In this document: positions 1 through 64,000 of the stretch, piece after piece
How positions within the stretch are numbered: position 1 is the first letter of the stretch
Layout: each line of letters starts with the position of its first letter
Assembly: GCF_000934725.1 (NCBI RefSeq)
Contig: NZ_JYNS01000007.1
Coordinates: forward strand, 62,001 to 126,000
Source: Methyloterricola oryzae
GTDB lineage: Bacteria; Pseudomonadota; Gammaproteobacteria; Methylococcales; Methylococcaceae
Direction of reading: 5' to 3'
DNA length: 64,000 nucleotides
Program-made: the position numbers and the translations under genes
The notes under the pieces: generated by a model
Seen by the model: only the letters and a program-made list of their open reading frames with translations
Told to the model about the DNA's origin: nothing
Database searches by the model: none

Positions 1-2246
1 TCCAGATTCTCCATGGCTTTGTCGATGGACACCCCCTTCTGCATGGCGAGCTTGTTGTCGATGACCAGTTCATATTGCGGATAGTTGGCGGCGTAAAAGG
101 TAAACAAACCGGTCAATTCCTTGCGCTTGCGCAGAGCCGCCATGAATTCCTGGTTGATCTTGTCGAATTCGTAGTAATCATTGCTGGAGGTTTTGTCCAA
201 CAAGCGCAGCGCCAGACCTGAAGCGGCGCCATAACCTGGAACGGAAGGCGGTTGGAAAAATTCGATGACAGCTCCGAAATCGCGGGTCTTCTCCTCCAAC
301 TCGTGGATGACGTCCTCCACAGACACCCTGCGTTCCGACCAGTCCTTTAAATTGATGATGCAAGTTCCCGCATTGGAACCACGGCCCTCGGTGAGGACTT
401 CATAGCCCGCCAGGGACGATACAGATTGGACGCCTTCGATCTTGCTCGCAATCTCTTCAAGCTGCCTGGCAACCTTGTTCGTGACTTCCAGAGTCGAGCC
501 GGGCGGGGTCTGAATGATCGCGTAAATCATGCCTTGGTCTTCGCCGGGAATGAATCCCGCTGGGAGGGTTTTGTTTACAAAAAATATCCCGAAGGAAAAG
601 GCGCCTAGAACCAATAGGGTGAGCATTCGACGCGCAACAACCGCATCCAGAATTTTGACATAGCGACCTGTGATCCTTTCAAAAACATAATTGAACATGT
701 CAATGAAAAGACGGATCGGCGTCCTTTTTCTGCGTTGCCCGTGGGTGCTGCGCAAGATCATGGCGCACAACACGGGGGCGAGCGACAACGCGACAATTGC
801 CGAAATGATGATCGACGAGGCCATGGCAATGGAAAACTGCCGATAAAACACACCGACCGGCCCCGTCATGAAGGCGATAGGAACAAACACGGACGTCATG
901 ACCAGAGTGATCGCGATGATAGCGCCACCAATCTCACTCAACACTTTTTGCGATGCCACGTATGGCGAGCAGTGCTCGGCCTCCATTTTGGCGTGCACCG
1001 CTTCCACGACTACGATGGCGTCATCGACCACAATGCCGATAGCCAATACCAGGGCGAACAAAGTTATCAGATTAATAGAGAGACCAAATGCCTGCATCAC
1101 GGCAAACGAGCCGATGAGGGAAACCGGTACAGCCAGGATGGGAATTAGCGTTGACCGCCAATCACCCAGAAAAATGAAAACCACCAGGGCGACAAGAAGA
1201 AAAGCTTCTCCGAGCGTGTGCAGAACCTTATCGATCGACGCATCAACAAAGCGCGATACATCATAGTTGATTTCATAATCCATACCCTCCGGAAAAGAGG
1301 CCTTCAATTCATTCAATTTCTCCTTGACGTCCTCGATTACTTTGCTCGCGTTACTTCCGTAGTTCTGCTTAAGAACGATTGAAGCAGATGGAAACGAGTC
1401 CTTATCCGAGTAGATGTCGTAAAACTCGCTGCTTAAATCGACTTTTGCAACATCCTTGAGGTGAAGAATTTCACCTTTAGAATTAGCCTTAACTATTATG
1501 TCTTCATACTGTTCCGGCTTGTCGTACCGCCCCTGATACACCAACACATATTCTTTAGACTGAGCTGCAATACCAGTACTTTGGCCAAGCCTTCCAGGCC
1601 GTCCAATGACGCTTTGCTTTGCAATAGCATCCATCACTTCATCGGTCGACACGTTATATGCGCGCATACGGTCCGGGTTCAGCCAAATACGCATCGCATA
1701 TTGGCGACTACCCAAAATCTTTGCCTGTGCGATTCCATAAACCCGCTGAATTTCTGGTATCACGTAGACGTTAGCATAGTTAAACAAGAATTTCTCATCT
1801 GCATTCTTGTCTTTACTATATAGGTTGATGTACATAAGCATGCTCGGCTGAACACGCTCCACTATGACCCCTTCCAATTGCACGAGTTTCGGCAAACGAC
1901 TCATGACTTGATCTAGACGCGTTTTTACATTAACCATCGCGATGTTTGGGTCCACGCTAAGGTCGAATATGATCTGAATCGTCGCCTCACCTGCACTGGT
2001 AGCATCGGACACAATATATTTCATGCCTGGCACGCCATTGATGGCGCGCTCTATGGTAATTAGCGACGACTTCACTAGCACGTCAGCGCTGGACCCAGGA
2101 AATGCCAGTGATACGATAACGCGGGGTGGAGCGATATCTGGAAACTGCGATATCGGTAAGGATCGAATTGCCAAACCACCCATAAAAAGGAAGAGCAGCG
2201 ACAGCACAATCGCCATAACAGGTCGTTTTATGAAGACATTAAACAT
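1..2246 (-). CDS. RND efflux pump inner-membrane permease (AcrB/MexB-like), 3' end outside window
   Basis: About 748 codons are visible from the ATG at 2246, and the reading frame runs off the left edge, so roughly the last quarter of a ~1040-residue permease is missing. The start reads MFNVFIKRPVMAIVLSLLF, a typical first transmembrane segment of hydrophobe/amphiphile RND pumps, followed by QFPDIAPP near residue 33. The proton-relay Asp-Asp pair lies at residues 408-409 in GIVVDDAIVVVEAV, as in AcrB Asp407/Asp408. The first periplasmic domain and the central transmembrane block are intact. The protein should export lipophilic compounds in exchange for protons, with the adaptor gene 22 bases upstream on the same strand. 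No outer-membrane channel gene is visible. Substrate is not deducible. Base composition is more AT-rich than the 4-25 kb region, which may mark acquisition. Confidence 0.93.
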   Translation of the reverse strand, partial: MFNVFIKRPVMAIVLSLLFLFMGGLAIRSLPISQFPDIAPPRVIVSLAFPGSSADVLVKSSLITIERAINGVPGMKYIVSDATSAGEATIQIIFDLSVDPNIAMVNVKTRLDQVMSRLPKLVQLEGVIVERVQPSMLMYINLYSKDKNADEKFLFNYANVYVIPEIQRVYGIAQAKILGSRQYAMRIWLNPDRMRAYNVSTDEVMDAIAKQSVIGRPGRLGQSTGIAAQSKEYVLVYQGRYDKPEQYEDIIVKANSKGEILHLKDVAKVDLSSEFYDIYSDKDSFPSASIVLKQNYGSNASKVIEDVKEKLNELKASFPEGMDYEINYDVSRFVDASIDKVLHTLGEAFLLVALVVFIFLGDWRSTLIPILAVPVSLIGSFAVMQAFGLSINLITLFALVLAIGIVVDDAIVVVEAVHAKMEAEHCSPYVASQKVLSEIGGAIIAITLVMTSVFVPIAFMTGPVGVFYRQFSIAMASSIIISAIVALSLAPVLCAMILRSTHGQRRKRTPIRLFIDMFNYVFERITGRYVKILDAVVARRMLTLLVLGAFSFGIFFVNKTLPAGFIPGEDQGMIYAIIQTPPGSTLEVTNKVARQLEEIASKIEGVQSVSSLAGYEVLTEGRGSNAGTCIINLKDWSERRVSVEDVIHELEEKTRDFGAVIEFFQPPSVPGYGAASGLALRLLDKTSSNDYYEFDKINQEFMAALRKRKELTGLFTFYAANYPQYELVIDNKLAMQKGVSIDKAMENL

Positions 2247-2268
2247 CGCTTAAATACTTCCGTCACGG

Positions 2269-3360
2269 TTACTCGGTATAAAGTTCAAGCTCTGAACGGA
2301 CCTTTTCGGGTGACTGCAAATCGATCTCCACGCCTTCGCCAGCATGCACTTTACGTAAGCCTTCAAGCAGGATCGTCTCGTCACCCTTCAATCCATCCTT
2401 TATGATGAACAGATGCGGCAGGGAAGCTTCGACGTGGATGAGTCTTTGCTCTAATTTGCCATCTTGCTTGATCACATAGACATATGTTTTGTCCAGGATA
2501 TCGAATGTCGCCTTCTGCGGAATGATCAAGGCGTCTTTATAAGGCTTTGTCATTAGAATGGTGCCCGTCTCGCCGTGGCGGAGCAGCCTATCTGGATTTG
2601 GAAAGCCCGCACGGAACTCGATGTTTCCAGCGGTATTATCAAAGTCCGCCTCAATCGTTTCTATAAATCCAGGTTGATCATATATATGGCCATTTGCCAT
2701 TCTCAGTCTAACTTCTGTTTTATCGTTACCCCGATGCTGCATGCTGTAATCAAGGTATTCTGCCTCTGGGACATTGAAATACACCCAAAGCTTACTGATA
2801 TCTGAAAAGGTTGTTAGCAAAGCCCCTTCTTCCACCAGACTGCCGTTCCTCACCTCGAGGTGGTCCATAATCCCGTCGAAGGGTGCATTCACATTGGTGA
2901 AATTCAGGTGTGTGTCCATGAGACTCACCTCCGCATCCGCCTTGTCCAGCTTGGCCTTGGCCAACGCCAACTCATTGACCGAAACTATGTTTTTGTCTGT
3001 CAATGCCTTGGTATTTAGATATTCAATGTTGGCGGTGTTGGCCTCTGCCTTGGCCTTCAGCAATTCCGCCTGGTAGACATTCGGCATGATCTTGAACATC
3101 GGGCTTCCCTGCTTAACAAACTGCCCTTCATCTACGAATATGTTCTGGATGTAGCCGCGTTCGAGGGCTCTAAGCTCAATGTGACGTATCGCATGAATTT
3201 GGCAGACATACTCCTTTATTACCGAAGTATCTTCACGAAACGGTGTAGTCGCCTCCAGTTTTGGAGGCGGCTCCTGCTTTTCCTCGTGCCCCCGAGTGCA
3301 ACCACTGATGGCCATGGCAACCAGCATGAGCGTCACAAAACTATTTAACTTCGTTTGCAT
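2269..3360 (-). CDS. RND efflux periplasmic adaptor lipoprotein (membrane fusion protein)
   Basis: 363 residues. The N-terminus is a lipoprotein signal with lipobox AISGC (Cys21), so the mature protein should be lipid-anchored in the periplasm. It then shows the usual adaptor order: a lipoyl-like half (IRHIELRALERGYIQNIFV, VDEGQFVKQGSPMFKI), an alpha-helical hairpin rich in Ala/Lys (residues ~95-150), the second lipoyl half (NVNAPFDGIMDHLEVRNGSLV) and a beta-barrel/membrane-proximal region ending with LLEGLRKVHAGEGVEI. Length fits the AcrA/MexA family. The gene ends 22 bases before the permease start, so the pair is very probably one transcript with the adaptor first. The helical hairpin is short. 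Confidence 0.92.
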   Translation of the reverse strand: MQTKLNSFVTLMLVAMAISGCTRGHEEKQEPPPKLEATTPFREDTSVIKEYVCQIHAIRHIELRALERGYIQNIFVDEGQFVKQGSPMFKIMPNVYQAELLKAKAEANTANIEYLNTKALTDKNIVSVNELALAKAKLDKADAEVSLMDTHLNFTNVNAPFDGIMDHLEVRNGSLVEEGALLTTFSDISKLWVYFNVPEAEYLDYSMQHRGNDKTEVRLRMANGHIYDQPGFIETIEADFDNTAGNIEFRAGFPNPDRLLRHGETGTILMTKPYKDALIIPQKATFDILDKTYVYVIKQDGKLEQRLIHVEASLPHLFIIKDGLKGDETILLEGLRKVHAGEGVEIDLQSPEKVRSELELYTE

Positions 3361-3921
3361 AGGTAGTCTGTTGCCATAGCTAGGCGAAATATTGTTTGAA
3401 AATTCGATATCGTGTGAAAATCGTGCGAGTCAACCTAAGGCGATTGCCGTCAGCAGAATCGCCTATGAACCGGATTTCCGCTTTCACCAGATTTAGTTAC
3501 CTACCTTTACAAAGCAGCTCTCGTGCCAGCCTTTGCGATCATTAACTTTATGATTTTTATGAGGTTCGCAAGAATGCCACATGGTGTATTTAAACCACCC
3601 ACAAATACTCCACATCAAACGTATTTCTATGCAAACTTTATGGTTAAGTGCAAAGCAATTGTATAGATTAATGGAAGGGCCGTATGGCTTCAGAAAAGGA
3701 AGCGCGGAAAGTACAGATCAAGTTGGGTCGATGACTCTTCGTGCTGGAGCTATGGCTGAACCGACGGCGGGCCAAAGGAATTACCCGGCATCTGGCGCTA
3801 CCGGAGGGCTGGCTATCGATTGGCAGTGGAAGTAATGGCGAACGGCCCGAGCGAAATTCTCAGACGGCATGGTTGCTAAGGTGGGCTAGAGTAGACACGC
3901 GTGCCAACTGCGACTGACGGC
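3361..3921. other. Intergenic region between RND operon promoter side and the TVP38 gene
   Basis: About 560 bases without a convincing gene. The left third is AT-rich and must hold the promoter of the RND operon. The right part (about 3680-3900) contains open plus-strand stretches (84 codons at 3581-3835 and a TGA-interrupted frame just beyond), but neither starts with a good ribosome site nor resembles a family I know. It could be the remnant of a degraded gene. Confidence 0.4.
3404..3433 (-). promoter_or_regulatory. Possible sigma70-like promoter for the RND operon
   Basis: Read on the minus strand, TTGACT (3433-3428) is followed after 18 bases by TATCGA (3409-3404), 44 bases before the adaptor start. 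The -35 match is good but the -10 match is only partial, so this is a tentative assignment. No clear operator palindrome was seen next to it. Confidence 0.25.
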
Positions 3922-4617
3922 TTAAATTCTTCGCGCGCGAATTCTGGAGAGGGTCCACTTCAAGCCAAAAGTGGAAATCGACCCTATGCAGGCTGCCAGC
4001 ACCAGCATCTGCGTGATTTGCAAGGATTCGCCCTGAATCAGGCCAGCTCCCGTGAGGGTGGCGGCGCAGCCCAAGGGAAGAAAGCCGAGCGCGGTGCCGA
4101 TCCAGAAGTCGCGATGCCGCACCGGGCTGATGCCGAGCAGAATATCGTTATACAGGCCAGCTACCGGGAGTTGGCGGATTAGCAGGACATAAATCCAGCC
4201 GCGTGATTCGATGGGTCTGGCCCAGTCCGCGACCCGCGGAAACCTGCCCAAAATGTATTCCCGGCCACTCATTCGCGCGAACAGGAAGGTCCCGTAAGCA
4301 CCGAGCAAGGTACCCAATTGTCCCCAGATCATCCCCCATGCGAAGCCGAATACCATGCCTGCCATGGAGCAGAAGAGCAGTCGCGGCATTCCCATGGCCG
4401 TGAGCAATGCACTGGCCAGCAAAAATATTGCTGGGGCGGCATAGCCCGACGAGGCTAGCCAACCTCTGAACTCGCTCTCCGGAATGGCGAGGTATTCGGT
4501 CCTGAGCATGAAGGGCATAACCCCAAGGGTCAGGAAGCCAAGTGTCAGCAAGAGCCCTGACATCGCTTTCGTGATGGTGGGCCGCTCTTTTCTCAGGCCG
4601 AAGTAAATTTTCCTCAA
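3922..4617 (-). CDS. TVP38/TMEM64 (DedA-like, VTT domain) membrane protein
   Basis: 231 residues with about six hydrophobic segments. The region from FRGWLASSGYAAPAIFLLAS through MAGMVFGFAWGMIWGQLGTLLGAYGTFLFAR and the RQLPVAGLYNDILLGISPV motif is characteristic of the SNARE-associated/VTT superfamily, whose members include DedA and TVP38 and, in characterised cases, handle polyprenyl-phosphate or phospholipid translocation and envelope homeostasis. Its start overlaps the stop of the upstream asparagine-synthase gene by 4 bases (4614-4617), the ATGA-type arrangement expected for translational coupling. Being last in an operon with an ArnT-like, lipid-carrier-dependent glycosyltransferase makes a role in recycling or moving lipid carriers plausible, but that is inference. 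Confidence 0.85.
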   Translation of the reverse strand: MRKIYFGLRKERPTITKAMSGLLLTLGFLTLGVMPFMLRTEYLAIPESEFRGWLASSGYAAPAIFLLASALLTAMGMPRLLFCSMAGMVFGFAWGMIWGQLGTLLGAYGTFLFARMSGREYILGRFPRVADWARPIESRGWIYVLLIRQLPVAGLYNDILLGISPVRHRDFWIGTALGFLPLGCAATLTGAGLIQGESLQITQMLVLAACIGSISTFGLKWTLSRIRARRI

Positions 4618-6551
4618 ACCGCCTCCGCTGTGATTGCATGTGGGGCATGGATCTGTTGGAGAGAAGCCATTGTCTCACTGGACGCGCTAGATACATTTGG
4701 GAAGTTCAATGAATCAGCCCACGCGAGCCATTCGCTGAGCACGATGAGTGTCCACAAGGCTCTAGCGTGATCGGCTCGCCGCTGCCGATGCTCGTTCAGC
4801 ATTACTTGCACCGCCGCCAAATCGACACCCGAGTGGCTCAGCCGGGGTGAATCCAACCTGGATTGCGCCCAGTCGAACAATGGGTCCCGCAACCACTGCG
4901 CAAGCGGCACCGACAAACCGCGCTTTTTCCGCATCACGATATCTTTTGGCAGGTAGCGCAAGGCGTAACGCTTCAGAAAGCGCTTGGTTTGAAACAGCCT
5001 GACGCGCTCCGTGCCCGGCAGCGTCGCAGCAAACTCAATAACCGCGCGATCGAGGAACGGTGCCCGCAGTTCCAAGCCAAAGCGCATTCCGGCGCGGTCC
5101 GCCTTGGTCAGCAAACCTTCAGCGAGGGAATGCTCGAGATCAAACTGCTGCAGCATGTCCAGCAGTTTGCCGCTCCCCGCCACTTCTATTTCGCCGGCAT
5201 CAGCGGCAAATCCCAGCGTTGCCATGACATCCGGGTTAATGCTCGCCGTCCATACCCGATGCCGCGCCAGCGGGTTGAGACCCTCTCCCAGCACGAAGCG
5301 CTTCAGCAGAAAGGATAGGGTCACCTTTTTGTCACTCGGCGGCCAGCGTTCAACCCGTTTCCTGATGATGCCACGCATGCGCGCTGGGAGCTTGGCGTAA
5401 GAATTGGCAAGCCCAGCCCCAAAATAGGTAGGATACCCCCCAAAAAGTTCATCCGCGCCTTCGCCGGACAATGCCACGCGGATCTCCTGCGCCGCCCGCC
5501 GCGATAGCAACGCCGCGGGAATCCAGGCCGGATCCGCAAGCGGCTCTCCGGTACTGCGAATCATGTCCCCCAGGATGGCAGGCAGATCCCCAGGCCTGAC
5601 CCAGACGGACGTGCACTCAATGCCCAGACGCGCCGCCACCGCCTCCGCGAAGGCTCCTTCATCGTAGGATCCCTCGTTGAAGCGCAAGGTGAAGGCGCGC
5701 AGCGGCTTGTCTGGGTAAACCTGCCTCGTCACGGCGGCGATCAGCGAAGAGTCGATCCCCCCGCTCAAAAAAACGCCGAAGTCGACATCCACCGCGCTTT
5801 GCCGTCGTACGGCATCGCGGAAGATGACGTCGAACTCCTGCTCGGACGGCCGCCTGGCGACAGCCTGGCCAATCTCCCAATGCCAGTAGCGTCCGTTTCT
5901 GACGCCGTCGAGGTCGATGGTCACGATTTCGGCCGGCGGGACCTTGACGATGTCCGCAAAAGGGGTGGTTGGCGCAGCGAAATATCCGGCGCGCATGTAG
6001 TCACACAGCGCGCTCTGGTTGGCCCGCTTGACTACAGCCTGGTCCTGAGCCAAGGCGGCGATCTGCGAGGCAAAAAAAACGGTTTCATCCTTGACCGAGT
6101 AGAACAGCGGGCGCTCCCCGGTTCTGTCCCGAGCCAGAATGACCTTGTTGTCGCGCTGGTCCCAAATGACGATGGCGAATGCACCAACCAGCCTCTCGAC
6201 AAAGGCGCCCCCCAGTTCGAGATAGAGCGGCAGGATGACGGCGACATCCGTCGCACCCGCGACCGCACGCCCACGCCCGGTCAGCCAGGCGCGAAGTTCC
6301 TGGTGATTGTCGATTTCGCCGTTGCATACGGCCATGACCCCGGCTTCCGCGTCAACCAAAGGCTGCTGCCCATCGGCCAGTCCGCGGATTGACAGACGGG
6401 AGAATCCGAACATCGCCGAACCGAAGCCGTGCACCTGCGAACCATCCGGCCCCCTGTGCGCAAGCGCATCCAGCATACCCTTAACCCGCCCTGCCATGTC
6501 CCGTCCATCATGGAACCGGCCTAAGCGAATAATGCCGCAAATTCCGCACAT
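4614..6551 (-). CDS. asnB: Asparagine synthase (glutamine-hydrolysing) family protein
   Basis: 645 residues from the ATG at 6551. I chose this start because it places Cys2 (MCGICGII) as the N-terminal nucleophile of the class II glutaminase domain; an in-frame start 14 codons upstream would overlap the previous gene and block Cys2. The glutaminase domain (about 1-200) has AHRGPDG and FGFSRLSI. The synthase domain has the ATP pyrophosphatase loop FLSGGIDSS and SGEGADELFGGYPTY. The usual NGEIYN motif reads NGEIDN. The order ArnT-like, AsnB-like, TVP38-like with 4-base gaps or overlaps suggests a specialised amidotransferase for a surface glycolipid or a secondary product, rather than the only housekeeping asparagine synthetase; the sequence cannot decide this. 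Confidence 0.9.
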   Translation of the reverse strand: MCGICGIIRLGRFHDGRDMAGRVKGMLDALAHRGPDGSQVHGFGSAMFGFSRLSIRGLADGQQPLVDAEAGVMAVCNGEIDNHQELRAWLTGRGRAVAGATDVAVILPLYLELGGAFVERLVGAFAIVIWDQRDNKVILARDRTGERPLFYSVKDETVFFASQIAALAQDQAVVKRANQSALCDYMRAGYFAAPTTPFADIVKVPPAEIVTIDLDGVRNGRYWHWEIGQAVARRPSEQEFDVIFRDAVRRQSAVDVDFGVFLSGGIDSSLIAAVTRQVYPDKPLRAFTLRFNEGSYDEGAFAEAVAARLGIECTSVWVRPGDLPAILGDMIRSTGEPLADPAWIPAALLSRRAAQEIRVALSGEGADELFGGYPTYFGAGLANSYAKLPARMRGIIRKRVERWPPSDKKVTLSFLLKRFVLGEGLNPLARHRVWTASINPDVMATLGFAADAGEIEVAGSGKLLDMLQQFDLEHSLAEGLLTKADRAGMRFGLELRAPFLDRAVIEFAATLPGTERVRLFQTKRFLKRYALRYLPKDIVMRKKRGLSVPLAQWLRDPLFDWAQSRLDSPRLSHSGVDLAAVQVMLNEHRQRRADHARALWTLIVLSEWLAWADSLNFPNVSSASSETMASLQQIHAPHAITAEAV

Positions 6552-6555
6552 GGGT

Positions 6556-8319
6556 TTAGCGCGCCTCCGCCGCAGGCAGAAGCGCTGCCGCATAGCCAGA
6601 GGGCAAAGGGATCACCCGCGCACCGTACCTTGCCGCGATTTGCCCGAGTAAGGTCCGTTGCTTACCGTTTGCCATCAGAAACACAGGTGCCTTGTGTCGA
6701 CCCAGCCACGCGTCCAGTTGATCCATCAAGATGATTCGTTGCAACTCCTTGCTGTCGTTGTGCATCTCAAACAGGATGTAGTTGCTGGTGAGTTCCGTCC
6801 CGTCCTTCGTAATCACATAGATCAAGCGCTTCAGATAAAACGGAAGGCCGTTGGGCAGGCACTCAATGCAGGCGATGTCGGTGTCCTTGCCAAGATCCTC
6901 GGGCATCGCTGCAGCCAGGTTTCGCGATGAGCGGCTTTCGACGAAACGCTGAATACCCGGGAAATTGATGGTAATCAGCAACAGCGGAACACTGACAAAC
7001 CCGAGAAATGTCAGCCTTGGGTCATTTGATCGGAGCGCCGCCAGGGAAAGCGCCACGACAACGGACAGGGACACCAGCAGCAGGGGCAACTGGGGCTTTA
7101 TCATCGCCACAGCCCGCTCCTTCAACCCAAGCCCCCCCTCGACTAACGAAGGATTCAATAGCCAACCGCCCGCGAACAGGGCCAGTACCCCCATGATCAC
7201 GGCCAGTGCAGCGGCACCGCGTCTGACGATGCAGGCGGATCGCCCCAAGCGATTGCCCAGGGCGCTGGAAAACACCCTCCCGACTAGGACACCCAAGGCA
7301 ATGACGGCGGTGAGGATATAGCCAGGCAGCTTGGACTGGGATACCGAAAAGAAACCCACCACGACCAGGGCCCAGACCATGAACAGTCGATCCGCGCTGG
7401 TCCAGTGACGCTGACTGCGGCAGGCTGCCGAAATGGATTGCGGCAACAGCAGGCTCCAGGGAAAAAAACAGCTCAGGATGATCAAGCCGTAGTAATAAAA
7501 CGGCGCAGTGCGGTGGAACTCCTGGGTCGTGAAGCGGGCGAAGGACTCTTTGACGAGACCGTAATACGGGAAGTCAGGACAAAGGATTGACAGTCCGACA
7601 AACCAGGGCAAAACCACGGCAAAGAAGATAGCCCAGTTGATCGGGGCAAAGCAGCGCCTCATGGCGCCCTTACGGCCATCCAGCGGATTGAACACGGCCA
7701 TTACCAGGGTGGGAAGGAGAAACCCTACCGGCCCCTTGACCAAGGTGGCCATGCCGGACGCAAGCGCACCCAGTCTATACCATCGCTTGCGCTCGGCGTC
7801 CTCAGACTGTTCGGCAAGAAAGCAGGCAAAAATGGCCGAGCACACGAAGAACGCCAGCGTCATATCGAAAATGACGATGCGCGCAAATGCAAGATACAGC
7901 GGAGTCGATGCCACCACCAGAATGGCGGCCAATGCGGCGCGCCGATCATAGACCCGCTGACAGAACAAAAAGATCGCGATGAGCAACGCTAGCGCGAAAC
8001 CCGCAGATGACAGCCTTGCGGTGAACTCCGACTCTCCGAAGGCTGCAAAGGACAGTGCCACGGTCTTGAAGTAGAAAGCCGGCTTGTCCAGATACGTCAT
8101 TCCATCGTAGGTGGGAACCAGCCATGTCCCCGAATCCGCCATTTCCCGGGCCACCTCAGCATTGCGACCCTCATCGGGCGCCAACAGAGGCAAATCGCCC
8201 AGATGCAACACGATGAAAACGGCGCTTAATGCGAAAGCAAGAACGATCATCCAGCCCCTGGAATCAGAAGCGGCAAGCTGTCTTGAGCAGGGCGAATTCA
8301 TGGAATCGGAAATACTCAT
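6556..8319 (-). CDS. ArnT/PMT-like integral membrane glycosyltransferase (GT-C fold)
   Basis: 587 residues from the ATG at 8319; a GTG at 8361 in the same frame is an alternative and neither has a strong ribosome site. After the first hydrophobic segment comes LAPDEGRNAEVAREM followed by TYLDKPAFYF, the conserved acidic loop and KP motif of ArnT and related polyprenyl-phosphate-dependent glycosyltransferases. About 11-12 hydrophobic segments follow, then a soluble periplasmic C-terminal domain (residues ~460-585), as in ArnT. The family transfers a sugar from undecaprenyl phosphate to lipid A, other glycolipids or proteins in the periplasm. It is first of a three-gene operon and ends 4 bases before the asparagine-synthase start. 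Donor and acceptor are unknown. Confidence 0.85.
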   Translation of the reverse strand: MSISDSMNSPCSRQLAASDSRGWMIVLAFALSAVFIVLHLGDLPLLAPDEGRNAEVAREMADSGTWLVPTYDGMTYLDKPAFYFKTVALSFAAFGESEFTARLSSAGFALALLIAIFLFCQRVYDRRAALAAILVVASTPLYLAFARIVIFDMTLAFFVCSAIFACFLAEQSEDAERKRWYRLGALASGMATLVKGPVGFLLPTLVMAVFNPLDGRKGAMRRCFAPINWAIFFAVVLPWFVGLSILCPDFPYYGLVKESFARFTTQEFHRTAPFYYYGLIILSCFFPWSLLLPQSISAACRSQRHWTSADRLFMVWALVVVGFFSVSQSKLPGYILTAVIALGVLVGRVFSSALGNRLGRSACIVRRGAAALAVIMGVLALFAGGWLLNPSLVEGGLGLKERAVAMIKPQLPLLLVSLSVVVALSLAALRSNDPRLTFLGFVSVPLLLITINFPGIQRFVESRSSRNLAAAMPEDLGKDTDIACIECLPNGLPFYLKRLIYVITKDGTELTSNYILFEMHNDSKELQRIILMDQLDAWLGRHKAPVFLMANGKQRTLLGQIAARYGARVIPLPSGYAAALLPAAEAR

Positions 8320-8495
8320 GGTGCTGAATCGTATTGGAAGGCTGATTTCAGGTGCGAGCACCCCATCGACCGGGGACTTTCAAACCGGTCTGGCAAGCCC
8401 AAACAGCCGTCTAGAACGGGGGCTGGCGCTATCCCGTCGCCGTTCCGCAAATCACTCCTCGCGGTCCCTGAACGAACGCACGACTCCCCCGCCAA

Positions 8496-8960
8496 CTACA
8501 GCGCCAACCGGGGATGGTGCGCCAAGCCGCCCTTGGCTGCGCCTCGTTCGGCGAGGGCCAACGACCAAAGCACCAGCACATCAAAGCATTCCGCTTCGGC
8601 CAGACGTTTCGGATCGTTGGCGCATTCTATGACACCCGCTGGAATGACATTGTCTGCCCGATAGGTTACGCGCATTGCATTTCCGTCAATTTGTGCATAG
8701 AACAGTAGCATGTGGCCGGAATCTTTAGAAAAAATCCCGAACCAGGGACTGAAGCAATGAATGTCATCAAAATACTCAGAGACCGACCCACAGCCCGGAA
8801 TGCTCCGCCACACGGCACTGCAGGCCATGGCTTGTGCTTGCGGAAGGCCTATTCCCTGATCGGGGTAAGGAACCAGCAAGACCGGGTTTGCCGACGCTAG
8901 GGCATTGATATAGCTGAACGCCAGCTTGGCGGGAGATTGCACGTGCGGGACTGGCTTCAT
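8496..8960 (-). CDS. Hypothetical protein
   Basis: 154 codons from the ATG at 8960. I do not recognise a family. It has two early segments of moderate hydrophobicity, several Cys residues and balanced composition in the middle (YFDDIHCFSPWFGIFSKDSG, LFYAQIDGNAMRVTYRADN), which reads like a real folded domain rather than a shadow frame; the C-terminal 30 residues are Ala/Leu-rich. No Shine-Dalgarno sequence precedes the ATG. It lies upstream of the ArnT-like gene on the same strand with a 176-base gap. It may be a short secreted or cytoplasmic protein, or a decayed fragment. Confidence 0.4.
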   Translation of the reverse strand: MKPVPHVQSPAKLAFSYINALASANPVLLVPYPDQGIGLPQAQAMACSAVWRSIPGCGSVSEYFDDIHCFSPWFGIFSKDSGHMLLFYAQIDGNAMRVTYRADNVIPAGVIECANDPKRLAEAECFDVLVLWSLALAERGAAKGGLAHHPRLAL

Positions 8961-9511
8961 AGGTAGGATGGGAGCGGTTGCGACTGGGCGAAAGTGAGTG
9001 TTGAATTGTCATCGTAATGCGTTCAGTAGTACTGAGCATTCAATGTTCATGCCAAAACGCGCTCCATGGAAAGGCAAAGGGTTGCGGCGGCCCGCGCGCG
9101 CCAGGATCAAATTTTAGTGGTTCAAATACACCACCCCCACCAGACCTCGGCATTACAATTCAGGCACTGAACGTCGCTGACTCGGCGCTGACAATCGACC
9201 TGAGGATGAAGACGGGAGCCAGGCAGCGGGAGATCATCGGCAACTGCACACGTTTCGGCGGTCAACGAGGTGCAAGGATTGTTTGAAATCCTTGCACAAC
9301 CCTACATTTCTTGCAGGATGTGGCGAGGCCCCGCCCTCATAATCGGGCCAAGAGGCGCGCTCACCTCGCGCCTGTCACATGGCGCTGGGTTCCGTGGCGC
9401 GCCGCCGCGGTTTTCCTTACATTTGACAAGGCCACCCCACGGCCGCATTCTCATTGCCAGCTCGAATGCGCGTGGCCAAGTTTGCTGTTCCGGTATGGTA
9501 CTGCGGCCCCG
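8961..9511. other. Intergenic region upstream of the cation/proton antiporter
   Basis: About 550 bases between a minus-strand and a plus-strand gene, so it should hold divergent promoters. The frame of the downstream antiporter is open far upstream, but that stretch (Arg/His/Pro-rich) does not look coding. The most distinct element is the perfect 11-base inverted repeat at 9270-9297. A CA-rich tract lies near 9125-9145. Confidence 0.4.
9270..9297. repeat. Perfect 11-base inverted repeat (hairpin or operator)
   Basis: GTGCAAGGATT at 9270-9280 is exactly complementary to AATCCTTGCAC at 9287-9297, with the 6-base spacer GTTTGA. No T-run follows on either strand, so it is not a standard terminator. 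It sits 215 bases before the antiporter start and could be a regulator-binding palindrome or a leader hairpin. Confidence 0.6.
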
Positions 9512-10675
9512 ATGATTGAAAGTCGCTCCTTCAATGTTCCGAATTCAATTGCCCTCTTGAAATCCCGTCCCCCAGCGAAGCTTTTCCCGGCCCACTATTC
9601 GGTTGTCCTGGTCTCCTGGTTGGTCTGGCTGGGCATCAACCTGGACGGGCAATTACTCACCCCGCAGGCAGGACTGCCTGTCATGGGCGCCGCGGGCCTG
9701 GTTGTCCTGACCTGCATGCTGGGATCCGTGTTCGCTGTGGTTCGCTTTGCCGACCACCTGGCGGACTTGCTGGGTGAACCGCTGGGTACGCTGGTACTGA
9801 CCCTGACCGCCACCGTGATCGAGGTGAGCCTCATGGTGGCCATGATGCTGGCCGGCGATCAGAACCCCACCCTGCTTCGGGATACCGTGTTCGCCACCCT
9901 GATGCTAGTCCTGAATGGACTGGTAGGCACGGCCCTGACCGCCGGCGGTTGGCGACACCTAGAACAGGCTTTCAACCTCCAGGGCGCACTCTCCTTTCTG
10001 CATCTGATCGCGCCCCTGTCCCTGATCCTTCTGGTGCTGCCGGATTACAGCCGCTCCACTGCGGGCCCCACCCTGGCCCCGCAACAGGAAGCGCTGCTCG
10101 GCGTTGCCTGTGTCCTGGTATACGCGGTGTTCCTGCTGATGCAGACCACGCGCCACCGCTCCTATTTCGACCACGCCGAGGACGAACCCACGCCGTCAGC
10201 CTTGCCCCACGCTTTGCATCGGGGTGCGGTGTTGCGCTCCGCAGTCGGGCTATTGTTCTCGGTCCTACCGGTCGTGCTGCTGGCGGAGCATCTGAGCGGC
10301 CTGATCGATTACGGCATAGAGGAACTCCACGCGCCGGCATCGCTGGGTGGCCTGATCGTCGCTGCCCTGGTGCTGGCGCCCGAAGGTCTCAGCGCCTACC
10401 GCGCGGCGATAGCCAACCGCGTCCAGCGCGCCGTCAATATCTGCCTGGGCTCGGCACTTTCCACCATTGCCCTGACCGTGCCCAGCGTGCTGATCATCGC
10501 AAGCCTGCAGGGGCATAGCCTGATCCTGGGATTGCAGGGCGTGAATTCAGTCTTGTTGTATGCGACGCTCTTCGTCGCGCTGATTACCTTTGTCAGCGGG
10601 CGCGCCACGATCCTGCAGGGGCAGGTGCACATCCTGCTGTTCTCGGCCTATCTGTTCTTCATCTTCTTCCCCTGA
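9512..10675 (+). CDS. chaA: Calcium/sodium:proton antiporter, ChaA-like (CaCA superfamily)
   Basis: 387 residues from the ATG at 9512 (MIESRSF). The same frame opens 67 codons earlier, but that extension is Arg/His/Pro-rich and lacks homology signs, so the later start is preferred. About 11 hydrophobic segments are visible. The two alpha-repeats of the CaCA family are recognisable: GEPLGTLVLTLTATVIEVSL near residues 88-107 and ALVLAPEGLSAYRAA near 288-302, each with the acidic residue that binds the cation. The protein should sit in the inner membrane and extrude Ca2+, Na+ or K+ in exchange for protons, helping salt and alkaline tolerance. It is monocistronic by context; msrP starts 149 bases downstream. 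Confidence 0.87.
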   Translation: MIESRSFNVPNSIALLKSRPPAKLFPAHYSVVLVSWLVWLGINLDGQLLTPQAGLPVMGAAGLVVLTCMLGSVFAVVRFADHLADLLGEPLGTLVLTLTATVIEVSLMVAMMLAGDQNPTLLRDTVFATLMLVLNGLVGTALTAGGWRHLEQAFNLQGALSFLHLIAPLSLILLVLPDYSRSTAGPTLAPQQEALLGVACVLVYAVFLLMQTTRHRSYFDHAEDEPTPSALPHALHRGAVLRSAVGLLFSVLPVVLLAEHLSGLIDYGIEELHAPASLGGLIVAALVLAPEGLSAYRAAIANRVQRAVNICLGSALSTIALTVPSVLIIASLQGHSLILGLQGVNSVLLYATLFVALITFVSGRATILQGQVHILLFSAYLFFIFFP

Positions 10676-10747
10676 TCCCCGAAAGAGCGGTCGATCGGTA
10701 GCGGGTGAACAAACGACCGACATACTTGTCCATGCTGGATAGCGCTT

Positions 10748-10772
10748 CGGATCAAATCGTGGATATGATCCG
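10748..10772. repeat. Small inverted repeat upstream of msrP
   Basis: CGGATCA at 10748-10754 pairs with TGATCCG at 10766-10772 around an 11-base spacer, 52 bases before the msrP start. The spacing suits a dimeric regulator site near the promoter. It could be chance; there is no T-run for a terminator. Confidence 0.25.
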
Positions 10773-10823
10773 ACAGGGTCCACCCCACCCATCGACATTG
10801 GCCATCCATCCCGAGGAATCACC

Positions 10824-11756
10824 ATGGCAAAGCTGCCCTCCTCCCGTATACCGCCCTCCGAAATTACGCCCCGCGAGGTCTACCAAAGTCGCAGGCACTT
10901 CCTGCAGTTGTCCTTGGGGCTTGCCGCCGGGGCCTTGGCGCCAGGGGTCGGCTTCGCCGGCGATAAGCTTGCGGGTGTCACGAGCAGCAAATACGTCGTG
11001 CCGGACCAACCCACCCCGCTGAAAGACGTCACGCGGTACAACAACTTTTATGAGTTCGGCACCGACAAGGAATCGCCGGCTGAAACCTCCGGCAGCCTCA
11101 AGACACGCCCCTGGACGGTGGCGGTAGACGGCGAAGTGCACAAGCCCAAGGTGTTCGACATCGACGAACTACTCAGTCTTGCGCCATTGGAGGAGCGCAT
11201 CTATAGGCTGCGCTGCGTCGAAGCCTGGTCGATGGTGGTGCCCTGGGTCGGCTACTCCCTGGCGGAACTCATCAAACGCGTGGAACCCACCGGCAACGCC
11301 AAGTATGTCGAATTCACCACCCTGCATGATCCTCAGCAGATGCCGGGACAGCGCTCGGACGTACTGGAATGGCCATACCGGGAGGGCCTGCGGCTGGACG
11401 AAGCGCGGCACCCGCTGACCCTGCTAACTTTCGGCCTGTATGGGGAAGTTCTGCCGAACCAGAACGGCGCGCCCGTGCGCATTGTCGTGCCCTGGAAATA
11501 CGGCTTCAAGAGCGCGAAGTCCATCGTTCGCATCCGTTTTGTCGAGCAGCAGCCGATCTCCACCTGGATGCGGGCAGGGCCGTCGGAATACGGCTTCTAC
11601 GCCAACGTCAACCCGGCGGTGGATCATCCCCGTTGGAGCCAGGCGAAGGAACGGCGCATCGGCGATTTCTTCAAACGGCCTACCCTGCCCTTCAACGGCT
11701 ATGTCGATGATGTCGCGCCTTTGTATGCCGGTATGGATCTGGCCCGATATTTCTGA
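10824..11756 (+). CDS. msrP: Protein-methionine-sulfoxide reductase catalytic subunit MsrP (YedY)
   Basis: 310 residues, close to the family norm. A Tat signal SRRHFLQ (Arg23-Arg24) directs the folded molybdoenzyme to the periplasm. The SUOX/YedY fold is recognisable from [20 protein letters not shown] onward; Cys131 in [10 protein letters not shown] is the expected molybdenum-molybdopterin ligand. Also typical are [42 protein letters not shown] and the ending [17 protein letters not shown]. The enzyme repairs oxidised methionines of periplasmic proteins with electrons from the quinone pool via MsrQ, which follows after 5 bases. GAGGAA at 10813-10818 is a good ribosome site. Confidence 0.97.
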
Positions 11757-11761
11757 GACCC

Positions 11762-12451
11762 ATGAAAGGGAAGACAGTCCTTGAGCAGCAACTGGTTTGG
11801 ATCAAGACCGTGGTGTTCCTGTGCGCCCTGATTCCTCTCGCCAAGCTGGGAACCGGGGCGTTCATGGACAACCTCGGTGCCAACCCCATCGAGAAGATCA
11901 CCCGGACAACCGGCTTCTGGACGCTCAGTTTTCTCATGCTGACCCTGACGGTCACGCCGCTGCGCCGCCTCTCCGGCTGGTCCTGGCCGATGCGCCTGAG
12001 GCGCATGCTGGGGCTGTTTGCCTTCTTTTACGGCAGCTTGCATTTCCTCACTTACGCGGTCGTCGATCAATTTTTCGACTGGGACGGCATCGTCAAAGAT
12101 ATCGCCAAGCGGCCCTACATTACGGTGGGCTTTCCGTCCTTCCTGCTGATGATCCCCCTGGCCGTGACCTCGACGGACGCCATGTTGCGCCGCCTGGGCG
12201 GCAAAAACTGGAAGCGCCTTCACCGCCTGAGCTACGCAACCGCGCTGGGCGGCGTCGTTCACTACGGGTGGCTGGTCAAAAAGGACTTGAGCAATCCCAT
12301 CGTATTTGCCGTGCTGCTAGCGCTATTGCTGGGCTTCCGCGTGCTCCTGCGGTGTGCGGAGCGGAACGGGAGGCAGCGAGCCGTACCGCGCGCAGCCGTC
12401 CCAGACAGCCTCACGCCATCAGACTCCGGAGTACGCAAAACATCGGGGTAG
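11762..12451 (+). CDS. msrQ: MsrQ (YedZ), heme-binding membrane subunit of the MsrPQ system
   Basis: 229 residues with about five to six transmembrane segments of the ferric-reductase-like domain. Family marks include GTGAFMDNLGANPIEKITR, TGFWTLSFLMLTLTVTPLRR, LRRMLGLFAFFYGSLHFLTY (heme-ligand His candidate), KRPYITVGF and WKRLHRLSYATALGGVVHY, giving the His pairs that bind b-type heme. It passes electrons from quinol to MsrP. Five bases separate it from the msrP stop, so they form one operon. The last 30 residues are a variable polar tail. Confidence 0.95.
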   Translation: MKGKTVLEQQLVWIKTVVFLCALIPLAKLGTGAFMDNLGANPIEKITRTTGFWTLSFLMLTLTVTPLRRLSGWSWPMRLRRMLGLFAFFYGSLHFLTYAVVDQFFDWDGIVKDIAKRPYITVGFPSFLLMIPLAVTSTDAMLRRLGGKNWKRLHRLSYATALGGVVHYGWLVKKDLSNPIVFAVLLALLLGFRVLLRCAERNGRQRAVPRAAVPDSLTPSDSGVRKTSG

Positions 12452-12547
12452 ACTCGTTTAGGAAATCATGCGGTAGAGAACGTGCGGCCCTGCGACCATC
12501 CAGCGGGGGCGCGAGAGCCGCTCGTTTGGGAAGAGATTAGGACTGCT

Positions 12548-12823
12548 TTAACAACGGGTTGCTAGCACTCGATGAGGCAGGTCGAAATCGAGTTTGCATT
12601 GGGTACCGCCGGAGCCATTAACCTCATAGACCCAATAGCCGCCCGGATGCTCCTTGCTGGATTCCGTCGATCGCAGAGTCGGCCGGCCGAAACGGAATTC
12701 CACCTCTTCCTTGGACATGCCCAGTGCCCCCTTGAGGTCATTCGGATCAGGGGACTTCTGAATTCCGCACGCGGCCAGCAGGCCGGCCACGAGCAGCATC
12801 AAGAATGTAAAGCGCAAATTCAT
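12548..12823 (-). CDS. Small lipoprotein, BamE/SmpA-like
   Basis: 91 residues. The signal ends in lipobox LAAC (Cys19), so the mature protein is lipid-anchored. The mature part carries LKGALGMSKEEVEFRFGRPT, resembling the core motif of the SmpA/OmlA (BamE) fold, followed by a beta-rich region with WVYEVNG and a Cys pair (Cys77, Cys91) that could form a disulfide. Too short and divergent to be BamE itself. It converges on msrQ, with 96 bases between the stops. Confidence 0.75.
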   Translation of the reverse strand: MNLRFTFLMLLVAGLLAACGIQKSPDPNDLKGALGMSKEEVEFRFGRPTLRSTESSKEHPGGYWVYEVNGSGGTQCKLDFDLPHRVLATRC

Positions 12824-12975
12824 GCCATTCTCCTCGCTTCTTGCTTGTTACGGATTGCACGAAATTTCGGTTTGAATTGAGCGCCAGACCGTACCCCAAA
12901 CACGTCGGCCGGCGATATTTTCTGACCGCAATTCCCAAGCAAAGTTCTGGGACTTGATGAAATTCGGCGGAATAA

Positions 12976-13001
12976 GCGGGCGCGACGTTTGTCGCGCCCG
13001 C
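12976..13001 (-). terminator. Hairpin downstream of the L,D-transpeptidase gene
   Basis: GCGGGCGCGAC (12976-12986), loop GTTT, and GTCGCGCCCGC (12991-13001) form a perfect 11-base-pair stem. On the minus strand the stem is followed by TTATTCC, a short imperfect T tract. It lies 74 bases past the stop of the minus-strand transpeptidase gene and before the lipoprotein gene, so it probably ends that transcript. Confidence 0.6.
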
Positions 13002-13074
13002 GGATGGGGAAAGCTCTGCGGAAAGATGGCGGGGAGTTTCGGTCTTCCGGGACCGTCGCAGTCAGAAAACGCTT

Positions 13075-14118
13075 CTAACCGGGCGGGTCCGTGTTCATGA
13101 TATTCATCGCTACGCCGGTGGTGCGCTGCTCCAGCACCGGCGCATCGGTCACCAGCAAGGTGGTGCCTGGAACCAGGGACTCGTACACGGCCTTTCCGAA
13201 CGCGGGCGGCAGGCTGATACGGGCCACTTCGGTCCCATTGAGTGGCAGATCGCGCTCCTTCTCACGCCCCGGGATGCCCACGCCAAGCCAGCGGTGCGCG
13301 GGTGCGTCCTGTGCCAGAACGCTCTGTCCCTGACCGAGCCCGTTCTGCATGATGAAGGCATGGGTGCCAAGGGGCCGCCCCGGATCCCTCAGCGCCAGAC
13401 GCGCCCGTCCGATTTCGATACCGTTGCGGAAAACCAGTACGCGCTGATCGGCGCGACTCATCACGATGGAGAGGGGCCCTGCCGGCGATTTCTCAGGATT
13501 CCAGCGGAATGCCTCGCGTCGCGACAGACGCGGCACCTTTACCACGCCCCCGGTGGAGGCATCGACCGGCGCCAACGGAGCTGGGTGCACCACCTCGTTC
13601 GGCTCGTTCTTCTGGCCCCCGATCACGACGGTCATGCCCATATGCCCCGCCTCGAACAACAGGCGCGCGAATTCCGAGGGCAGATGAACGCAGCCATGGG
13701 ACGAAGGATAGCCAGGCAGGTCTCCCGCATGCAGCGCCACACCATCCCAGGTCAGCCTTTCCGTGAAAGGCATGGGCGCATTGTTGTACGTTTTTGAATG
13801 ATGCGAGCGATCCTTCTGCAAGACTGTGAACACGCCGGTGGGCGTACTGTGTCCACGCTTGCCGGTGCTGGCCGAAGAAACCCCGATGCGAACCCCGTTG
13901 CGATACACATAGGCCCTTTGTTCGGGCAGACTGACCAGCACGACAATCGGTCCAACCGGGACCGCATCGCCTTTCCAAATGAATTGACCTGGCTTGAGCA
14001 GGATGGGGTCCGTGTCAACCGGCTGTGACTTGGTTTCCCCCCAGAACGGGGCAGCAGCAGTCCATGAATTGAACAGGAGAATGGTCAAAAAAAACAGGAC
14101 GGCGCGCATGGCTTCCAA
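13075..14118 (-). CDS. L,D-transpeptidase (YkuD) with a second, degenerate lobe
   Basis: 347 residues; an ATG at 14109 is an equally good start just before the signal peptide. The first YkuD domain (about 55-170) begins IVVLVSLPEQRAYVYRNGV and contains HAGDLPGYPSSHGCVHLP, the HxnSHGCxH signature; Cys143 is the catalytic nucleophile that cross-links peptidoglycan or attaches lipoproteins. A second stretch (about 210-335) begins SIVMSRADQRVLVFRNGIEI, parallel to the first, but lacks SHGC, so it is a non-catalytic relative. The protein should act in the periplasm. It appears monocistronic, with a strong hairpin downstream. Confidence 0.9.
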   Translation of the reverse strand: MEAMRAVLFFLTILLFNSWTAAAPFWGETKSQPVDTDPILLKPGQFIWKGDAVPVGPIVVLVSLPEQRAYVYRNGVRIGVSSASTGKRGHSTPTGVFTVLQKDRSHHSKTYNNAPMPFTERLTWDGVALHAGDLPGYPSSHGCVHLPSEFARLLFEAGHMGMTVVIGGQKNEPNEVVHPAPLAPVDASTGGVVKVPRLSRREAFRWNPEKSPAGPLSIVMSRADQRVLVFRNGIEIGRARLALRDPGRPLGTHAFIMQNGLGQGQSVLAQDAPAHRWLGVGIPGREKERDLPLNGTEVARISLPPAFGKAVYESLVPGTTLLVTDAPVLEQRTTGVAMNIMNTDPPG

Positions 14119-14288
14119 CTGACTGAATGCATTGAACTCGATGAGTGCCGGAGCCCCGCCTTTCTGGCAGGACGGAGGCGCAAGTTTACGGCAGGAATGC
14201 TCCAGGCGCCGGCCAATCCGCGCAGACGGCCCTGAAGCAAGTCAGGGCTGCTGCCACAAAGATGCCACCGCGCCGGGGTTCCGAAAGC

Positions 14289-14939
14289 TCAGTTTCCGCC
14301 TTCCGAGCCGGTGAACTCGACGCCGTCCACCTTGCCGTTCTTGTCGGACAGGCAATGCCAGGGCGCGGTCGCCTCGGGCACCTTCACCATGATGCTGATG
14401 CCGGACTGCGCTTCCGAGACACTGCTGACCGAAAGCTTCCCCGCGCTCACGCCTGTCGTCTTGGCCACCGCCGCCAGGCAGGCTTTCTCAGCCGCGCTGC
14501 TTCCCGCGCCCGAGGCCTTGGCTGCCGAAGAGCCCCCCTTGATGTTGACCTTCAGTGTGTAATTGACCGGCTTGCCGCTGTCCTTCGCAGCGCCCATCAA
14601 ATAAAGCCGAATGGTATAGGTGCCATCTGCCGGCAACTGGCCCTCGAAGTGGTTGCTGGCTTCATTCATGCCCACGAAGAGGGCTTCGCCACTGCTACCC
14701 GGCGCGATCACGTTGAAGTAGGCCGCTCCCTTCCCAGCCTTGAAATCCACCGTCATGGTCTGCCCCGCAGACGCACGCAGCGTGTAATCCACGTCATCGC
14801 TCCCGACCAGCTTGCCGGTGACACTAGCGCCGGTCTTGCCCTTGGCAAACTGGATGGCCGTGGGTGAAGCAGCCTCTGCCGAGACGGATGTAAGCGCCAG
14901 CATGCAGGCGGCGGCAAAACTCAAGAGACGAAACGTCAT
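14289..14939 (-). CDS. Periplasmic protein with PliG/PliI-like lysozyme-inhibitor domain
   Basis: 216 residues with a signal peptide ending ...SAEA. The first mature domain (about 27-135) runs IQFAKGKTGASVTGKLVGSD, DYTLRASAGQTMTVDF, YFNVIAPGS, GQLPADGTYTIRLYLMG, NYTLKVNIKG, a pattern I know from periplasmic inhibitors of g- and i-type lysozymes (PliG/PliI). After an Ala/Ser/Gly linker a second ~70-residue domain with two Cys (EKACLAAVAKTTGVS...WHCLSDKNGKVDGVEF) follows. The function as lysozyme inhibitor is inferred from pattern recall only; a general PPC-like beta-sandwich is the alternative. It precedes the L,D-transpeptidase on the same strand with a 170-base gap. Confidence 0.7.
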   Translation of the reverse strand: MTFRLLSFAAACMLALTSVSAEAASPTAIQFAKGKTGASVTGKLVGSDDVDYTLRASAGQTMTVDFKAGKGAAYFNVIAPGSSGEALFVGMNEASNHFEGQLPADGTYTIRLYLMGAAKDSGKPVNYTLKVNIKGGSSAAKASGAGSSAAEKACLAAVAKTTGVSAGKLSVSSVSEAQSGISIMVKVPEATAPWHCLSDKNGKVDGVEFTGSEGGN

Positions 14940-15213
14940 GATGCGCTCCTAGCGGTTCGTAAAACAGCGTAGGCAGTTTAACCAAGTTGCAACCCCCTGC
15001 AAGTTCTTTTATTGGTTCGCCTCGCCACTAACAGACCTCGCCGGCCGGGCAACCAGGCGGGTGCATCGGTTGGCATCGAGCATGCCCCATAGCTTGGGGC
15101 CATGCACTGGCCGCCGATCTGACAGATTTTCTTATGCGCGCTAATATAGAGCGATACCCGGGAAGCCAATGGCTCCTGCATCAGCGCCTTGACGACGGAG
15201 CTCCCGACTCTCC

Positions 15214-15843
15214 ATGCCGCACCTTAACCACGACACGTCACCGATTCGCGACGCCCTGCGCCGGGCCATTTCCGCCCATCATGCCGCGGCGTCCGACACG
15301 GGTGCCTTAGCCCGGTTGCGCGAGCCGGACCTGCATCCCGACGAGTATGATCGGCTGCTTGTACGTTTCCATGCGCTGCATCAGGTGTTGGCCGACACGG
15401 TGACCGCATTGGCCTGCCCGCCCTGGACCCGTTACTTTCACCTTGCGCTCCGGCTGAGCGCCCTGAATCGCGATTTGAACGTGCGCCATCTACAAGCCTC
15501 ATCCCGCGCGCAAGCAGACGCCACTTCGATCTTTTGCTCCTTATCGGCAAAGCCAGTCGCACCGCTTTGGGCCGGGCGCGCCTATATTCTGGTAGGCTCC
15601 TTGATGGGTGCCCGCGTTCTGCGCGGCGTCCTCACCAGTTCGCTGCGGATCAACGAGAGCAACGGCGGTGCATTCTTCTGTCTGGAACCCGAGGTCCCCG
15701 ACGGCAACCTGACCGCTAGCTTATTCTTCGACCTGCTCGAGACTACCGCGTGGTCCCAGGACGAGGCAGCCGAGCTATGCGGAACCGCGGCCGAGTTCAT
15801 GCGGGCACATGCCGAATACTGGAACCTGCCTCTGGAGCACTGA
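15214..15843 (+). CDS. bphO: Bacteriophytochrome-associated heme oxygenase (BphO/HmuO-like)
   Basis: 209 residues, all-helical. The N-terminus (RDALRRAISAHHAAASD) carries the candidate proximal heme His, and AYILVGSLMGARVLRGVL matches the distal-helix segment of bacterial heme oxygenases paired with phytochromes. It would open heme to biliverdin IX-alpha, CO and iron in the cytoplasm, giving the chromophore for the phytochrome encoded 146 bases downstream. The context supports the call strongly; sequence alone is less decisive since heme oxygenases diverge. Confidence 0.85.
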   Translation: MPHLNHDTSPIRDALRRAISAHHAAASDTGALARLREPDLHPDEYDRLLVRFHALHQVLADTVTALACPPWTRYFHLALRLSALNRDLNVRHLQASSRAQADATSIFCSLSAKPVAPLWAGRAYILVGSLMGARVLRGVLTSSLRINESNGGAFFCLEPEVPDGNLTASLFFDLLETTAWSQDEAAELCGTAAEFMRAHAEYWNLPLEH

Positions 15844-15989
15844 CCCTCCTCCCGAGTAACGGCACGCAGCGCGAGGTGGCCGGCTCAGTGCTTCCAGGCC
15901 GTATCGGCTTGTGATGCGCTCTGGAGAGCCACCCGACCGCGCCACAGGGGATAAACTCAATCACCCCGGCTTATGGGAGTTGCAAGCGA

Positions 15990-18900
15990 ATGACAAGCCG
16001 ACCCATCGATCCTGACGATCCCTCCTACGCAGGCTTTTTGGCGGCAGCGCTAAAAAACTGCGAGGCAGAACCCATTCACCAGCCCGGGTCGATTCAACCC
16101 ACTGGCGCTCTCGTCGCAGTTTCGATGTCCGATGGTCTGATCCGCATGGCCAGCGCCAATCTGGAACTGCTGTTCCCCGATGCGAGAGCGGTGCTGGGCC
16201 AACCGCTTGCCATCCTGCTCGGCGAGACGCAGGCAAGCCGCGTCCTTGAAGCCTGCTCGCGGGGCTGTGACTGGAGATCTGCCGAGGTGGTCGGCCTGAC
16301 ATTGCGCCAGGAGCAGCGGGAAATCGAAGTCGATGCGCTGGTTTTCATCTCCGATGGGCTTTTGGTCCTCGAGATCGAGCGGCAGAAACGGGAAAGCCGG
16401 GACCTGTTCCGGGACCTGTTCATTCCGGTCCGGGACGCGCTATGGCAGGCGGATGCGGAGTACGATCTGCGCCGCTATACCCAGGCGGTGGCCGATCAGG
16501 TCAGGATTCTCACGGGCTACGATCGCGTGATGATTTACCGCTTCGACGCCAACTGGGATGGCACGGTGATCGCGGAAAGCCGTTCCGCGGGCACCGAGAG
16601 CTATCTGGGCAACCGCTTTCCGGCCTCGGACATTCCGGCGCAAGCGCGTGAACTCTACCGCAAGAACCTGGTGCGCCTGATCGCGGACGTCGAGTCGGAG
16701 CCGGTCGCCGTGCTACCTGCGCGCAATCCCTTGACCGGCGAGCCTCTAGACATGAGCCACTCTGCCCTGCGCGCCTTCTCTCCCGTACACATCGAGTACC
16801 TCCGGAACATGGGCGTCCGCGCCACGCTGACGATTTCCCTGATCCAGAACGGCCGTCTATGGGGGCTCATTGCCTGCCACCACTTCTCGCCGCGGTACAT
16901 ACCTTTGCGTGTCCGCGAATTGAACGAATTTGTGGGCCGGACGGTATCCCTCAAGCTCTCCAACCTGGAGAACGAGGAACGGCGCGAACTGGACCGGCGT
17001 GTGCACGAACTGCAAGGCGAACTGCTCTGGCAGATCCGCCGCTCACGTAACCTGAGCGAAGACATCGCCCTATTGAGGAGCGGGCTGCTCGGCCTGGTTC
17101 GCGCCAAGGGCGCACTCATTTCCATCAGCGGCGTGCATTATCTGTTCGGTGAGACACCTTCGCCGCGCCAGGTGGATGGCTTGCTGGCCTGGTTGCGGAG
17201 CCTGCCCCCAGCGCCGGTTTTCCACACCGACAACCTGAGCTCGCTGTTGCCGGAGGCCGAGGCCTATCACGAGAGCGCCAGCGGTATCCTTATCGCGCCC
17301 TTGGCCCCCGATGGGGAGGACTTCATCCTCTGGTTCCGTGGCGGCGTTCTGCAAACCATCGCCTGGGCCGGGCGCCCGGAAAAGGTTCTGCTGCAGGGCT
17401 CGGAGCGACCCAGAATATCGCCGCGCCGTTCGTTCGAATCCTGGATAGAAACCTACCGGGACAAGTCACCGTCCTGGTCGCAGGTCGAAATCGAGGCCGC
17501 CAACACCCTGGCCACATCCATCCTCGAAGTACTCAATCAGCGCGCCCTACGTTCCAGTGAGGAGAATTATCGGCTGCTGGCGGAGCACTCGACGGACATG
17601 ATCGCACGCATCCGTGCCGACGGCGTCTGTACCTTCGTCTCGCCCGCCTGCCTCGACCTGCTTGGCGTTACGGCAGATGCCATGCTGGGCAGGTCCCTGG
17701 GTGAATTCCTGAAAGAGGAGGAGCGCGAATCGCTCTGGCGCGCCCTCGCGCGGCTCGAAGGCTCCGACGAGCCGGTGTCGTGGATTTTCCGCTCTCAGCG
17801 CGCTGATGGCAGCCCGGTCTGGGTGGAAGCCAGCTTCAAGAGCCTTCTCAGCCTGGGGAATGAAGGCGAAATCATCGTCAACGCACGCGACATCACCGAC
17901 CGCTACACCTACCAGCTTGCCATCGAAGATCTGCACCGCCGCAACGCACTCATCCTGCAGTCCGCTGGCGAAGGCATCCTCAGCCTGGACCAGAATGGGA
18001 TCATCACATTCGCCAACGAGCGCGCGGGCCGGTTGCTGGGCCATATCGCCTCCACCTTGCCGGGACAGCCAGGCCAGGACGTCCTGGTCGTGGTGGACAG
18101 CGGCGGTGCTCCGGTGCCGGAGGAGCACTGGCCGTTTCATGACCACATTCAAAACAAGAAAGTCTTCCGCGAGGGCCGCCTCCTGGTACGCCACGAGCAA
18201 AGGCAGACCTTGGCGCTGGAATACACATCGGCGCCTCTGCTGGACGGCGAGCAGATAGCCGGCTGCGTGCTGGTCTTCAAGGAAGCGGCGGAACAGGGGC
18301 TCCGATTACGCCCTGGGCACACCACCGAGGCAATCCTTGACCAGGCGGCGGAAGCGGTGATGATCACCGATGCGCAGAACCGCATCGTATCGGTCAACCG
18401 CGCCTTCACCGAAATCACCGGCTATCGTGAAGCCGAGGTCATAGGCAACACGCCGCGGGTTCTGAAGTCGGGCATTCACACTATCCAGTTCTATGAAACG
18501 CTCTGGATCACCCTGATCCGCGACGGGCGCTGGTGCGGCGAAATATGGAACCGGCGCAAGAACGGCGAGGTTTACCCGCAGTGGGGCAGCATCTCGGCGA
18601 TCTACAACTCCGATGGCAGCGTGCGCAACTATGTGTCCGTGTTCTCGGACAACTCGAAAGCAAAAGAAGCGGAGCGGGAGCTGTTCTTCCTGGCCAATCA
18701 CGATAGCCTGACCGGGCTTCCCAACCGGAAAAACTTTACCCACAAACTGGTGCAACTGATCGAGCGCGCCCGCCGTCATGGTCACCGCCTGGCGGTCGCC
18801 TTCATCGACCTGGACTACTTCAAGGTGATCAACGATTCCCTCGGGCACTCCGTCGGCGACTCCTACCTGCAGACCATCGGCGTGCGCCTGAGCAACGTGA

Positions 18901-20006
18901 CCCGCAAACAGGATATCCTGGCCCGCTGGGGCGGTGACGAGTTCATCTTCGCCATGGATCAGGTCGAGAGCCGGCGCAGCATCTCGGAGATTCTCGCCCG
19001 CCTCGCATCCGCACTCTCGTTGCCCGTAAAAATCGAAGACCATGAGATATCGCCCACGGCGAGCATCGGTGTGAGCCTGTTTCCCGATGACGCCGACACC
19101 ACGGACGACTTGATCAAGGCGGCGGATACCGCCATGTATCAGTCAAAACAGCGCGGCAGGAACCAGATCCAGTTCTACACCGAGGAACTGGCCCAGGCTG
19201 CCAACCGCAAGTTCACCATGGGCACCGATCTGCGGCGGGCGGTTCGATGCGGCGAACTGGTCTTGCACTACCAGCCCCAGGTGGATGTGGCGACCGGGGC
19301 GTTGATAGGCCTCGAATCCCTGGTGCGCTGGAATCATCCGCGCGCCGGCCTGATCGGTCCTTCCGACTTCCTGCCCCTCGCCGAGGAACTGGGCCTGGTG
19401 CCCGACATCGGCGATTGGGTGCTCCGGGAAGCCTGCACGCAATGCCGGTCCTGGCTGGACGCAGGACTCGTTGTGCCGCGTATCGCCGTCAACCTCGCAC
19501 CCTGCCAGCTTCAGGCGGGCTTGGTCACCAAGATCAGTCTCGTGCTGGAACGATTCGGGCTCAGCGGCAGCATGTTGGAGATAGAGATCACGGAAGGCGC
19601 GATGGAACAGGGCGAGCAGGCCCGCGCGGTGATGGGGGCGCTGCGGGATATCGGCGTGGCCATGTCCATCGACGATTTCGGCACCGGCTACTCTTCCCTC
19701 TCCCACTTGCGCAACTTGCCCGTGGACCGATTCAAGATCGATCGCTCCTTCGTCGAGGGCGTCGACGCCTGCCCGGAAAACCTGGCCATCGTGCGCGCCA
19801 TCCTGTCACTGGGCTCCACTCTGGAGATCCAGATCATTGCCGAAGGCGTGGAGACCGAGAGTCAGAGTTCAGTGCTGCAACGGGAAGGCGTGACAGCCAT
19901 GCAGGGATTCCTTTTCGGTGTCCCCCTTGGCGCCGACGCGATGACGCAGCTGTTGCGGGCAGCACAGCTCAGGCTTGGAGACATTCCGAATTCGGCGTCA
20001 CGCTAG
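15990..20006 (+). CDS. bphP: Bacteriophytochrome PAS-GAF-PHY-PAS-PAS-PAS-GGDEF-EAL
   Basis: 1338 residues; GGGAG lies before the ATG. The photosensory core starts with Cys24 in NCEAEPIHQPGSIQPTG, the biliverdin-attachment site of bacteriophytochromes. The GAF domain has RFPASDIPAQARELYRKN (from ~209) and the PHY tongue has PRRSF (478-482). Three PAS domains follow (about 525-640, 650-770, 780-890), then a diguanylate cyclase domain with intact GGDEF (981-985) and an EAL-type phosphodiesterase domain (~1075-1325) with ESL at 1109-1111 in place of EAL, VNLAPCQ, DDFGTGYSS and KIDRSFV. Both output domains keep their key residues, so light could shift c-di-GMP synthesis or breakdown. No histidine kinase module is present. 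bphO upstream supplies the chromophore. Confidence 0.96.
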   Translation: MTSRPIDPDDPSYAGFLAAALKNCEAEPIHQPGSIQPTGALVAVSMSDGLIRMASANLELLFPDARAVLGQPLAILLGETQASRVLEACSRGCDWRSAEVVGLTLRQEQREIEVDALVFISDGLLVLEIERQKRESRDLFRDLFIPVRDALWQADAEYDLRRYTQAVADQVRILTGYDRVMIYRFDANWDGTVIAESRSAGTESYLGNRFPASDIPAQARELYRKNLVRLIADVESEPVAVLPARNPLTGEPLDMSHSALRAFSPVHIEYLRNMGVRATLTISLIQNGRLWGLIACHHFSPRYIPLRVRELNEFVGRTVSLKLSNLENEERRELDRRVHELQGELLWQIRRSRNLSEDIALLRSGLLGLVRAKGALISISGVHYLFGETPSPRQVDGLLAWLRSLPPAPVFHTDNLSSLLPEAEAYHESASGILIAPLAPDGEDFILWFRGGVLQTIAWAGRPEKVLLQGSERPRISPRRSFESWIETYRDKSPSWSQVEIEAANTLATSILEVLNQRALRSSEENYRLLAEHSTDMIARIRADGVCTFVSPACLDLLGVTADAMLGRSLGEFLKEEERESLWRALARLEGSDEPVSWIFRSQRADGSPVWVEASFKSLLSLGNEGEIIVNARDITDRYTYQLAIEDLHRRNALILQSAGEGILSLDQNGIITFANERAGRLLGHIASTLPGQPGQDVLVVVDSGGAPVPEEHWPFHDHIQNKKVFREGRLLVRHEQRQTLALEYTSAPLLDGEQIAGCVLVFKEAAEQGLRLRPGHTTEAILDQAAEAVMITDAQNRIVSVNRAFTEITGYREAEVIGNTPRVLKSGIHTIQFYETLWITLIRDGRWCGEIWNRRKNGEVYPQWGSISAIYNSDGSVRNYVSVFSDNSKAKEAERELFFLANHDSLTGLPNRKNFTHKLVQLIERARRHGHRLAVAFIDLDYFKVINDSLGHSVGDSYLQTIGVRLSNVTRKQDILARWGGDEFIFAMDQVESRRSISEILARLASALSLPVKIEDHEISPTASIGVSLFPDDADTTDDLIKAADTAMYQSKQRGRNQIQFYTEELAQAANRKFTMGTDLRRAVRCGELVLHYQPQVDVATGALIGLESLVRWNHPRAGLIGPSDFLPLAEELGLVPDIGDWVLREACTQCRSWLDAGLVVPRIAVNLAPCQLQAGLVTKISLVLERFGLSGSMLEIEITEGAMEQGEQARAVMGALRDIGVAMSIDDFGTGYSSLSHLRNLPVDRFKIDRSFVEGVDACPENLAIVRAILSLGSTLEIQIIAEGVETESQSSVLQREGVTAMQGFLFGVPLGADAMTQLLRAAQLRLGDIPNSASR

Positions 20007-20026
20007 AGCGCCCGCCTGCCCCCATC

Positions 20027-21793
20027 TCAGGTCAAACTGAGCAGCACATCGCTGCGGCTGACTTCCCCGATCAGCCTGCCGCGTCCATCCACTACCGGCA
20101 GTTCCTCGCTACCCGACTCGATGAGCAGCCGCAGGGCTTCCCCCAGCGGTTGCATGGGCTGAATGCTGGGTGGTTGGGGCTGCATCAGGCTCTGAGCCAG
20201 CGCTTCAGATTCCCAATGTCCTTGGGTGATCGCAGCCGGCGCTATGGCCCCCAGCAGAAGTCCGTGACGGTCGGTGATCCAGATGCGGCTGGCGGTCGTC
20301 GTGCAGAACGCGGCTCGCAATTCATCCAGTGACGTTGACAGGTCCATAACCGCTTTGGGCTTGGTCATGAGATCCGAGACATGGGCCAAATACATGGGTA
20401 GCAGCGGCCGGTGCGGGCCGAGACTCTCTGCATAGATCGACTTGCTGCGAAGAGCGGCCGAAAGATAGCGCGAAGTCAGGCATGCGATGATCAGCGGGAA
20501 CAGGAGATTGGCATCCAGGGTCATTTCAAAGACCATCAGAATAGCCAGAACCGGGGCATGGGTCGTCGCCGCGAGAAAAGCGCCCGCACCCAACGCCGCA
20601 TAGGTGACCAGCACACCGGTCGAGTGAACTCCAGTCGCCGGGAAAAGGCTCTCGAAAAGCCAGCCCAACGCCGCGCCAATCAGCAAGGTCGGCGTGAACA
20701 CACCGCCCACCGCCCCCGAACCGGACGCAATGACCGTCGCCAGGAACTTCATGAGCAGGATGCTCAGGACGAAATCAAAGGTCGCTGGTTCTCGGAACAA
20801 GGCTTCCACGACACCATGCCCGTTGCCCCACACCTCCGGCCGCACCAGAGAGATCAGGCCGACCATCAAGCCCCCTAGGGCGAGGCTGGTGGGCAGGGAG
20901 AACCGCAGCCGTCGGAAGACGCTGCGCGAGAGCTCCAGCGAAAGCAGGAATACGGGTGCGGCCAGGCCGGCCACCAGACCCAGCTCGAATACCCGGGGAA
21001 GATCGATCGTTACCGGCGCGTTCAATACCGCGGAAGCAAAGATAGGCTGGATGCCGATCCAATGGCGTATGACCAGGGTGGCGGTGATAGCCGAAACGAT
21101 GAGCGGACCCAGCGCCTCGATGGCGATTGACTGCAAGACCACCTCGGCGATGAACAAGGCCCCCGCCAAGGGCGTGTTGAAGCCGGAGGCCAGGCCAGCG
21201 GCGCCACCGCAGGCGACCATCAGCTTCAGCTTGGGCTGCGAAACGGAGAGGCAGCGCCCCAGCACCGAACCCAGCATGGCGGATAGCTGAACCATGCCAC
21301 CCTCGCGCCCGATGGAAGCCCCGGCACTGACGGATAGCAGCGATGACAACAGGGGTAGCAGGGTCGCGCGAACACGCATGACACCATCACCGAGACGGAT
21401 GGCTTCCAGGTACTCCAATGGGCGCTGCCCAGGAAGCAGGCGCGCTCCCAGCATCAGTGCGAAGCCAGCCAGTGCGCCGCCGATTGTCGGAATCCAGACC
21501 CGCTCGATCGGCGACAGGCTCTCGGCGATCATGACGATGTCGCGGCTTTGGCCAGTGAACAGCCAGGTCAGTTGCAAATTGACCGCGCGGAAGGCCGCCG
21601 AACCCAGACCGCCTAGGATGCCGATCAGGATGGCCCATAACAGCATGCCGCTGTGCCCTGCCCCCGTCCGCCCAGCCGCTGCGCTCAGCCGCAGCCGAAT
21701 TCGCCATGCCAGCTTGTACGCTGCTGATTTGATGCCTACGCGGAAGCGCTCAAGGAGACCATGTGCGCGTCGTGGGTTGGGCTTGGCTGGCAT
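20027..21793 (-). CDS. clcB: ClcB-like voltage-gated chloride channel with C-terminal CBS domains
   Basis: 588 residues from the ATG at 21793; the frame opens to 21856 but the extension has no recognisable features. The CLC core has GASIGREGGMVQLSA with the gating Glu, GLASGFNTPLAGALFIAEVV, and GSGAVGGVFTPTLLIGAALG. The anion-selectivity GSGIP motif of ClcA-type exchangers is absent; the matching site reads PLEYLEAIRLGDG, as in ClcB. Two CBS-type repeats (from about residue 475) form a cytoplasmic regulatory tail, ending PVVDGRGRLIGEVSRSDVL, which E. coli ClcB lacks. The protein moves chloride across the inner membrane. It converges on the phytochrome gene with 20 bases between stops. Confidence 0.9.
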   Translation of the reverse strand: MPAKPNPRRAHGLLERFRVGIKSAAYKLAWRIRLRLSAAAGRTGAGHSGMLLWAILIGILGGLGSAAFRAVNLQLTWLFTGQSRDIVMIAESLSPIERVWIPTIGGALAGFALMLGARLLPGQRPLEYLEAIRLGDGVMRVRATLLPLLSSLLSVSAGASIGREGGMVQLSAMLGSVLGRCLSVSQPKLKLMVACGGAAGLASGFNTPLAGALFIAEVVLQSIAIEALGPLIVSAITATLVIRHWIGIQPIFASAVLNAPVTIDLPRVFELGLVAGLAAPVFLLSLELSRSVFRRLRFSLPTSLALGGLMVGLISLVRPEVWGNGHGVVEALFREPATFDFVLSILLMKFLATVIASGSGAVGGVFTPTLLIGAALGWLFESLFPATGVHSTGVLVTYAALGAGAFLAATTHAPVLAILMVFEMTLDANLLFPLIIACLTSRYLSAALRSKSIYAESLGPHRPLLPMYLAHVSDLMTKPKAVMDLSTSLDELRAAFCTTTASRIWITDRHGLLLGAIAPAAITQGHWESEALAQSLMQPQPPSIQPMQPLGEALRLLIESGSEELPVVDGRGRLIGEVSRSDVLLSLT

Positions 21794-22022
21794 CGGGTCG
21801 TCTTGGGGACTGAGACAAGTATCCGTATGCTCCCTTGAAGCCCCCCCGCATTGCAAGCCTTTACGCCCGGAGCTGGAAAACGGCTCTCACGTCGCCCATC
21901 AAACGGCGTCGCCTCGAACTTCCCGGAACAACACAGAGAAACGGACCGCATCACTTGGAATTTCTTCAGCCGGGCACTTCGGATATCATCACGCGTAGGC
22001 CCCACCGACCAAGGACACACCC

Positions 22023-22544
22023 ATGCCGCAAACGCTTGGTGAGATACAGAACCCTGCCTACCCAGCCCTCGCGGCCTTGCTGGAGCGCCACGACTTCCCC
22101 GAAGGAACCTGCTGGCAGCGGGAGCGGTATGCGCCCAATGCGACGGTCATTACGGAGGGAGGCTATTCCTCCAAGGTCTACCTGGTACTTTCCGGCGAGC
22201 TACGGATTCTAGGCAGCGTCGCGCTGGCCAATGAGTACCGGGTGAAACCGGGCATCCGCGATGTCGGCCCGGGGGAAATGTTCGGCGAGTTCGCCCTCCT
22301 GGACAAAAAACCCCACGCCGCCACGGTCGTCGCCGTCAGCGAAACCGAGCTGGCAGCCGTCGACTGCCAGTTACTTTGGGATTACATGGATGCCAATCCG
22401 GCGATCGGTTATCAGGTCCTGAAGGAACTGTCAGCCAGCCTGGTCGCGCGCATGCGAAAGACCAACGCCCAGGCCCTCAACTTCCTTGCCTGGGGATTGC
22501 AAGCCCACGGGTATCAGGATCACCTGAACTCCGACCCCGCCTGA
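22023..22544 (+). CDS. Stand-alone cyclic-nucleotide-binding-domain (Crp-like) protein
   Basis: 173 residues; AAGGA at 22009-22013 is a good ribosome site. One cNMP-binding beta-barrel (about 28-150) is visible: VITEGGYSSKVYLVLSGELRIL, then the phosphate-binding cassette GEMFGEFALLDKKPHAATV. The Arg that holds the cyclic phosphate in CRP is His here, so nucleotide binding may be lost or altered. A helix follows, but no helix-turn-helix, so it is not a CRP-type DNA-binding regulator. Partners are not obvious; two other cNMP-domain genes are directly downstream on the opposite strand. Confidence 0.85.
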   Translation: MPQTLGEIQNPAYPALAALLERHDFPEGTCWQRERYAPNATVITEGGYSSKVYLVLSGELRILGSVALANEYRVKPGIRDVGPGEMFGEFALLDKKPHAATVVAVSETELAAVDCQLLWDYMDANPAIGYQVLKELSASLVARMRKTNAQALNFLAWGLQAHGYQDHLNSDPA

Positions 22545-22565
22545 GTCAATCCGCGCGGGGAAACC

Positions 22566-22925
22566 TTACGCTCCGCGCTGCTGGCGCAGGCGTTGCACCA
22601 GGGTCTCCATAATCTGCAGGGCAAAGAACGGTGTTTGCTGGACAAGAAATTGAAAGCGCTTGCCATCGATGGGTTCGAGTTTGCTCCCGACGCGTGCGAC
22701 AGCCGTCGCGGTGCGTGGTCCGCGATCCACCAGACTGATCTCACCCAAACTGGCACCGGGGCCGATGGTATCGATGAGCTTTCCGCGCACGAGGATTTCA
22801 ACCTCGCCTTCGACCAGCACATACATCAAGCCGTTTGACGTATCCCCTTCAGTGAAGATGGTTTCACCGGCGGCGAAGGCAACCGCCTCCGTGGAATTGC
22901 GAAACATGTTGATGGTCGTGGACAC
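22566..22925 (-). CDS. Small cyclic-nucleotide-binding-domain protein
   Basis: 119 residues from the GTG at 22925, which has GCGGAG upstream; an ATG at 22907 is an alternative. The whole protein is one cNMP domain: FAAGETIFTEGDTSNGLMYV, LVEGEVEILVRGKLIDTIGP, and the cassette GEISLVDRGPRTATA with the expected Glu and Arg, followed by a C-terminal helix. No DNA-binding or catalytic domain. It may act as a cNMP-responsive subunit in trans. It converges with the previous cNMP gene (21 bases between stops) and starts 84 bases past the end of the DoxX-flavoprotein-cNMP gene on the same strand. Confidence 0.88.
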   Translation of the reverse strand: MSTTINMFRNSTEAVAFAAGETIFTEGDTSNGLMYVLVEGEVEILVRGKLIDTIGPGASLGEISLVDRGPRTATAVARVGSKLEPIDGKRFQFLVQQTPFFALQIMETLVQRLRQQRGA

Positions 22926-23009
22926 CGGCAGAACTCCGCAAACTGCTTAAATTGAGCCATGCTATCCCCGCCATGTGACAAAGCGGTGACAATCCCGCGG
23001 TTACCCTGA

Positions 23010-25655
23010 TCAGACCCGGATCGCCTGCAAGCGCTCGTCGATCTGTTTGCGTATGGCGTTGGCCAGGGTGCCGGAGCCGACCGTCAGGGTATGGAAGTCA
23101 TCCCGGCTCAGGACTGTCAATTCGCAAGGGGTCAGGCAGCGCACCGTCGCCGTTCGGAGGGTGTCGGACACCAGGGCCAACTCGCCAAAGAAATCGCCTG
23201 GCCCATACTCGGTGACCTTGCGCCCGTCGGTGACCACCTCGACCCGCCCGACTTCGATCACATAGGCCGTATCCCCGGTATCGCCCTGGCGGATGACTTC
23301 GTCACCCGGCTCGTAATGACAACGTTGTAGGCGTTCCGTGGCATCGGGCGCCAGGACCGCGATGTCGGCGCGGAAGGGAATGTCCAGGAACCAGTCGACC
23401 AGGATGCGCAGATTACGCTCCAGGCCGGGCAGCGCCATCAGGTTGGTCACACGGGAAATCACCCAAGCGGGGCCCCCGCCAATGAGCCAAGGCCCGAGCT
23501 TGCAGATGGAGTGACGTCCCATGTTATAGGGCTTGAGCCAGCGTTTGTGCGCGCGGAACGGCTGGGTCGCGTAGCCCTGGGAGCTTGCCCAGGCGTTCTG
23601 TCCCGCCGTCCGGCCAAGGCTGACCCAGTCGGAGGTAGTGAGAAACGGCCTTTCTCCCGCCTGGGCTTTCAAAGTTGTCGCCCAGATATGCTCGCGCTCC
23701 AAGAACTTCAGCTCCGGCGTCACAGCCAGCGGTGCCCGGTAGCTCTGCTCGTCGATGGGCACGCTGGCGTAGTCGAAGCGGGCATTGACCACCAGCCCGA
23801 CCGGTTGCCGCGTCCCATTGGCCAAAACCAGTTCGGTGGCGGTCACCGCCGTGACTTCGCTTTCGCGATGCACCAGAACGCCAGCCGCCTGCAGTTCACG
23901 GTCGCAGCGCGGGCGTATTTCCTCCTCGAAGCTGGAGAATGGCGGCTGCGTGCCTTCGAACAGATGGACCTGCCAGCCATGCTCACGCAAGACCGGATAT
24001 GAGGTTTTCGCGGTGTTGAGCATCTCGGAAATCTCCACCGCGGTGGCGTAAGGCCGCTGGCCCGAGCCAATCACCGCAAAGGCGAGCAGGCGCTGGCGCT
24101 CCGCCGGATTTTCCTCAAATTCCGCCCGCTCGACCAGATCCATGACCCTTTTGCGGATGTGCAGAGCGTCGCCCACCGAATTGATCGGACTGGAGTGGGC
24201 CATCAGCCCCGAGATGCCGATGAAATTCGGCTGCGGAAACGAGGCCAACACCAGTTCGTCATAGGGCAGCGTCATGGGCTTGTCGTCGCTGCGGCGGATA
24301 TCCACCCGTCGGCCCTCGCTGTCGATGTGAAGCAGTTCTCCCAGGATAACTCGGGTCTGGGGCAAGACCCGCCGGATCGGATTCACCGCATTGCCCGGCT
24401 GCATGGTGCCGCCGATCACTTCCGGCAGCAACGGATGGAACAGCATATTAGGCTGGTCATGAATCAGGGTAAGTTTCACGTTGGTGAACTGGCCCACCAG
24501 CTTCTCGATTTTCATGGCGGCGTGGATCGCCGCGACGGTCCCGCCGACGATGACGATGTTAGCCGCTTTGTCAGTAGCCTCCGGCATATGCCAGTACCCC
24601 GCGCTGTTGAATAGGAAGGAAAGCATCACACCATAGAAAAGCACGTGCGCCATCAGGCTTTCCGGCAGCAGCAGTGCAAAGGTGAGAAACGCGAACAAGA
24701 AGAACAGGGACAGGGGCCGAAGAAGTATGCCCGCCACGATCAGGATGCCGGCCGTCACTTCCACCAGGGTCATGAGCAGGGTGAAGGTCTCCGGCGCCGA
24801 AGACATCAGCGGCACGTCGTACAGGGTGATGATGCCGATGGCCAGATTCGGCTGCAGCACCTTGAAATTGAAACCCAGATAGAAAATGGTGACGCCCGTT
24901 AGCACGCGCATGATGGCCTGCGCCCGCGAGCGCGGCTGCGTCTCCAGCCACGCCTGCAGGGGACGGAGGCGCGGCTCGGTGGGCATGGGCACATAGAAAC
25001 TGCCTGGCCCTTGCATCACCAGGTAGATGGCCACGCCAAGCAGGGCACCCGCGTAGGCCAGTATCGGCGCGCCGAAGAGAAGAGTTGCCAGCAGAGCCAA
25101 CAGGATCAGCGCCCCCGCAAGGATGCGGACATAGACGCCAAACAGGAAGCCCAACCCCAGCAGGAACTGCACCCAGCGCAGCCAGCCCCACCCAGGCCCA
25201 AGCAGGCTCAATTCCAGATCGGGTGCGAACAGCGTGGGCGAGGCGAATGGCGCCACACCATATCGGGGCTCAAGGCCGAAGGTCGAGGATATCAGCGCCC
25301 AGGCGAGGCAGAAACGCAGGATGGGTGCGACCAGATCGCCGTAGGAACCCAGGCGTGCCTGCAAATCGGGAAACAGTTCGCGGGCGCCGGTGAACCCAAG
25401 CCGTATCCACCCCACGGTGAACAGCAGGAAGCCCGCGATCATGGAGAAGTTGAGCCAGGAAATCTCGGAATAAAGCCCCGGCATGGGCTTGGCATTCCAC
25501 TCCAGAATCTGCTCCGGAGTAAGGATCCAGCGTTCGTGAGCTTGGGCAGAATACGGAAGGAAGGTCACTACCCAAAGACCGAGGGACCATATCGGTCTAT
25601 GTGAAAAGCCGAAACGCCCCCGTGTGCAGCCACTTTCATCACACGCTTGATACAT
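23010..25655 (-). CDS. Three-part fusion: DoxX-like membrane domain, NDH-2-like flavoprotein, cNMP-binding domain
   Basis: 881 residues. The ATG at 25655 is preferred over the adjoining GTG because GGGGGA lies 5 bases before it. Residues ~1-350 form about ten hydrophobic segments; the second half (MRVLTGVTIFYLGFNFK, TLVEVTAGILIVAGILLRPL) resembles DoxX. Residues ~365-740 resemble type II NADH dehydrogenases/sulfide:quinone reductases: NIVIVGGTVAAIHAAMKI, LIHDQPNMLFHPLLPEVIGG, PYDELVLAS, and a second Rossmann motif FAVIGSGQRPYATAVEI. Both dinucleotide motifs are degenerate and the C-terminal AxGD motif is missing (HIWATTLKAQAG). Residues ~755-880 are a cNMP domain with GELALVSDTLRTATV intact. 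It may be a membrane redox sensor or quinone-linked oxidoreductase gated by a cyclic nucleotide; inference only. Confidence 0.85.
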   Translation of the reverse strand: MYQACDESGCTRGRFGFSHRPIWSLGLWVVTFLPYSAQAHERWILTPEQILEWNAKPMPGLYSEISWLNFSMIAGFLLFTVGWIRLGFTGARELFPDLQARLGSYGDLVAPILRFCLAWALISSTFGLEPRYGVAPFASPTLFAPDLELSLLGPGWGWLRWVQFLLGLGFLFGVYVRILAGALILLALLATLLFGAPILAYAGALLGVAIYLVMQGPGSFYVPMPTEPRLRPLQAWLETQPRSRAQAIMRVLTGVTIFYLGFNFKVLQPNLAIGIITLYDVPLMSSAPETFTLLMTLVEVTAGILIVAGILLRPLSLFFLFAFLTFALLLPESLMAHVLFYGVMLSFLFNSAGYWHMPEATDKAANIVIVGGTVAAIHAAMKIEKLVGQFTNVKLTLIHDQPNMLFHPLLPEVIGGTMQPGNAVNPIRRVLPQTRVILGELLHIDSEGRRVDIRRSDDKPMTLPYDELVLASFPQPNFIGISGLMAHSSPINSVGDALHIRKRVMDLVERAEFEENPAERQRLLAFAVIGSGQRPYATAVEISEMLNTAKTSYPVLREHGWQVHLFEGTQPPFSSFEEEIRPRCDRELQAAGVLVHRESEVTAVTATELVLANGTRQPVGLVVNARFDYASVPIDEQSYRAPLAVTPELKFLEREHIWATTLKAQAGERPFLTTSDWVSLGRTAGQNAWASSQGYATQPFRAHKRWLKPYNMGRHSICKLGPWLIGGGPAWVISRVTNLMALPGLERNLRILVDWFLDIPFRADIAVLAPDATERLQRCHYEPGDEVIRQGDTGDTAYVIEVGRVEVVTDGRKVTEYGPGDFFGELALVSDTLRTATVRCLTPCELTVLSRDDFHTLTVGSGTLANAIRKQIDERLQAIRV

Positions 25656-26063
25656 CACTTCCCCCGTGTACCGCCAATTCTTATTCTTGTGATCGTCCGC
25701 GCGAGGGGGATCTATGCCCCACTCGGGCCAAATCGGCCTACGAACGATTTCAGCTTGGCACCGCCGACCTCGCGTCGGTCGGCTTTCTTCTTGGAAATGA
25801 TTTTATTGGCATGAACAACGATTGGGAAGAAAAGTTCGCAAATGGCCAAAAATTCATTCGCTCATGCAATGAAGCAGCATACCGTCTATATGCGAAACGC
25901 CACATGCAGGTCGCTGCTGCCTCATCCAACTCGCTGAACCTTCTTCCGAAATCCAGACGATGTCTTCAATGGCAGCAACACCGGTTACTGGCAGTAATTT
26001 TCCAGCCGCATTCAGATATGGCGCTTGCCGACACCACGCATACTGACACCGCGAAAGGCACGC
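25656..26063. other. Intergenic region with a structured plus-strand element
   Basis: About 400 bases upstream of the DoxX-fusion gene and downstream of the next minus-strand gene. It should carry the promoter of the fusion gene. A 176-codon plus-strand frame crosses it, but its composition and overlap with the convergent gene argue against coding. The notable content is a run of three hairpins at 25703-25792. Base composition becomes AT-rich to the right. Confidence 0.4.
25703..25792 (+). ncRNA. Candidate small RNA ending in an intrinsic terminator
   Basis: Three successive hairpins on the plus strand: GAGGGGG pairing with CCCC(A)CTC (25703-25724), GGCC-AAATC-GGCC (25726-25738), and GCCGACC-TCGCGTC-GGTCGGC (25763-25783) followed by TTTCTTCTT. 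The last is a credible intrinsic terminator in the plus direction only, and no plus-strand gene ends here, so a short independent RNA is the simplest reading. No promoter was pinned down and no known family was recognised. Confidence 0.3.
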
Positions 26064-26555
26064 CTATTCCGGTTTGTCATTATTATGAGCTTCGCAGGAC
26101 ACCTTTGCGACCCACTTTTTGTCGAGACTAGCCGTTTTGGCAGTAAAGTCGTCCGTTTGCCTGATGACTAACTGGGAATTTTTGGTCGTCTTTAATTTCG
26201 CAGGCCCATTGGCACATATCGAACGGTCCACAGTGCACTTGGTAATTCCATTATAGGTATATATCGTCTTTGAAACCCCCCCCATCTTCTTAATTTCGTC
26301 AGCGGTCAAAGGAACCTTACACGTAATATCTATCTCCCCTAACGTATCGCAGCTCATTGTCGAAGTACTGGTGATTTTTGAGGTCTTATCAACCGTATCA
26401 GATCCCAAACCAGTTGGATTCTTGGTCACCAGCTTGTCTGGCAAATCCACGACACAATCGAAACCGCTCACCGCGCCGGCAAACACCGCGGAATCGACTC
26501 CCAAGATGAACACCGGAGCCAGTGCCAGGGTTAAAACCAAACCTTTCCTATTCAT
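26064..26555 (-). CDS. Secreted Cys-containing hypothetical protein
   Basis: 163 residues from the ATG at 26555, chosen because it starts a clean signal peptide (MNRKGLVLTLALAPVFILGV, cleavage after VFAGA) with AAGGGTG upstream; the frame opens 20 codons earlier. The mature part is Thr/Lys-rich with six Cys (FDC, MSC, ITC, TKC, SIC, VSC), enough for three disulfides. No family recognised. It is the last gene of a minus-strand run of secreted proteins, 74 bases after the lectin-like gene. Its DNA is AT-rich (25 G/C in the sampled 60-base line from 26341). Confidence 0.7.
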   Translation of the reverse strand: MNRKGLVLTLALAPVFILGVDSAVFAGAVSGFDCVVDLPDKLVTKNPTGLGSDTVDKTSKITSTSTMSCDTLGEIDITCKVPLTADEIKKMGGVSKTIYTYNGITKCTVDRSICANGPAKLKTTKNSQLVIRQTDDFTAKTASLDKKWVAKVSCEAHNNDKPE

Positions 26556-26629
26556 GAAATTACACCCTTCAAAACCTAGATCGTTATGTGTTTGCCATTC
26601 GCATTCATAAGTCAAATCAATCCATCACG

Positions 26630-28408
26630 TCATTCTGTGATAGTTATCGCGAAATTATCGATATCATGTGTTTCCCTTGATGCACCCGTACGACCGCCAA
26701 AAACGGCGCGTCCATTGTAGGGATTCATATCCATTATGTACTCGCTATCGAAGACTGTAATGGGGGACGCACCTTCTCCACTCGGCGTAACTATCAGAGT
26801 TACGTTGCACCCGCCGCCTGTTACGGGGACGACTTCAATGTGTGCATGATTGAATTTCCCATTTGCTAGATCAAATGTCGCACTATTCAATACAAAAAAT
26901 TTCGTCTCTACACCGCTATAGTAAAGGGAGATATGATTATTGTCATTGTGATCCCCCTCCCCATTATTGTACGTATCAAAGCCTATCTGGAACGAATCTT
27001 TCGCGTATGCTGGCATTCCGCCAACAAAAAAGGAAGTACTTGCATCTTCGTAGATAGATACTGGCGACGCAAGAGGAGTTAAAGGATTAGAAGGATTACT
27101 GGTCGTATTCAAAAAAGCAAACCCAATTCCGTCGGCACGCGTTTCTCTATAAGGCAAGGGCTCAGCTTTCATTCGGAAATCAAAATCCACGACGAGTTTG
27201 CGGAAACCCACCGAATTGGTTGGCTCAAAGCCAATCATATTGAGCTGATTGAAGTCAGTTGTGGTTAAGCGAAGAAATTTACCGTCGGACCCAGTGTCGG
27301 CCGGTTTTACTGTAGCGGGAATAACTACAAAATCTGACGGGGTGTATGTCGGCGGGCTATTCAAGGCATACGCTAATCCCTCTCCCTCCGTCTCGAAGTT
27401 TTGCACGGCGGTTGTTGGAGTCGGAGTCGGCGTTGGTGCTGGCGTACTTTTCACCAAAAAGCAATCCACATTCGGTATCGCCGAATGGCAGATCTTTTTC
27501 TCCGTATTCGCCCCTTCTCCCGAGGCAACATATTGCAAATAGGTTGCGTGGTTTAAGCCTTTAATATCTACCGAGGGAGGTACCAATGTGTTATCCAGCA
27601 CCTGGTCTATCGAAACGGCAGCCGGATTGCTACACAGGACAGGCCCGGAATAGCTCGGTGGGTCACCACTCAGGAGCTGACCATCATTCGGATTGGCGCG
27701 GGTATAAACCACAAGATAATCAGCTTCCGCTGTGGCGATGGGAATCCCTCCCGCACCCAGGTCAGTTTTCAGACTTTCGACGGTCGCTACGCTGAGGCGG
27801 CAACCACCCCACGTCCTGTCTGGGGCTGGTGCGGCGAGGATGGGAAACGGCGAAGGCGCTGGTCCCGGAGCAATCCGAAAACAATCGGTCCGGTTCGCCG
27901 CTGTGTGGCAAAACCGATTTTGGGCATTGTCCAAGTTTGTGGCGCCAGCTGGGACATGTTGTAACACCGTGGATTGTTCGGTTGCCTTCACCGTCACTGG
28001 TATGGGTGCTGGGGATGGAAGGACGGTGTAACCGACAGCCGTGTTCAAAGTGGTAGGCTCAAGGGTTGTAAGCAATCCGCCACTTGGCTCCGTTCCGTTG
28101 ATACATACAACGGGACCGGTATATGTCGGCGTTTCAGTCAATTGCTGCCCGTGGTTTGGCTTATCGCGCGTGTAAACCACGATGTAATCGACTTGCGGGG
28201 AAGCGAGTGCGGAATTTGTGATATCCGCGACAAGCCCGCTCACGCTGGCGGAGCTCAACTGACATTCGCCGAAGACATGATTCGCCAAAGGAACTGCCTG
28301 CAGAGGGGCCGATTCCGCCATGAGCATGCTTCCCGCGACCAGGGAGGCCATGATCGCGACCCGACCTGCAGGCGCCAAAGAAATGGAGTGGTGTGATGCT
28401 TTAGCCAT
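26630..28408 (-). CDS. Secreted protein: two tandem unknown domains, Pro/Thr linker, L-type-lectin-like domain
   Basis: 592 residues with a long signal peptide ending near ...APLQA. Two related ~120-residue units follow: the first has GECQLSSASVSGLVADI, DYIVVYTRDKPNHGQQL, GPVVCINGT and FCHTAANRTDCFRI; the second has GGCRLSVATVESLKTDL, DYLVVYTRANPNDGQLL, GPVLCSNPA and ICHSAIPNVDCFLV. A TPTPTPTT linker then joins a C-terminal ~230-residue beta-sandwich (LVVDFDFRMKAE, RADGIGFAFLNT, DSFQIGFDTYNNGEGDHNDNNHIS, HIEVVPVTGG) that resembles legume-type/L-type lectin domains with a Ca-site-like DxYNN loop. The protein is probably exported and may bind glycans. It lies 61 bases downstream of another secreted gene. 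Confidence 0.8.
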   Translation of the reverse strand: MAKASHHSISLAPAGRVAIMASLVAGSMLMAESAPLQAVPLANHVFGECQLSSASVSGLVADITNSALASPQVDYIVVYTRDKPNHGQQLTETPTYTGPVVCINGTEPSGGLLTTLEPTTLNTAVGYTVLPSPAPIPVTVKATEQSTVLQHVPAGATNLDNAQNRFCHTAANRTDCFRIAPGPAPSPFPILAAPAPDRTWGGCRLSVATVESLKTDLGAGGIPIATAEADYLVVYTRANPNDGQLLSGDPPSYSGPVLCSNPAAVSIDQVLDNTLVPPSVDIKGLNHATYLQYVASGEGANTEKKICHSAIPNVDCFLVKSTPAPTPTPTPTTAVQNFETEGEGLAYALNSPPTYTPSDFVVIPATVKPADTGSDGKFLRLTTTDFNQLNMIGFEPTNSVGFRKLVVDFDFRMKAEPLPYRETRADGIGFAFLNTTSNPSNPLTPLASPVSIYEDASTSFFVGGMPAYAKDSFQIGFDTYNNGEGDHNDNNHISLYYSGVETKFFVLNSATFDLANGKFNHAHIEVVPVTGGGCNVTLIVTPSGEGASPITVFDSEYIMDMNPYNGRAVFGGRTGASRETHDIDNFAITITE

Positions 28409-28469
28409 GATTTATACCTTCAAGTTCTTCGGCTGCTTCTGTCTTTTGGTCGATACCGGTACGTACGGT

Positions 28470-29459
28470 TCAGGGACACTTATAAACGGGGGGCGTCGCA
28501 TACGTATAAGTCTTTCCTGAATACGTACATTTCAGCGGCGTGAAGGCCATGCTCCTGGCTACCTGCTTGATCTCGGACACATTGGCAAGCGGCGATGCAA
28601 TACTTGGGGACGCCACAAATTCAACCGTACTTGGCGTACAGATATTGATGCGAAGCTGCTTGTGTACCAAGTCGTTCAGGTTGTTTGGATCGCCCGGTAG
28701 CCGATTCGAGGTCCAGTCCACCTCTGCCGATGGGCCGGAAAACGCCTGCATCTTCAACAAGTCTTCGCCGCACTCAGCCGAATTGTTGTCGATAATGAAT
28801 TTGGGCAAGCTCAACACGCCACTTGTAGTGGTCGTTGTAATGGCCGGCCCGGAACCAGGTGCCGGAATGGAAGGAACCGATGGAGGAGGCGCGTCAATGA
28901 TTTTCACGCAGAAATTGTTGCCAGACCCATCGCCCCCCGTTTCACAGATCAGGCTCCCGCGGACGCTCACCGTTTCGGTTCCCACTTGTACTTGCGTGGA
29001 AAAAGTCGTCACAGCCCCCGCTGTCATAAACGGAACCTGCGTGTTTAATTCATCCCCCTCCACGATGATTCCGGGTCCGGACGGAACTTGAACTGCCAAC
29101 TGATCGTTGGGTTGTTGCGCGCAGGCAAGTGCCGTGTCGGCAGCATCGAATCGCTGGTCACAATAGAACTTCATTTTCGTCACGGCGGTTTCACCGGGAA
29201 ATGCGACCAGTGAAACGCCGGTTTGTGGCGTTTGCGCCTGATCTACCGGCAGGATTACGACCGTCAAAGGCTGGCCGGAGTTGAGTCCAGGTGCACCCAC
29301 ATAGCCGCTCAGAGAATGCGCTTGGCCGCCTACACCAAAAAGAACCAGCGCAAAGGCAGCCTTCATCAACGACAGGGGATGGCTCTGCAAAAGACGACGA
29401 TGGGGTGCCGGAGTGGGCGATCGTGCTGCACCCTGTTGACTGATGAGTTGCTGCTTCAT
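28470..29459 (-). CDS. Secreted hypothetical protein
   Basis: 329 residues from the ATG at 29459, preceded by AGAGGAA; the frame is open 59 codons further but that part lacks coding character and would overlap the LuxR gene. A long cationic leader is followed by a hydrophobic segment (SLMKAAFALVLFGVGGQAHS). The mature part has a Pro-rich linker (PPPSVPSIPAPGSG) about two-thirds in, a Thr run, and ten or so Cys including a C-terminal pair. No family recognised; predicted mostly beta. It sits between the LuxR regulator and the lectin-like gene on the same strand and is probably co-expressed with them. Confidence 0.75.
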   Translation of the reverse strand: MKQQLISQQGAARSPTPAPHRRLLQSHPLSLMKAAFALVLFGVGGQAHSLSGYVGAPGLNSGQPLTVVILPVDQAQTPQTGVSLVAFPGETAVTKMKFYCDQRFDAADTALACAQQPNDQLAVQVPSGPGIIVEGDELNTQVPFMTAGAVTTFSTQVQVGTETVSVRGSLICETGGDGSGNNFCVKIIDAPPPSVPSIPAPGSGPAITTTTTSGVLSLPKFIIDNNSAECGEDLLKMQAFSGPSAEVDWTSNRLPGDPNNLNDLVHKQLRINICTPSTVEFVASPSIASPLANVSEIKQVARSMAFTPLKCTYSGKTYTYATPPVYKCP

Positions 29460-29616
29460 TCTCGATTCCTCTTGAAACTTTCTTCTGTACTTAAGGGCGA
29501 TCCGGAAACTTCGAACGCGGTTGCCGTCATGCTGTCGGACGTTACACAAAACCACGTCTCTGCCCAATCCCTCAAATGAGTGATTTTTCTTATCCCGACC
29601 AACCCGATTGTTCCGA

Positions 29617-30333
29617 CTACAAGCGAGTAAATGCAAAGATCAATCGCAGCAAATCAGCCTGTCGCCGCGTTTCCGTCTTGAGGAACACACTCTTGATATG
29701 TGTCCGCGATGTGTGGAGGCTTAGGTGGAATTTCTTGCTGTAGTCTGACAAAGACAATCCATCCGCCAATGCCAGGCACAAGCGAGTCTCAGCGCCCGAC
29801 AACTTGAAATGCTGAGCAAAGACCTGCCACTGTGGAACCGGGATTCGCGAGAGATCGCGAAGAATCAACATTGTCCGCGCAATTAATGTGTCTTCCGGCG
29901 TCTGTCGAGAAAGTGGCAGCACCGTCAGCAACAAGGGAGGGAGTGGCGCCCGTCGTTCCACCACGAACGCGCCACCGTGAGACAGCAACGGCTTTTCACG
30001 CTCGATGCTCGCCAGCAATTCTGCAAATTTTTTTGCCACTGAGGGTTCGGAAAACCGAAGATAGTCCTCTTCGATGGAAAGGTAATGTCCTTGTTCCCTC
30101 AAAATTGTGCTGACACTGTTTGACGCAAACACGACCTTGGATTGACTATCAAGCAGAATAACCCCGTCGCCCACCGCTTCGAGCGACGCTACGAAAGCCT
30201 CAGCTTGTTGCATCACTTGGTCGATGCTGCGGCGAAACCGCCGCTTGCGACGATCGCCACCCTCCGCAGAAGGCCAAGTCGCCTCATTGTCCCCTGAGTC
30301 TGGCTCTGGTAAGTCGTGGGCTGAAGCAGACAT
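29617..30333 (-). CDS. PAS-domain LuxR-family transcriptional regulator
   Basis: 238 residues from the ATG at 30333 (a GTG two codons upstream is possible). Residues ~40-150 form a PAS-like sensor (LEAVGDGVILLDSQSKVVFA, ISTIL-type helix, PPLLLTVLPLSR). The C-terminal ~65 residues are a LuxR/GerE helix-turn-helix (FKLSGAETRLCLALADGLSL, LSLHTSRTHIKSVFLKTETRRQADLLRLI). The usual VSxxTVxxHxxxIxxKL motif is recognisable though the SxxTV part is LSLHTSRTH. It lies 37 bases downstream of the FecR-TPR-barrel gene and upstream of three secreted genes on the same strand, so it is the likely local regulator. Confidence 0.85.
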   Translation of the reverse strand: MSASAHDLPEPDSGDNEATWPSAEGGDRRKRRFRRSIDQVMQQAEAFVASLEAVGDGVILLDSQSKVVFASNSVSTILREQGHYLSIEEDYLRFSEPSVAKKFAELLASIEREKPLLSHGGAFVVERRAPLPPLLLTVLPLSRQTPEDTLIARTMLILRDLSRIPVPQWQVFAQHFKLSGAETRLCLALADGLSLSDYSKKFHLSLHTSRTHIKSVFLKTETRRQADLLRLIFAFTRL

Positions 30334-30370
30334 CAGCACGGCTCGGTGATCAGTGCCATGGACCTACGCA

Positions 30371-33300
30371 TCAAAAGTTCAGGGTCACTCGACCCATCAT
30401 CGTTCGCGTCGGGAAATACGGGCCGGTGGAAGGCTCGTTGCTGAACTCCCGATAGCTGTCATCCTGATAATTGAAATGCTCGTCAAACAGATTTTGCACT
30501 GAAAAACTGACGATTCCGTATCGCTTCGGCATGCGATACCCAATGCCCACATCCACCACCGCAAAATTATCGTGCCCTTGGGGAAGGTCCGGAAATTCTG
30601 GCGTCACGATTTTAACTACGTTTTGACTTACAAATGTCACCCCCGCTGTAGAAAAGAAACCTGACGGGTGAAAAAATGTGGCGCTCAAAGGCACACTAAA
30701 CGTTTCGACTTTAAGAGGCTGCGTCGTATTTGTCTGAATCGACAAAGTATCGGACTCTTTTTCATATTCGTCGTAAACAAACGCTGTTCGAACAGACAAT
30801 TCATCGAGCGGAGTCCAGTACAAATAGAATTGATGAAGCATTTCGCGGGCAGGTTCGCTCACCCATCTGGGGGTGGTGTCTATGGACGGCTCTTGGATCT
30901 CTCGCCAAGTCGCTTCTGCTCCCAAGGCCAAGTCATGGACAATCTGCCAATTCAGGCCCGCGCCGTATCTAGTTGATGGCGTAGCGTTGGCATTGTCGTA
31001 AAACTGATTGAATCCAGCTATTTGAGTGGGCTCCAAGGTGCGGTTCGCCGCCAAAGGCTGCTTGACCGTCTGGAAGTAAAAGCCTCGCAAGCGAATCTGC
31101 TCGGTAATATCCCACTGCACGCCCAATTTCGGATTCACCTTACGCAGGGTATTGGTGAAGCTCGTATCGCTTGTACTAGCTGGGGCGGGAGGGAAGCTCA
31201 GATTGGTTGAACGCCGGGTTGTTTCATCGAAACTGACAACGCCCATCCCGACCGTCCAAGTTACGGTTTGTGGCCATTTGATGTTGGAGTATATGTAGCC
31301 ACGATAGTCGTTAGCCTCGGACCGGTCCGCATCGGCCTGGTTAAATATTGCAGGAATATCGATACCAACACCCAGCTTCTGCCCTACATGCGTATAACTG
31401 AATCCCGTAATGACGTTGAAATATTCGTGCTTGAAAATATATTGCGCATCCCCCTGATCTGCATCTTCGTTGGAGAGCGCTTTAAACAGAGAGCCGCCGG
31501 TTGGGTTGTTTTGCCCTTCGTCGCGATTACCGTGAATGTAGGAAAGCAGGAAATCGGAATGAGGCGCCGGTGAAAAGCGCAAGCCGACTCGGGCCATATC
31601 CTGCTTTAGCTCGTTGCGTGCATTACGTTCGTAACTGTCCGGTGAGAAATTGAACTCCAGATCGCCAAATTGCGATTCGCGGTGCCGATACTCCGCCTGG
31701 ACGTTCAATTCAGGCGTGATGGCGGCCTGTGCAAAGACGTTGTAGATATCGTGAGTAATGTCGTTATTCGGACGCCAACCGTTGGTGTCATAGTGAAAGG
31801 CACCAGCGCTGATGGAATAGCGATCATACAATCCTGTCACCACGCCTTCGCCGCCGGTCGTGCCCTGGCTTCCGAAGACCCCCGTCGAATTGAGCCTGAC
31901 CGTATTGCGCTCGAACAGCGGAGTGAACTCATTGAAGCCGGCATCCGTGGCGCCGCCCCGGGTGATGATATTCAGGTTGGTTTCACCGAAGCTCGGCTGC
32001 ACCGGATTGATGTTCACGTCCTGCATCATCTGCGCTTGCAGCAACTCGCTGACGCGCGAGGTTTCGCGTCTGCGCACGCCCCGGTAGGTATCGGATAGAA
32101 ACCGGTGTGCCGAGTCAGATGAAGGATCGAGTGCCAGCGACTTTCCCGACTCGTTGATGCCCAACTGGGTAAAGCCCAGGTCGTTATAAACACGGGCCAC
32201 GCTGGTGCCGCGCGCCGCGCGGTCCTGATCCAGTAGCAGACGTCCGCGATACACGGCCCGGTTGTCATTTTTCTCGATGGATGCCTGTATGTCGTGCAAG
32301 GCTTCCACCGGACGGTTGACGGTTTGCTTCAGGATACCGTCATACAGGTAAGCAGTGGGATCCTTGGGGTCCAGTTCCTTGGCGATGCCATACTGCTGGC
32401 TGTCGAGCGGATAGCGCTTTTCCTCGAAGTAGGCCTTGCCCAGATAGGCGCGCAAGAGTGAATCCGAGGGGTTCAAGGCCACAGCGGCTTCCAGGTCCCT
32501 GCGGCCCGGTTCCAGGTCGCCATCGCTGATCTTGGCCAAGCCGAGACCGAGGCGCGCGATAGGATCATCCGAGGACAATGAAACCGCCCGCTCGAACGCC
32601 TTTTTTGCGCTCTTCGCGTGGTATTCCGCCAGGGCCGCGAAACCGAGCACGATCTGGGTCCGCGCCAGATTGGGCGCCAGGGACTCCGCCTTCTCTGCCG
32701 CTTCACGGGCCTTGCCCCTGTCTCCCAGCATCAACCACAGTTCAGCCAGCCGGGCCCAGGCAAGCGCGTCCCCCGGTTGCTCGCGGGTTGCCGCCAGCAG
32801 GGTGTCACGGGCTGCTTCGATTTTGAACAGGGCCTGCTGCGCGTAGGATAGCGCGATGCTCGAAGCCGCGCCGGGACTCAACGCCACGCCTCTTTCCGCT
32901 TCCGCCAGGGCTGCGTCCGGTTCATTCCGCACGATCCGGACGATCGCCCTGAGCGAGTAAGCCAAACCCGCTTTGGGGTTTTCCTGCAGGGCCAGTTGGG
33001 TATCGGCCAAGGCCGCGTTGGCCTGGCCCACTTCGAGCAGAAGGGCCGCACGGAAGATGTGAAAGTCCGCGTTGCGGCCCGATTCCGGGATAGCGTTCAA
33101 TGCCGATAAGGCGCCCGCCGTATCGCCCTTGGAGGCCAGGCGGAACGCGACTTTAATGGCTGGCGCAGCATCAAGTTCCGAGGCGGGTGCGCCGTTCATG
33201 GACGCAAAAATGGGGGGGTAATACAGAGTCCATTGCACCGCGTCGCGAGGGTTGATCAGCACATAGGGTTGCGGTGCTTTGCCGGACTGCGCCAGCGCCG

Positions 33301-33853
33301 ATTGACCGCGGGTCAGGCTCAATTGGCCTTTGCCGTTCTCCGTGCGCACCTTGCCTTCGTAAACGGATACCAGGGTCTTGTCACCATCCACGCGCATGGC
33401 GAACTCCGTCCCTTCGATCATTCCGTTGACATACGGCGTATGCACCGTGAGCGTGCGCGGGGCGCGGCTGAAGGACTTGAAGGCGCCACTCACCAGATCC
33501 AGGAAGGAGCGCTTCTCCGGCTGTTCGGCGACGTCCACCAGCCGCATCGTCGTGTTCTGATCCAGCCGCAGCACCGCTTCATTGATCAAGGCAACCGCCG
33601 CGCGGCTATCGGCACCCACGCGAATGGACGCGCCCTCGCACAGAGCGGTTTCCATGTGGGCCGGGAGCCAATCTTCAGCTTCACCGGGCGCAACTTCGAC
33701 GGCCCCCTCGATAGACACGAAACGCCCGGCCACCTGTGCACAGGGGGCCGCAGCCTCGGCGCCTCCAAATGGTGCAACAAAAACCCACAGCAATAGCAAG
33801 ATTTGGGTTGTCGAGACCGACCGTCCGCCGCGGGCAGGAGGCCGCCTAGGCAT
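30371..33853 (-). CDS. FecR domain / TPR repeats / TonB-receptor-like outer-membrane beta-barrel fusion
   Basis: 1160 residues. A signal peptide precedes a FecR-type domain (~40-200: GASIRVGADSRAAVALINEAVLRL, TVHTPYVNGMIEGTEFAMRVDG, VYEGKVRTENGKGQLSLTRG). TPR repeats occupy ~205-560 (ALSALNAIPESGRNADFHIF, LAYSLRAIVRIVRNEPDAAL, DPIARLGLGLAKISDGDLEPG). From ~610 to the end is an outer-membrane barrel of TonB-receptor type (YDRYSISAGAFHYDTNGW, VQAEYRHRESQFGD, GLNWQIVHDLALGAEATW, VDVGIGYRMPKRYGIVSFSVQNLFDEHFNY, final MMGRVTLNF). No plug domain is visible. A regulator-like FecR module fused to a barrel suggests an envelope assembly or export port. The barrel half (30.4-31.9 kb) is clearly less GC-rich than the FecR-TPR half. 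Confidence 0.88.
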   Translation of the reverse strand: MPRRPPARGGRSVSTTQILLLLWVFVAPFGGAEAAAPCAQVAGRFVSIEGAVEVAPGEAEDWLPAHMETALCEGASIRVGADSRAAVALINEAVLRLDQNTTMRLVDVAEQPEKRSFLDLVSGAFKSFSRAPRTLTVHTPYVNGMIEGTEFAMRVDGDKTLVSVYEGKVRTENGKGQLSLTRGQSALAQSGKAPQPYVLINPRDAVQWTLYYPPIFASMNGAPASELDAAPAIKVAFRLASKGDTAGALSALNAIPESGRNADFHIFRAALLLEVGQANAALADTQLALQENPKAGLAYSLRAIVRIVRNEPDAALAEAERGVALSPGAASSIALSYAQQALFKIEAARDTLLAATREQPGDALAWARLAELWLMLGDRGKAREAAEKAESLAPNLARTQIVLGFAALAEYHAKSAKKAFERAVSLSSDDPIARLGLGLAKISDGDLEPGRRDLEAAVALNPSDSLLRAYLGKAYFEEKRYPLDSQQYGIAKELDPKDPTAYLYDGILKQTVNRPVEALHDIQASIEKNDNRAVYRGRLLLDQDRAARGTSVARVYNDLGFTQLGINESGKSLALDPSSDSAHRFLSDTYRGVRRRETSRVSELLQAQMMQDVNINPVQPSFGETNLNIITRGGATDAGFNEFTPLFERNTVRLNSTGVFGSQGTTGGEGVVTGLYDRYSISAGAFHYDTNGWRPNNDITHDIYNVFAQAAITPELNVQAEYRHRESQFGDLEFNFSPDSYERNARNELKQDMARVGLRFSPAPHSDFLLSYIHGNRDEGQNNPTGGSLFKALSNEDADQGDAQYIFKHEYFNVITGFSYTHVGQKLGVGIDIPAIFNQADADRSEANDYRGYIYSNIKWPQTVTWTVGMGVVSFDETTRRSTNLSFPPAPASTSDTSFTNTLRKVNPKLGVQWDITEQIRLRGFYFQTVKQPLAANRTLEPTQIAGFNQFYDNANATPSTRYGAGLNWQIVHDLALGAEATWREIQEPSIDTTPRWVSEPAREMLHQFYLYWTPLDELSVRTAFVYDEYEKESDTLSIQTNTTQPLKVETFSVPLSATFFHPSGFFSTAGVTFVSQNVVKIVTPEFPDLPQGHDNFAVVDVGIGYRMPKRYGIVSFSVQNLFDEHFNYQDDSYREFSNEPSTGPYFPTRTMMGRVTLNF

Positions 33854-34275
33854 TCATCTTATCCGATTTCATTGGCCCTCAGGCTTTTTATTGGACATTT
33901 CCATACAATTTCCTATTCCGGATGATCCAGACCGCTCCTAGGCATGAAAATCTGCTAAGTTTTTCGTGCAAAACTGCTGCATGAAATACGCCAAAAAATA
34001 TGCGGTTTGATTTATATACTAAAACGCGTGTGTCTTGAAAGCGGTGCCAGAAACTATTGCACCACCTTGTTGCAGTGTTTTCGAAAGGCGCACCTAATTG
34101 GAAAGCATGATATTCTCAGGCCAGGGTACGGGCAAGTATGGCCCTGGATCTCATGCCACTCTTCATCCACGCTTTAGCGATGGCAGGCACGCGAGTAAAC
34201 AAGGACTTAAGTCGGCGTCCATTCCTGGCCCCGGACTTGCTTCTGCAATTACCACATCCACGAGCAGTCTCCTGA
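33854..34275. other. Divergent intergenic region
   Basis: About 420 bases between the minus-strand FecR-fusion gene and the plus-strand HD gene. AT-rich near 33890-34030, so promoters for both sides probably lie there, but I could not assign convincing -35/-10 pairs. A 62-codon plus-strand frame at 34098-34286 lacks coding features. Confidence 0.4.
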
Positions 34276-34926
34276 ATGAACCTTGAACCAGGCAGCTCCG
34301 AGTACGGGCCTCGCTTCGCATCGCTGTGGACCCAGGCTGACAGCACTGCCGATTGGAAGCCGGTCTACGAGCAATTGGTCGCGAGTTATTCGGAACCGTG
34401 GCGGCATTACCATTCGTTTCGTCATATTGCCCATTGCCTGCGCGAATTCGATTTGGCCCAAGCGTTTATGGAGAGTGCGAATGCGGTGCAAATGGCGCTG
34501 TGGTTTCACGATGCGGTTTATGTGCCAGGGGCTCGCGACAATGAAGTGAGAAGTGCAGACTATTTCAGCCTCCTCAGCCAGGGGCGGTTCTCGGCTTCAT
34601 TCGAAGATCAGGTAAGAGGCCTCATTCTTATCACGGAACACGTGAATCCACCCACCACACAGGCCGAGCGGTATATGGTGGATATCGACCTGTCGCCATT
34701 TGGGATTCCTTGGGAACACTGCCTGGAAGACTCTAAGCGTGTGCGCCGGGAGCTCGATATGATCCCGGACAACGAGTATTTCCAAGCTAACATCCGGTTT
34801 CTCCAGGCCCTTACCAGACGACCACACCTCTATCAGACCGAGCATTTCCGCGACCGATACGAACACTCGGCTCGGGCGAATATCGGCCGGCTGTTGCAGC
34901 AGATTAAGGCCACGGGACGACTGTGA
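34276..34926 (+). CDS. HD-superfamily metal-dependent hydrolase (COG4339-like)
   Basis: 216 residues. RHYHSFRHIAHCLREFD and ALWFHDAVYVPGARDNEVRSADYF give the His, His-Asp and Asp residues of the HD metal site, and the arrangement matches the predicted phosphohydrolase family COG4339. ITEHVNPP and VDIDLSPFGIPWEHCLE fit the later conserved helices. Substrate unknown in this family; the neighbourhood with a nucleotide cyclase makes nucleotide turnover conceivable but unproven. It starts 350 bases before the cyclase start and ends 85 bases before it, same strand, so co-transcription is possible. No strong ribosome site seen. Confidence 0.82.
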   Translation: MNLEPGSSEYGPRFASLWTQADSTADWKPVYEQLVASYSEPWRHYHSFRHIAHCLREFDLAQAFMESANAVQMALWFHDAVYVPGARDNEVRSADYFSLLSQGRFSASFEDQVRGLILITEHVNPPTTQAERYMVDIDLSPFGIPWEHCLEDSKRVRRELDMIPDNEYFQANIRFLQALTRRPHLYQTEHFRDRYEHSARANIGRLLQQIKATGRL

Positions 34927-35011
34927 TACGCGTCGAGCGGAAGCTCAGCCAACACGGGCACGCAGGACTGGAGGCGTCAACTTCGATGCCCTTTCGGCGA
35001 GTGCTACACGC

Positions 35012-37252
35012 ATGAAGCCCTGGCTGCGCGGCACTCTCACGGGATTCACGGTGTCCATCGCCGGCGCCCTGCTCGCCCTGACGCCCGTGGGACTGGAGTT
35101 TGAACAGGGCGTCGGTCTGTCGTGGCTGTTCAAATGGCGCGGGCCCATCGCGGCTCCGACTGAAGTGGTCGTCATTGCCATCGACGATCAAACCGGCGGG
35201 CAACTCGGACTGTCCCGGCTACCGAGGGAATGGCCTCGCAGCATCCACGCGCGGCTGGTTGAAAACCTCACGAAACTGGGCACGTCCGCCATCGCCTTCG
35301 ACTTCGACTTCCAACAGCCCAAGCGGCCGGAAGACGATATTGCCTTCGGCGCCGTCATCGCGGCGTCGGGCCGCGTGGTGCTCGCCGAAAAGCTGACCGG
35401 CAAGCGCCAGCCACTGCTCGACAAGACGGGCAAGCTCAAGGGATCGGTATGGGTCGAGCAACTGATTACGCCGATCGCGCCCCTCGCCTCCAGCGCCGAG
35501 GGCCTGGGCCCCTTCCCGCTGCCCAAGGTTGAAGTCGCGGTGCACGAATTCTGGGCCTTCAAGCCCAGCGTCGGCGGCGCGGCCACCATGCCCGCCGTAG
35601 CCATGCAGATCCATACCATGCCGGCCTATGCCAAGCTACAGGAGTTGGCCAGGACGCAGAATCTCCCGGGCGCCAATGCCTTGCCCTCTCCGTTGCCGGC
35701 AAGCGCCCGCGCCGCGGAACTGCGGCGCTTCATGAATGACACACGCAAGGCCATTCTTCAACATCCGGAGCTTGAAGCGCAGCTACGCGAGCTCTCCCGT
35801 GGCACAGCGGGCTTGGAGGCGGAAGAAGCTCAGCGGATGGAGGCTTTGGCCGCGCTCTACGGCGGCGAGGATCATCGCTTTCTCAATTTCTACGGGCCGC
35901 CGGGCAGCATCACCACCATCCCCTACCACGTGATCGCGGGCGGCGACGCAAGCAGCGCGCCGATGCCGGACCTGAAGGGCAAGGTCGCCTTCGTCGGATT
36001 TTCCGATCTCTACGATCCCGGGCAGCCCGACCGCTTCTACACGGTGTTCACCAACGAGGACGGCGTCGACCTGAGCGGCGTGGAGATCGCCGCGACCTCC
36101 TTTGCCAACCTCCTGACCCACCGTGACGTGCAAGCCCTGAACCTCGCGGAGGAACTCGCCGTGGTCGGCGGATTCGGGGCCTTGGCGGGAATTACCGCCG
36201 GCGCGTTGCCCGCAATCCTGGGGGTGCCCCTGCTCCTGGCATCGGCTGCGGGCTACGCGGCCTATGCCGTGCATTCATTTGGCGAGCACGATCTATGGCT
36301 GCCCATGGCCACACCGTTCCTGGTGCAACTGCCCCTGGCGCTGTTCATCGGCTTGTTCACCCACTACTTCCTGGAGCGGCGAAAGAAGACCCGGGCGGCC
36401 AAGGCCATCAGCCTGTATCTGCCGGAGCAGCTGGCCCGGGATTTCACCGAGAAGAACCTCGATTCCAGCGCCCTGAATCGGGTGACCTACAGCGTATGCT
36501 TCGCCTCGGACATGGCGGGCTTCACCAGCATTGCCGAGAAGCTGCCGCCCAGCGAGCTGGCGAGTTTTCTCAATGACTACTTCGAAAGCCTGTCCAAGCC
36601 GCTCAAGAGCCAGGGCGTGGACGTCATCGAGTTTCGCGCCGACGGCGTCATGTGCGCCTGGACCGCGGAAAAGCCCAATCCCGACACCCGGCGCAAGGCG
36701 CTGACCGCGGGACTGGAAGCCATCGAGTCCATCGCGGCCTTCAAGCAGCGTCACGAACTGCTGGCGCAGTCACTGCGCATCGGTTTGGAGGAAGGCACGG
36801 TGTATGTGGGCCACGCCGGTGGCGGCGGCCATTTCGTCTACAGCATCGTCGGCGACAGCGCCAACACCGCAGCTCGCATCGAAGGCCTCAACAAGTACCT
36901 GGGCACGCAGCTGCTGGCCAGCCGCGTGGTTACCGAAGGCGTGGATGGCCTGCTCACCCGCTATCTGGGAGATTTCATCTTCGTAGGCAAGTCGGAACCC
37001 TTGCCCATCGTGGAGATCATGGCCAGCGAGCCATCGGCGAGCCCTGAGACGCGCCGACTGGCTTCCGACTTCGATCAAGCCATGGCGGACCTCGGCCGGA
37101 GCGCGTGGAACGAAGCCGCGGCGCGTTTCGAGGCACTCCTCGCGGACCATCCCGGCGACGGCCCTGCCCGCTTCCATCTCGAGCGCTGCCGGCGCTTCGC
37201 GGAGGCGCCGCCCGAGCTTTCGCCCTGGGTAGTCGCTATGGACTCGAAGTAG
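35012..37252 (+). CDS. CHASE2-domain class III adenylate/guanylate cyclase
   Basis: 746 residues. An N-terminal membrane segment is followed by a periplasmic CHASE2 sensor (~45-370: VVVIAIDDQTGGQLG, WPRSIHARLVENL, IAFDFDFQQPKRPED, LKGKVAFVGFSD), then three transmembrane segments (~385-465) and a class III cyclase domain (~485-670). Metal-binding Asp500 (ASDMAGFT) and Asp544 (FRADGVM) and transition-state residues Asn618 and Arg622 (GDSANTAARIE) are present, so it should be active. The base-specifying residues are Glu540 and Ser611; Glu at the first position is the guanylate-cyclase state (adenylate cyclases have Lys). The last ~70 residues look like one TPR hairpin. The signal is likely sensed in the periplasm and passed to cytoplasmic cNMP. 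Confidence 0.93.
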   Translation: MKPWLRGTLTGFTVSIAGALLALTPVGLEFEQGVGLSWLFKWRGPIAAPTEVVVIAIDDQTGGQLGLSRLPREWPRSIHARLVENLTKLGTSAIAFDFDFQQPKRPEDDIAFGAVIAASGRVVLAEKLTGKRQPLLDKTGKLKGSVWVEQLITPIAPLASSAEGLGPFPLPKVEVAVHEFWAFKPSVGGAATMPAVAMQIHTMPAYAKLQELARTQNLPGANALPSPLPASARAAELRRFMNDTRKAILQHPELEAQLRELSRGTAGLEAEEAQRMEALAALYGGEDHRFLNFYGPPGSITTIPYHVIAGGDASSAPMPDLKGKVAFVGFSDLYDPGQPDRFYTVFTNEDGVDLSGVEIAATSFANLLTHRDVQALNLAEELAVVGGFGALAGITAGALPAILGVPLLLASAAGYAAYAVHSFGEHDLWLPMATPFLVQLPLALFIGLFTHYFLERRKKTRAAKAISLYLPEQLARDFTEKNLDSSALNRVTYSVCFASDMAGFTSIAEKLPPSELASFLNDYFESLSKPLKSQGVDVIEFRADGVMCAWTAEKPNPDTRRKALTAGLEAIESIAAFKQRHELLAQSLRIGLEEGTVYVGHAGGGGHFVYSIVGDSANTAARIEGLNKYLGTQLLASRVVTEGVDGLLTRYLGDFIFVGKSEPLPIVEIMASEPSASPETRRLASDFDQAMADLGRSAWNEAAARFEALLADHPGDGPARFHLERCRRFAEAPPELSPWVVAMDSK

Positions 37253-37266
37253 CCCAGAATCCTCCT

Positions 37267-39108
37267 TCAGTTGCGCAGCGACTTGATCTCCAGGGTGGCC
37301 TGGCGCAGCTTCTTGGTCAGGCCTCGCGCGATGTTGGTGACCAGCTTGAGGCGGACCTGGGCGACCGAGTCATCCTGCATCGCCGAATGATCCAGACGCG
37401 TGTAGTCAAGGATGGAACAGGTCACGTCGGTGTCTGCGATGATGTCGGCGGAACGCTTGCCTTGATCCAGCATCGCCATTTCGCCGAATGCGGACCCCGC
37501 TGATATGGTCGAAATGCGCCCGGACCTGCGCTGCCCCAGCGGCACGCTGACACTGACCTGGCCCTGCAGCAGGAAATATAGGCAATCGGCAGGCTCTCCC
37601 TCGCGGCACAAATAGTCCCCCGCCGCGTATTGGCGCCGCTCCAGCATTACCTCCAAGGCAGACAATTCCGGCTCGCTGAACCCCGCACAGAACGCCTGGG
37701 TCGCCAGCGGCGCTTCGCCTTCGCCAACACCCCCCTGGCCGGCCAGCAGGCACTCCTCGCACCACTCCAGGGCATGATCCACGTCATCGAACCGGAGCAG
37801 CGGCAATTCCTCCAGATTCTTCAGGATTCCCCGGGCCGACTTCTTGACCACATATTGGTTGGCAATCCCGGTGAAGAGCACGGTCTTGCCGTGGTCGTAC
37901 TGGGAGCGGACCAAATCGATGAGCAGGTTGAGCGCACCGCCGTTGATCGTTCCTACCCGGGTGAAATCGATGATCAACTTGTCCGCTTTCTCACTCAGGC
38001 GCATGGACTCGCCGATGACGATCTCGGCCGAGGAGAACACCAAGTCGCCCTTCAGTTCCAGCACGCAGACCGTGTGGCCGAGTTCCGCCAGCAACCGGGT
38101 CTGTTCCACATTGCGGGTGCGCTTGGACTGCACCATGGTGGCATCGTAGATCGAGTGGAACACCGTCGGCGCCGAGGTGCGGTTGGTGTGGAGCATGTGC
38201 AAGCCGAAATCCGAGGAGATCCGTTTGCATACGGCCAGGCCGCGCACGCTGTTGCCTCGCTCGTCCAGGGGCGGAGAGAACACCGCCAGGCCGAACTGTC
38301 CCGGCAGCACCGCCACGATGCCGCCGCCCACGCCGCTCTTGGCCGGCATGCCCCCTTCGTAGATCCAGGCGCCGGAATAGTCATACATGCCGCAGGAGCT
38401 CATCACGCTCAGGACCTTGGGCACGTAGCAACTCTGCAACGCGCGCACGCCGGTGATGGGGTTGACCCCGTCATTGGCCAGCGTCGCCCCCATCAGCGCC
38501 AGGTCGCGGCAGGTGACCAGGATGGAACACTGCTGGAAATAGGCGTCCAGGACCTCGTCCGTGTCCTTTTCAATGATGTTGGAGTTGTGCAGCAGATAGG
38601 CGATGGCGCGGTTGCGATGACCGGTGGATTTCTCCGAGAGGTAGACCTCCTGGTCCACCATTACCGGATGACCCAGGTAATCCTTGTAGGTCTTGAGCAT
38701 GCGCTGCATCTTGGCGACGGGGGTGTCACCGGCAATGAGACTGACCGTCGCGATGGCGCCCGCATTGATCATGGGGTTCAGTGGCCGGCCGGTGTCGGGC
38801 TCCAGACTGATGGAATTGAATGCCTCCCCGGAGGGTTCGACGCCGACCTTTTTCAGCACCGCTTCCACGCCCTTGTCTTCCAGGGCAATGCCATAGGAGA
38901 TGGCCTTGGATATGGACTGGATGGTGAAGGACTGGCGGGAGTCGCCCTCCTGGTAGACATGCCCGTCCACCGTGATCAGGGCGATACCGAACCAGGCTGG
39001 GTCGGCCTTGGTCAGTTCGGGGATGTAACTGGCAACCTCGCCGCCATCCAGCCCCGCATAGTCGCGGTGGACGGATTCGAGGTATTCCTGCAGTGAATTG
39101 GCTTGCAT
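37267..39108 (-). CDS. glsA: Glutaminase A fused to STAS and cyclic-nucleotide-binding domains
   Basis: 613 residues. Residues ~1-305 are a serine-dependent beta-lactamase-fold glutaminase: SISK with the catalytic Ser-x-x-Lys, PLNPMINAGAIA, EVYLSEKSTGHRNRAIAYL, and PAKSGVGGGIVAVLPGQ. It hydrolyses L-glutamine to glutamate and ammonia. A STAS-like domain (~350-455: VCVLELKGDLVFSSAEIVI, KLIIDFTRVGTINGGALNLL) and a cNMP domain (~475-600: YLCREGEPADCLYFLLQGQV, cassette GEMAMLDQGKRSADI with Glu and Arg) follow. The fusion implies control of glutamine breakdown by protein partners and a cyclic nucleotide. It converges on the CHASE2 cyclase with 14 bases between stops, which makes that cyclase the obvious candidate source. 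Confidence 0.93.
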   Translation of the reverse strand: MQANSLQEYLESVHRDYAGLDGGEVASYIPELTKADPAWFGIALITVDGHVYQEGDSRQSFTIQSISKAISYGIALEDKGVEAVLKKVGVEPSGEAFNSISLEPDTGRPLNPMINAGAIATVSLIAGDTPVAKMQRMLKTYKDYLGHPVMVDQEVYLSEKSTGHRNRAIAYLLHNSNIIEKDTDEVLDAYFQQCSILVTCRDLALMGATLANDGVNPITGVRALQSCYVPKVLSVMSSCGMYDYSGAWIYEGGMPAKSGVGGGIVAVLPGQFGLAVFSPPLDERGNSVRGLAVCKRISSDFGLHMLHTNRTSAPTVFHSIYDATMVQSKRTRNVEQTRLLAELGHTVCVLELKGDLVFSSAEIVIGESMRLSEKADKLIIDFTRVGTINGGALNLLIDLVRSQYDHGKTVLFTGIANQYVVKKSARGILKNLEELPLLRFDDVDHALEWCEECLLAGQGGVGEGEAPLATQAFCAGFSEPELSALEVMLERRQYAAGDYLCREGEPADCLYFLLQGQVSVSVPLGQRRSGRISTISAGSAFGEMAMLDQGKRSADIIADTDVTCSILDYTRLDHSAMQDDSVAQVRLKLVTNIARGLTKKLRQATLEIKSLRN

Positions 39109-39437
39109 AGGGCAGCTTCGGAGTCGTTCAAGTCTCCGTATCCCTAAACAGGGATCATGCCAGCCCCCATCCTACCCTGGTTCGATAGTGGCAGTGAGCC
39201 TTACCTCAGGGAACGTCAGGCCTCACCGCTTTCCAACCCTGGGACCCTGTGACTGAGCTTACGCCCCCTATGCCCAGAAAGGTGGCAGGCCGCGCCCGCA
39301 TAAAGGCTGCTTGCATGATTTCGGTGCAAACACACCGCAGTGGCCTGGCATCGATCGCATCCGCATGGCCGAACACCGTATCCGGCGTCGCCGCAGCAGC
39401 CCACCTCAAGCCGCCCGGCGATGGGCCCCGCAGGGCA
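39109..39437. other. Intergenic region upstream of the glutaminase gene
   Basis: About 330 bases. It lies upstream of the minus-strand glutaminase gene and downstream of the minus-strand GT-C gene. No gene with coding character, no clear hairpin terminator and no obvious promoter pair was found. Confidence 0.4.
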
Positions 39438-41177
39438 TCACGGCAACTGCGACAGGGCAAAATGCCTGAGGTTCAGGACAACCAGTTCCCCTGGCTGACG
39501 TTGCACGTCCAGAGGTTTAGTCGCGGATGAAAGCCGCAAGACCCTGACACCAGCGGAACGCAAGGTCCCCGCGCACTGTGCGGTCAATTCTCCGCTGAAA
39601 TACTGGGCCGATTCAGCGACTGGCAATGGCAGAAGGCGCGAACAATCCGTCAAGTCCCCAATGAAAGGACCTGACTCCTTGTACTTGACTGCATCGGTAT
39701 CCGGTCCGTAAGGCGGTCCCAGATAGGCAAGCAAGAACACATAGTCCTGCTCTTTCTGTATATTCCTTGCGAGCAAAACCAGAGTTGGGGCGCCATCTCG
39801 GTAAATGTATCGGCTCACTTGAACCGCCTCATCTAGCGGAAAAGTGACCTTCTCTATGGCGGGAAGACCGAGAAGCTGCGAAAGCCGCCACATGCCAGGC
39901 AGATGACTTGTCAATGAAAACGCGTTTGCATGGGAAATAATCCCCAGGCATGCTGTGGCGGTCAAAATACTCAGCATTCGCGGTCTCAAACGAGGACGTA
40001 GCCAAGTTCGGCGGATAAAAGCAGACCATCCCAGCGCGGATAGCGCCATGAGCGGCAATACGATAAACACATAATGCCGGGTCTGTGTCGGTCCCTGCTG
40101 AAAGAACCACGGAACGAACGGAACTACGAGCAGCGCCAGCCAGGCCATGCATAATACGCTCAACGCGCAACGTCGGCCCAGAACTGCCTGCAACAGGACG
40201 CCGATCCAGAGTAACCCGCCGGCTTTCATAAAGAATACGAAGCCATACGGGTATTGCGTCCCCTGATACTGCTCCTGCACCTGCCCTGCATTTGCCAGAT
40301 ACAGGAACGGCGACGGCAGCGGAAACAGATACACCAGATAACCGATGTAGCAAATCAGCGCAACGACTCCCGCGACCACAAAGCCAGGCCACCAGACTGG
40401 CCTGTGCCGATAGGCGACTAGCGTGACTGCAAGCGCAAGCAAGAAGAGCAAGTAGATGATGACGCTTTCTAGCCTAACCACGTAAGCCAAAAAAGCCAAA
40501 AGTCCGCTCAATCCAACGCGCCATGACGATCTGAGCGAAAGCCCGCGCACAAAGGCAAGACAAGCCAGTGTCACCAGGAGCATGCTTGGCACGTCACTCA
40601 CCAGCGAGGAACCGAGATACTGGAACAACGTGGAGGCGGCAAACAGGAATGTTGAAACCGCCAGGCCAAGCCCAATGCCTTCGCCGCCCTTGCCATCCTT
40701 GCCGCCATTCAGCACGCTCTGCAGATTCAGGATCAGCCAGGCAAGCGCACCCAGATTCACTGCCAACATGAATCGATACGACCAAGTGGCTGCCACGACC
40801 GCGTCCACCCCGGAATCAAGAAGCCGGCTCAACGCTCCCAGGATGACAACGTGGCCGAGGCGGGAAAACTCAGGGAAGCAGATTGGCACCTTGGCTGCGC
40901 CCGGGAGGTCACGAGTCGTTGAGAATGTCTTGGCGCACTGTTGCAAATCAAGGATATAGTGGGTCTCTGCGTACGCTTTGCCCTGATGCAGCCAGATCGG
41001 AGAATCCCAATGGACGTCTTCCAGCGGCGGTCGAATATCGAAAACCGTGAGCCAGGCAAGTACGGCGCAGAAAATGCCAACGACCAGCCTGCATGAGGCT
41101 AGGCCTGAATTGCTACGCAAGGTATTTAAGCTCAAATCAGTCGCACCACATGTATATCTAGAAATCCCCCTCAACAA
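39438..41177 (-). CDS. Polytopic membrane protein, probable GT-C glycosyltransferase
   Basis: 579 codons from a TTG at 41177; no in-frame ATG exists near the N-terminus, so the exact start is unsure. About ten to eleven hydrophobic segments are followed by a soluble C-terminal domain (from ~430). An acidic loop after the first segment (FDIRPPLEDVHWDSPIW) and the tandem membrane helices resemble GT-C enzymes such as mannosyltransferases, but I see no diagnostic motif. It follows a GT2 glycosyltransferase on the same strand with 158 bases between, in a compact glycan-related pair. Family assignment is tentative. Confidence 0.7.
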   Translation of the reverse strand: MLRGISRYTCGATDLSLNTLRSNSGLASCRLVVGIFCAVLAWLTVFDIRPPLEDVHWDSPIWLHQGKAYAETHYILDLQQCAKTFSTTRDLPGAAKVPICFPEFSRLGHVVILGALSRLLDSGVDAVVAATWSYRFMLAVNLGALAWLILNLQSVLNGGKDGKGGEGIGLGLAVSTFLFAASTLFQYLGSSLVSDVPSMLLVTLACLAFVRGLSLRSSWRVGLSGLLAFLAYVVRLESVIIYLLFLLALAVTLVAYRHRPVWWPGFVVAGVVALICYIGYLVYLFPLPSPFLYLANAGQVQEQYQGTQYPYGFVFFMKAGGLLWIGVLLQAVLGRRCALSVLCMAWLALLVVPFVPWFFQQGPTQTRHYVFIVLPLMALSALGWSAFIRRTWLRPRLRPRMLSILTATACLGIISHANAFSLTSHLPGMWRLSQLLGLPAIEKVTFPLDEAVQVSRYIYRDGAPTLVLLARNIQKEQDYVFLLAYLGPPYGPDTDAVKYKESGPFIGDLTDCSRLLPLPVAESAQYFSGELTAQCAGTLRSAGVRVLRLSSATKPLDVQRQPGELVVLNLRHFALSQLP

Positions 41178-41335
41178 AACGTGCCATGGGAGATACCGAA
41201 AAGTTGGTGAATTTATAGCGCATCAACACCGCAAGCTACGCGATCTGCCTTAAATCTCAGTTTGAATCCAGCGCCTACAGTTAATTCGCGCGCAAACAAC
41301 TGGCGGGTACTTCGACCCTCCGAAACCAAGGCAAG

Positions 41336-42301
41336 TCACTGTGGCCCAAATGGTAAATCGTACCTAAGGCTCCAAAGCTTTTTCCTGAAGTAGGTACACT
41401 TTCTATTTTTATAGAACCTCAGCATGGCTGGCACTGAGCCCGGCCTACTGGCCGCCACTTTGCCCACAAACTTGATATGCATCAGTTTCTTATTTAATTT
41501 ACGCCGCCCTTTAGTCAGCAGCGAGAAATGGAAGAACATCCAATCAAACAAGACATCTTCCGGAAGTTTGAAATGCTGCCTGAGGAAGCCGGTAAACTCT
41601 ATGCACGCGTCAATTTTATGCAAGTACACATGATCATCCTGCCTGGACGATAAGTTGTTTCCGCTCAACCTCCACCGCACTGGCTCATTACCGATGGTAT
41701 AAATGCCCTTTTCCATACCAAATCGTATCCAACTGGCCACATCACTTGCCCAGCCGAGAGGAAATTCCACAAAGCCGCCTGTGCCGAGATAGACATCTCG
41801 CGAGAAAATAAACTCGGAGGCGGAGCTACGGCAACTTCTATCCAAGACCCTGGAAGCAAACTGGGCTGACGACTCGTGGCCCGGATGACTCGTGGCACCG
41901 TAAAGTATTTCCCCCTGATGATCGATGACTGCCAAGTTGAAACGCACCACATCGAACCTGGTGTCCGAATGCAAGAAGTCATAAAAAGATTTCACGGCAT
42001 CCTTCGGCATGATGTCATCGTCTCCAAATACCCAAATCCATTCTTCGTGTGTCAGGTCGACACATCGCATCCACTGCCTTACCAGGGATTTGCCACCTAG
42101 ATTTTCAGGAAACCTTCGATATACTATATCGATACGGCTATTGTATTTTTCGACAATTGAAGAGAGATCCTCGGTACTTGCATCATCCCCAATGTATAAT
42201 GTGAACCGAGTATCGCTTTGCCAGGCAATTGAAGCCAGTGTCTGGTCAAAATATTCAGCCTTATAGGCAGGTATCACAATTGCAAGCTTTTGATCAGACA
42301 T
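41336..42301 (-). CDS. GT2-family glycosyltransferase
   Basis: 321 residues with GGGGAAG before the ATG. The GT-A fold is evident: LAIVIPAYKAEYFDQTLASI, LYIGDDASTEDLSSIVEKY, and the metal-binding DxD in WVFGDDDIM. VRWRLSGNNLSS lies where acceptor-site residues usually occur. No transmembrane segment; it should act at the cytoplasmic membrane face using a nucleotide sugar to build a surface glycan. The DNA is strongly AT-rich compared with its neighbours (22 G/C in the sampled 60-base line from 42121), a sign of recent transfer typical of O-antigen or capsule genes. Confidence 0.87.
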   Translation of the reverse strand: MSDQKLAIVIPAYKAEYFDQTLASIAWQSDTRFTLYIGDDASTEDLSSIVEKYNSRIDIVYRRFPENLGGKSLVRQWMRCVDLTHEEWIWVFGDDDIMPKDAVKSFYDFLHSDTRFDVVRFNLAVIDHQGEILYGATSHPGHESSAQFASRVLDRSCRSSASEFIFSRDVYLGTGGFVEFPLGWASDVASWIRFGMEKGIYTIGNEPVRWRLSGNNLSSRQDDHVYLHKIDACIEFTGFLRQHFKLPEDVLFDWMFFHFSLLTKGRRKLNKKLMHIKFVGKVAASRPGSVPAMLRFYKNRKCTYFRKKLWSLRYDLPFGPQ

Positions 42302-42612
42302 AAGAGCTTCCCCAGCAACAAAATCAACAACACGCGCCGGCAGTTCACCAAAACGCCTGTCAGTCGATCACTTCGCAACACCCAGGCAGACCGGATATTG
42401 GCCCACCAGTTAACCACCACAAAAAACCGCAAGCGCTTAGGAAGTAGCTCGCCAAATCCTGGCGAAGCCACACCTTCTTGGCACACGGTGATGGTATGCC
42501 CCACATCACAACTGGATGATAACAGCTAAATCACACAATCATCTCCAGCTTGGGCCTGACTCTTCCATCTCCACACGCGAATCCGTTTTGAAACTGATAC
42601 CGCCGGCACTGA
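42302..42612. other. Intergenic region upstream of the GT2 gene
   Basis: About 310 AT-rich bases. A 76-codon minus-strand frame (42274-42504) ends inside the GT2 gene and has a hydrophobic C-terminus; it might be a remnant of a membrane gene but has no recognisable homology. This region should contain the GT2 promoter and possibly the end of the cytochrome transcript. Confidence 0.35.
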
Positions 42613-45594
42613 TTACGGCGCCCGCCCATCCAGTTCCTTCAAATAAGATTCCAGTGCGTTCACCTCATCATTCTCCAGGGAGCCATGCGTCACACTCTCC
42701 GCATGTAAGCGAATGGATTCTCCCAAGGTCGCAGCCGACCCATCGTGCAGATAAGGGGCCGTATTCCAGACGCCACGCAGGCTTGGCGTGTCGAAACCGC
42801 TTAAGGGTCCATTAAGCCGCCGTCCACTTTCGGGCTGCTTTATCGTGCCGACGTCATGCAAGGGATTCTGCGTGTCGTTTATGCTGTCCGTAAGTGTCTG
42901 CCCCCCATGACACTGATCGCACTGCCGCGCCAGGAATAAAGCCCGCCCGGCTTCGGCGGGCGCGGTCAGGCTCTCATCCGCGGGCCGATAGGGACTGGGG
43001 ACAAAAGCGGACAGCGATTCCAGATAAGCCGCGAGCGCATCCAGATCCGCGCTCACGCCAGCCTTCGGATCACCGAGCGGCTGCGAACGGCTGCCGACTT
43101 GAAATTCCGCATCGCTCATGAGGCCGGTACCGCCAGCGAAGTTGCGAATCTGGCCCTCAAAATCCTGCACCTCGTCGAAATTACCGGTCCAGTGCATACG
43201 CCCGTGCCCGGTTCCCGCCCGGCCTTCCAGGGTCGTCGTGTTCCGCAATCCCTCGCCAAAACCGGTGAAATCCCAGGTGCGCCCGTCATGTCCCCCGTCG
43301 CTGTGACAGGCGCCGCAACTCAAGAAGCCATCCTTTGCAAGCCTCGGGTCGCGGGCGTCGTAGAAAAGTTGCTTGCCACGCAGGACCTGGGGTGACAACG
43401 CCTCCACGGCTACCGCCTGATAGTCCCCCACGCGCTTGGCCTCGAGCCTGCCATCCTGAGTAACGGCACCGACGTCGTAGATGCTCACGCTGCGATCCAT
43501 GAAATTGTGAATGAAGAGCTGACGCCCGTCGTCCGACAGCGCGAGGCCGTTTGGCGCCATGCCGGTATCCATGCGCAGGAGTTCCTGGTAGCCATATGCA
43601 TCAACGACAGCTATTTCACGGCTGGTTTCCTGCGCCACGAACAGGTAGTTGCCGCCGGGATCGAAGATGGCAGCGTTCGCGAAGCCACTGTTGCGAAAAT
43701 CCAGACGGGACGGAAAATCCTCGGTCAAAGTTTCGAGATCGATGCGCGAAGCGATGCTGCGCGTTGTCCAGTGAAAGGTGAGGTCCAGGCCATCTCGCAG
43801 CTTGCCACGCATGATGTTGTCCTGCTTGGACGGCACCCAGGCGCTTCTGCCATCCGGCGCAATAACCGCCGCGCCCAGATAGTTGGGAACACCCCGGCCG
43901 CCGGAAGGATTATCGGGAGTATCGTTGTGCTGCAGGATCACGGTGCTTGCGACGCTCATCGCCGTGGTATCAACGACCACAACCTCGCCGCCGACTGGCT
44001 TTCCGCCAGCATCGACCGTTCTGACTTGAACGCTCCCCTCCCCGGGCAAAGGCGGCGTGATAAAGCGAGAAACAAACAAGCGATCGCCTTTGCCATCCAC
44101 GGACAGGTGCCGGGGAGCATCGCCCACGGCAAGGCGGCCGGTTTCGTAGGCACTGACCGGATCCAGGCGCAGGACCAAGCCCATGGCTTCCAGGCTCACG
44201 TAGGCATGCCGGCCGCTGGGATCGAATACCAGTCCGTAGGGCTGTGAGGCCGATGGCAGATTGGCCGTGCGGACAACGGCCATCGAAGTGACGTCGATGA
44301 TGCTGATGCTCGCCGAGCGCCGGTTAATTACCCACAGCCGTCCATCCGGCGCCAGCGCCAGCGTGCGCGGGTCGGCACCCACTTGAACCTCGGCGACCTT
44401 TACGTGCTCAAGGGTATCGTAAGCCGTCACGCTGCCACCGTCCTGGTTCACATTCCACACCCGCTTGGTGGATGGCTCATACAGGATGCTGGTAGAGGCC
44501 TGCGGCCTACCGGCCGTCACGGGATTATGGATCGCCTGAACGAATTGCTGGATGGCGACAATCTTGCCATTCTGATGCGCCATGACGCTCACCGCGAAGC
44601 GCCCGGGGCGCTCGAAACGGTGGAAAGCCGTCGGCAAGGTCGTGGGCTGCGTCTGTGCAGTGCCATCGCCGAAAAGCCACGAGAATCGAAGGTTTAAGCC
44701 ACCGCTGGCCGTCGCCGCATAACTAACGGCTTCCCCCACCGATCGTGGCCGCGCGGCAATTGAGCCCAGTTGGACCGCCGAGCCAGACACTTCCAAGCGT
44801 TTGACGGTCCATGGGAACTGGACGGTCGTGCTGCCCCCCTCGAGATCAGTAGCACTGACGCTTACATTCCAATCCCCCTCAGCCGTCGGCGTGCCGGCAA
44901 TGAACCCGCTCAGATGGTCGATCGACAAACCGACGGGGAGTCCGCTGGCGCTGAAATTCAGTCGGCTCTGACTTTCACTGGTCGCCCGAACAGGCAAGCT
45001 GACCGCGATGCCGACCGTCGATGTTTGAGGCCCGGGTAATGACACCACGGGCGGGCCAATTTCGGCCGGTCGCGCGGAGGCCTTCTCTTGCAGTACGAAA
45101 GGTGACAGCGTCTGACCGCACAATTTCCTCTTGCCCGGGCGCTGGAGGCAAACTTGGATCAAGGTCCTGGAAGCACCGTTTTGCCCGGCCGCGCCGGGGA
45201 TCCAGTTCCAGACGCGCTTGCCTGCCTTGACGCGCGCCAGCGGCTGCCACGACATGCCTCCGTCTGTGGAAAGCGCTATGCGCAGCATCCGGCGGGGAGA
45301 AAACCCATGGAACTCCCAGCGGATGTCGCCAGCGGCACCGGGTGAGCGAATCTCGCCAGGCGCCGGCGAGGTCACCTGAATCGACGGTCGCGGGGTCGCC
45401 ATCAGGTTCGTCGACGTATCGCCATGCGCGGCCGGAACCTGCATGACTGCGACAACGTACAAGGCCACCTGCAAACAGACGCTGCACCAGGCATTTTCCC
45501 TGGAGGTTCCGGCCCGGCGTCCGGTAGCCGAAGCTGTCGCTGGGGCAGCCGCAGGCACGGTCGACGCTTTGAACCTGAAATTGCGGACGCTCAT
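42613..45594 (-). CDS. Secreted Ig/PKD - YVTN propeller - diheme cytochrome c peroxidase-like protein
   Basis: 993 residues. The N-terminus has a long leader with a hydrophobic stretch ending QVPAAHG. Then come a beta-sandwich with putative Ig fold (WEFHGFSPRRMLRIALSTDGG), a He_PIG-type domain (SGLPVGLSIDHLSGFIAGTP), a PKD-like domain (FSWLFGDGTAQTQPTTL), a YVTN-type beta-propeller (~375-745: DPRTLALAPDGRLWVINR, QPYGLVFDPSGRHAYVSL, APNGLALSDDGRQLFIHN) and a C-terminal MauG/CcpA-like region with two c-heme sites: CGACH (Cys760, Cys763, His764) and CDQCH (Cys892, Cys895, His896). SLRGVWNTAPYLHDG near 945 is typical of diheme peroxidases. It starts 13 bases after the copper-oxidase gene, same operon. 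Likely periplasmic or surface redox protein. Confidence 0.9.
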   Translation of the reverse strand: MSVRNFRFKASTVPAAAPATASATGRRAGTSRENAWCSVCLQVALYVVAVMQVPAAHGDTSTNLMATPRPSIQVTSPAPGEIRSPGAAGDIRWEFHGFSPRRMLRIALSTDGGMSWQPLARVKAGKRVWNWIPGAAGQNGASRTLIQVCLQRPGKRKLCGQTLSPFVLQEKASARPAEIGPPVVSLPGPQTSTVGIAVSLPVRATSESQSRLNFSASGLPVGLSIDHLSGFIAGTPTAEGDWNVSVSATDLEGGSTTVQFPWTVKRLEVSGSAVQLGSIAARPRSVGEAVSYAATASGGLNLRFSWLFGDGTAQTQPTTLPTAFHRFERPGRFAVSVMAHQNGKIVAIQQFVQAIHNPVTAGRPQASTSILYEPSTKRVWNVNQDGGSVTAYDTLEHVKVAEVQVGADPRTLALAPDGRLWVINRRSASISIIDVTSMAVVRTANLPSASQPYGLVFDPSGRHAYVSLEAMGLVLRLDPVSAYETGRLAVGDAPRHLSVDGKGDRLFVSRFITPPLPGEGSVQVRTVDAGGKPVGGEVVVVDTTAMSVASTVILQHNDTPDNPSGGRGVPNYLGAAVIAPDGRSAWVPSKQDNIMRGKLRDGLDLTFHWTTRSIASRIDLETLTEDFPSRLDFRNSGFANAAIFDPGGNYLFVAQETSREIAVVDAYGYQELLRMDTGMAPNGLALSDDGRQLFIHNFMDRSVSIYDVGAVTQDGRLEAKRVGDYQAVAVEALSPQVLRGKQLFYDARDPRLAKDGFLSCGACHSDGGHDGRTWDFTGFGEGLRNTTTLEGRAGTGHGRMHWTGNFDEVQDFEGQIRNFAGGTGLMSDAEFQVGSRSQPLGDPKAGVSADLDALAAYLESLSAFVPSPYRPADESLTAPAEAGRALFLARQCDQCHGGQTLTDSINDTQNPLHDVGTIKQPESGRRLNGPLSGFDTPSLRGVWNTAPYLHDGSAATLGESIRLHAESVTHGSLENDEVNALESYLKELDGRAP

Positions 45595-45607
45595 GCCCGG
45601 ATGCTGT

Positions 45608-47965
45608 TCAGTTGATGAGCGTCAGGCGCGACGCGCTGTTGTTTGCGCCATCCGGATCGGGCGATGCGCTGCAGGCCACACTGGCGCTGGTCTCCACGGT
45701 AGCGGTACCTGGCGCGAACCTGAGTTTGATGCCGAAGCGCTTGGATCTGTGCTGGCGCAGGTCACCCAGGTCGCAGACCAGCCGACCGCTGCCGGCCTCC
45801 GCGCAGTACGTCGGCTTCGTGACCAACCCAAGTCCGCTGGCATAATTCACGGTTACCGATGTGGATTGCGCCAGCACTTTGGACTTGTTTAGGACGACAA
45901 CCACATAACGAGCGATCTTGCCCGCCTCGTTACCCTTGACTTGCTTCGGCCCCCGCAAGCGGATGGACAGATCGGCGCCACCGGATGGCGCGGGAGCATC
46001 GGTGGGTGCGGGACTGGCCTTGGGACTGACCTTGGGACTGGCCTTGGGAGTTGGTTTGGGCGAAGCGCCCGGCTTGCCACTCGGGGCCGGCGTTGGGGCA
46101 GCGGTCGGCAGCGGCGTGGGCGTAGCGGCTGGTTGGTTGACGCTCCAGGTAAAACCGGCGCTTGCCTCGCTGGTGCCATCGCTGACGGTCACGACCACGT
46201 TACGGGCCTCCGCCACGGCCGGGCGACCGCTGATCACGCCACTGGCGGTATTGATGACGATACCCTGGGGCAGCCCGACCGCGCTGTAGCGCAAGGTCTT
46301 GCCGGCGGGCGATCTGGCATCGATGGCAACGTTCACCGCCGCCCCTGCGATGCTGGACTGATTGCCCGGGTTGGTCAATTCTGCGGCACCACGCGTGATT
46401 TGCACGAACTTTGCCACCGATGGCACACCACTGGCATTCAGTGCGAACAGCATGTAGTAACCGGGCGGCGCAAGGTTGCCGCTGGTCGGTCCGTTCAGCA
46501 GGAACCCTCCATGCCCGTCACTTCTGGACCCGGGCTTGATGATACGCTGGTCCGTGTTGACACCGTGGGTTGTCGCCGACAGGCGCACCATCGTAAAACG
46601 TGCGGTGTCTGCGCTGGCCTTCACGTCGAAACTGCCGTTGTAGCCGACCGCCGCCGGGGCGTCCGAGATTACGGGCCGCGCCCCCTTGAACAAATAGGGC
46701 GGGCTATACAATTGGCCGTCGCGGTGGTTCAGGGAGTCAGGGCAATCCACAACGGGTTTGCAGTACCCACCGCCCGCGGAAAACACCCGCCCGTCTGGCA
46801 TCAGCAGCGCAACGGAGTGATAGGTTCTAGGTGTCACCTGATCAGCCATGTCCGACCAGGTTTCCGTAACGGGATCAAACAGTTCCGGCACGGTTTGTGC
46901 GCCCACGTCCCAGAAATTACGGCCCTTATCCAGGCCGCCCACGACCAAAACCTGTCCGTCGGGCAGGATTACACCGTTCGCGAATGTACGCGGGCGCGTC
47001 ATGGACTGGATCTTCCGTGGAATGGTCTCCTGGATGGTGTCGCCGACTTCGATGACGTAGCTGTTCCGGGTTGCAAGAGCAGTGGATCCGATGTCATAGC
47101 CCTTGCTCCCCCCGGCCGCGAGGATCTTGCGCTCATCAAACATCACAGAGACATTGTTCTGGGCGAGGCTGTCGTCGGCACGATAGACGAAATCCGCATC
47201 CACATGCCCGTTGCCGATGGTGTCGTAGTAACGCAGCCTGGGGCTTGGACCAGCCGCGAACAACCGGCCGTTCGGTGCGAGGAAGAGCTTGGGATGTTCG
47301 TTGCTGCGGCCACCGACCCCATCGGTCATGGGCTTGACAGGAGTGCCCGGCAGCACAGCCCAGCCCTGACCGCTAGACCACAGTTCTCCCGGATCGTTGT
47401 AACCGAGCGCGTCGTTTCTTCCGCCGAGCGTGAAGACATCACCGTCGGCCAACGTGACCGCGGTGTTGTACCAGCGTTCATAATGCATACGGGCATCGCC
47501 GTACCACTGGTCGGAGGCGAAATCATAGATGCTGGTGTTGGTGACGAAGGGTCCAACACCGCCGCCGCCGCCACCGCTGACCAGCAGACGCCCGTCTTCG
47601 AGAAACGCGGTGCCCGGACAGAACATGTCATGGCCCGTATTAGTCACGGTGATCAGGCCACTGACGGCTCCGCTCGCCGGATCGTAGATCTGGGTCTGCG
47701 TCTGCTGCTGCGCCGGATTGCTGCTGGATTCGCCGGTCCCGTAGGTGAAAGCGTCCTTGTCCCAGGAGGACCAGATGAGAATCTTGCCATTCGGCAGCAT
47801 CGCAGCGGCTACGGGCACCGTCGCAAACTGAATGCTTGGGCCCCATGACCCGACTTCCGCGGGAGTCGCGGCCTGGGCAGCGCCCATCCGCGCGAGGCAA
47901 AACGCGATAACCATCGCACAGGCCGGGGAGAGTTTGACCAATTTTCTGTCGTACGCGCGGCTCAT
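45608..47965 (-). CDS. Galactose-oxidase-like copper radical oxidase with He_PIG and C-terminal DUF11-like domain
   Basis: 785 residues from the ATG at 47965; the frame opens 29 codons earlier. After a signal peptide (AMVIAFCLARMGAAQA) comes a kelch propeller with every galactose-oxidase active-site residue: Cys116 in HDMFCPG and Tyr166 in RWYNTAV (the cross-linked Tyr-Cys pair), Tyr382-His383 in PRTYHSVALL, and His467 in THGVNTDQR. The DUF1929 beta-sandwich follows, then a He_PIG domain (GLPQGIVINTASGVISGRP), a ~50-residue Pro/Ser/Thr/Lys linker and a ~120-residue C-terminal domain shared with the FG-GAP gene upstream. The enzyme should oxidise a primary alcohol or sugar to an aldehyde with O2, releasing H2O2. 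The diheme protein gene follows after 13 bases. Confidence 0.92.
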   Translation of the reverse strand: MSRAYDRKLVKLSPACAMVIAFCLARMGAAQAATPAEVGSWGPSIQFATVPVAAAMLPNGKILIWSSWDKDAFTYGTGESSSNPAQQQTQTQIYDPASGAVSGLITVTNTGHDMFCPGTAFLEDGRLLVSGGGGGGVGPFVTNTSIYDFASDQWYGDARMHYERWYNTAVTLADGDVFTLGGRNDALGYNDPGELWSSGQGWAVLPGTPVKPMTDGVGGRSNEHPKLFLAPNGRLFAAGPSPRLRYYDTIGNGHVDADFVYRADDSLAQNNVSVMFDERKILAAGGSKGYDIGSTALATRNSYVIEVGDTIQETIPRKIQSMTRPRTFANGVILPDGQVLVVGGLDKGRNFWDVGAQTVPELFDPVTETWSDMADQVTPRTYHSVALLMPDGRVFSAGGGYCKPVVDCPDSLNHRDGQLYSPPYLFKGARPVISDAPAAVGYNGSFDVKASADTARFTMVRLSATTHGVNTDQRIIKPGSRSDGHGGFLLNGPTSGNLAPPGYYMLFALNASGVPSVAKFVQITRGAAELTNPGNQSSIAGAAVNVAIDARSPAGKTLRYSAVGLPQGIVINTASGVISGRPAVAEARNVVVTVSDGTSEASAGFTWSVNQPAATPTPLPTAAPTPAPSGKPGASPKPTPKASPKVSPKASPAPTDAPAPSGGADLSIRLRGPKQVKGNEAGKIARYVVVVLNKSKVLAQSTSVTVNYASGLGLVTKPTYCAEAGSGRLVCDLGDLRQHRSKRFGIKLRFAPGTATVETSASVACSASPDPDGANNSASRLTLIN

Positions 47966-48110
47966 TGCTATACCTGCACTCAACTGATTCAATAACATTT
48001 TAAAAAGCATGGTTTTAGTCGCGCACTCATCCGTTTCAGTGCCAGTCCTCAACGATCCGTCTTGAGGATCCGGCTCATGCTTGCGCGAAGGCGTGTTGGC
48101 GCCAGAGGTC

Positions 48111-50183
48111 TCATCTGACCCGGGTCAGCTTCAATGCGGAGTTATTCGTATCGTCCGGATCGCTGGCAGCTGCGCTCGAGGTCGTGACGGCCGAGGTGAA
48201 CTCTCCCGGCTGACCGGCCCGGAACTTGAAGCTCAGGCGCTTGTACCAATGCTTCGGCAATGTTCCCAAGTCGCATACGAGGCCGCCCGCGGCGGACTCT
48301 GCGCAGCCAGCCGGGCTGGCCAATACTTGCAGGCCGGCCGGGAACTCAAAGCGAAGCGAGGTCAGCGCAGCCGCCACCCCGGATTTGTTGCGCACCGTCA
48401 CTACATAGCGCGCCACGGCACCGGCGCTGTGCAGCTTAAGCTTCTGGGGTCCACGCAGGCTCACGGACAGGTCGGCCGATAGGGTCGGACCGGGCTGCGG
48501 CAGCGGGCTGGCAGTCGGCGTGGGCGTGGGCGTGGACGTGGGGGCCGGTGAGGGATGCGTCGTAGGCGATGCGGACGGCGCCGGCGAGCCCTTGGGCGGG
48601 GCAGTCGGGGCAGGCGTGGGTTTCGATGAAGGTGCCGGCGTGGCGGTGCTGCCACTGACTGTGGTAACGGCGCTGGCCTGGTTGTCACCTGGATTGGCGT
48701 CGTATTGCGCGGCCGATACCGACGCCAGTGCATTGATGCCGCCCGCTTTTGCCGGCGAAACCGTAATGGTCCGACTGGCTGTGCCGCCTGCCGGCAACGC
48801 GCCGATGTTGCACACCAGGGCGCTACCCGATGAACCGCAGCCACCGGAAGACTGCACGGAGGAGCCGACGGCCGGGGTGATGCTCAATTTGACGCCGCTC
48901 GCGGCGAATGGGCCTTTGTTACTGACCTGTGCGCTGTAGGTCAGATTGCCGCCGGCGGCGACGGGATCCGGCGTGTCGGCCAAGTTGACAGCCAGGTCGT
49001 TGCCGAGCAGGCGTATGCTAGCCGTGGCGTCATGCCAGTTAGCAGTGGCGAGGTCTGGCAGTCCATCGCCATTGACATCGCCGGCGACGACAGAAAATGG
49101 CCCCTGCCCCATGATGAATTCGGCCTTGGGCTGGAAAGTGCCATCGCCGTTGCCCAGCAGGATCGCGACCGTATCGCCGCCGGTATGTTTGAGAGTCGGG
49201 TAGTTCCCGTAGATATTCGCGGTCAGGATATCGAGGTGCCCGTCGCCATTCATGTCGGCCAGGAAAACCGACTTCGGCGTGGTGCCCGCGGCGTAGTTCA
49301 CCCGAGTGGCAAAAGTGCCATCGCCCTGGCCGATCAGGACGCTCACATTGTTTGAGGCATCGTTCGCCGTGACCAGATCGGGAATATGATCGCCATTCAG
49401 GTCGCCGGAACGAATTGAATGCGGCTGCGAGCCGACGGATGGCGTCTGCTTGGTTTGAAAACTTCCCGCGCCATTTCCCAACAGCAGACTCACGGTGCCC
49501 GTGGTCTCGATGTGGTTGGCTGTCGCCAGGTCAAGGTTACCGTCGCCATCAAAGTCGGCGATCACGACTGAATGCGGCGCGGTGCCTACCGGGAACTTGA
49601 CCGGCGCAGCAAAGCCTCCAGCGCCGTTGCCCTTCAGCACCGCCACGTTGGCCTCGTTCCAGCCGACCACAACTATGTCGAGCTTCCCATCTTTGTCGAC
49701 ATCGCCAATGGCGGCCTCGTGGGCACCCTGAACCGCAGAGTAGCCGACTCCGGACTCGAAACTGCCGTCGCCATTGCCCAGCAGGACCGTGACACTGCCA
49801 GGACCGAGGACCCCTTTCGGAAAATTCTGATTGGCTGTCACAACGTCCAGATTTCCGTCGCCGTTCAAGTCTCCAATCGCAATGGATTTGGGTTCCGGCG
49901 ACGTGGTGGCAAAATCAGCCTTCGCGCCAAAGCTGCCGTCGCCATTGCCCAACAGCCGGCTGACCGTATTGTCCAGCGCGTTGGCCACCACCAGGTCCTG
50001 TTTGCCGTCGCCGTTCAGGTCGGCGATTCGCACGGCGTGGGCATGCAGGCCCGCTGGAGAAGTGGTCACTGGACCAAACTCGGGGACCGCGGCAATCGCC
50101 GGCACAACGCCTACGGCCAAGCCGGTGCTCAGAATTGCAAGGGTCAGCGGCTTGTCGATCATTCCGGCCATATGCTTACTCAT
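48111..50183 (-). CDS. Secreted FG-GAP/VCBS repeat protein with C-terminal DUF11-like domains
   Basis: 690 residues from the ATG at 50183 (frame open to 50273). A signal peptide (LAILSTGLAVGVVPAIAA) leads into seven FG-GAP repeats, each with a calcium-loop of the DxNGDGxxD type (for example DLNGDGKQDLVVAN, DFDGDGNLDLATAN, DVNGDGLPDLATAN), predicting a Ca-binding seven-bladed propeller (~25-410). A DUF11-like domain (~415-525), a long Pro/Thr/Ser linker and a second C-terminal domain (LSADLSVSLRGPQKLK to the end) follow. That last domain matches the C-terminus of the adjacent copper oxidase. It is first of the three-gene run and 145 bases upstream of the oxidase gene; a surface adhesion or scaffold role is plausible. 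Confidence 0.87.
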   Translation of the reverse strand: MSKHMAGMIDKPLTLAILSTGLAVGVVPAIAAVPEFGPVTTSPAGLHAHAVRIADLNGDGKQDLVVANALDNTVSRLLGNGDGSFGAKADFATTSPEPKSIAIGDLNGDGNLDVVTANQNFPKGVLGPGSVTVLLGNGDGSFESGVGYSAVQGAHEAAIGDVDKDGKLDIVVVGWNEANVAVLKGNGAGGFAAPVKFPVGTAPHSVVIADFDGDGNLDLATANHIETTGTVSLLLGNGAGSFQTKQTPSVGSQPHSIRSGDLNGDHIPDLVTANDASNNVSVLIGQGDGTFATRVNYAAGTTPKSVFLADMNGDGHLDILTANIYGNYPTLKHTGGDTVAILLGNGDGTFQPKAEFIMGQGPFSVVAGDVNGDGLPDLATANWHDATASIRLLGNDLAVNLADTPDPVAAGGNLTYSAQVSNKGPFAASGVKLSITPAVGSSVQSSGGCGSSGSALVCNIGALPAGGTASRTITVSPAKAGGINALASVSAAQYDANPGDNQASAVTTVSGSTATPAPSSKPTPAPTAPPKGSPAPSASPTTHPSPAPTSTPTPTPTASPLPQPGPTLSADLSVSLRGPQKLKLHSAGAVARYVVTVRNKSGVAAALTSLRFEFPAGLQVLASPAGCAESAAGGLVCDLGTLPKHWYKRLSFKFRAGQPGEFTSAVTTSSAAASDPDDTNNSALKLTRVR

Positions 50184-50741
50184 GGGTTTTTGAAGAGGAC
50201 TGTTCGGCCTCGTCAGTGCGTTGAAGGGCCCGGCTTTGGCATGCGTGCAAGCATGCGTCCGACGGCATTTCATTGTCTGAGGATATGTGCACTAAGCGCG
50301 CCATCTACGAATTTTAGTATCTTAAGCACATGATTTTCATATGATATATTCCCTCCTGACAGCTCAACCAACCCGGCACCAAATTGCTTTCGTGCCGCTA
50401 CTGGCGATGAAACTGTAAAATCTGCTTTACACCGACAGAACCGGGGACCAGTCGCCGGAACTAGATTGCGGCGCTGCCTGTCAAAAATTTTAACGACTGA
50501 CACACTCAATCCGCCGGCCCCGGTGGCAGCCTGCGTTACAAGGATCGACGGAGAATTTTCGAAAGTGCTGGCTGGCGTAAACCAGACAACCGTCTGCCCG
50601 TAATTAAAGATGCGTCTGTTCTGACGCCGCTCAGCTACATCTCGGCGAGGCCAAGCCAGCCTCGACCTTGACCGATCCGGGGCCTCGGACGCCAGGGAAT
50701 CTCAGTAGCCATTTAAGCGGATAGCCAATTGGAGGTCTCGA
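50184..50741. other. Divergent intergenic region with a short direct repeat
   Basis: About 560 bases between the FG-GAP gene and the epimerase gene. GCATGCGT occurs twice (50239-50246 and 50251-50258) separated by GCAA, in the likely 5' leader of the FG-GAP gene; this could be a regulator site. The stretch 50290-50420 is AT-rich and should contain the FG-GAP promoter. GGAGG at 50731-50735 serves the epimerase. No gene seen. Confidence 0.4.
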
Positions 50742-51650
50742 GTGAAAATACTTATTACAGGCGGCACCGGCTTCATCGGCAAGAGCCTGTGCCAGGCGCT
50801 TTTGGCGCAAGGGCATGATGTGACGGTGTTCAGTCGTCAGCCTGAAGACAGGGTACGCGCCCTTTGTGGAGCAAGCGTCGGCGCGTTGTCTGACCTGCGG
50901 TCCTTGCCGGCCGAAATCCGCTTCGACGCCATCATCAATATGGCGGGCGAAGGGATCGCGGATCGCCGCTGGAGTGAGGCGCGCAAGCAGCAGCTATGGG
51001 ATAGCCGCATCGGCGTGACAGGCGACCTGATTGCATTCATAGCGGGCATGGAGGAGCGGCCCAAGCTCCTGTTGAGCGGCTCCGCCGTGGGCTACTACGG
51101 CAACCGGGGGGACACCGTCCTCGACGAGTCGGCTGATCCCGGCGAGGATTTCAGCCACCGACTGTGCGCGGCATGGGAAAGGGAGGCACTGCGCGCGGAA
51201 GACTTGGGGCTGCGCACTTGCATCATTCGGACCGGTCTTGTCGTCGGGCCCGGCGGGGGCTTTTTGAGCCGCATGCTGCCGATGTTCAAGCTTGGCCTAG
51301 GTGGTCCCATCGGCGATGGGAAACAATGCATGAGCTGGATCCACTTGGACGACCATATTGGACTGACGCTGCGGCTGCTGAATGAGACCTCCGCCAGCGG
51401 CATTTACAACGCCACCGCGCCCAACCCCGTCACCAACCGGGAGTTCACGCGCTGCCTGGCCCAGGTTCTGGGCCGGCCGGCCTTCCTGCCCGCTCCCGCC
51501 GCCCTCCTGCGCCTCGTCCTGGGCGAAATGGCGGAACTGCTGCTCGGCGGCCAGCGTGCGTTGCCGAAAAGGCTGATGGAGCTTGGATTCGAGTTCCGCT
51601 ACCCGCACCTGCAGGAAGCCCTGGAGGACGTTCTAGGACGAACACGATGA
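50742..51650 (+). CDS. TIGR01777-family NAD(P)-dependent epimerase (YfcH-like)
   Basis: 302 residues from a GTG start with GGAGG six bases upstream. The Rossmann motif ITGGTGFIGKSL is at the N-terminus. INMAGEGIADRRWSEARKQQ, LLSGSAVGYYGNRGD, IRTGLVVGPGGGFLSRMLP and SWIHLDDHIGL are family signatures, and the C-terminal ~50 residues match the DUF1731 tail (LGRPAFLPAPAALLRLVLGE...KRLMELGFEFRYP). The catalytic Tyr in GYYGNRG sits where extended short-chain dehydrogenases have YxxxK-like residues, although the Lys is not preserved. Substrate unknown for the family. Its stop overlaps the start of the SRPBCC gene by 4 bases, so the two are coupled. Confidence 0.92.
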   Translation: MKILITGGTGFIGKSLCQALLAQGHDVTVFSRQPEDRVRALCGASVGALSDLRSLPAEIRFDAIINMAGEGIADRRWSEARKQQLWDSRIGVTGDLIAFIAGMEERPKLLLSGSAVGYYGNRGDTVLDESADPGEDFSHRLCAAWEREALRAEDLGLRTCIIRTGLVVGPGGGFLSRMLPMFKLGLGGPIGDGKQCMSWIHLDDHIGLTLRLLNETSASGIYNATAPNPVTNREFTRCLAQVLGRPAFLPAPAALLRLVLGEMAELLLGGQRALPKRLMELGFEFRYPHLQEALEDVLGRTR

Positions 51651-52153
51651 GCCACGACCATTTCGAGCTGGTGAGCATCTGGCATCTGGAGGCGCCCGTC
51701 CATCAAGTCTGGCGGGAACTGACCGACGCGAGACGCTGGCCCGACTGGTGGTCCTTTGTCGAAAACGTGGAGCAGATCGAAACCGGGGAGCCGGACGGCC
51801 TGCATACACTGTGGCGGCACCGATGGCGGACCCTGCTGCCCTACCATCTGCATTTTTTGCTGCGCGTAGTCCGTATCGAGGCTCCGCGCCTGCTCAAGGC
51901 CCAGGTAAGTGGTGATCTCGCTGGGCTCGGCCAATGCTCCCTGGAAGCGACGCAGGGGGGAACCATCCTGCGCTTCGATTGGCGGGTGCGCGCCTGCAAG
52001 CCTTGGATGCGCTGGCTAGCTCCCTGGGCCCGGCCTTTGTTCCTTTGGAACCATGCGATGGTCATGCAGAGGGGGGAGCGCCAACTGAGAGCACGTCTCG
52101 GAGTGCCTAAAACGAGCAGCGCGAAGGATAGCCAGGCTCATGCCGCGAGGTGA
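51647..52153 (+). CDS. SRPBCC/polyketide-cyclase-like protein
   Basis: 168 residues. It begins SIWHLEAPVHQVWRELTDARRWPDWWSFV, the hallmark first strand and helix of the START/SRPBCC lipid-binding fold, and continues with a curved sheet (THTLWRHRWRTLLPYHLHF, GLGQCSLEATQGGTILRFDW) and a long C-terminal helix with WMRWLAPWARPLFLWNHAMVM. Proteins of this type bind hydrophobic ligands. The 4-base overlap with the epimerase stop suggests joint action on a hydrophobic substrate such as an isoprenoid or lipid. Nothing more specific can be said. Confidence 0.85.
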   Translation: MSHDHFELVSIWHLEAPVHQVWRELTDARRWPDWWSFVENVEQIETGEPDGLHTLWRHRWRTLLPYHLHFLLRVVRIEAPRLLKAQVSGDLAGLGQCSLEATQGGTILRFDWRVRACKPWMRWLAPWARPLFLWNHAMVMQRGERQLRARLGVPKTSSAKDSQAHAAR

Positions 52154-52564
52154 AACCTGCAGTCAGGGACTTGCAGCCACTGCCAGGGGCACCGAGCCCA
52201 GCCTTCCACGAGAGAATACGTAGGTATTTCACTGAATTCCAACACTGCCGCGAAGGCACTATCGTTCCTCACGTCCCTTGCCGCGACGGGTCACCCACCC
52301 CAGCGTGGGCCTGACCGGCCTCAGGGGGCAACGGCCCCGATCCCCTGGAGGCGTCTTGCGGCGGGCTGTCGTCGCCAGCCAACTTGCAGGGCGACATCGC
52401 GGGATCGAGCGCCGCTTTCCGTATTCCGGGCTGCATCCCCGCTCGCCCGCTTTGCCGTTTCGCCCGGGCATGATGTTCCCGCTGCCGCCGCCGCTCTCAC
52501 TCACTGGCTACGGCATGGGCTGTGTTAGACTGCCGCAAGCGTCTGCAAGCCCTCCACCTGCCGC
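52154..52564. other. GC-rich intergenic region
   Basis: About 410 bases before the glycosidase-like gene. Very GC-rich with several weak inverted repeats such as CCTGA...TCAGG near 52312-52327 and GGGGCAACGGCCCC just after. No T-run, so no clear terminator. Open frames on both strands are present but have Arg/Pro-rich composition typical of shadow frames. I see no gene. Confidence 0.4.
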
Positions 52565-55500
52565 ATGACTGTTTTCTTCAAGCCCGTAAGCGCTGACCTA
52601 TCTGCCGCCGCCCGCCTCCTGAGCCTTGTAATTCTGATGCTTCAGGCGGCGCCAACGCCCGCCGAGACCGATCTGCTGGACGGTTTCGACAGCGTCGATG
52701 CCTGGCAGGTCATCCCGGCCCCAGGCGCTGCAGCGAGCGCTCACGGCGACCTGGGAACCGCCGGGCAGGGACTGCGCATCGATTACGACTTCCGCCAGGG
52801 CGGCGGCGAGATCATCGTGCACAAGGCTTTCCCCCTGACTTTGCCGGACAATTTCGTGCTAGGTTTCGATGTACGCGCGCCTGGCTGGAAGCGCGGTCTG
52901 GAACTGCGTTTGGTGGACGCATCGGGCCAGAATGTGTGGCGCTTCCGCGACGCCGCTCCGCGAATCAGGCCCGACTGGCAGGATCTGACGGTGAAGCGCC
53001 GGCGCTTCGAGTTTGCTTGGGGACCTGCGGCCGGCGGCAACCCGCAGCGCCTGGGTCTGATCGAATTCGTCATTCCCCGCGGGAACGGCGGCAGCGGATC
53101 GCTGTGGATCGACAATCTGCGCCTGGAGCCTCGGCCACCCCAGCAAGCCCACGCAGCCACCCCGATGATCTCGGCTTCCGAGGGCGCCCCCAGCCCGGAT
53201 CTTTTGGTCGAAGGCAGGGAGACCACCTGGAGGGCTCGGGAAAGCCGCCAGGCGCCCTGGCTGCAACTGGATTTCCTGGCGCCGAGGGAATACGGCGGCG
53301 TTACGCTCGATTGGGACCAGGATGATTATGCCACCGCCTATGCGGTTGAAACATCCAACGACGGGCACCACTGGCAACGGGCATACGTGATCACCCAGGG
53401 CAACGGCGGACGCGATTACCTGCCGCTGCCGGAGAGCGAGTCGCGCTATCTGCGCCTGTCGCTGCAACGCAGCAGCCGTGGCCACGGATACGGCATCCGC
53501 AGCGTCACGCTGCAGCCCCTGGAGTTCAGCAACCCGCCCGAGCGCCTGTTCGAACGCATCGCCCAGGATTCGCCCCGGGGGTTCTACCCGCGCTACTTCA
53601 GCGGAGAGCAATCCCATTGGACCCTGGTTGGGACATCCGGCGAGCCCACCTCGGGGGCGGACTGCGAGGCCTTGCTCAGCGAGGACGGCATCCTTGAGGC
53701 CCATGGTGCACGCTTTTCCGTGGAGCCCTTCCTGAAGGAGAAAGGCACGCTGCACAGCTGGGCCGACGGCGACAACCAAGTGTCGCTGGAAGAAGGCTAC
53801 CTGCCCATCCCGTCGGTAAAATGGGAACGTTCGGCGCTGACGCTGGAAATGACCGCCGTGGCATCCGCGCAGCCGCCGGGCTGCGTTGTCCACGTGCGCT
53901 ACCGGGTGACGAACCTGGGATCAAAAGCGCTTCCGGCCTCGCTGTTCCTGGCCGTGCGCCCCTTGCCGGTGACGCCGCCCTGGCAGGCCCTGGTCCCTGA
54001 GGCGGCGCTCTCGCCCATCCACAGTCTGCGCTATATCCCGGGCATGTTGGAGATCGATGGTGTGAACCGGGTGCTGACCTGGCCTAAACCCGACCGCGCC
54101 GGCGTCGGCGGGTTTGAGAGCGAACCCCTGGCATCCGCGATGATCAGGGGCGAGGTACCAACGCGGACGGTAGTGAAGGACGCACTCGGGTTCGCGTCGG
54201 CCGCACTGCGCTATGACCTGAAGCTGGAACCGGGGCAAGCACGCGAGGTGGTTTTGACCCTGCCTCCCGCTGGCGGCAGCGCGAACCGGGCTGACGCCTC
54301 AGACTTTCAGCGCCGGCTTGACGGAACAGCGCGGCACTGGCAAGCGGAACTGGACCGGGTGGAGCTGAAACTCCCGCCGGGCGAGGAGGATCTGGGCCTG
54401 GCACTCAAGAGCAACCTGGCATACATCCTGATCAACCGCAGCGGGCCGGCGGTGCGGCCGGGTTCGCGCCGCTATGGGCGCACCTGGGTACGCGATGGGG
54501 CCGTGGCCTCCGCGGGCCTGCTGGCCCTGGGCCACGCCACCGAGGCGCGCGCGTTCCTCGATTGGCTGGCCAGCTACCAGAGGCCCGACGGCTCGATTCC
54601 CTGCTGCCTGGACCCCTGGGGCCCGGACGCCATGATCGAACACGACAGTGCCGGCGAGTTTCTCTACGCCGCTGCCAATGTCTACGATTACAGTCACGAC
54701 CGCGCCTTCCTTAGCGCCATCTGGCCCAAGCTGGCCAAGGCCGCTGATTATCTCGCACACCTGCGCAGCCAACGCCTGACCGACGCTTTTCGCGCTGGCG
54801 ACGCGGCGCGCTTCTACGGCTTGCTGCCCGAGTCCGCCAGCCACGAAGGCTACATGGCCAGACCTGTGCACAGCTACTGGGACGATTTCTGGGCGCTGCG
54901 CGGACTCGATGATGCCGCGCGGCTGGCAATCGTCCTGGGCGACCCGCGCGCCGCGCAGTTTGCCGCAGAGCGGGATGGCCTGCGCCAGGACCTGCGGGCA
55001 TCCATCGCCCGAACCCAGACCCAGTTCGGGATCGACTTCGTGCCGGGCGCGGCGGAGTTGGGCGACTTCGATCCCACCTCCAGCGCCGTTGCCGTCACCG
55101 TGGCCGGTGAGTCCGAGGGTCCGCTGCGCGCTTCTCTGCTGAAGACCTTTGCCCGCTTCGATACCGAGATTCGCGACCGTCAGGCAGGCAGGAGCAACTG
55201 GCAAGCCTACGCGCCCTATGAATTACGCAACGTCGCCGCCTTGGTCCGCCTGGGCGAGCGTGAGGCGGCCTACCGCGCGCTGAGTTATTTGTTCAAGGGG
55301 AGACGCCCGCCACCCTGGAACCAATGGCCGGAGGTGGTGTGGCGCGATATGAGGGTTCCGCGCTTCCTGGGCGACATGCCGCACTCATGGATTGGAGCGG
55401 AGTACATACAGGCCTTGTTATCTCTGTTCGTCTACGACGATCCGCAACACCGCCTGGTGCTGGCCGCCGGCTTGCCCGCGGCATGGCTGAGCTCGCCTGG

Positions 55501-55756
55501 CGGCGTGGGCATCCGCAATCTGACGACGCCTTACGGCAAGCTGAACTACCGGATTGAAGACGCCGGGCCGGACCGAATCATTATGCGTATAGAAGATGGC
55601 ATCAAGCCGCCCACCGATGGGCTCATGGTGGCTTTACCCGGACTGGATGACGCAAGCCAGGTGAGGATCAACGGAGGCCTGACCAAGGTAAGCAAGGGCC
55701 GTTTCGCCGTCGAGCACGTGCCGGCAGAGATCGAAATCCGAACTCCGACCCCCTAG
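52565..55756 (+). CDS. Secreted multidomain protein: CBM-like, F5/8-type discoidin, (alpha/alpha)6-barrel glycosidase-like
   Basis: 1063 residues with a signal peptide ending TPAET. Residues ~37-195 form a jelly-roll CBM-like domain (DGFDSVDAWQVIP, LRIDYDFRQGGGEI, SGSLWIDNLRLEP). Residues ~210-325 look like an F5/8-type C discoidin domain (SRQAPWLQLDFLAPREYGGV, YAVETSNDGHHWQRAYVIT, SRYLRLSLQRSSRGHGYGIRSV). From ~340 to the end is a large hydrolase-like part with a helical barrel: RTWVRDGAVASAGLLALG (~640), IEHDSAGEFLYAAANVYD (~693), HSYWDDFWALRG (~769) and PHSWIGAEYIQALLSLFVYD near 940. These acidic motifs resemble GH15/GH63-type enzymes. It probably degrades or trims an extracellular polysaccharide; specificity unknown. 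Confidence 0.85.
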   Translation: MTVFFKPVSADLSAAARLLSLVILMLQAAPTPAETDLLDGFDSVDAWQVIPAPGAAASAHGDLGTAGQGLRIDYDFRQGGGEIIVHKAFPLTLPDNFVLGFDVRAPGWKRGLELRLVDASGQNVWRFRDAAPRIRPDWQDLTVKRRRFEFAWGPAAGGNPQRLGLIEFVIPRGNGGSGSLWIDNLRLEPRPPQQAHAATPMISASEGAPSPDLLVEGRETTWRARESRQAPWLQLDFLAPREYGGVTLDWDQDDYATAYAVETSNDGHHWQRAYVITQGNGGRDYLPLPESESRYLRLSLQRSSRGHGYGIRSVTLQPLEFSNPPERLFERIAQDSPRGFYPRYFSGEQSHWTLVGTSGEPTSGADCEALLSEDGILEAHGARFSVEPFLKEKGTLHSWADGDNQVSLEEGYLPIPSVKWERSALTLEMTAVASAQPPGCVVHVRYRVTNLGSKALPASLFLAVRPLPVTPPWQALVPEAALSPIHSLRYIPGMLEIDGVNRVLTWPKPDRAGVGGFESEPLASAMIRGEVPTRTVVKDALGFASAALRYDLKLEPGQAREVVLTLPPAGGSANRADASDFQRRLDGTARHWQAELDRVELKLPPGEEDLGLALKSNLAYILINRSGPAVRPGSRRYGRTWVRDGAVASAGLLALGHATEARAFLDWLASYQRPDGSIPCCLDPWGPDAMIEHDSAGEFLYAAANVYDYSHDRAFLSAIWPKLAKAADYLAHLRSQRLTDAFRAGDAARFYGLLPESASHEGYMARPVHSYWDDFWALRGLDDAARLAIVLGDPRAAQFAAERDGLRQDLRASIARTQTQFGIDFVPGAAELGDFDPTSSAVAVTVAGESEGPLRASLLKTFARFDTEIRDRQAGRSNWQAYAPYELRNVAALVRLGEREAAYRALSYLFKGRRPPPWNQWPEVVWRDMRVPRFLGDMPHSWIGAEYIQALLSLFVYDDPQHRLVLAAGLPAAWLSSPGGVGIRNLTTPYGKLNYRIEDAGPDRIIMRIEDGIKPPTDGLMVALPGLDDASQVRINGGLTKVSKGRFAVEHVPAEIEIRTPTP

Positions 55757-55759
55757 CCC

Positions 55760-55987
55760 CTAGCGGGTATAAAGGCTGTAGGCCGTCTCGGCGTGAAGCC
55801 GCGCATCGACCTCCGCCTCCGCCTCCTCCCAATCCTGGCTTTCGAATCCAGGCTGGAACCCGCGCTTTTCAGCCCTGAAATAGGCGGCTTCGGCAATCAG
55901 GCGGCGGCGCAGCTCAGCGGGAACGTCGGGCTCAGGCTCGGATGCGAGGGACTGGATGGTCTTCAAGACCTTCTGCGAATGGAACAT
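55760..55987 (-). CDS. DUF2934-domain protein
   Basis: 75 residues from the ATG at 55987 (MFHSQKVLKTIQ), preceded by AAGG; the frame opens 37 codons earlier without coding features. The C-terminal half, RRRLIAEAAYFRAEKRGFQP followed by GFESQDWEEAEAEVDARL, matches DUF2934 closely, a short helical motif common in Proteobacteria with no known role. It converges on the glycosidase-like gene with 3 bases between the stops. Confidence 0.85.
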   Translation of the reverse strand: MFHSQKVLKTIQSLASEPEPDVPAELRRRLIAEAAYFRAEKRGFQPGFESQDWEEAEAEVDARLHAETAYSLYTR

Positions 55988-56526
55988 GGGGATACCTTGG
56001 GTCGACTGAGTACCTTCCTGGCATTGCCGCAGCCATGACCGTCGCAGAACCGCTGCGGGATTAGACCTTACCTTATTTCCGCCGCCATTTTTCGCCAATT
56101 CGTTGGATTACGTAGTCACCAGCCGATATCAGAGCCGGCATGCATTCCCGGTATCCCCCTGCTCAACCCAGGACACTGGTTATACGTATTTTTCCTGCGT
56201 AGTTGTCCGACTGGTCGAGGGCCTGCGTAAGTGACACCATCAGCTCCGCCAGCCAAGGCCGGTATGGAAAAAGCCAAGGATCGCTTTTCGATGAGCAGGA
56301 TGCTGGCCCGGTGCGGGAGGGATTACCGCGCCGGGGCGCTTTTTGCCGATTCGCGCCGCTTCTCCGTTTCGCCCACCAATTCCCGGTATGCCTCGACGCA
56401 AGGCCGCTTGTCGGAGCGAAAGATTCAATCCAGGCCTCCTGAGTGCTCGTCCAGCGTCCCCTGTATCCTTGAGCCAGATGCACTAGGCTTAATGGGACCG
56501 CCGCTCAACTTCCACGACAAGCCGCC
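55988..56526. other. Intergenic region
   Basis: About 540 bases between a minus-strand and a plus-strand gene. Short frames exist on both strands (for example 56163-56483 minus, 106 codons) but are Arg/Ser/Pro-rich and unlike any family I know. No clear promoter or terminator was identified. Confidence 0.4.
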
Positions 56527-57072
56527 ATGAAAGCCATTGTAATTTTGCTGACCTGTTTCGTGGTCGCAGCAGGCGCCGCAGAGCCTCCCATGATCGAAAA
56601 GCTCTATCAGGACGAGGACGTCGCCCTGAAGGTGCCTTCCGGAGGACAAATCTTCAAGCTGATACGCAAGGAAACCATACGCACGGCATCAGGACAAACA
56701 GATGCCTTTGGGCGGTCATACGAGCGCGGGTTCCGTGAACTGCGTTACCAAGGGCTGGCTGCAGACGGCAAGCCGGTGCTGCGCTACATCGAGGTGGCAA
56801 TTCAACCGGGAGGCGTCAAGGTGCCTCTGAAGTTGGGCGTCAAAGGTAGAGCAGGAAAATTCCCTAATGGAGTCGTGTCCTACTCCCGCGATCAATCCGT
56901 TCCCACCAGTGGCGCGAAAGCCGAGCCGCTGACGGCGGATGCCACCGATATCGTGGTGGATCTCTCCAAGTCACGGGAATTCCGCTTCGGCACCGTGATT
57001 GTCAGCATTACAAGCGCGGACAAAGCATCCATCGAATACCGTCTTCATCAAGACTTCAGCGCCGCTCGTTGA
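56527..57072 (+). CDS. Secreted hypothetical protein
   Basis: 181 residues with a short signal peptide (MKAIVILLTCFVVAAGAAE). The mature protein is beta-rich and polar (DEDVALKVPSGGQIFKLIRKE, RGFRELRYQGLAADGKPVLRYIEVAIQPGG, DIVVDLSKSREFRFGTVIVSI). No family recognised. It seems monocistronic; the next genes have their own promoter at about 57195. Probably periplasmic. Confidence 0.75.
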   Translation: MKAIVILLTCFVVAAGAAEPPMIEKLYQDEDVALKVPSGGQIFKLIRKETIRTASGQTDAFGRSYERGFRELRYQGLAADGKPVLRYIEVAIQPGGVKVPLKLGVKGRAGKFPNGVVSYSRDQSVPTSGAKAEPLTADATDIVVDLSKSREFRFGTVIVSITSADKASIEYRLHQDFSAAR

Positions 57073-57194
57073 GCTCTTCCCTCCCGTCCAATTGAGACAT
57101 CCACGGCCGCTCAGCGCCTCAGCCTTAGGCACTTGGTGCACTCTCAAGCTTGGCGTGCCCTCTTTCAGCGATTCCTGAAAATTTCCGGCTGTGC

Positions 57195-57223
57195 TTGACA
57201 GACAAATAGGAACTATTATCATC
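57195..57223 (+). promoter_or_regulatory. Sigma70 promoter with an overlapping Fur-box-like sequence
   Basis: TTGACA (57195-57200) and TATCAT (57217-57222) are separated by 16 bases, a strong sigma70 match. Over the -10 side, AATAGGAACTATTATCATC (57205-57223) agrees with about 13 of 19 bases of Fur sites of the AATGAGAATCATTATCATT type; the right half ATTATCAT is exact, the left half is weak. If real, iron-loaded Fur would block transcription of the two small genes downstream. Confidence 0.45.
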
Positions 57224-57287
57224 AATGACCACTAAGATCATTCTTCCTTAAATTTTGTGGCGTTTCATTAAACCTATGGGGCACATC

Positions 57288-57533
57288 ATGGGAACTAACA
57301 GTCGGTGCGAGATAAGATCCTTGGCCCGCAGTGAAGTCTGCTCGGTCGAATACTGCCCCGGTAGCGGCATGTTCCATGTCAGCCTGGGGATGTTCACTCT
57401 GCGTTTCAGATTGGCAGCCCTGCATCTGCTCAACAGCACCCTGGCGGCTGGACTCGAGGCTTACAAAAGCCATCTGTCCACCCGCCTGACGAGCGCAATC
57501 CCTCAGCAACACCCAGAAGGAACGTTGCACTAA
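57288..57533 (+). CDS. Small Cys-containing hypothetical protein
   Basis: 81 residues from the ATG at 57288; an ATG at 57276 and a TTG at 57255 are alternatives. The N-terminal half has three Cys and a His (SRCEIRSLARSEVCSVEYCP and MFHVSLGMFTLRF), which might bind a metal; the C-terminal half is a helix (LHLLNSTLAAGLEAYKSHL). I do not recognise the family. It follows the 57195 promoter and possible Fur site and precedes another small gene on the same strand by 26 bases, so an iron-linked two-gene operon is possible. Confidence 0.65.
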   Translation: MGTNSRCEIRSLARSEVCSVEYCPGSGMFHVSLGMFTLRFRLAALHLLNSTLAAGLEAYKSHLSTRLTSAIPQQHPEGTLH

Positions 57534-57559
57534 CCATGAAAACAGAAGGAAAGCTCACG

Positions 57560-57796
57560 ATGCAGAGCAACGAATTCGGCACAGCCGATGAAAGCGTCGC
57601 CCTCCCAGACCATCAGGAAGGCCTGCGCTTCCTTTTATTCCGCTACGGAAGAACGCCCTCGCCGCTGATCGCGGGCAGGATCGCGGTTTGCCTCGATTCC
57701 ATTCTGGCCGACAACCAGATAGAAATCAGCCGCGAGGAGCGCTGCACCTACCGGCAGATGCGGAGCTTCTGGCGGCTGGTCGCCAAGCAGGGATAG
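57560..57796 (+). CDS. Small hypothetical protein
   Basis: 78 residues from the ATG at 57560, chosen because AGAAGGA lies 9 bases upstream; an ATG at 57536 is an alternative only 2 bases after the previous stop. The central part LRFLLFRYGRTPSPLIAGRI and the acidic-basic tail EISREERCTYRQMRSFWRLV suggest a compact helical protein. No family recognised. It likely shares the transcript from the 57195 promoter. Confidence 0.65.
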   Translation: MQSNEFGTADESVALPDHQEGLRFLLFRYGRTPSPLIAGRIAVCLDSILADNQIEISREERCTYRQMRSFWRLVAKQG

Positions 57797-57821
57797 GTGT
57801 GACTGACAAAGGCGGGCAGGT

Positions 57822-58265
57822 TCAGTCTGTCAGCAGATGCTCGTAGGCCCACTGCAACATGGCCATTTCGACCGGATGCGCGCCACGCAATTCCGTGATG
57901 GGGCGCAGCTCGCCGCCCGCGGCACGGACCGCCTCGAAGGGCGGGTCGTGCGTCGAGAAGCGGGCCAGGTGCACATCCACCACGGCGCGCGGAATTTCCG
58001 CGCGCCGCAGGAACTCCGGTTCGATGACCAGCAACCCGGGCTCAAAGCCCAAGTCCGCATTGATGCGCAGCCCAAGCTCCACTTGCTGCGCCAGCCCGAG
58101 CGGGCTCGCCGCCGCCTCGTCGATGTAGTCGCAGGGGCTGGACAGAAACGGCAAGGGCGAAGGCGCCAATACGCTCCCGGTAGCATGCCGCATAAACAAG
58201 AGCCGCGCGCTGATCGGCTGCAAATGAAACAACAGAAACCGCGGCGCGGCGTAACCCGCCCTCAC
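57822..58265 (-). CDS. Hypothetical protein
   Basis: About 147 residues from the GTG at 58265, which has GGAG close upstream; a longer frame to 58454 would overlap the preceding gene. The product has an alpha/beta look (APRFLLFHLQPISARLLFMR, VELGLRINADLGFEPGLLVI, PRAVVDVHLARFSTHDPPFE, HPVEMAMLQWAYEHLLTD). No family recognised. It starts 22 bases after the stop of the neighbouring minus-strand membrane gene, so the two are probably co-transcribed. Confidence 0.6.
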   Translation of the reverse strand: MRAGYAAPRFLLFHLQPISARLLFMRHATGSVLAPSPLPFLSSPCDYIDEAAASPLGLAQQVELGLRINADLGFEPGLLVIEPEFLRRAEIPRAVVDVHLARFSTHDPPFEAVRAAGGELRPITELRGAHPVEMAMLQWAYEHLLTD

Positions 58266-58287
58266 GCGCTCCACGGGATGGGCTGAC

Positions 58288-58704
58288 TCAGGTGGCGCGG
58301 CGGAATGCGCCAAATTGCTCGAACAATGCTGCAAGCTGCTCGGCGTTTTCGAGACATTCATCCACCCGGCTCCCGACCAACTGCTCATGGTGGCGACGCA
58401 ATACGCTGTCACCCGGCACAGGACCGGCCATGTCCTCGACCATCTGCCGCACATGGGTCACGTAGTGGCGGCGCAAGACCGAATCTTCCGGAAGACGCGT
58501 TGCCATGGACAGACCAGGAGCGGAATCTGACGGCCGGCTGGCCTTTCCCCGCTCCGTTTGGCCGAGTGCCAAATCCATAGCGGGAGGCGTCGCGGCCTGC
58601 GCGGCACGTTCGCCCGCATCGGCTGGCCCCGCCTTGTTTTGAAGAAAAAACAGGAAAAAGATCACCGAAAATACAATACCAATCACGACTTCCATAATAC
58701 CCAT
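58288..58704 (-). CDS. Small membrane-anchored protein with tandem DSVLRRH repeats
   Basis: 138 residues from the ATG at 58704; the longer frame to 58776 adds an Arg-rich stretch that looks non-coding. One N-terminal transmembrane segment (MEVVIGIVFSVIFFLFFLQ) precedes an Ala/Pro-rich linker and two copies of a short motif: PEDSVLRRHYVTHVRQMVED and PGDSVLRRHHEQLVGSRVDE. I have seen this DSxLRRHx motif in short hypothetical proteobacterial membrane proteins but know no function. The C-terminal part should be cytoplasmic or periplasmic depending on topology. Confidence 0.65.
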   Translation of the reverse strand: MGIMEVVIGIVFSVIFFLFFLQNKAGPADAGERAAQAATPPAMDLALGQTERGKASRPSDSAPGLSMATRLPEDSVLRRHYVTHVRQMVEDMAGPVPGDSVLRRHHEQLVGSRVDECLENAEQLAALFEQFGAFRRAT

Positions 58705-58990
58705 CCCAATAATGTAGTTGTCTGAATGCCGGCGGAGCCGTCCCTGACTGCCCCGGCGGCGGACAAGCCAAACCAAAGACCTGGCACATTATGAGGTTAA
58801 TTGTCGTTACGGCAGCCCCCTCGCCATAAGATGGTGTGTTTCACCGGGAATGACGGAGGCTCCTCCCACGCCAGGACCAAACACAGCATGCACGTCGGCG
58901 CTGCTTGACAGCCCGCCTTGCCTGGCGGTATCACCTGGGGCCAGACACCGCTGACATGGCGGGCTTCCCGTCACCTTACAGGAGCTTCCC

Positions 58991-59413
58991 TTGGCTATTT
59001 CGTATTCCGCTCTCATCGACCGTGCCAAAGTGCCGGATCGAGGCGCCCTGCAAGAGGCTCTGAAAGGCCTCAAGTTCAAATTGTCAGTGGATGAGGCCTA
59101 CGAACCGTTCGGCGCGGCGGGGTATCTGCCCTGCACCTTGAATGGCGAGGACGGAGGGCTTGACCTTCGCTTCGAACCAGCGGAAGCCTACCTGAGCGAA
59201 CATCCGGAATTGAAAGCCGAAGCGGGGACGCGCGACACCCTGATCGGCCTGCGCAGCGGCGGCGACCCGCGCGAGGACGTGTGCGCCCTGATGCTGGCCG
59301 CGGCCCTGGCCAACGCTTTCGGCGCCATTGTCGTCGTTTCCAAGAAAGGCACCCTCGTCCCCGTGGAACAGTTGCTCAGCCGCGCCCGCAGCCAGTTTGC
59401 GGAGCTCGAGTAG
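58991..59413 (+). CDS. Hypothetical protein with a non-ATG start
   Basis: 140 residues from a TTG at 58991, with ACAGGAG six bases upstream, which decides the start. The product is well balanced (ALIDRAKVPDRGALQEALKG, LKFKLSVDEAYEPFGAAGYLP, DLRFEPAEAYLSEHPELK) with a hydrophobic helix DVCALMLAAALANAFGAIVVV. No signal peptide. I recall similar cytoplasmic hypothetical proteins in Proteobacteria but cannot name a family with confidence. It precedes the DUF1624 gene by 47 bases on the same strand. Confidence 0.75.
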   Translation: MAISYSALIDRAKVPDRGALQEALKGLKFKLSVDEAYEPFGAAGYLPCTLNGEDGGLDLRFEPAEAYLSEHPELKAEAGTRDTLIGLRSGGDPREDVCALMLAAALANAFGAIVVVSKKGTLVPVEQLLSRARSQFAELE

Positions 59414-59460
59414 GAAAAGCTGCCGCCCGCCGTTCAGCCGTCCTGACGCAATCCTCGTCG

Positions 59461-60657
59461 ATGAACACAAGCGCTCCTGGAACAAGAACCTTCGACGGCC
59501 GGGTCGTCGCCATAGACCTGCTGCGCGGTTTCATCATGATCCTGATGGCTCTAGATCACACCCGCGACTTTTTCAGCAGCGCCGATTTCAATCCCCTGGA
59601 TTTGCACAAGACCCATGCGGCCCTGTTCCTTACCCGCTGGATCACCCATTTCTGCGCGCCCTTGTTCATTTTTCTGTCCGGCGTGAGCACCTTTTTGTCC
59701 CTGACCCGGGGCGGCGACCTAGCGGCCCAGTCGCGGCTGCTCATGCTGCGCGGCGCGCTCTTGATCCTGCTGGAACTCACCGTCATCCATTGGTTCGGCT
59801 GGACCTTCAGCATCGAGATGCGCGAGATCTGGGTCGGCGTGCTTTGGGCCATCGGCTGGTCCATGCTCTGCCTGAGCCTCCTCATCCGCCTGCGCCGGGA
59901 GGTTGCCGCCACGGTGGGCATACTCATGATCCTCGGACACAATCTGTTCGATGGCGTGCGCCCGGAGCAGTGGGGCGAATGGGGCTGGCTTTGGCAGGTG
60001 CTGCATGCGGGCGGCGGCTTCGACTTCGGCGAGGGGCGACGCTTCATCGCCTCCTACCCGCTGATTCCCTGGATCGGCGTCATGGCGGCGGGATACGCGT
60101 TCGGCCCCGTGTTTCTGGCGGAAGCCGCCGTCCGCCGGCGGTCGTTGCTGCGCTGGGGCATGCTGCTCACCTGCGCCTTCGTCCTGTTGCGCCTGGGCAA
60201 CCTCTACGGCGACGCAACCACCTGGTCGGCGCAATCCTCGGACCTGTTCACCCTGTTTTCCTTCATCCACTGCACCAAGTATCCGCCCTCGCTGCACTAC
60301 CTGCTCATGACCCTGGGTCCCGGCCTGCTGCTGATCGCGCTTCTGGACCGTCCACTGCCAGCATGGCTGCGCTGGGTCAACGTATTCGGACAGGTGCCGC
60401 TGTTTTTTTATCTCCTGCACCTGCCCCTCATCCACGGCCTCGCGGTCCTTACGGACTATGGCCGCTACGGCGCGGTGGACTGGCAATTCGGCTGGCCCTT
60501 CGCGCCGGAGGAACTGGCCAAGCCCGAGGATCATGGCTTTGGCCTCTTGATTGTCTACCTGATGACCGCCTTCGTGGTGCTGCTGCTCTACCCGCTATGC
60601 CGCTGGTTTGCCGGCCTCAAGCGGACGAGCCGCAAGCTCTGGGTGCGGCTGCTGTGA
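59461..60657 (+). CDS. DUF1624 / HGSNAT-type heparan-glucosaminide acetyltransferase-like membrane protein
   Basis: 398 residues from the ATG at 59461; the frame opens 60 codons earlier inside the previous gene. VVAIDLLRGFIMILMALDHTRDFF is the family signature with the conserved Asp/Arg and the His expected for transmembrane acyl transfer. About ten hydrophobic segments follow. The family includes eukaryotic heparan-alpha-glucosaminide N-acetyltransferase and bacterial proteins thought to acetylate envelope sugars with acetyl-CoA. It converges on the NamZ gene with 3 bases between stops. Substrate unknown. Confidence 0.87.
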   Translation: MNTSAPGTRTFDGRVVAIDLLRGFIMILMALDHTRDFFSSADFNPLDLHKTHAALFLTRWITHFCAPLFIFLSGVSTFLSLTRGGDLAAQSRLLMLRGALLILLELTVIHWFGWTFSIEMREIWVGVLWAIGWSMLCLSLLIRLRREVAATVGILMILGHNLFDGVRPEQWGEWGWLWQVLHAGGGFDFGEGRRFIASYPLIPWIGVMAAGYAFGPVFLAEAAVRRRSLLRWGMLLTCAFVLLRLGNLYGDATTWSAQSSDLFTLFSFIHCTKYPPSLHYLLMTLGPGLLLIALLDRPLPAWLRWVNVFGQVPLFFYLLHLPLIHGLAVLTDYGRYGAVDWQFGWPFAPEELAKPEDHGFGLLIVYLMTAFVVLLLYPLCRWFAGLKRTSRKLWVRLL

Positions 60658-60660
60658 GCG

Positions 60661-61863
60661 TCAATACAGCAGGAACTCGCGGCGCTCTTCAGCCCAGGCT
60701 AACTCGTCTGCACCGGCCAGGTCTTCCAGATCGGCCGGGTGCGCGCCGGGGTCATCCACCCATAGGCGCAGCAGTTCACTGCCATTGATCAGATCGATGG
60801 CTAAGCGCTCGAACTCGTACTCGTAGGGGAAATCGCGCCAGATCGGGTAGTCGGGCGATAACTGACGCAGCGCCTTGAACGCCAGGGCCTGCAGCCGCCA
60901 GGGGCGGAACTGCGCGTGGTCATAGAACGGCGCTTCGGGGTGGATCTGGATGCCGCCACAGAGCGCGCCGGCGTGTTTGTGGAAAGTGGGTTCGAACCAA
61001 CATTCGCGCAGTCTGCAACCCGACAGCCACTGCGGCGCAAGGCTCTCCACGCGTCTCAGAAGCTCACGCGGGGCCACATCCGGAGCCCCAAAGATTTCCA
61101 GAGGCCGGGTGGTTCCACGTCCTTCCGAGAGCGTGGTGCCCTCCAGCATCACCGTGCCGGGGTAGGCGCGTGCCATCCAGAGGTTCGGCGCGTTGGGGCT
61201 GGGATTGATCCAGGGACGCTCGCCCAGGGGCCAGCCGAAGCCGGGCCCGGACTCGGGCTGCCAGCCGTCCATCGCCACCACCTGGCAGTCCACATCCAGC
61301 TTCAAGCTACGCACGAACCACAGGGCCAGTTCGCCCAGGGTGAGCCCATGACGCATGGGCATGGCCCCGGCACCGACGAAGCTCTCCCAGCCTGCGCGCA
61401 GGGTCAGGCCTTCCACCGGCCTTCCCACCGGATTAGGCCGATCCAGCACCCACACCGCCTTGCCGTGGCGGGCAGCCGCCTCCAGCACGTAGCGCAGGGT
61501 GGTGATGAAGGTGTAGATGCGGCAGCCCAGGTCCTGCAGGTCCACCAGCATGACGTCGAAAGGCTCCATCATGGCGTCGGTGGGTCGGCGCACCTGGCCG
61601 TAGAGGCTGAACACCGGGATGCCCAGGACCGGATCGTTGAAATCCGGCGACTCCATCATATTGTCCTGCTTGTCGCCGCGCAGACCATGCTGGGGGCCGA
61701 AGGCGGCCGTCACCTGCAGGCCGGGCATCGCAGCCAAGGCATCGAGACTGTGTACCAGACTGGCGGTCACCGAAGCCGGGTGGGCCAGCACCGCCAGCCG
61801 CTTGCCTTCCAGGGGACGGCGCAAGCCGGGCTCTTCCAGGAGGCGGTCAATTCCGAATTTCAT
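60661..61863 (-). CDS. namZ: DUF1343 exo-beta-N-acetylmuramidase (NamZ-like, GH171)
   Basis: 400 residues. Family signatures are all present: AFGPQHGLRGDKQDNM, VDLQDLGCRIYTFITTLRYV, WVLDRPNPVGRPVEG, MRHGLTLGELALWF, PNLWMARAYPGTVMLEGTTL followed by SEGRGTTRPLEIFGAPDV, and WFEPTFHKHAG. Characterised NamZ enzymes release terminal MurNAc from peptidoglycan chains during wall recycling. Unlike the secreted Bacillus enzyme, this protein begins directly with the catalytic domain (MKFGIDRLLEEPGLRRPL) and has no visible signal peptide, so it may be cytoplasmic. Its start overlaps the DOMON-like gene by 17 bases, implying tight co-expression. Confidence 0.92.
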   Translation of the reverse strand: MKFGIDRLLEEPGLRRPLEGKRLAVLAHPASVTASLVHSLDALAAMPGLQVTAAFGPQHGLRGDKQDNMMESPDFNDPVLGIPVFSLYGQVRRPTDAMMEPFDVMLVDLQDLGCRIYTFITTLRYVLEAAARHGKAVWVLDRPNPVGRPVEGLTLRAGWESFVGAGAMPMRHGLTLGELALWFVRSLKLDVDCQVVAMDGWQPESGPGFGWPLGERPWINPSPNAPNLWMARAYPGTVMLEGTTLSEGRGTTRPLEIFGAPDVAPRELLRRVESLAPQWLSGCRLRECWFEPTFHKHAGALCGGIQIHPEAPFYDHAQFRPWRLQALAFKALRQLSPDYPIWRDFPYEYEFERLAIDLINGSELLRLWVDDPGAHPADLEDLAGADELAWAEERREFLLY

Positions 61864-62431
61864 CGAGTGTCAGTGCAAAGGATTCAGGATGGTGAAAATC
61901 AGGTTTGGCGTCCGGATGAACCAGCGCCCAGTAGGAAAGTAGCGGGTCAGGGCCGTCCTTGCGCTCCAGCACGGCGCTGAGGCCCAACCGGAGTGTCGAG
62001 CGGACATGCAGGGGTGAGAGCGCGGCGAGCGAAACCTGGGCGGTCAATTCCAGCCCTGCGGTCGAAGCGGCGCACTGCAATTCGGGCTTCAGGGCCGAAA
62101 GCTCCATGTCCGCAAGGAACGCCCGCTGGCGATAGCGGTCGAACGCATAGACCGCCCAGTCTCCCGAGGGGGAAAAATTGAACTCGTGATAGCGTGGCAA
62201 GCCCGGAAGCGCGACGAACAGTTCGAAACATGTGTGCCGCCAGAGTTCGTCCGCAAACCGCCCTTCCGCCGCTTGCGGGATGCGCAACGCGCCAAGGTTT
62301 CCCTCGAGACGGAAACCCACCTGGAGCATCCCACCCGACCGCGCAAATTCCCCGGATAATCGGCATGCCGGCGGGTCGGTTTGGAGCGGATGGCAAAGGA
62401 GGCTGAAGGGTGCGGTCTGGCAGTCAGGCAT
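61847..62431 (-). CDS. DOMON-like domain protein
   Basis: 194 residues from the ATG at 62431 (MPDCQTAPFSLLCHPLQ), chosen because family members begin with a similar xLxCHP stretch; the frame is open to 62518. LWRHTCFELFVALPGLPRYHEFNFSPSG-type sequence (in two adjoining blocks) and DWAVYAFDRYRQR are characteristic of the DOMON-like family often found next to DUF1343 genes. The fold should be a beta-sandwich that binds a sugar or heme in related DOMON proteins. It overlaps the NamZ start by 17 bases. No signal peptide, consistent with a cytoplasmic pair. Confidence 0.85.
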   Translation of the reverse strand: MPDCQTAPFSLLCHPLQTDPPACRLSGEFARSGGMLQVGFRLEGNLGALRIPQAAEGRFADELWRHTCFELFVALPGLPRYHEFNFSPSGDWAVYAFDRYRQRAFLADMELSALKPELQCAASTAGLELTAQVSLAALSPLHVRSTLRLGLSAVLERKDGPDPLLSYWALVHPDAKPDFHHPESFALTLDEIRN

Positions 62432-62571
62432 GGGCGGCAAGCCTACCAGATCGAACCCGCCAGGCAAACCGCCCAGTCTCGGCGAGTGGATGGTGAATTT
62501 CGCCCGCCCCGCTGGCACGCGACCTCGCTTTCGATCAGGCTTAGACTTCCCCTTGTTTTCGCCATCGGTCC

Positions 62572-63987
62572 ATGGAATCCATCAGCGCCTTCGAAATCAT
62601 CAAGCTAGGCATCGGCCCCTCCAGTTCGCACACCATGGGGCCCTGGCGGGCCGCGAGCCTGTTTCTGGCGGAACTGGGCGATGTGAAGCGTGTGCAGTCC
62701 CTCACCGTCAGGCTCTACGGCTCCCTGGCGAAGACCGGCATAGGGCACGGCACGGACGTGGCAGTCCTGATGGGACTGAGCGGAGAAGACTACACCCGCA
62801 TCGACACCACCACGATCCCGGAGCGCGTGGCCGCCATCAAGGAGCGTGGCAGGCTTCCACTGGGCGGGAGCCACGACCTGCCCTTCGAGTATGCGCGCGA
62901 CCTGGTGTTCGAGCATGCCATCACCCTGCCCCGCCACGCCAACGCCATGAGCTTTCACGCCATCTGCGAAGGCGGCGAAACCCTGGAGCGCACCTACTAT
63001 TCCCTGGGCGGCGGCTTCGTGGCCGGTGAACAAGACGGTTCCACCCCCAGCACGCCGCCCATCGTCACCCCCCATCCGTGCCACAGCGGTCAGGATCTGC
63101 TGGCCAATTGCCGCAAGCTCGGGCTCTCCGTGTCCGAACTCACCTATCTCAACGAGCAGGCCTGGCGCAGCCAGGAAGCCATCCGCTCCCAGGCGCTCAT
63201 GCTGTGGCGGGAGATCCGCGACTGCATCTACCGCGGAGTGCACCAGGAAGGCTATCTGCCGGGCGGCCTGAATGTGAGGCGGAGGGCTTTCGCGATCCAC
63301 CGCAAGCTGCTCCAGGGCAACGGCTACCAGACCGTGGAGGAATGGTCAGACCTGCTGCGGCGCCAGTCCCGCAATTTCACCCTGGTGGACCGCTGGGTCA
63401 CCTGCTTTGCCCTGGCCGTGAACGAAGAGAACGCCTCCTTCGGCCGCATCGTTACCGCGCCCACCAACGGCGCTGCCGGCGTGATACCGGCGGTGCTGAT
63501 GTATGCCTGGTGCTTCATGGACGGATTCGACGAGGACAAAATCGTGCGCTTCATTCTCACCGCGGGCGAGATCGGCACGCTCTTCAAGAAGAACGCCACC
63601 ATTTCCGCCGCCATGGGCGGCTGTCAGGCGGAAATCGGCGTGTCGTCAGCGATGGCCGCGGCAGGATTGGCGGAAGTTTCGGGAGGCACGCCGGAACAAG
63701 TGCTGCAAGCGGCGGAGATCGCCATGGAGCACCATCTGGGGCTGACCTGCGACCCAGTGGGCGGGCTAGTGCAGATTCCCTGCATCGAACGCAATGCCAT
63801 GGGCGCGGTCAAGGCCATCACCGCGGCCTCCCTGGCCCTGGACAGCGACCCGGCGGACGCGCGCGTCAGCCTGGATGCGGTAATCAAAACCATGTGGGAA
63901 ACCGCGCAGGACATGAACAGCCGCTATAAGGAAACCGCCGAGGGCGGGCTTGCGGTGCACATCCCGGTCAACGTCCCGGAGTGCTGA
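62572..63987 (+). CDS. sdaA: L-serine ammonia-lyase, iron-sulfur-dependent, single chain
   Basis: 471 residues, full-length for the single-chain enzyme. The N-terminal beta domain starts SAFEIIKLGIGPSSSHTMGP, the family signature. The catalytic alpha domain has IVTAPTNGAAGVIPAVL and the Cys ligands of the 4Fe-4S cluster in AAMGGCQAEIGVSSAM, GLTCDPVGGLVQIPCIERNA (three Cys), and ends IPVNVPEC. It converts L-serine to pyruvate and ammonia in the cytoplasm. It is divergent from the DOMON-like/NamZ pair, with a 140-base gap that should hold both promoters. Confidence 0.96.
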   Translation: MESISAFEIIKLGIGPSSSHTMGPWRAASLFLAELGDVKRVQSLTVRLYGSLAKTGIGHGTDVAVLMGLSGEDYTRIDTTTIPERVAAIKERGRLPLGGSHDLPFEYARDLVFEHAITLPRHANAMSFHAICEGGETLERTYYSLGGGFVAGEQDGSTPSTPPIVTPHPCHSGQDLLANCRKLGLSVSELTYLNEQAWRSQEAIRSQALMLWREIRDCIYRGVHQEGYLPGGLNVRRRAFAIHRKLLQGNGYQTVEEWSDLLRRQSRNFTLVDRWVTCFALAVNEENASFGRIVTAPTNGAAGVIPAVLMYAWCFMDGFDEDKIVRFILTAGEIGTLFKKNATISAAMGGCQAEIGVSSAMAAAGLAEVSGGTPEQVLQAAEIAMEHHLGLTCDPVGGLVQIPCIERNAMGAVKAITAASLALDSDPADARVSLDAVIKTMWETAQDMNSRYKETAEGGLAVHIPVNVPEC

Positions 63988-64000
63988 GCCGGCGGCCTCA

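Follow-up and report, generated by a model that had tools for sequence, protein, structure and literature searches.

Two neighbouring genes in a stretch of 64,000 nucleotides of Methyloterricola oryzae DNA (contig NZ_JYNS01000007.1, positions 62,001 to 126,000; the window) correspond, as judged from sequence, to what many other bacteria make as a single giant protein in two parts. One part is a copper radical oxidase (CRO) and the other a beta-propeller followed by a diheme module. Because other bacteria carry both in one protein, a functional partnership between the copper and heme parts is very probable. On balance, the propeller-diheme part appears to be the dedicated redox partner of the CRO, switching its radical state and/or disposing of H2O2.

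The product of the upstream gene is predicted to be a secreted copper radical oxidase. Its residues are numbered from the ATG at 47965, and their roles are assigned by alignment to galactose oxidase:

47965-45608, (-) strand: CRO gene, ATG at 47965, stop at 45608, 785 amino acids
45608..47965, (-) strand, N-terminal part of the product: signal-peptide-like N-terminus, galactose-oxidase/kelch domain and GO-like E-set
45608..47965, (-) strand, C-terminal part of the product: He_PIG Ig domain, Pro/Ala/Lys-rich linker and DUF11 tail
47618..47620, (-) strand: Cys116, putative partner in the Tyr-Cys cofactor, placed by the galactose oxidase alignment
47468..47473, (-) strand: Trp165-Tyr166, second-shell Trp and cofactor Tyr by alignment
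46817..46822, (-) strand: Tyr382-His383, axial Tyr and first His copper ligand by alignment
46565..46567, (-) strand: His467, second His copper ligand by alignment

The protein matches the Pfam families GO-like_E_set (PF09118, 83.9 bits, cut-off 25) and Glyoxal_oxid_N (PF07250, 46.0 bits, cut-off 37.5). Its top PDB match is the galactose oxidase 9g8h (E 2.8e-101), to which residues 33-522 align, spanning the propeller and E-set of the AA5 enzymes. The first-pass annotation had listed Cys116, Tyr166, Tyr382 and both His, and the alignment confirms the complete set of Cys-Tyr and copper ligand residues. These are kept among 75 aligned CRO domains (the window and 74 fused relatives): the Cys is conserved in all 73 rows with a letter at that position, the first Tyr in 74/74, and the second Tyr and both His in 75/75. 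The second-shell Trp of AA5 is also present, with Trp165 directly preceding Tyr166; the same arrangement, of the aldehyde-oxidase type, is given for W509-Y510 of FgrAldOx in the available part of PMC13094651. In the alignment, the place of galactose oxidase W290 holds no Trp in the window CRO. Within the family, RWY occurs in 51 of the 75 rows, and R[GA]Y with a Trp on a later loop in 21. The first-shell residues, the E-set and the second-shell Trp are thus shared with the CROs of CAZy AA5 and their relatives (galactose oxidase, aldehyde/glyoxal oxidases, GlxA), while, unlike other AA5 CROs, those described here are fused to or paired with a diheme module.

The downstream gene encodes the heme protein:

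45594-42613, (-) strand: He_PIG - PKD - beta-propeller - diheme cytochrome c protein, ATG at 45594, stop at 42613, 993 amino acids
43303..43317, (-) strand: heme 1 site CGACH, residues 760-764, CxxCH in 87/87 rows
43144..43194, (-) strand: distal-side signature HWTGNFDEVQDFEGQIR, residues 801-817, invariant in 87 rows, partly built in by the search pattern
43120..43122, (-) strand: Leu825, at the catalytic distal Glu position of CCP/MauG by profile alignment
42907..42921, (-) strand: heme 2 site CDQCH, residues 892-896, CxxCH in 87/87 rows
42703..42705, (-) strand: His964, at the heme-2 sixth-ligand position by alignments to 3o5c and 1iqc

A secreted Ig/propeller protein with two c-heme sites, encoded 13 bases from the oxidase, had been claimed from the sequence, and the description holds. 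Both genes lie on the (-) strand with a gap of 13 bases, the Pfam domains He_PIG, PKD and CCP_MauG each score above their own cut-off, and the whole 993 residues contain exactly two CxxCH motifs. An AlphaFold model (mean pLDDT 92.7) confirms the propeller, and the diheme part, modelled alone with a mean pLDDT of 73, has the bacterial diheme-peroxidase fold by structure comparison. Both window proteins start with a stretch that looks by eye like a signal peptide, so secretion is predicted. The 80 loci compared were collected by exact patterns from the HWxxNFDE/DFExQI stretch, and invariance there is therefore partly by construction; HWxxNFDE is kept in 19 of the 20 members found by other means, the exception being L129. 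In L049, from a Planctomycetota MAG, an in-frame stop lies between the heme sites.

Absence of the pair elsewhere had been named as an outcome that would count against the idea; the genome search finds both parts commonly, as a fusion. Public genomes were searched for the 80 best relatives of the heme protein; in 74 of them a CRO shares the frame of the heme module, and the remaining six are interrupted by a contig end. L046 and L019 are, by length and sequence, one and the same contig. A short fused member comes from an environmental isolate, Steroidobacter agaridevorans (L036), with a frame of 1,478 amino acids. The order of Brevifollis (189 genomes) contains 54 close relatives, of which 50 are fusions and four lie on broken contigs; a CRO is present in 44/44 genomes with a close relative of the module vs 2/145 others, the line for close relatives (860 bits) having been chosen after seeing the gap between 870 and 798 bits. 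In the order to which the window belongs, the module occurs in 5 of 311 genomes, fused in four and split only in the window. As 13 of the 18 CRO-bearing genomes of this order are without the module, it is no general requirement of CROs. The order of Rhizobacter has the module in 6 of 200 genomes at 1e-60, four of them without a CRO (G484, G497, G617 and G627). A heme partner beside or fused to the oxidase is what a CRO-activating peroxidase would have, and fusions of the same two parts in dozens of genomes rule out chance neighbours. In the one annotated record examined, the fusion is named only "discoidin domain-containing protein", and a search of open-access literature by title returned nothing relevant on the combination of a CRO with a diheme protein.

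Different CRO types sit, as judged from the trees, on closely related heme modules: the heme modules of group I oxidases (L064, L077 and L107) nest with those of seven group II loci (support 100/99), although the CROs of group I form a single clade (support 99). In one tree the heme half of the window pair falls within the fused relatives (SH-aLRT 92), but a topology that groups the fused rows to its exclusion withstands the AU test (p-AU 0.20). The split may reflect either a late gene fission or an older separate pair. Change counts (16 in all) were set aside, as seven rows cut by contig ends had been counted as a group of their own.

The first-pass likening of the diheme part to MauG/CcpA has to be narrowed to the fold. 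With CCP/CcpA, MauG, MbnH and BthA it shares the two c hemes, the fold and, by alignment, the inter-heme Trp and the distal Gln (Gln815 of the HWTGNFDEVQDFEGQIR stretch). It differs from them by the preceding propeller and at two key positions. The sixth ligand of heme 2, which is Met in CCP and Tyr (Tyr294) in MauG, is replaced in the alignments to 3o5c and 1iqc by His964 (His in 82/87 rows), unlike in the profile alignment, which puts a gap there. The distal catalytic Glu is replaced in the profile alignment by Leu825 (Leu in 86/87 rows); another Glu could serve. Heme 2 may therefore have bis-His ligation, and with the distal Glu replaced as well, peroxidase activity is uncertain. The family profile scores higher with the Y294H variant of MauG (3orv, 41.8 bits) than with the wild type (3l4m, 38.7 bits); the W199K and W199E variants also outscore the wild type (40.7 and 40.3 bits). 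The NCBIfam cut-off for TTQ_mauG is missed (39.0 vs 443.85 bits), and the heme-2 ligand and distal Glu positions, as aligned, argue for excluding a canonical MauG or CcpA.

Hydrazine synthase beta/gamma, including their fusion, gives slightly better matches. It is the top fold match of the propeller (5c2v_B, Z 37.9; next 1l0q, Z 36.1) and of the diheme part (5c2v_C, Z 14.2; next CCP, Z 12.9), and the top PDB profile match, by a small margin (4.9e-23; next CCP, 2.1e-21). Hydrazine synthase itself is excluded, the score lying far under the beta-gamma NCBIfam cut-off (70.8 vs 1250 bits), and the partner here is a copper oxidase.

According to the redox-partner reading, the two window proteins would jointly be the equivalent of the usual single composite oxidoreductase. 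The CRO part would use the Cu(II)/Tyr-Cys radical to oxidise primary alcohols or aldehydes, perhaps those carried by an extracellular glycan. Next to the copper, one-electron chemistry by the propeller-diheme part would most likely bring the CRO into its radical form and/or remove H2O2. Its electron partner would be a c-type cytochrome, and the direction of electron flow, like the contact between the split proteins, is one that we infer. A dedicated partner is supported by the in-frame fusions, the near-exclusive pairing in the order of Brevifollis and the presence of different CRO types on related modules. Counted against it are the occurrence of the module with a Big_5/LVIVD part or alone, and the genes beside the window pair, which include no SCO, no MauG/MbnH-like and no further CCP_MauG gene.

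The neighbours of the fusions speak for the redox-partner reading, being of kinds suited to copper loading and electron transfer: SCO-like genes adjoin 29 of the 80 loci, MauG/MbnH-like genes 14 others, and small monoheme cytochrome c genes 14, of which 13 belong to the 21 loci of group II. At roughly half of the loci of group III the neighbour is a canonical MauG/MbnH-like gene, whose product could activate the CRO in place of the diheme part. The monoheme cytochrome c genes, together with the apparent bis-His heme 2 and the loss of the canonical peroxidase Glu, are in line with an unlikely alternative, in which the diheme part is an electron acceptor, passing electrons from copper through heme to the small cytochrome c, and the enzyme works as a copper radical dehydrogenase instead of an oxidase that releases H2O2. 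However, O2 is the electron acceptor of the known CROs, and the well-kept distal side of heme 1 resembles a catalytic site more than a relay.

Joint secretion of the two parts, on a shared polypeptide or from one operon, for action on extracellular material with no electronic coupling, is improbable: it agrees with the large multidomain proteins with Ig, PA14, F5/8, laminin-G and lectin-like domains and with the other partners of the heme module, but not with a module clade near-exclusively paired with CROs, nor with different CRO types on related modules. Least probable is a MauG-like maturation, in which the Tyr-Cys cofactor is put in place or finished by the diheme part; MbnH and MauG are among the fold matches and MbnH modifies a copper-binding protein, but galactose oxidase forms its own cofactor with copper and O2, the alignment places His at the Tyr294 and Leu at the Glu113 positions of MauG, and standalone CROs of the window's family with the same residues occur in genomes without the module (L003 and L005).

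It is tentatively suggested, at less than even confidence, that these proteins belong to a widespread, unrecognised class of composite bacterial metalloenzymes, combining a copper-radical site with a hydrazine-synthase-like diheme module in a single polypeptide, with direct electron exchange and with copper loading by a dedicated neighbouring gene of the SCO or MbnP/MbnH type. Such a class would comprise copper radical dehydrogenases or self-activating oxidases. The pairing of CRO and diheme module as such bears on the practical question of the natural activator of CROs and offers self-contained enzymes for biocatalysis. By tying CROs to copper-related genes (SCO, MbnP/MbnH), it opens the way to testing how a secreted radical enzyme is loaded with copper. 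Bacteria would have in it their own version of the fungal CRO-peroxidase couple, covalently tethered in most cases, the heme partners of the two being from different families.

In vitro, CROs need horseradish peroxidase for maximum activity, according to the available part of PMC9770985, which also describes the Perox-AlcOx couples of Colletotrichum and Magnaporthe, where a tandem heme peroxidase activates the CRO by one-electron oxidation. By analogy, this may serve as a precedent for the redox-partner reading. The likeness, at the level of genes here, lies in the adjacent genes for a secreted CRO and a secreted heme protein. In the fungi the partner belongs to the class II peroxidases, and its gene stands head to head with that of the CRO (same part of PMC9770985); the bacterial partner is a diheme protein of the c type, carries a propeller and in most cases forms one protein with the CRO. 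The arrangement had been put forward as new, a claim to be tempered, since fungi already have a CRO with an adjacent activating heme-peroxidase gene (PMC9770985, in the part available).

One further gene may belong to the same unit:

48111..50273, (-) strand: FG-GAP repeat protein with a DUF11 tail, upstream of the CRO, 145 bases before its ATG

As terminators and promoters in 42000-51000 occur in counts like those of shuffled sequence, we only infer co-transcription, for the CRO and heme protein genes and possibly for this gene with them. The DUF11 tails of the FG-GAP protein and the CRO are related, with 44% over about 200 amino acids.

The two reading frames proposed in the first-pass annotation, a copper radical oxidase (CRO) and a heme protein, are borne out on the minus strand:

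47965-45608, minus strand: oxidase, reading frame starting with ATG at 47965.
45594-42613, minus strand: heme protein, reading frame starting with ATG at 45594, 13 bases from the oxidase.

The oxidase contains GO-like_E_set and Glyoxal_oxid_N domains above the Pfam cut-offs, followed by a He_PIG Ig domain and a DUF11 tail, and residues Cys116, Tyr166, Tyr382, His383 and His467 are all kept. Among solved structures it is closest to galactose oxidase 9g8h (E 2.8e-101), with weaker PDB matches to 4unm (8.7e-38) and 9n3u (2.2e-17), which are GlxA and the aldehyde oxidase FgrAldOx according to PMC13094651. The heme protein comprises He_PIG and PKD domains and a heme module, made of a YVTN-type propeller and a diheme part with two CxxCH motifs. 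An upstream FG-GAP protein (48111-50273) and the oxidase (in its stretch 45608-46200) have in common a Pro-rich linker and DUF11 tail with 44% identity, as if one had been copied onto the other. Elsewhere in the window, the frame 37267-39108, inspected by eye, putatively combines glutaminase, STAS and cyclic-nucleotide-binding parts.

In other genomes the CRO and the heme module are typically fused. In a set made up of the window's genome and 100 relatives, G046, from another family of the same order, is the only further genome with close counterparts of both proteins, and it encodes them as one 2,427-residue protein. Across 369 genomes of the class, the heme module was found at 1e-30 in five, the window included; fusions are also present in G144 and G289 (two genes), and in G354 and G449 the module follows a different N-terminal part. 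Scanning public species genomes with an alignment of the heme module yielded at least 550 confirmed relatives, of which the best 80 loci were kept. The genome-context check suggested for the pair thus finds both parts elsewhere, fused: 74 of these 80 loci have the CRO and the module in one frame. In the other six (L040, L048, L063, L075, L099, L100) the frame leaves the contig end upstream, a weak CRO tail remaining in three, and there is no counter-example to CRO fusion among the best 80. Fusion frames are 1,383–3,043 residues long, except for L049 (1,094), a Planctomycetota MAG locus with an in-frame TAG (L049:6817-6819) between the two heme sites. L054 carries a second, cut heme module besides its own fusion. 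In Rivibacter subsaxonicus (L103:6902-14605), one 2,568-residue frame contains two propeller-diheme copies identical in DNA, either a recent duplication or an assembly artefact.

Going by record titles, the best 80 loci belong mostly to Pseudomonadota and Verrucomicrobiota, and the isolates among them include Steroidobacter, Leucothrix, Methylibium, Rhizobacter, Undibacterium, Rivibacter, Brevifollis and others; single MAGs are assigned to Planctomycetota and to Chloroflexota, possibly through errors in binning. In the order of Brevifollis (Verrucomicrobiales), 64 of 189 genomes contain the heme module (1e-60) and 46 a CRO (1e-30). With strong modules defined as those of at least 860 bits, a line set after the scores had been seen, 50 of 54 share their frame with a CRO as opposed to 0 of 45 weaker ones, and a CRO is present in 44/44 genomes with a strong module versus 2/145 others (Fisher p about 4e-41). 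The other four strong modules leave contig ends (G1037, G988 and two of G1006, the latter matching L063 and L075 in contig number and frame length). Eight CRO matches in this order lack an in-frame module: all three that were inspected leave contig ends (G1037:C306, G1060:C77, G988:C107), and the CRO of G936 is probably standalone, since its frame is short (539 residues).

Of 311 genomes in the window's order, five contain the module (1e-60), four fused and the window, the only split pair; a CRO is found in 18, 13 of them without the heme module. The Rhizobacter order (200 genomes) has the module in six, with CRO fusions in G472 and G491 and other forms in four. The window's split, for which a tree topology test gave p-AU 0.20, may stem from a late fission or preserve an older arrangement.

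Other forms of the module exist. A part with a Big_5 domain replaces the CRO in L032, L033, L114, L115, L119 and L120, and in L114 and L115 LVIVD also passes its Pfam cut-off; in L116 and L117 the module stands on its own, as a short protein that begins like a lipoprotein. In L114, L115, L119 and L120 the distal Gln position is Asp (HWxxNFDEIQDFExDI); CRO-linked modules have Gln there. A careful tree of 34 chosen modules places the window's heme protein among the CRO-linked ones and separates it from L032, L033 and the cut L054_3 (98/98). The CROs of the fusions fall into groups I, II and III. One clade of ten modules (100/99) combines seven group II fusions with three of group I (L064, L077, L107), the other group I modules lying outside it, and the 25 group I CROs stay together in a quick tree (support 99); related heme modules have therefore very probably come to carry different CROs through exchange.

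The AlphaFold model of the propeller and diheme part has a mean pLDDT of 92.7. By VIA-align, the propeller best matches the hydrazine synthase beta chain (Z 37.9, 1.9 Å over 305 residues), followed by 1l0q (Z 36.1), which Foldseek places first. The diheme part alone gives a weaker model (mean pLDDT 73.0), closest to hydrazine synthase gamma (Z 14.2), with further matches to CCPs (Z 12.9), MbnH-type proteins (12.7) and MauG (12.4).

A profile alignment (probability 99.7) with eight diheme peroxidases, seven from other genome loci and the gene beside the L030 fusion, places Trp802 at the inter-heme Trp, Gln815 at the distal Gln and Leu825 at the distal Glu. In alignments to 3o5c and 1iqc, His964 falls on the Met that ligates heme 2; the eight-peroxidase alignment is gapped there. 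Likeness to MauG/CcpA, as first annotated, does not extend to the canonical CCP/MauG set: by alignment Leu825 stands where CCP and MauG have the distal Glu, and His964 where CCP has Met and MauG has Tyr. In 87 rows, L049 being left out, both CxxCH motifs are invariant (87/87), as are His801, Trp802, Asn805, Glu808, Asp811 and Glu813, most of which were part of the search patterns. Leu825 is present in 86 and His964 in 82; those without His964 are L032, L033 and L054_3, which are not known fusions, and the fusions L054_1957 and L092. HWxxNFDE and DFE are kept in 19 of 20 members from other searches, L129 having no visible first motif. Judged from sequence, the distal side is nevertheless conserved enough for an active site.

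In galactose oxidase the second-shell Trp, W290, lies on a separate loop, whereas FgrAldOx has it as W509, immediately preceding the cofactor residue Tyr510 (PMC13094651). The 75 aligned CRO domains, one from the window and 74 from fusions, show Trp solely in front of the cofactor Tyr in 51 cases; in 21 that position is Gly or Ala and Trp occupies the W290 place, one has Trp in both zones and two in neither (one with Tyr there, one gapped). The window oxidase is of the first kind, like FgrAldOx and unlike galactose oxidase, and in overall sequence is nearest to galactose oxidases.

To reach the radical form, CROs must be oxidized by one electron, a step performed in vitro by horseradish peroxidase; in Colletotrichum and Magnaporthe a secreted tandem peroxidase oxidizes the CRO despite its comparatively low peroxidase activity (PMC9770985). 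By analogy with the fungal peroxidase, the attached c-type diheme module may activate the CRO by one electron, or alternatively take up electrons or consume H2O2. The favoured reading is activation or H2O2 handling; electron acceptance comes next, and below it MauG-like cofactor maturation by the module. Titles in the open-access literature, with subscription papers and preprints outside the scope, revealed no report of a CRO-diheme combination, and a word search of PMC11267884 gave neither cytochrome nor fusion.

Neighbours were surveyed at 80 loci, 79 from the scan (without L049) and the plasmid locus L129, with more than 1.5 kb downstream in 62 and upstream in 65. In 29/80 loci a SCO-like gene encoding a CxxxC motif is found no more than 4 kb away, usually on the downstream side (18/21 group II, 8/25 group I, 0/27 group III and three cut loci); L129 has an annotated SCO gene that did not cluster with these, and SCO1-SenC was above the Pfam cut-off in all three tested (L036, L073, L129). 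A small one-CxxCH protein adjoins 14 loci, 13 of group II and L129, and is a Pfam cytochrome c in L073, not in L129; an adjacent cytochrome c suggests electron exchange with a chain. The row of fusion, small one-heme protein and SCO-like copper chaperone recurs at L073:12343-13439, L129:10882-11983 and other group II loci, and in plasmid record CP099607.1 the consecutive genes are a fusion, a hypothetical gene and one for a SCO family protein.

At 14 of the 27 group III loci a MauG/MbnH-like gene stands next to the fusion, with one CxxCH motif at L038 and two at the others; at the group I locus L034 there is a weak diheme match at a distance of 2 kb. A separate gene of the MauG/MbnH-like kind lies upstream of the fusion in L030, L062, L068, L070, L072, L076, L079, L096 and L112 and downstream in L052, L058, L060, L066 and L109. 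Of five analyzed with Pfam, those of L072 and L112 have an MbnP domain, which suggests copper delivery to a CRO, that of L060 has a YtkA-like one, and those of L052 and L030 show neither. In an alignment of 16 genes (L030, L122 and L127 included, L038 left out), inspected by eye, all have Tyr at the place of MauG Tyr294 and the distal Gln, Pro, Glu set, so by sequence these adjacent genes are canonical, unlike the fused module.

The window contains no SCO match and, except for the heme protein, no CCP_MauG match; the search of its own genome gave eight SCO matches and further CCP_MauG ones. Outside the window, at G000:C7:206492-207649, SCO1-SenC and CCP_MauG matches lie side by side in frames both 652 long, probably one protein in which a copper chaperone is joined to a part resembling diheme peroxidases.
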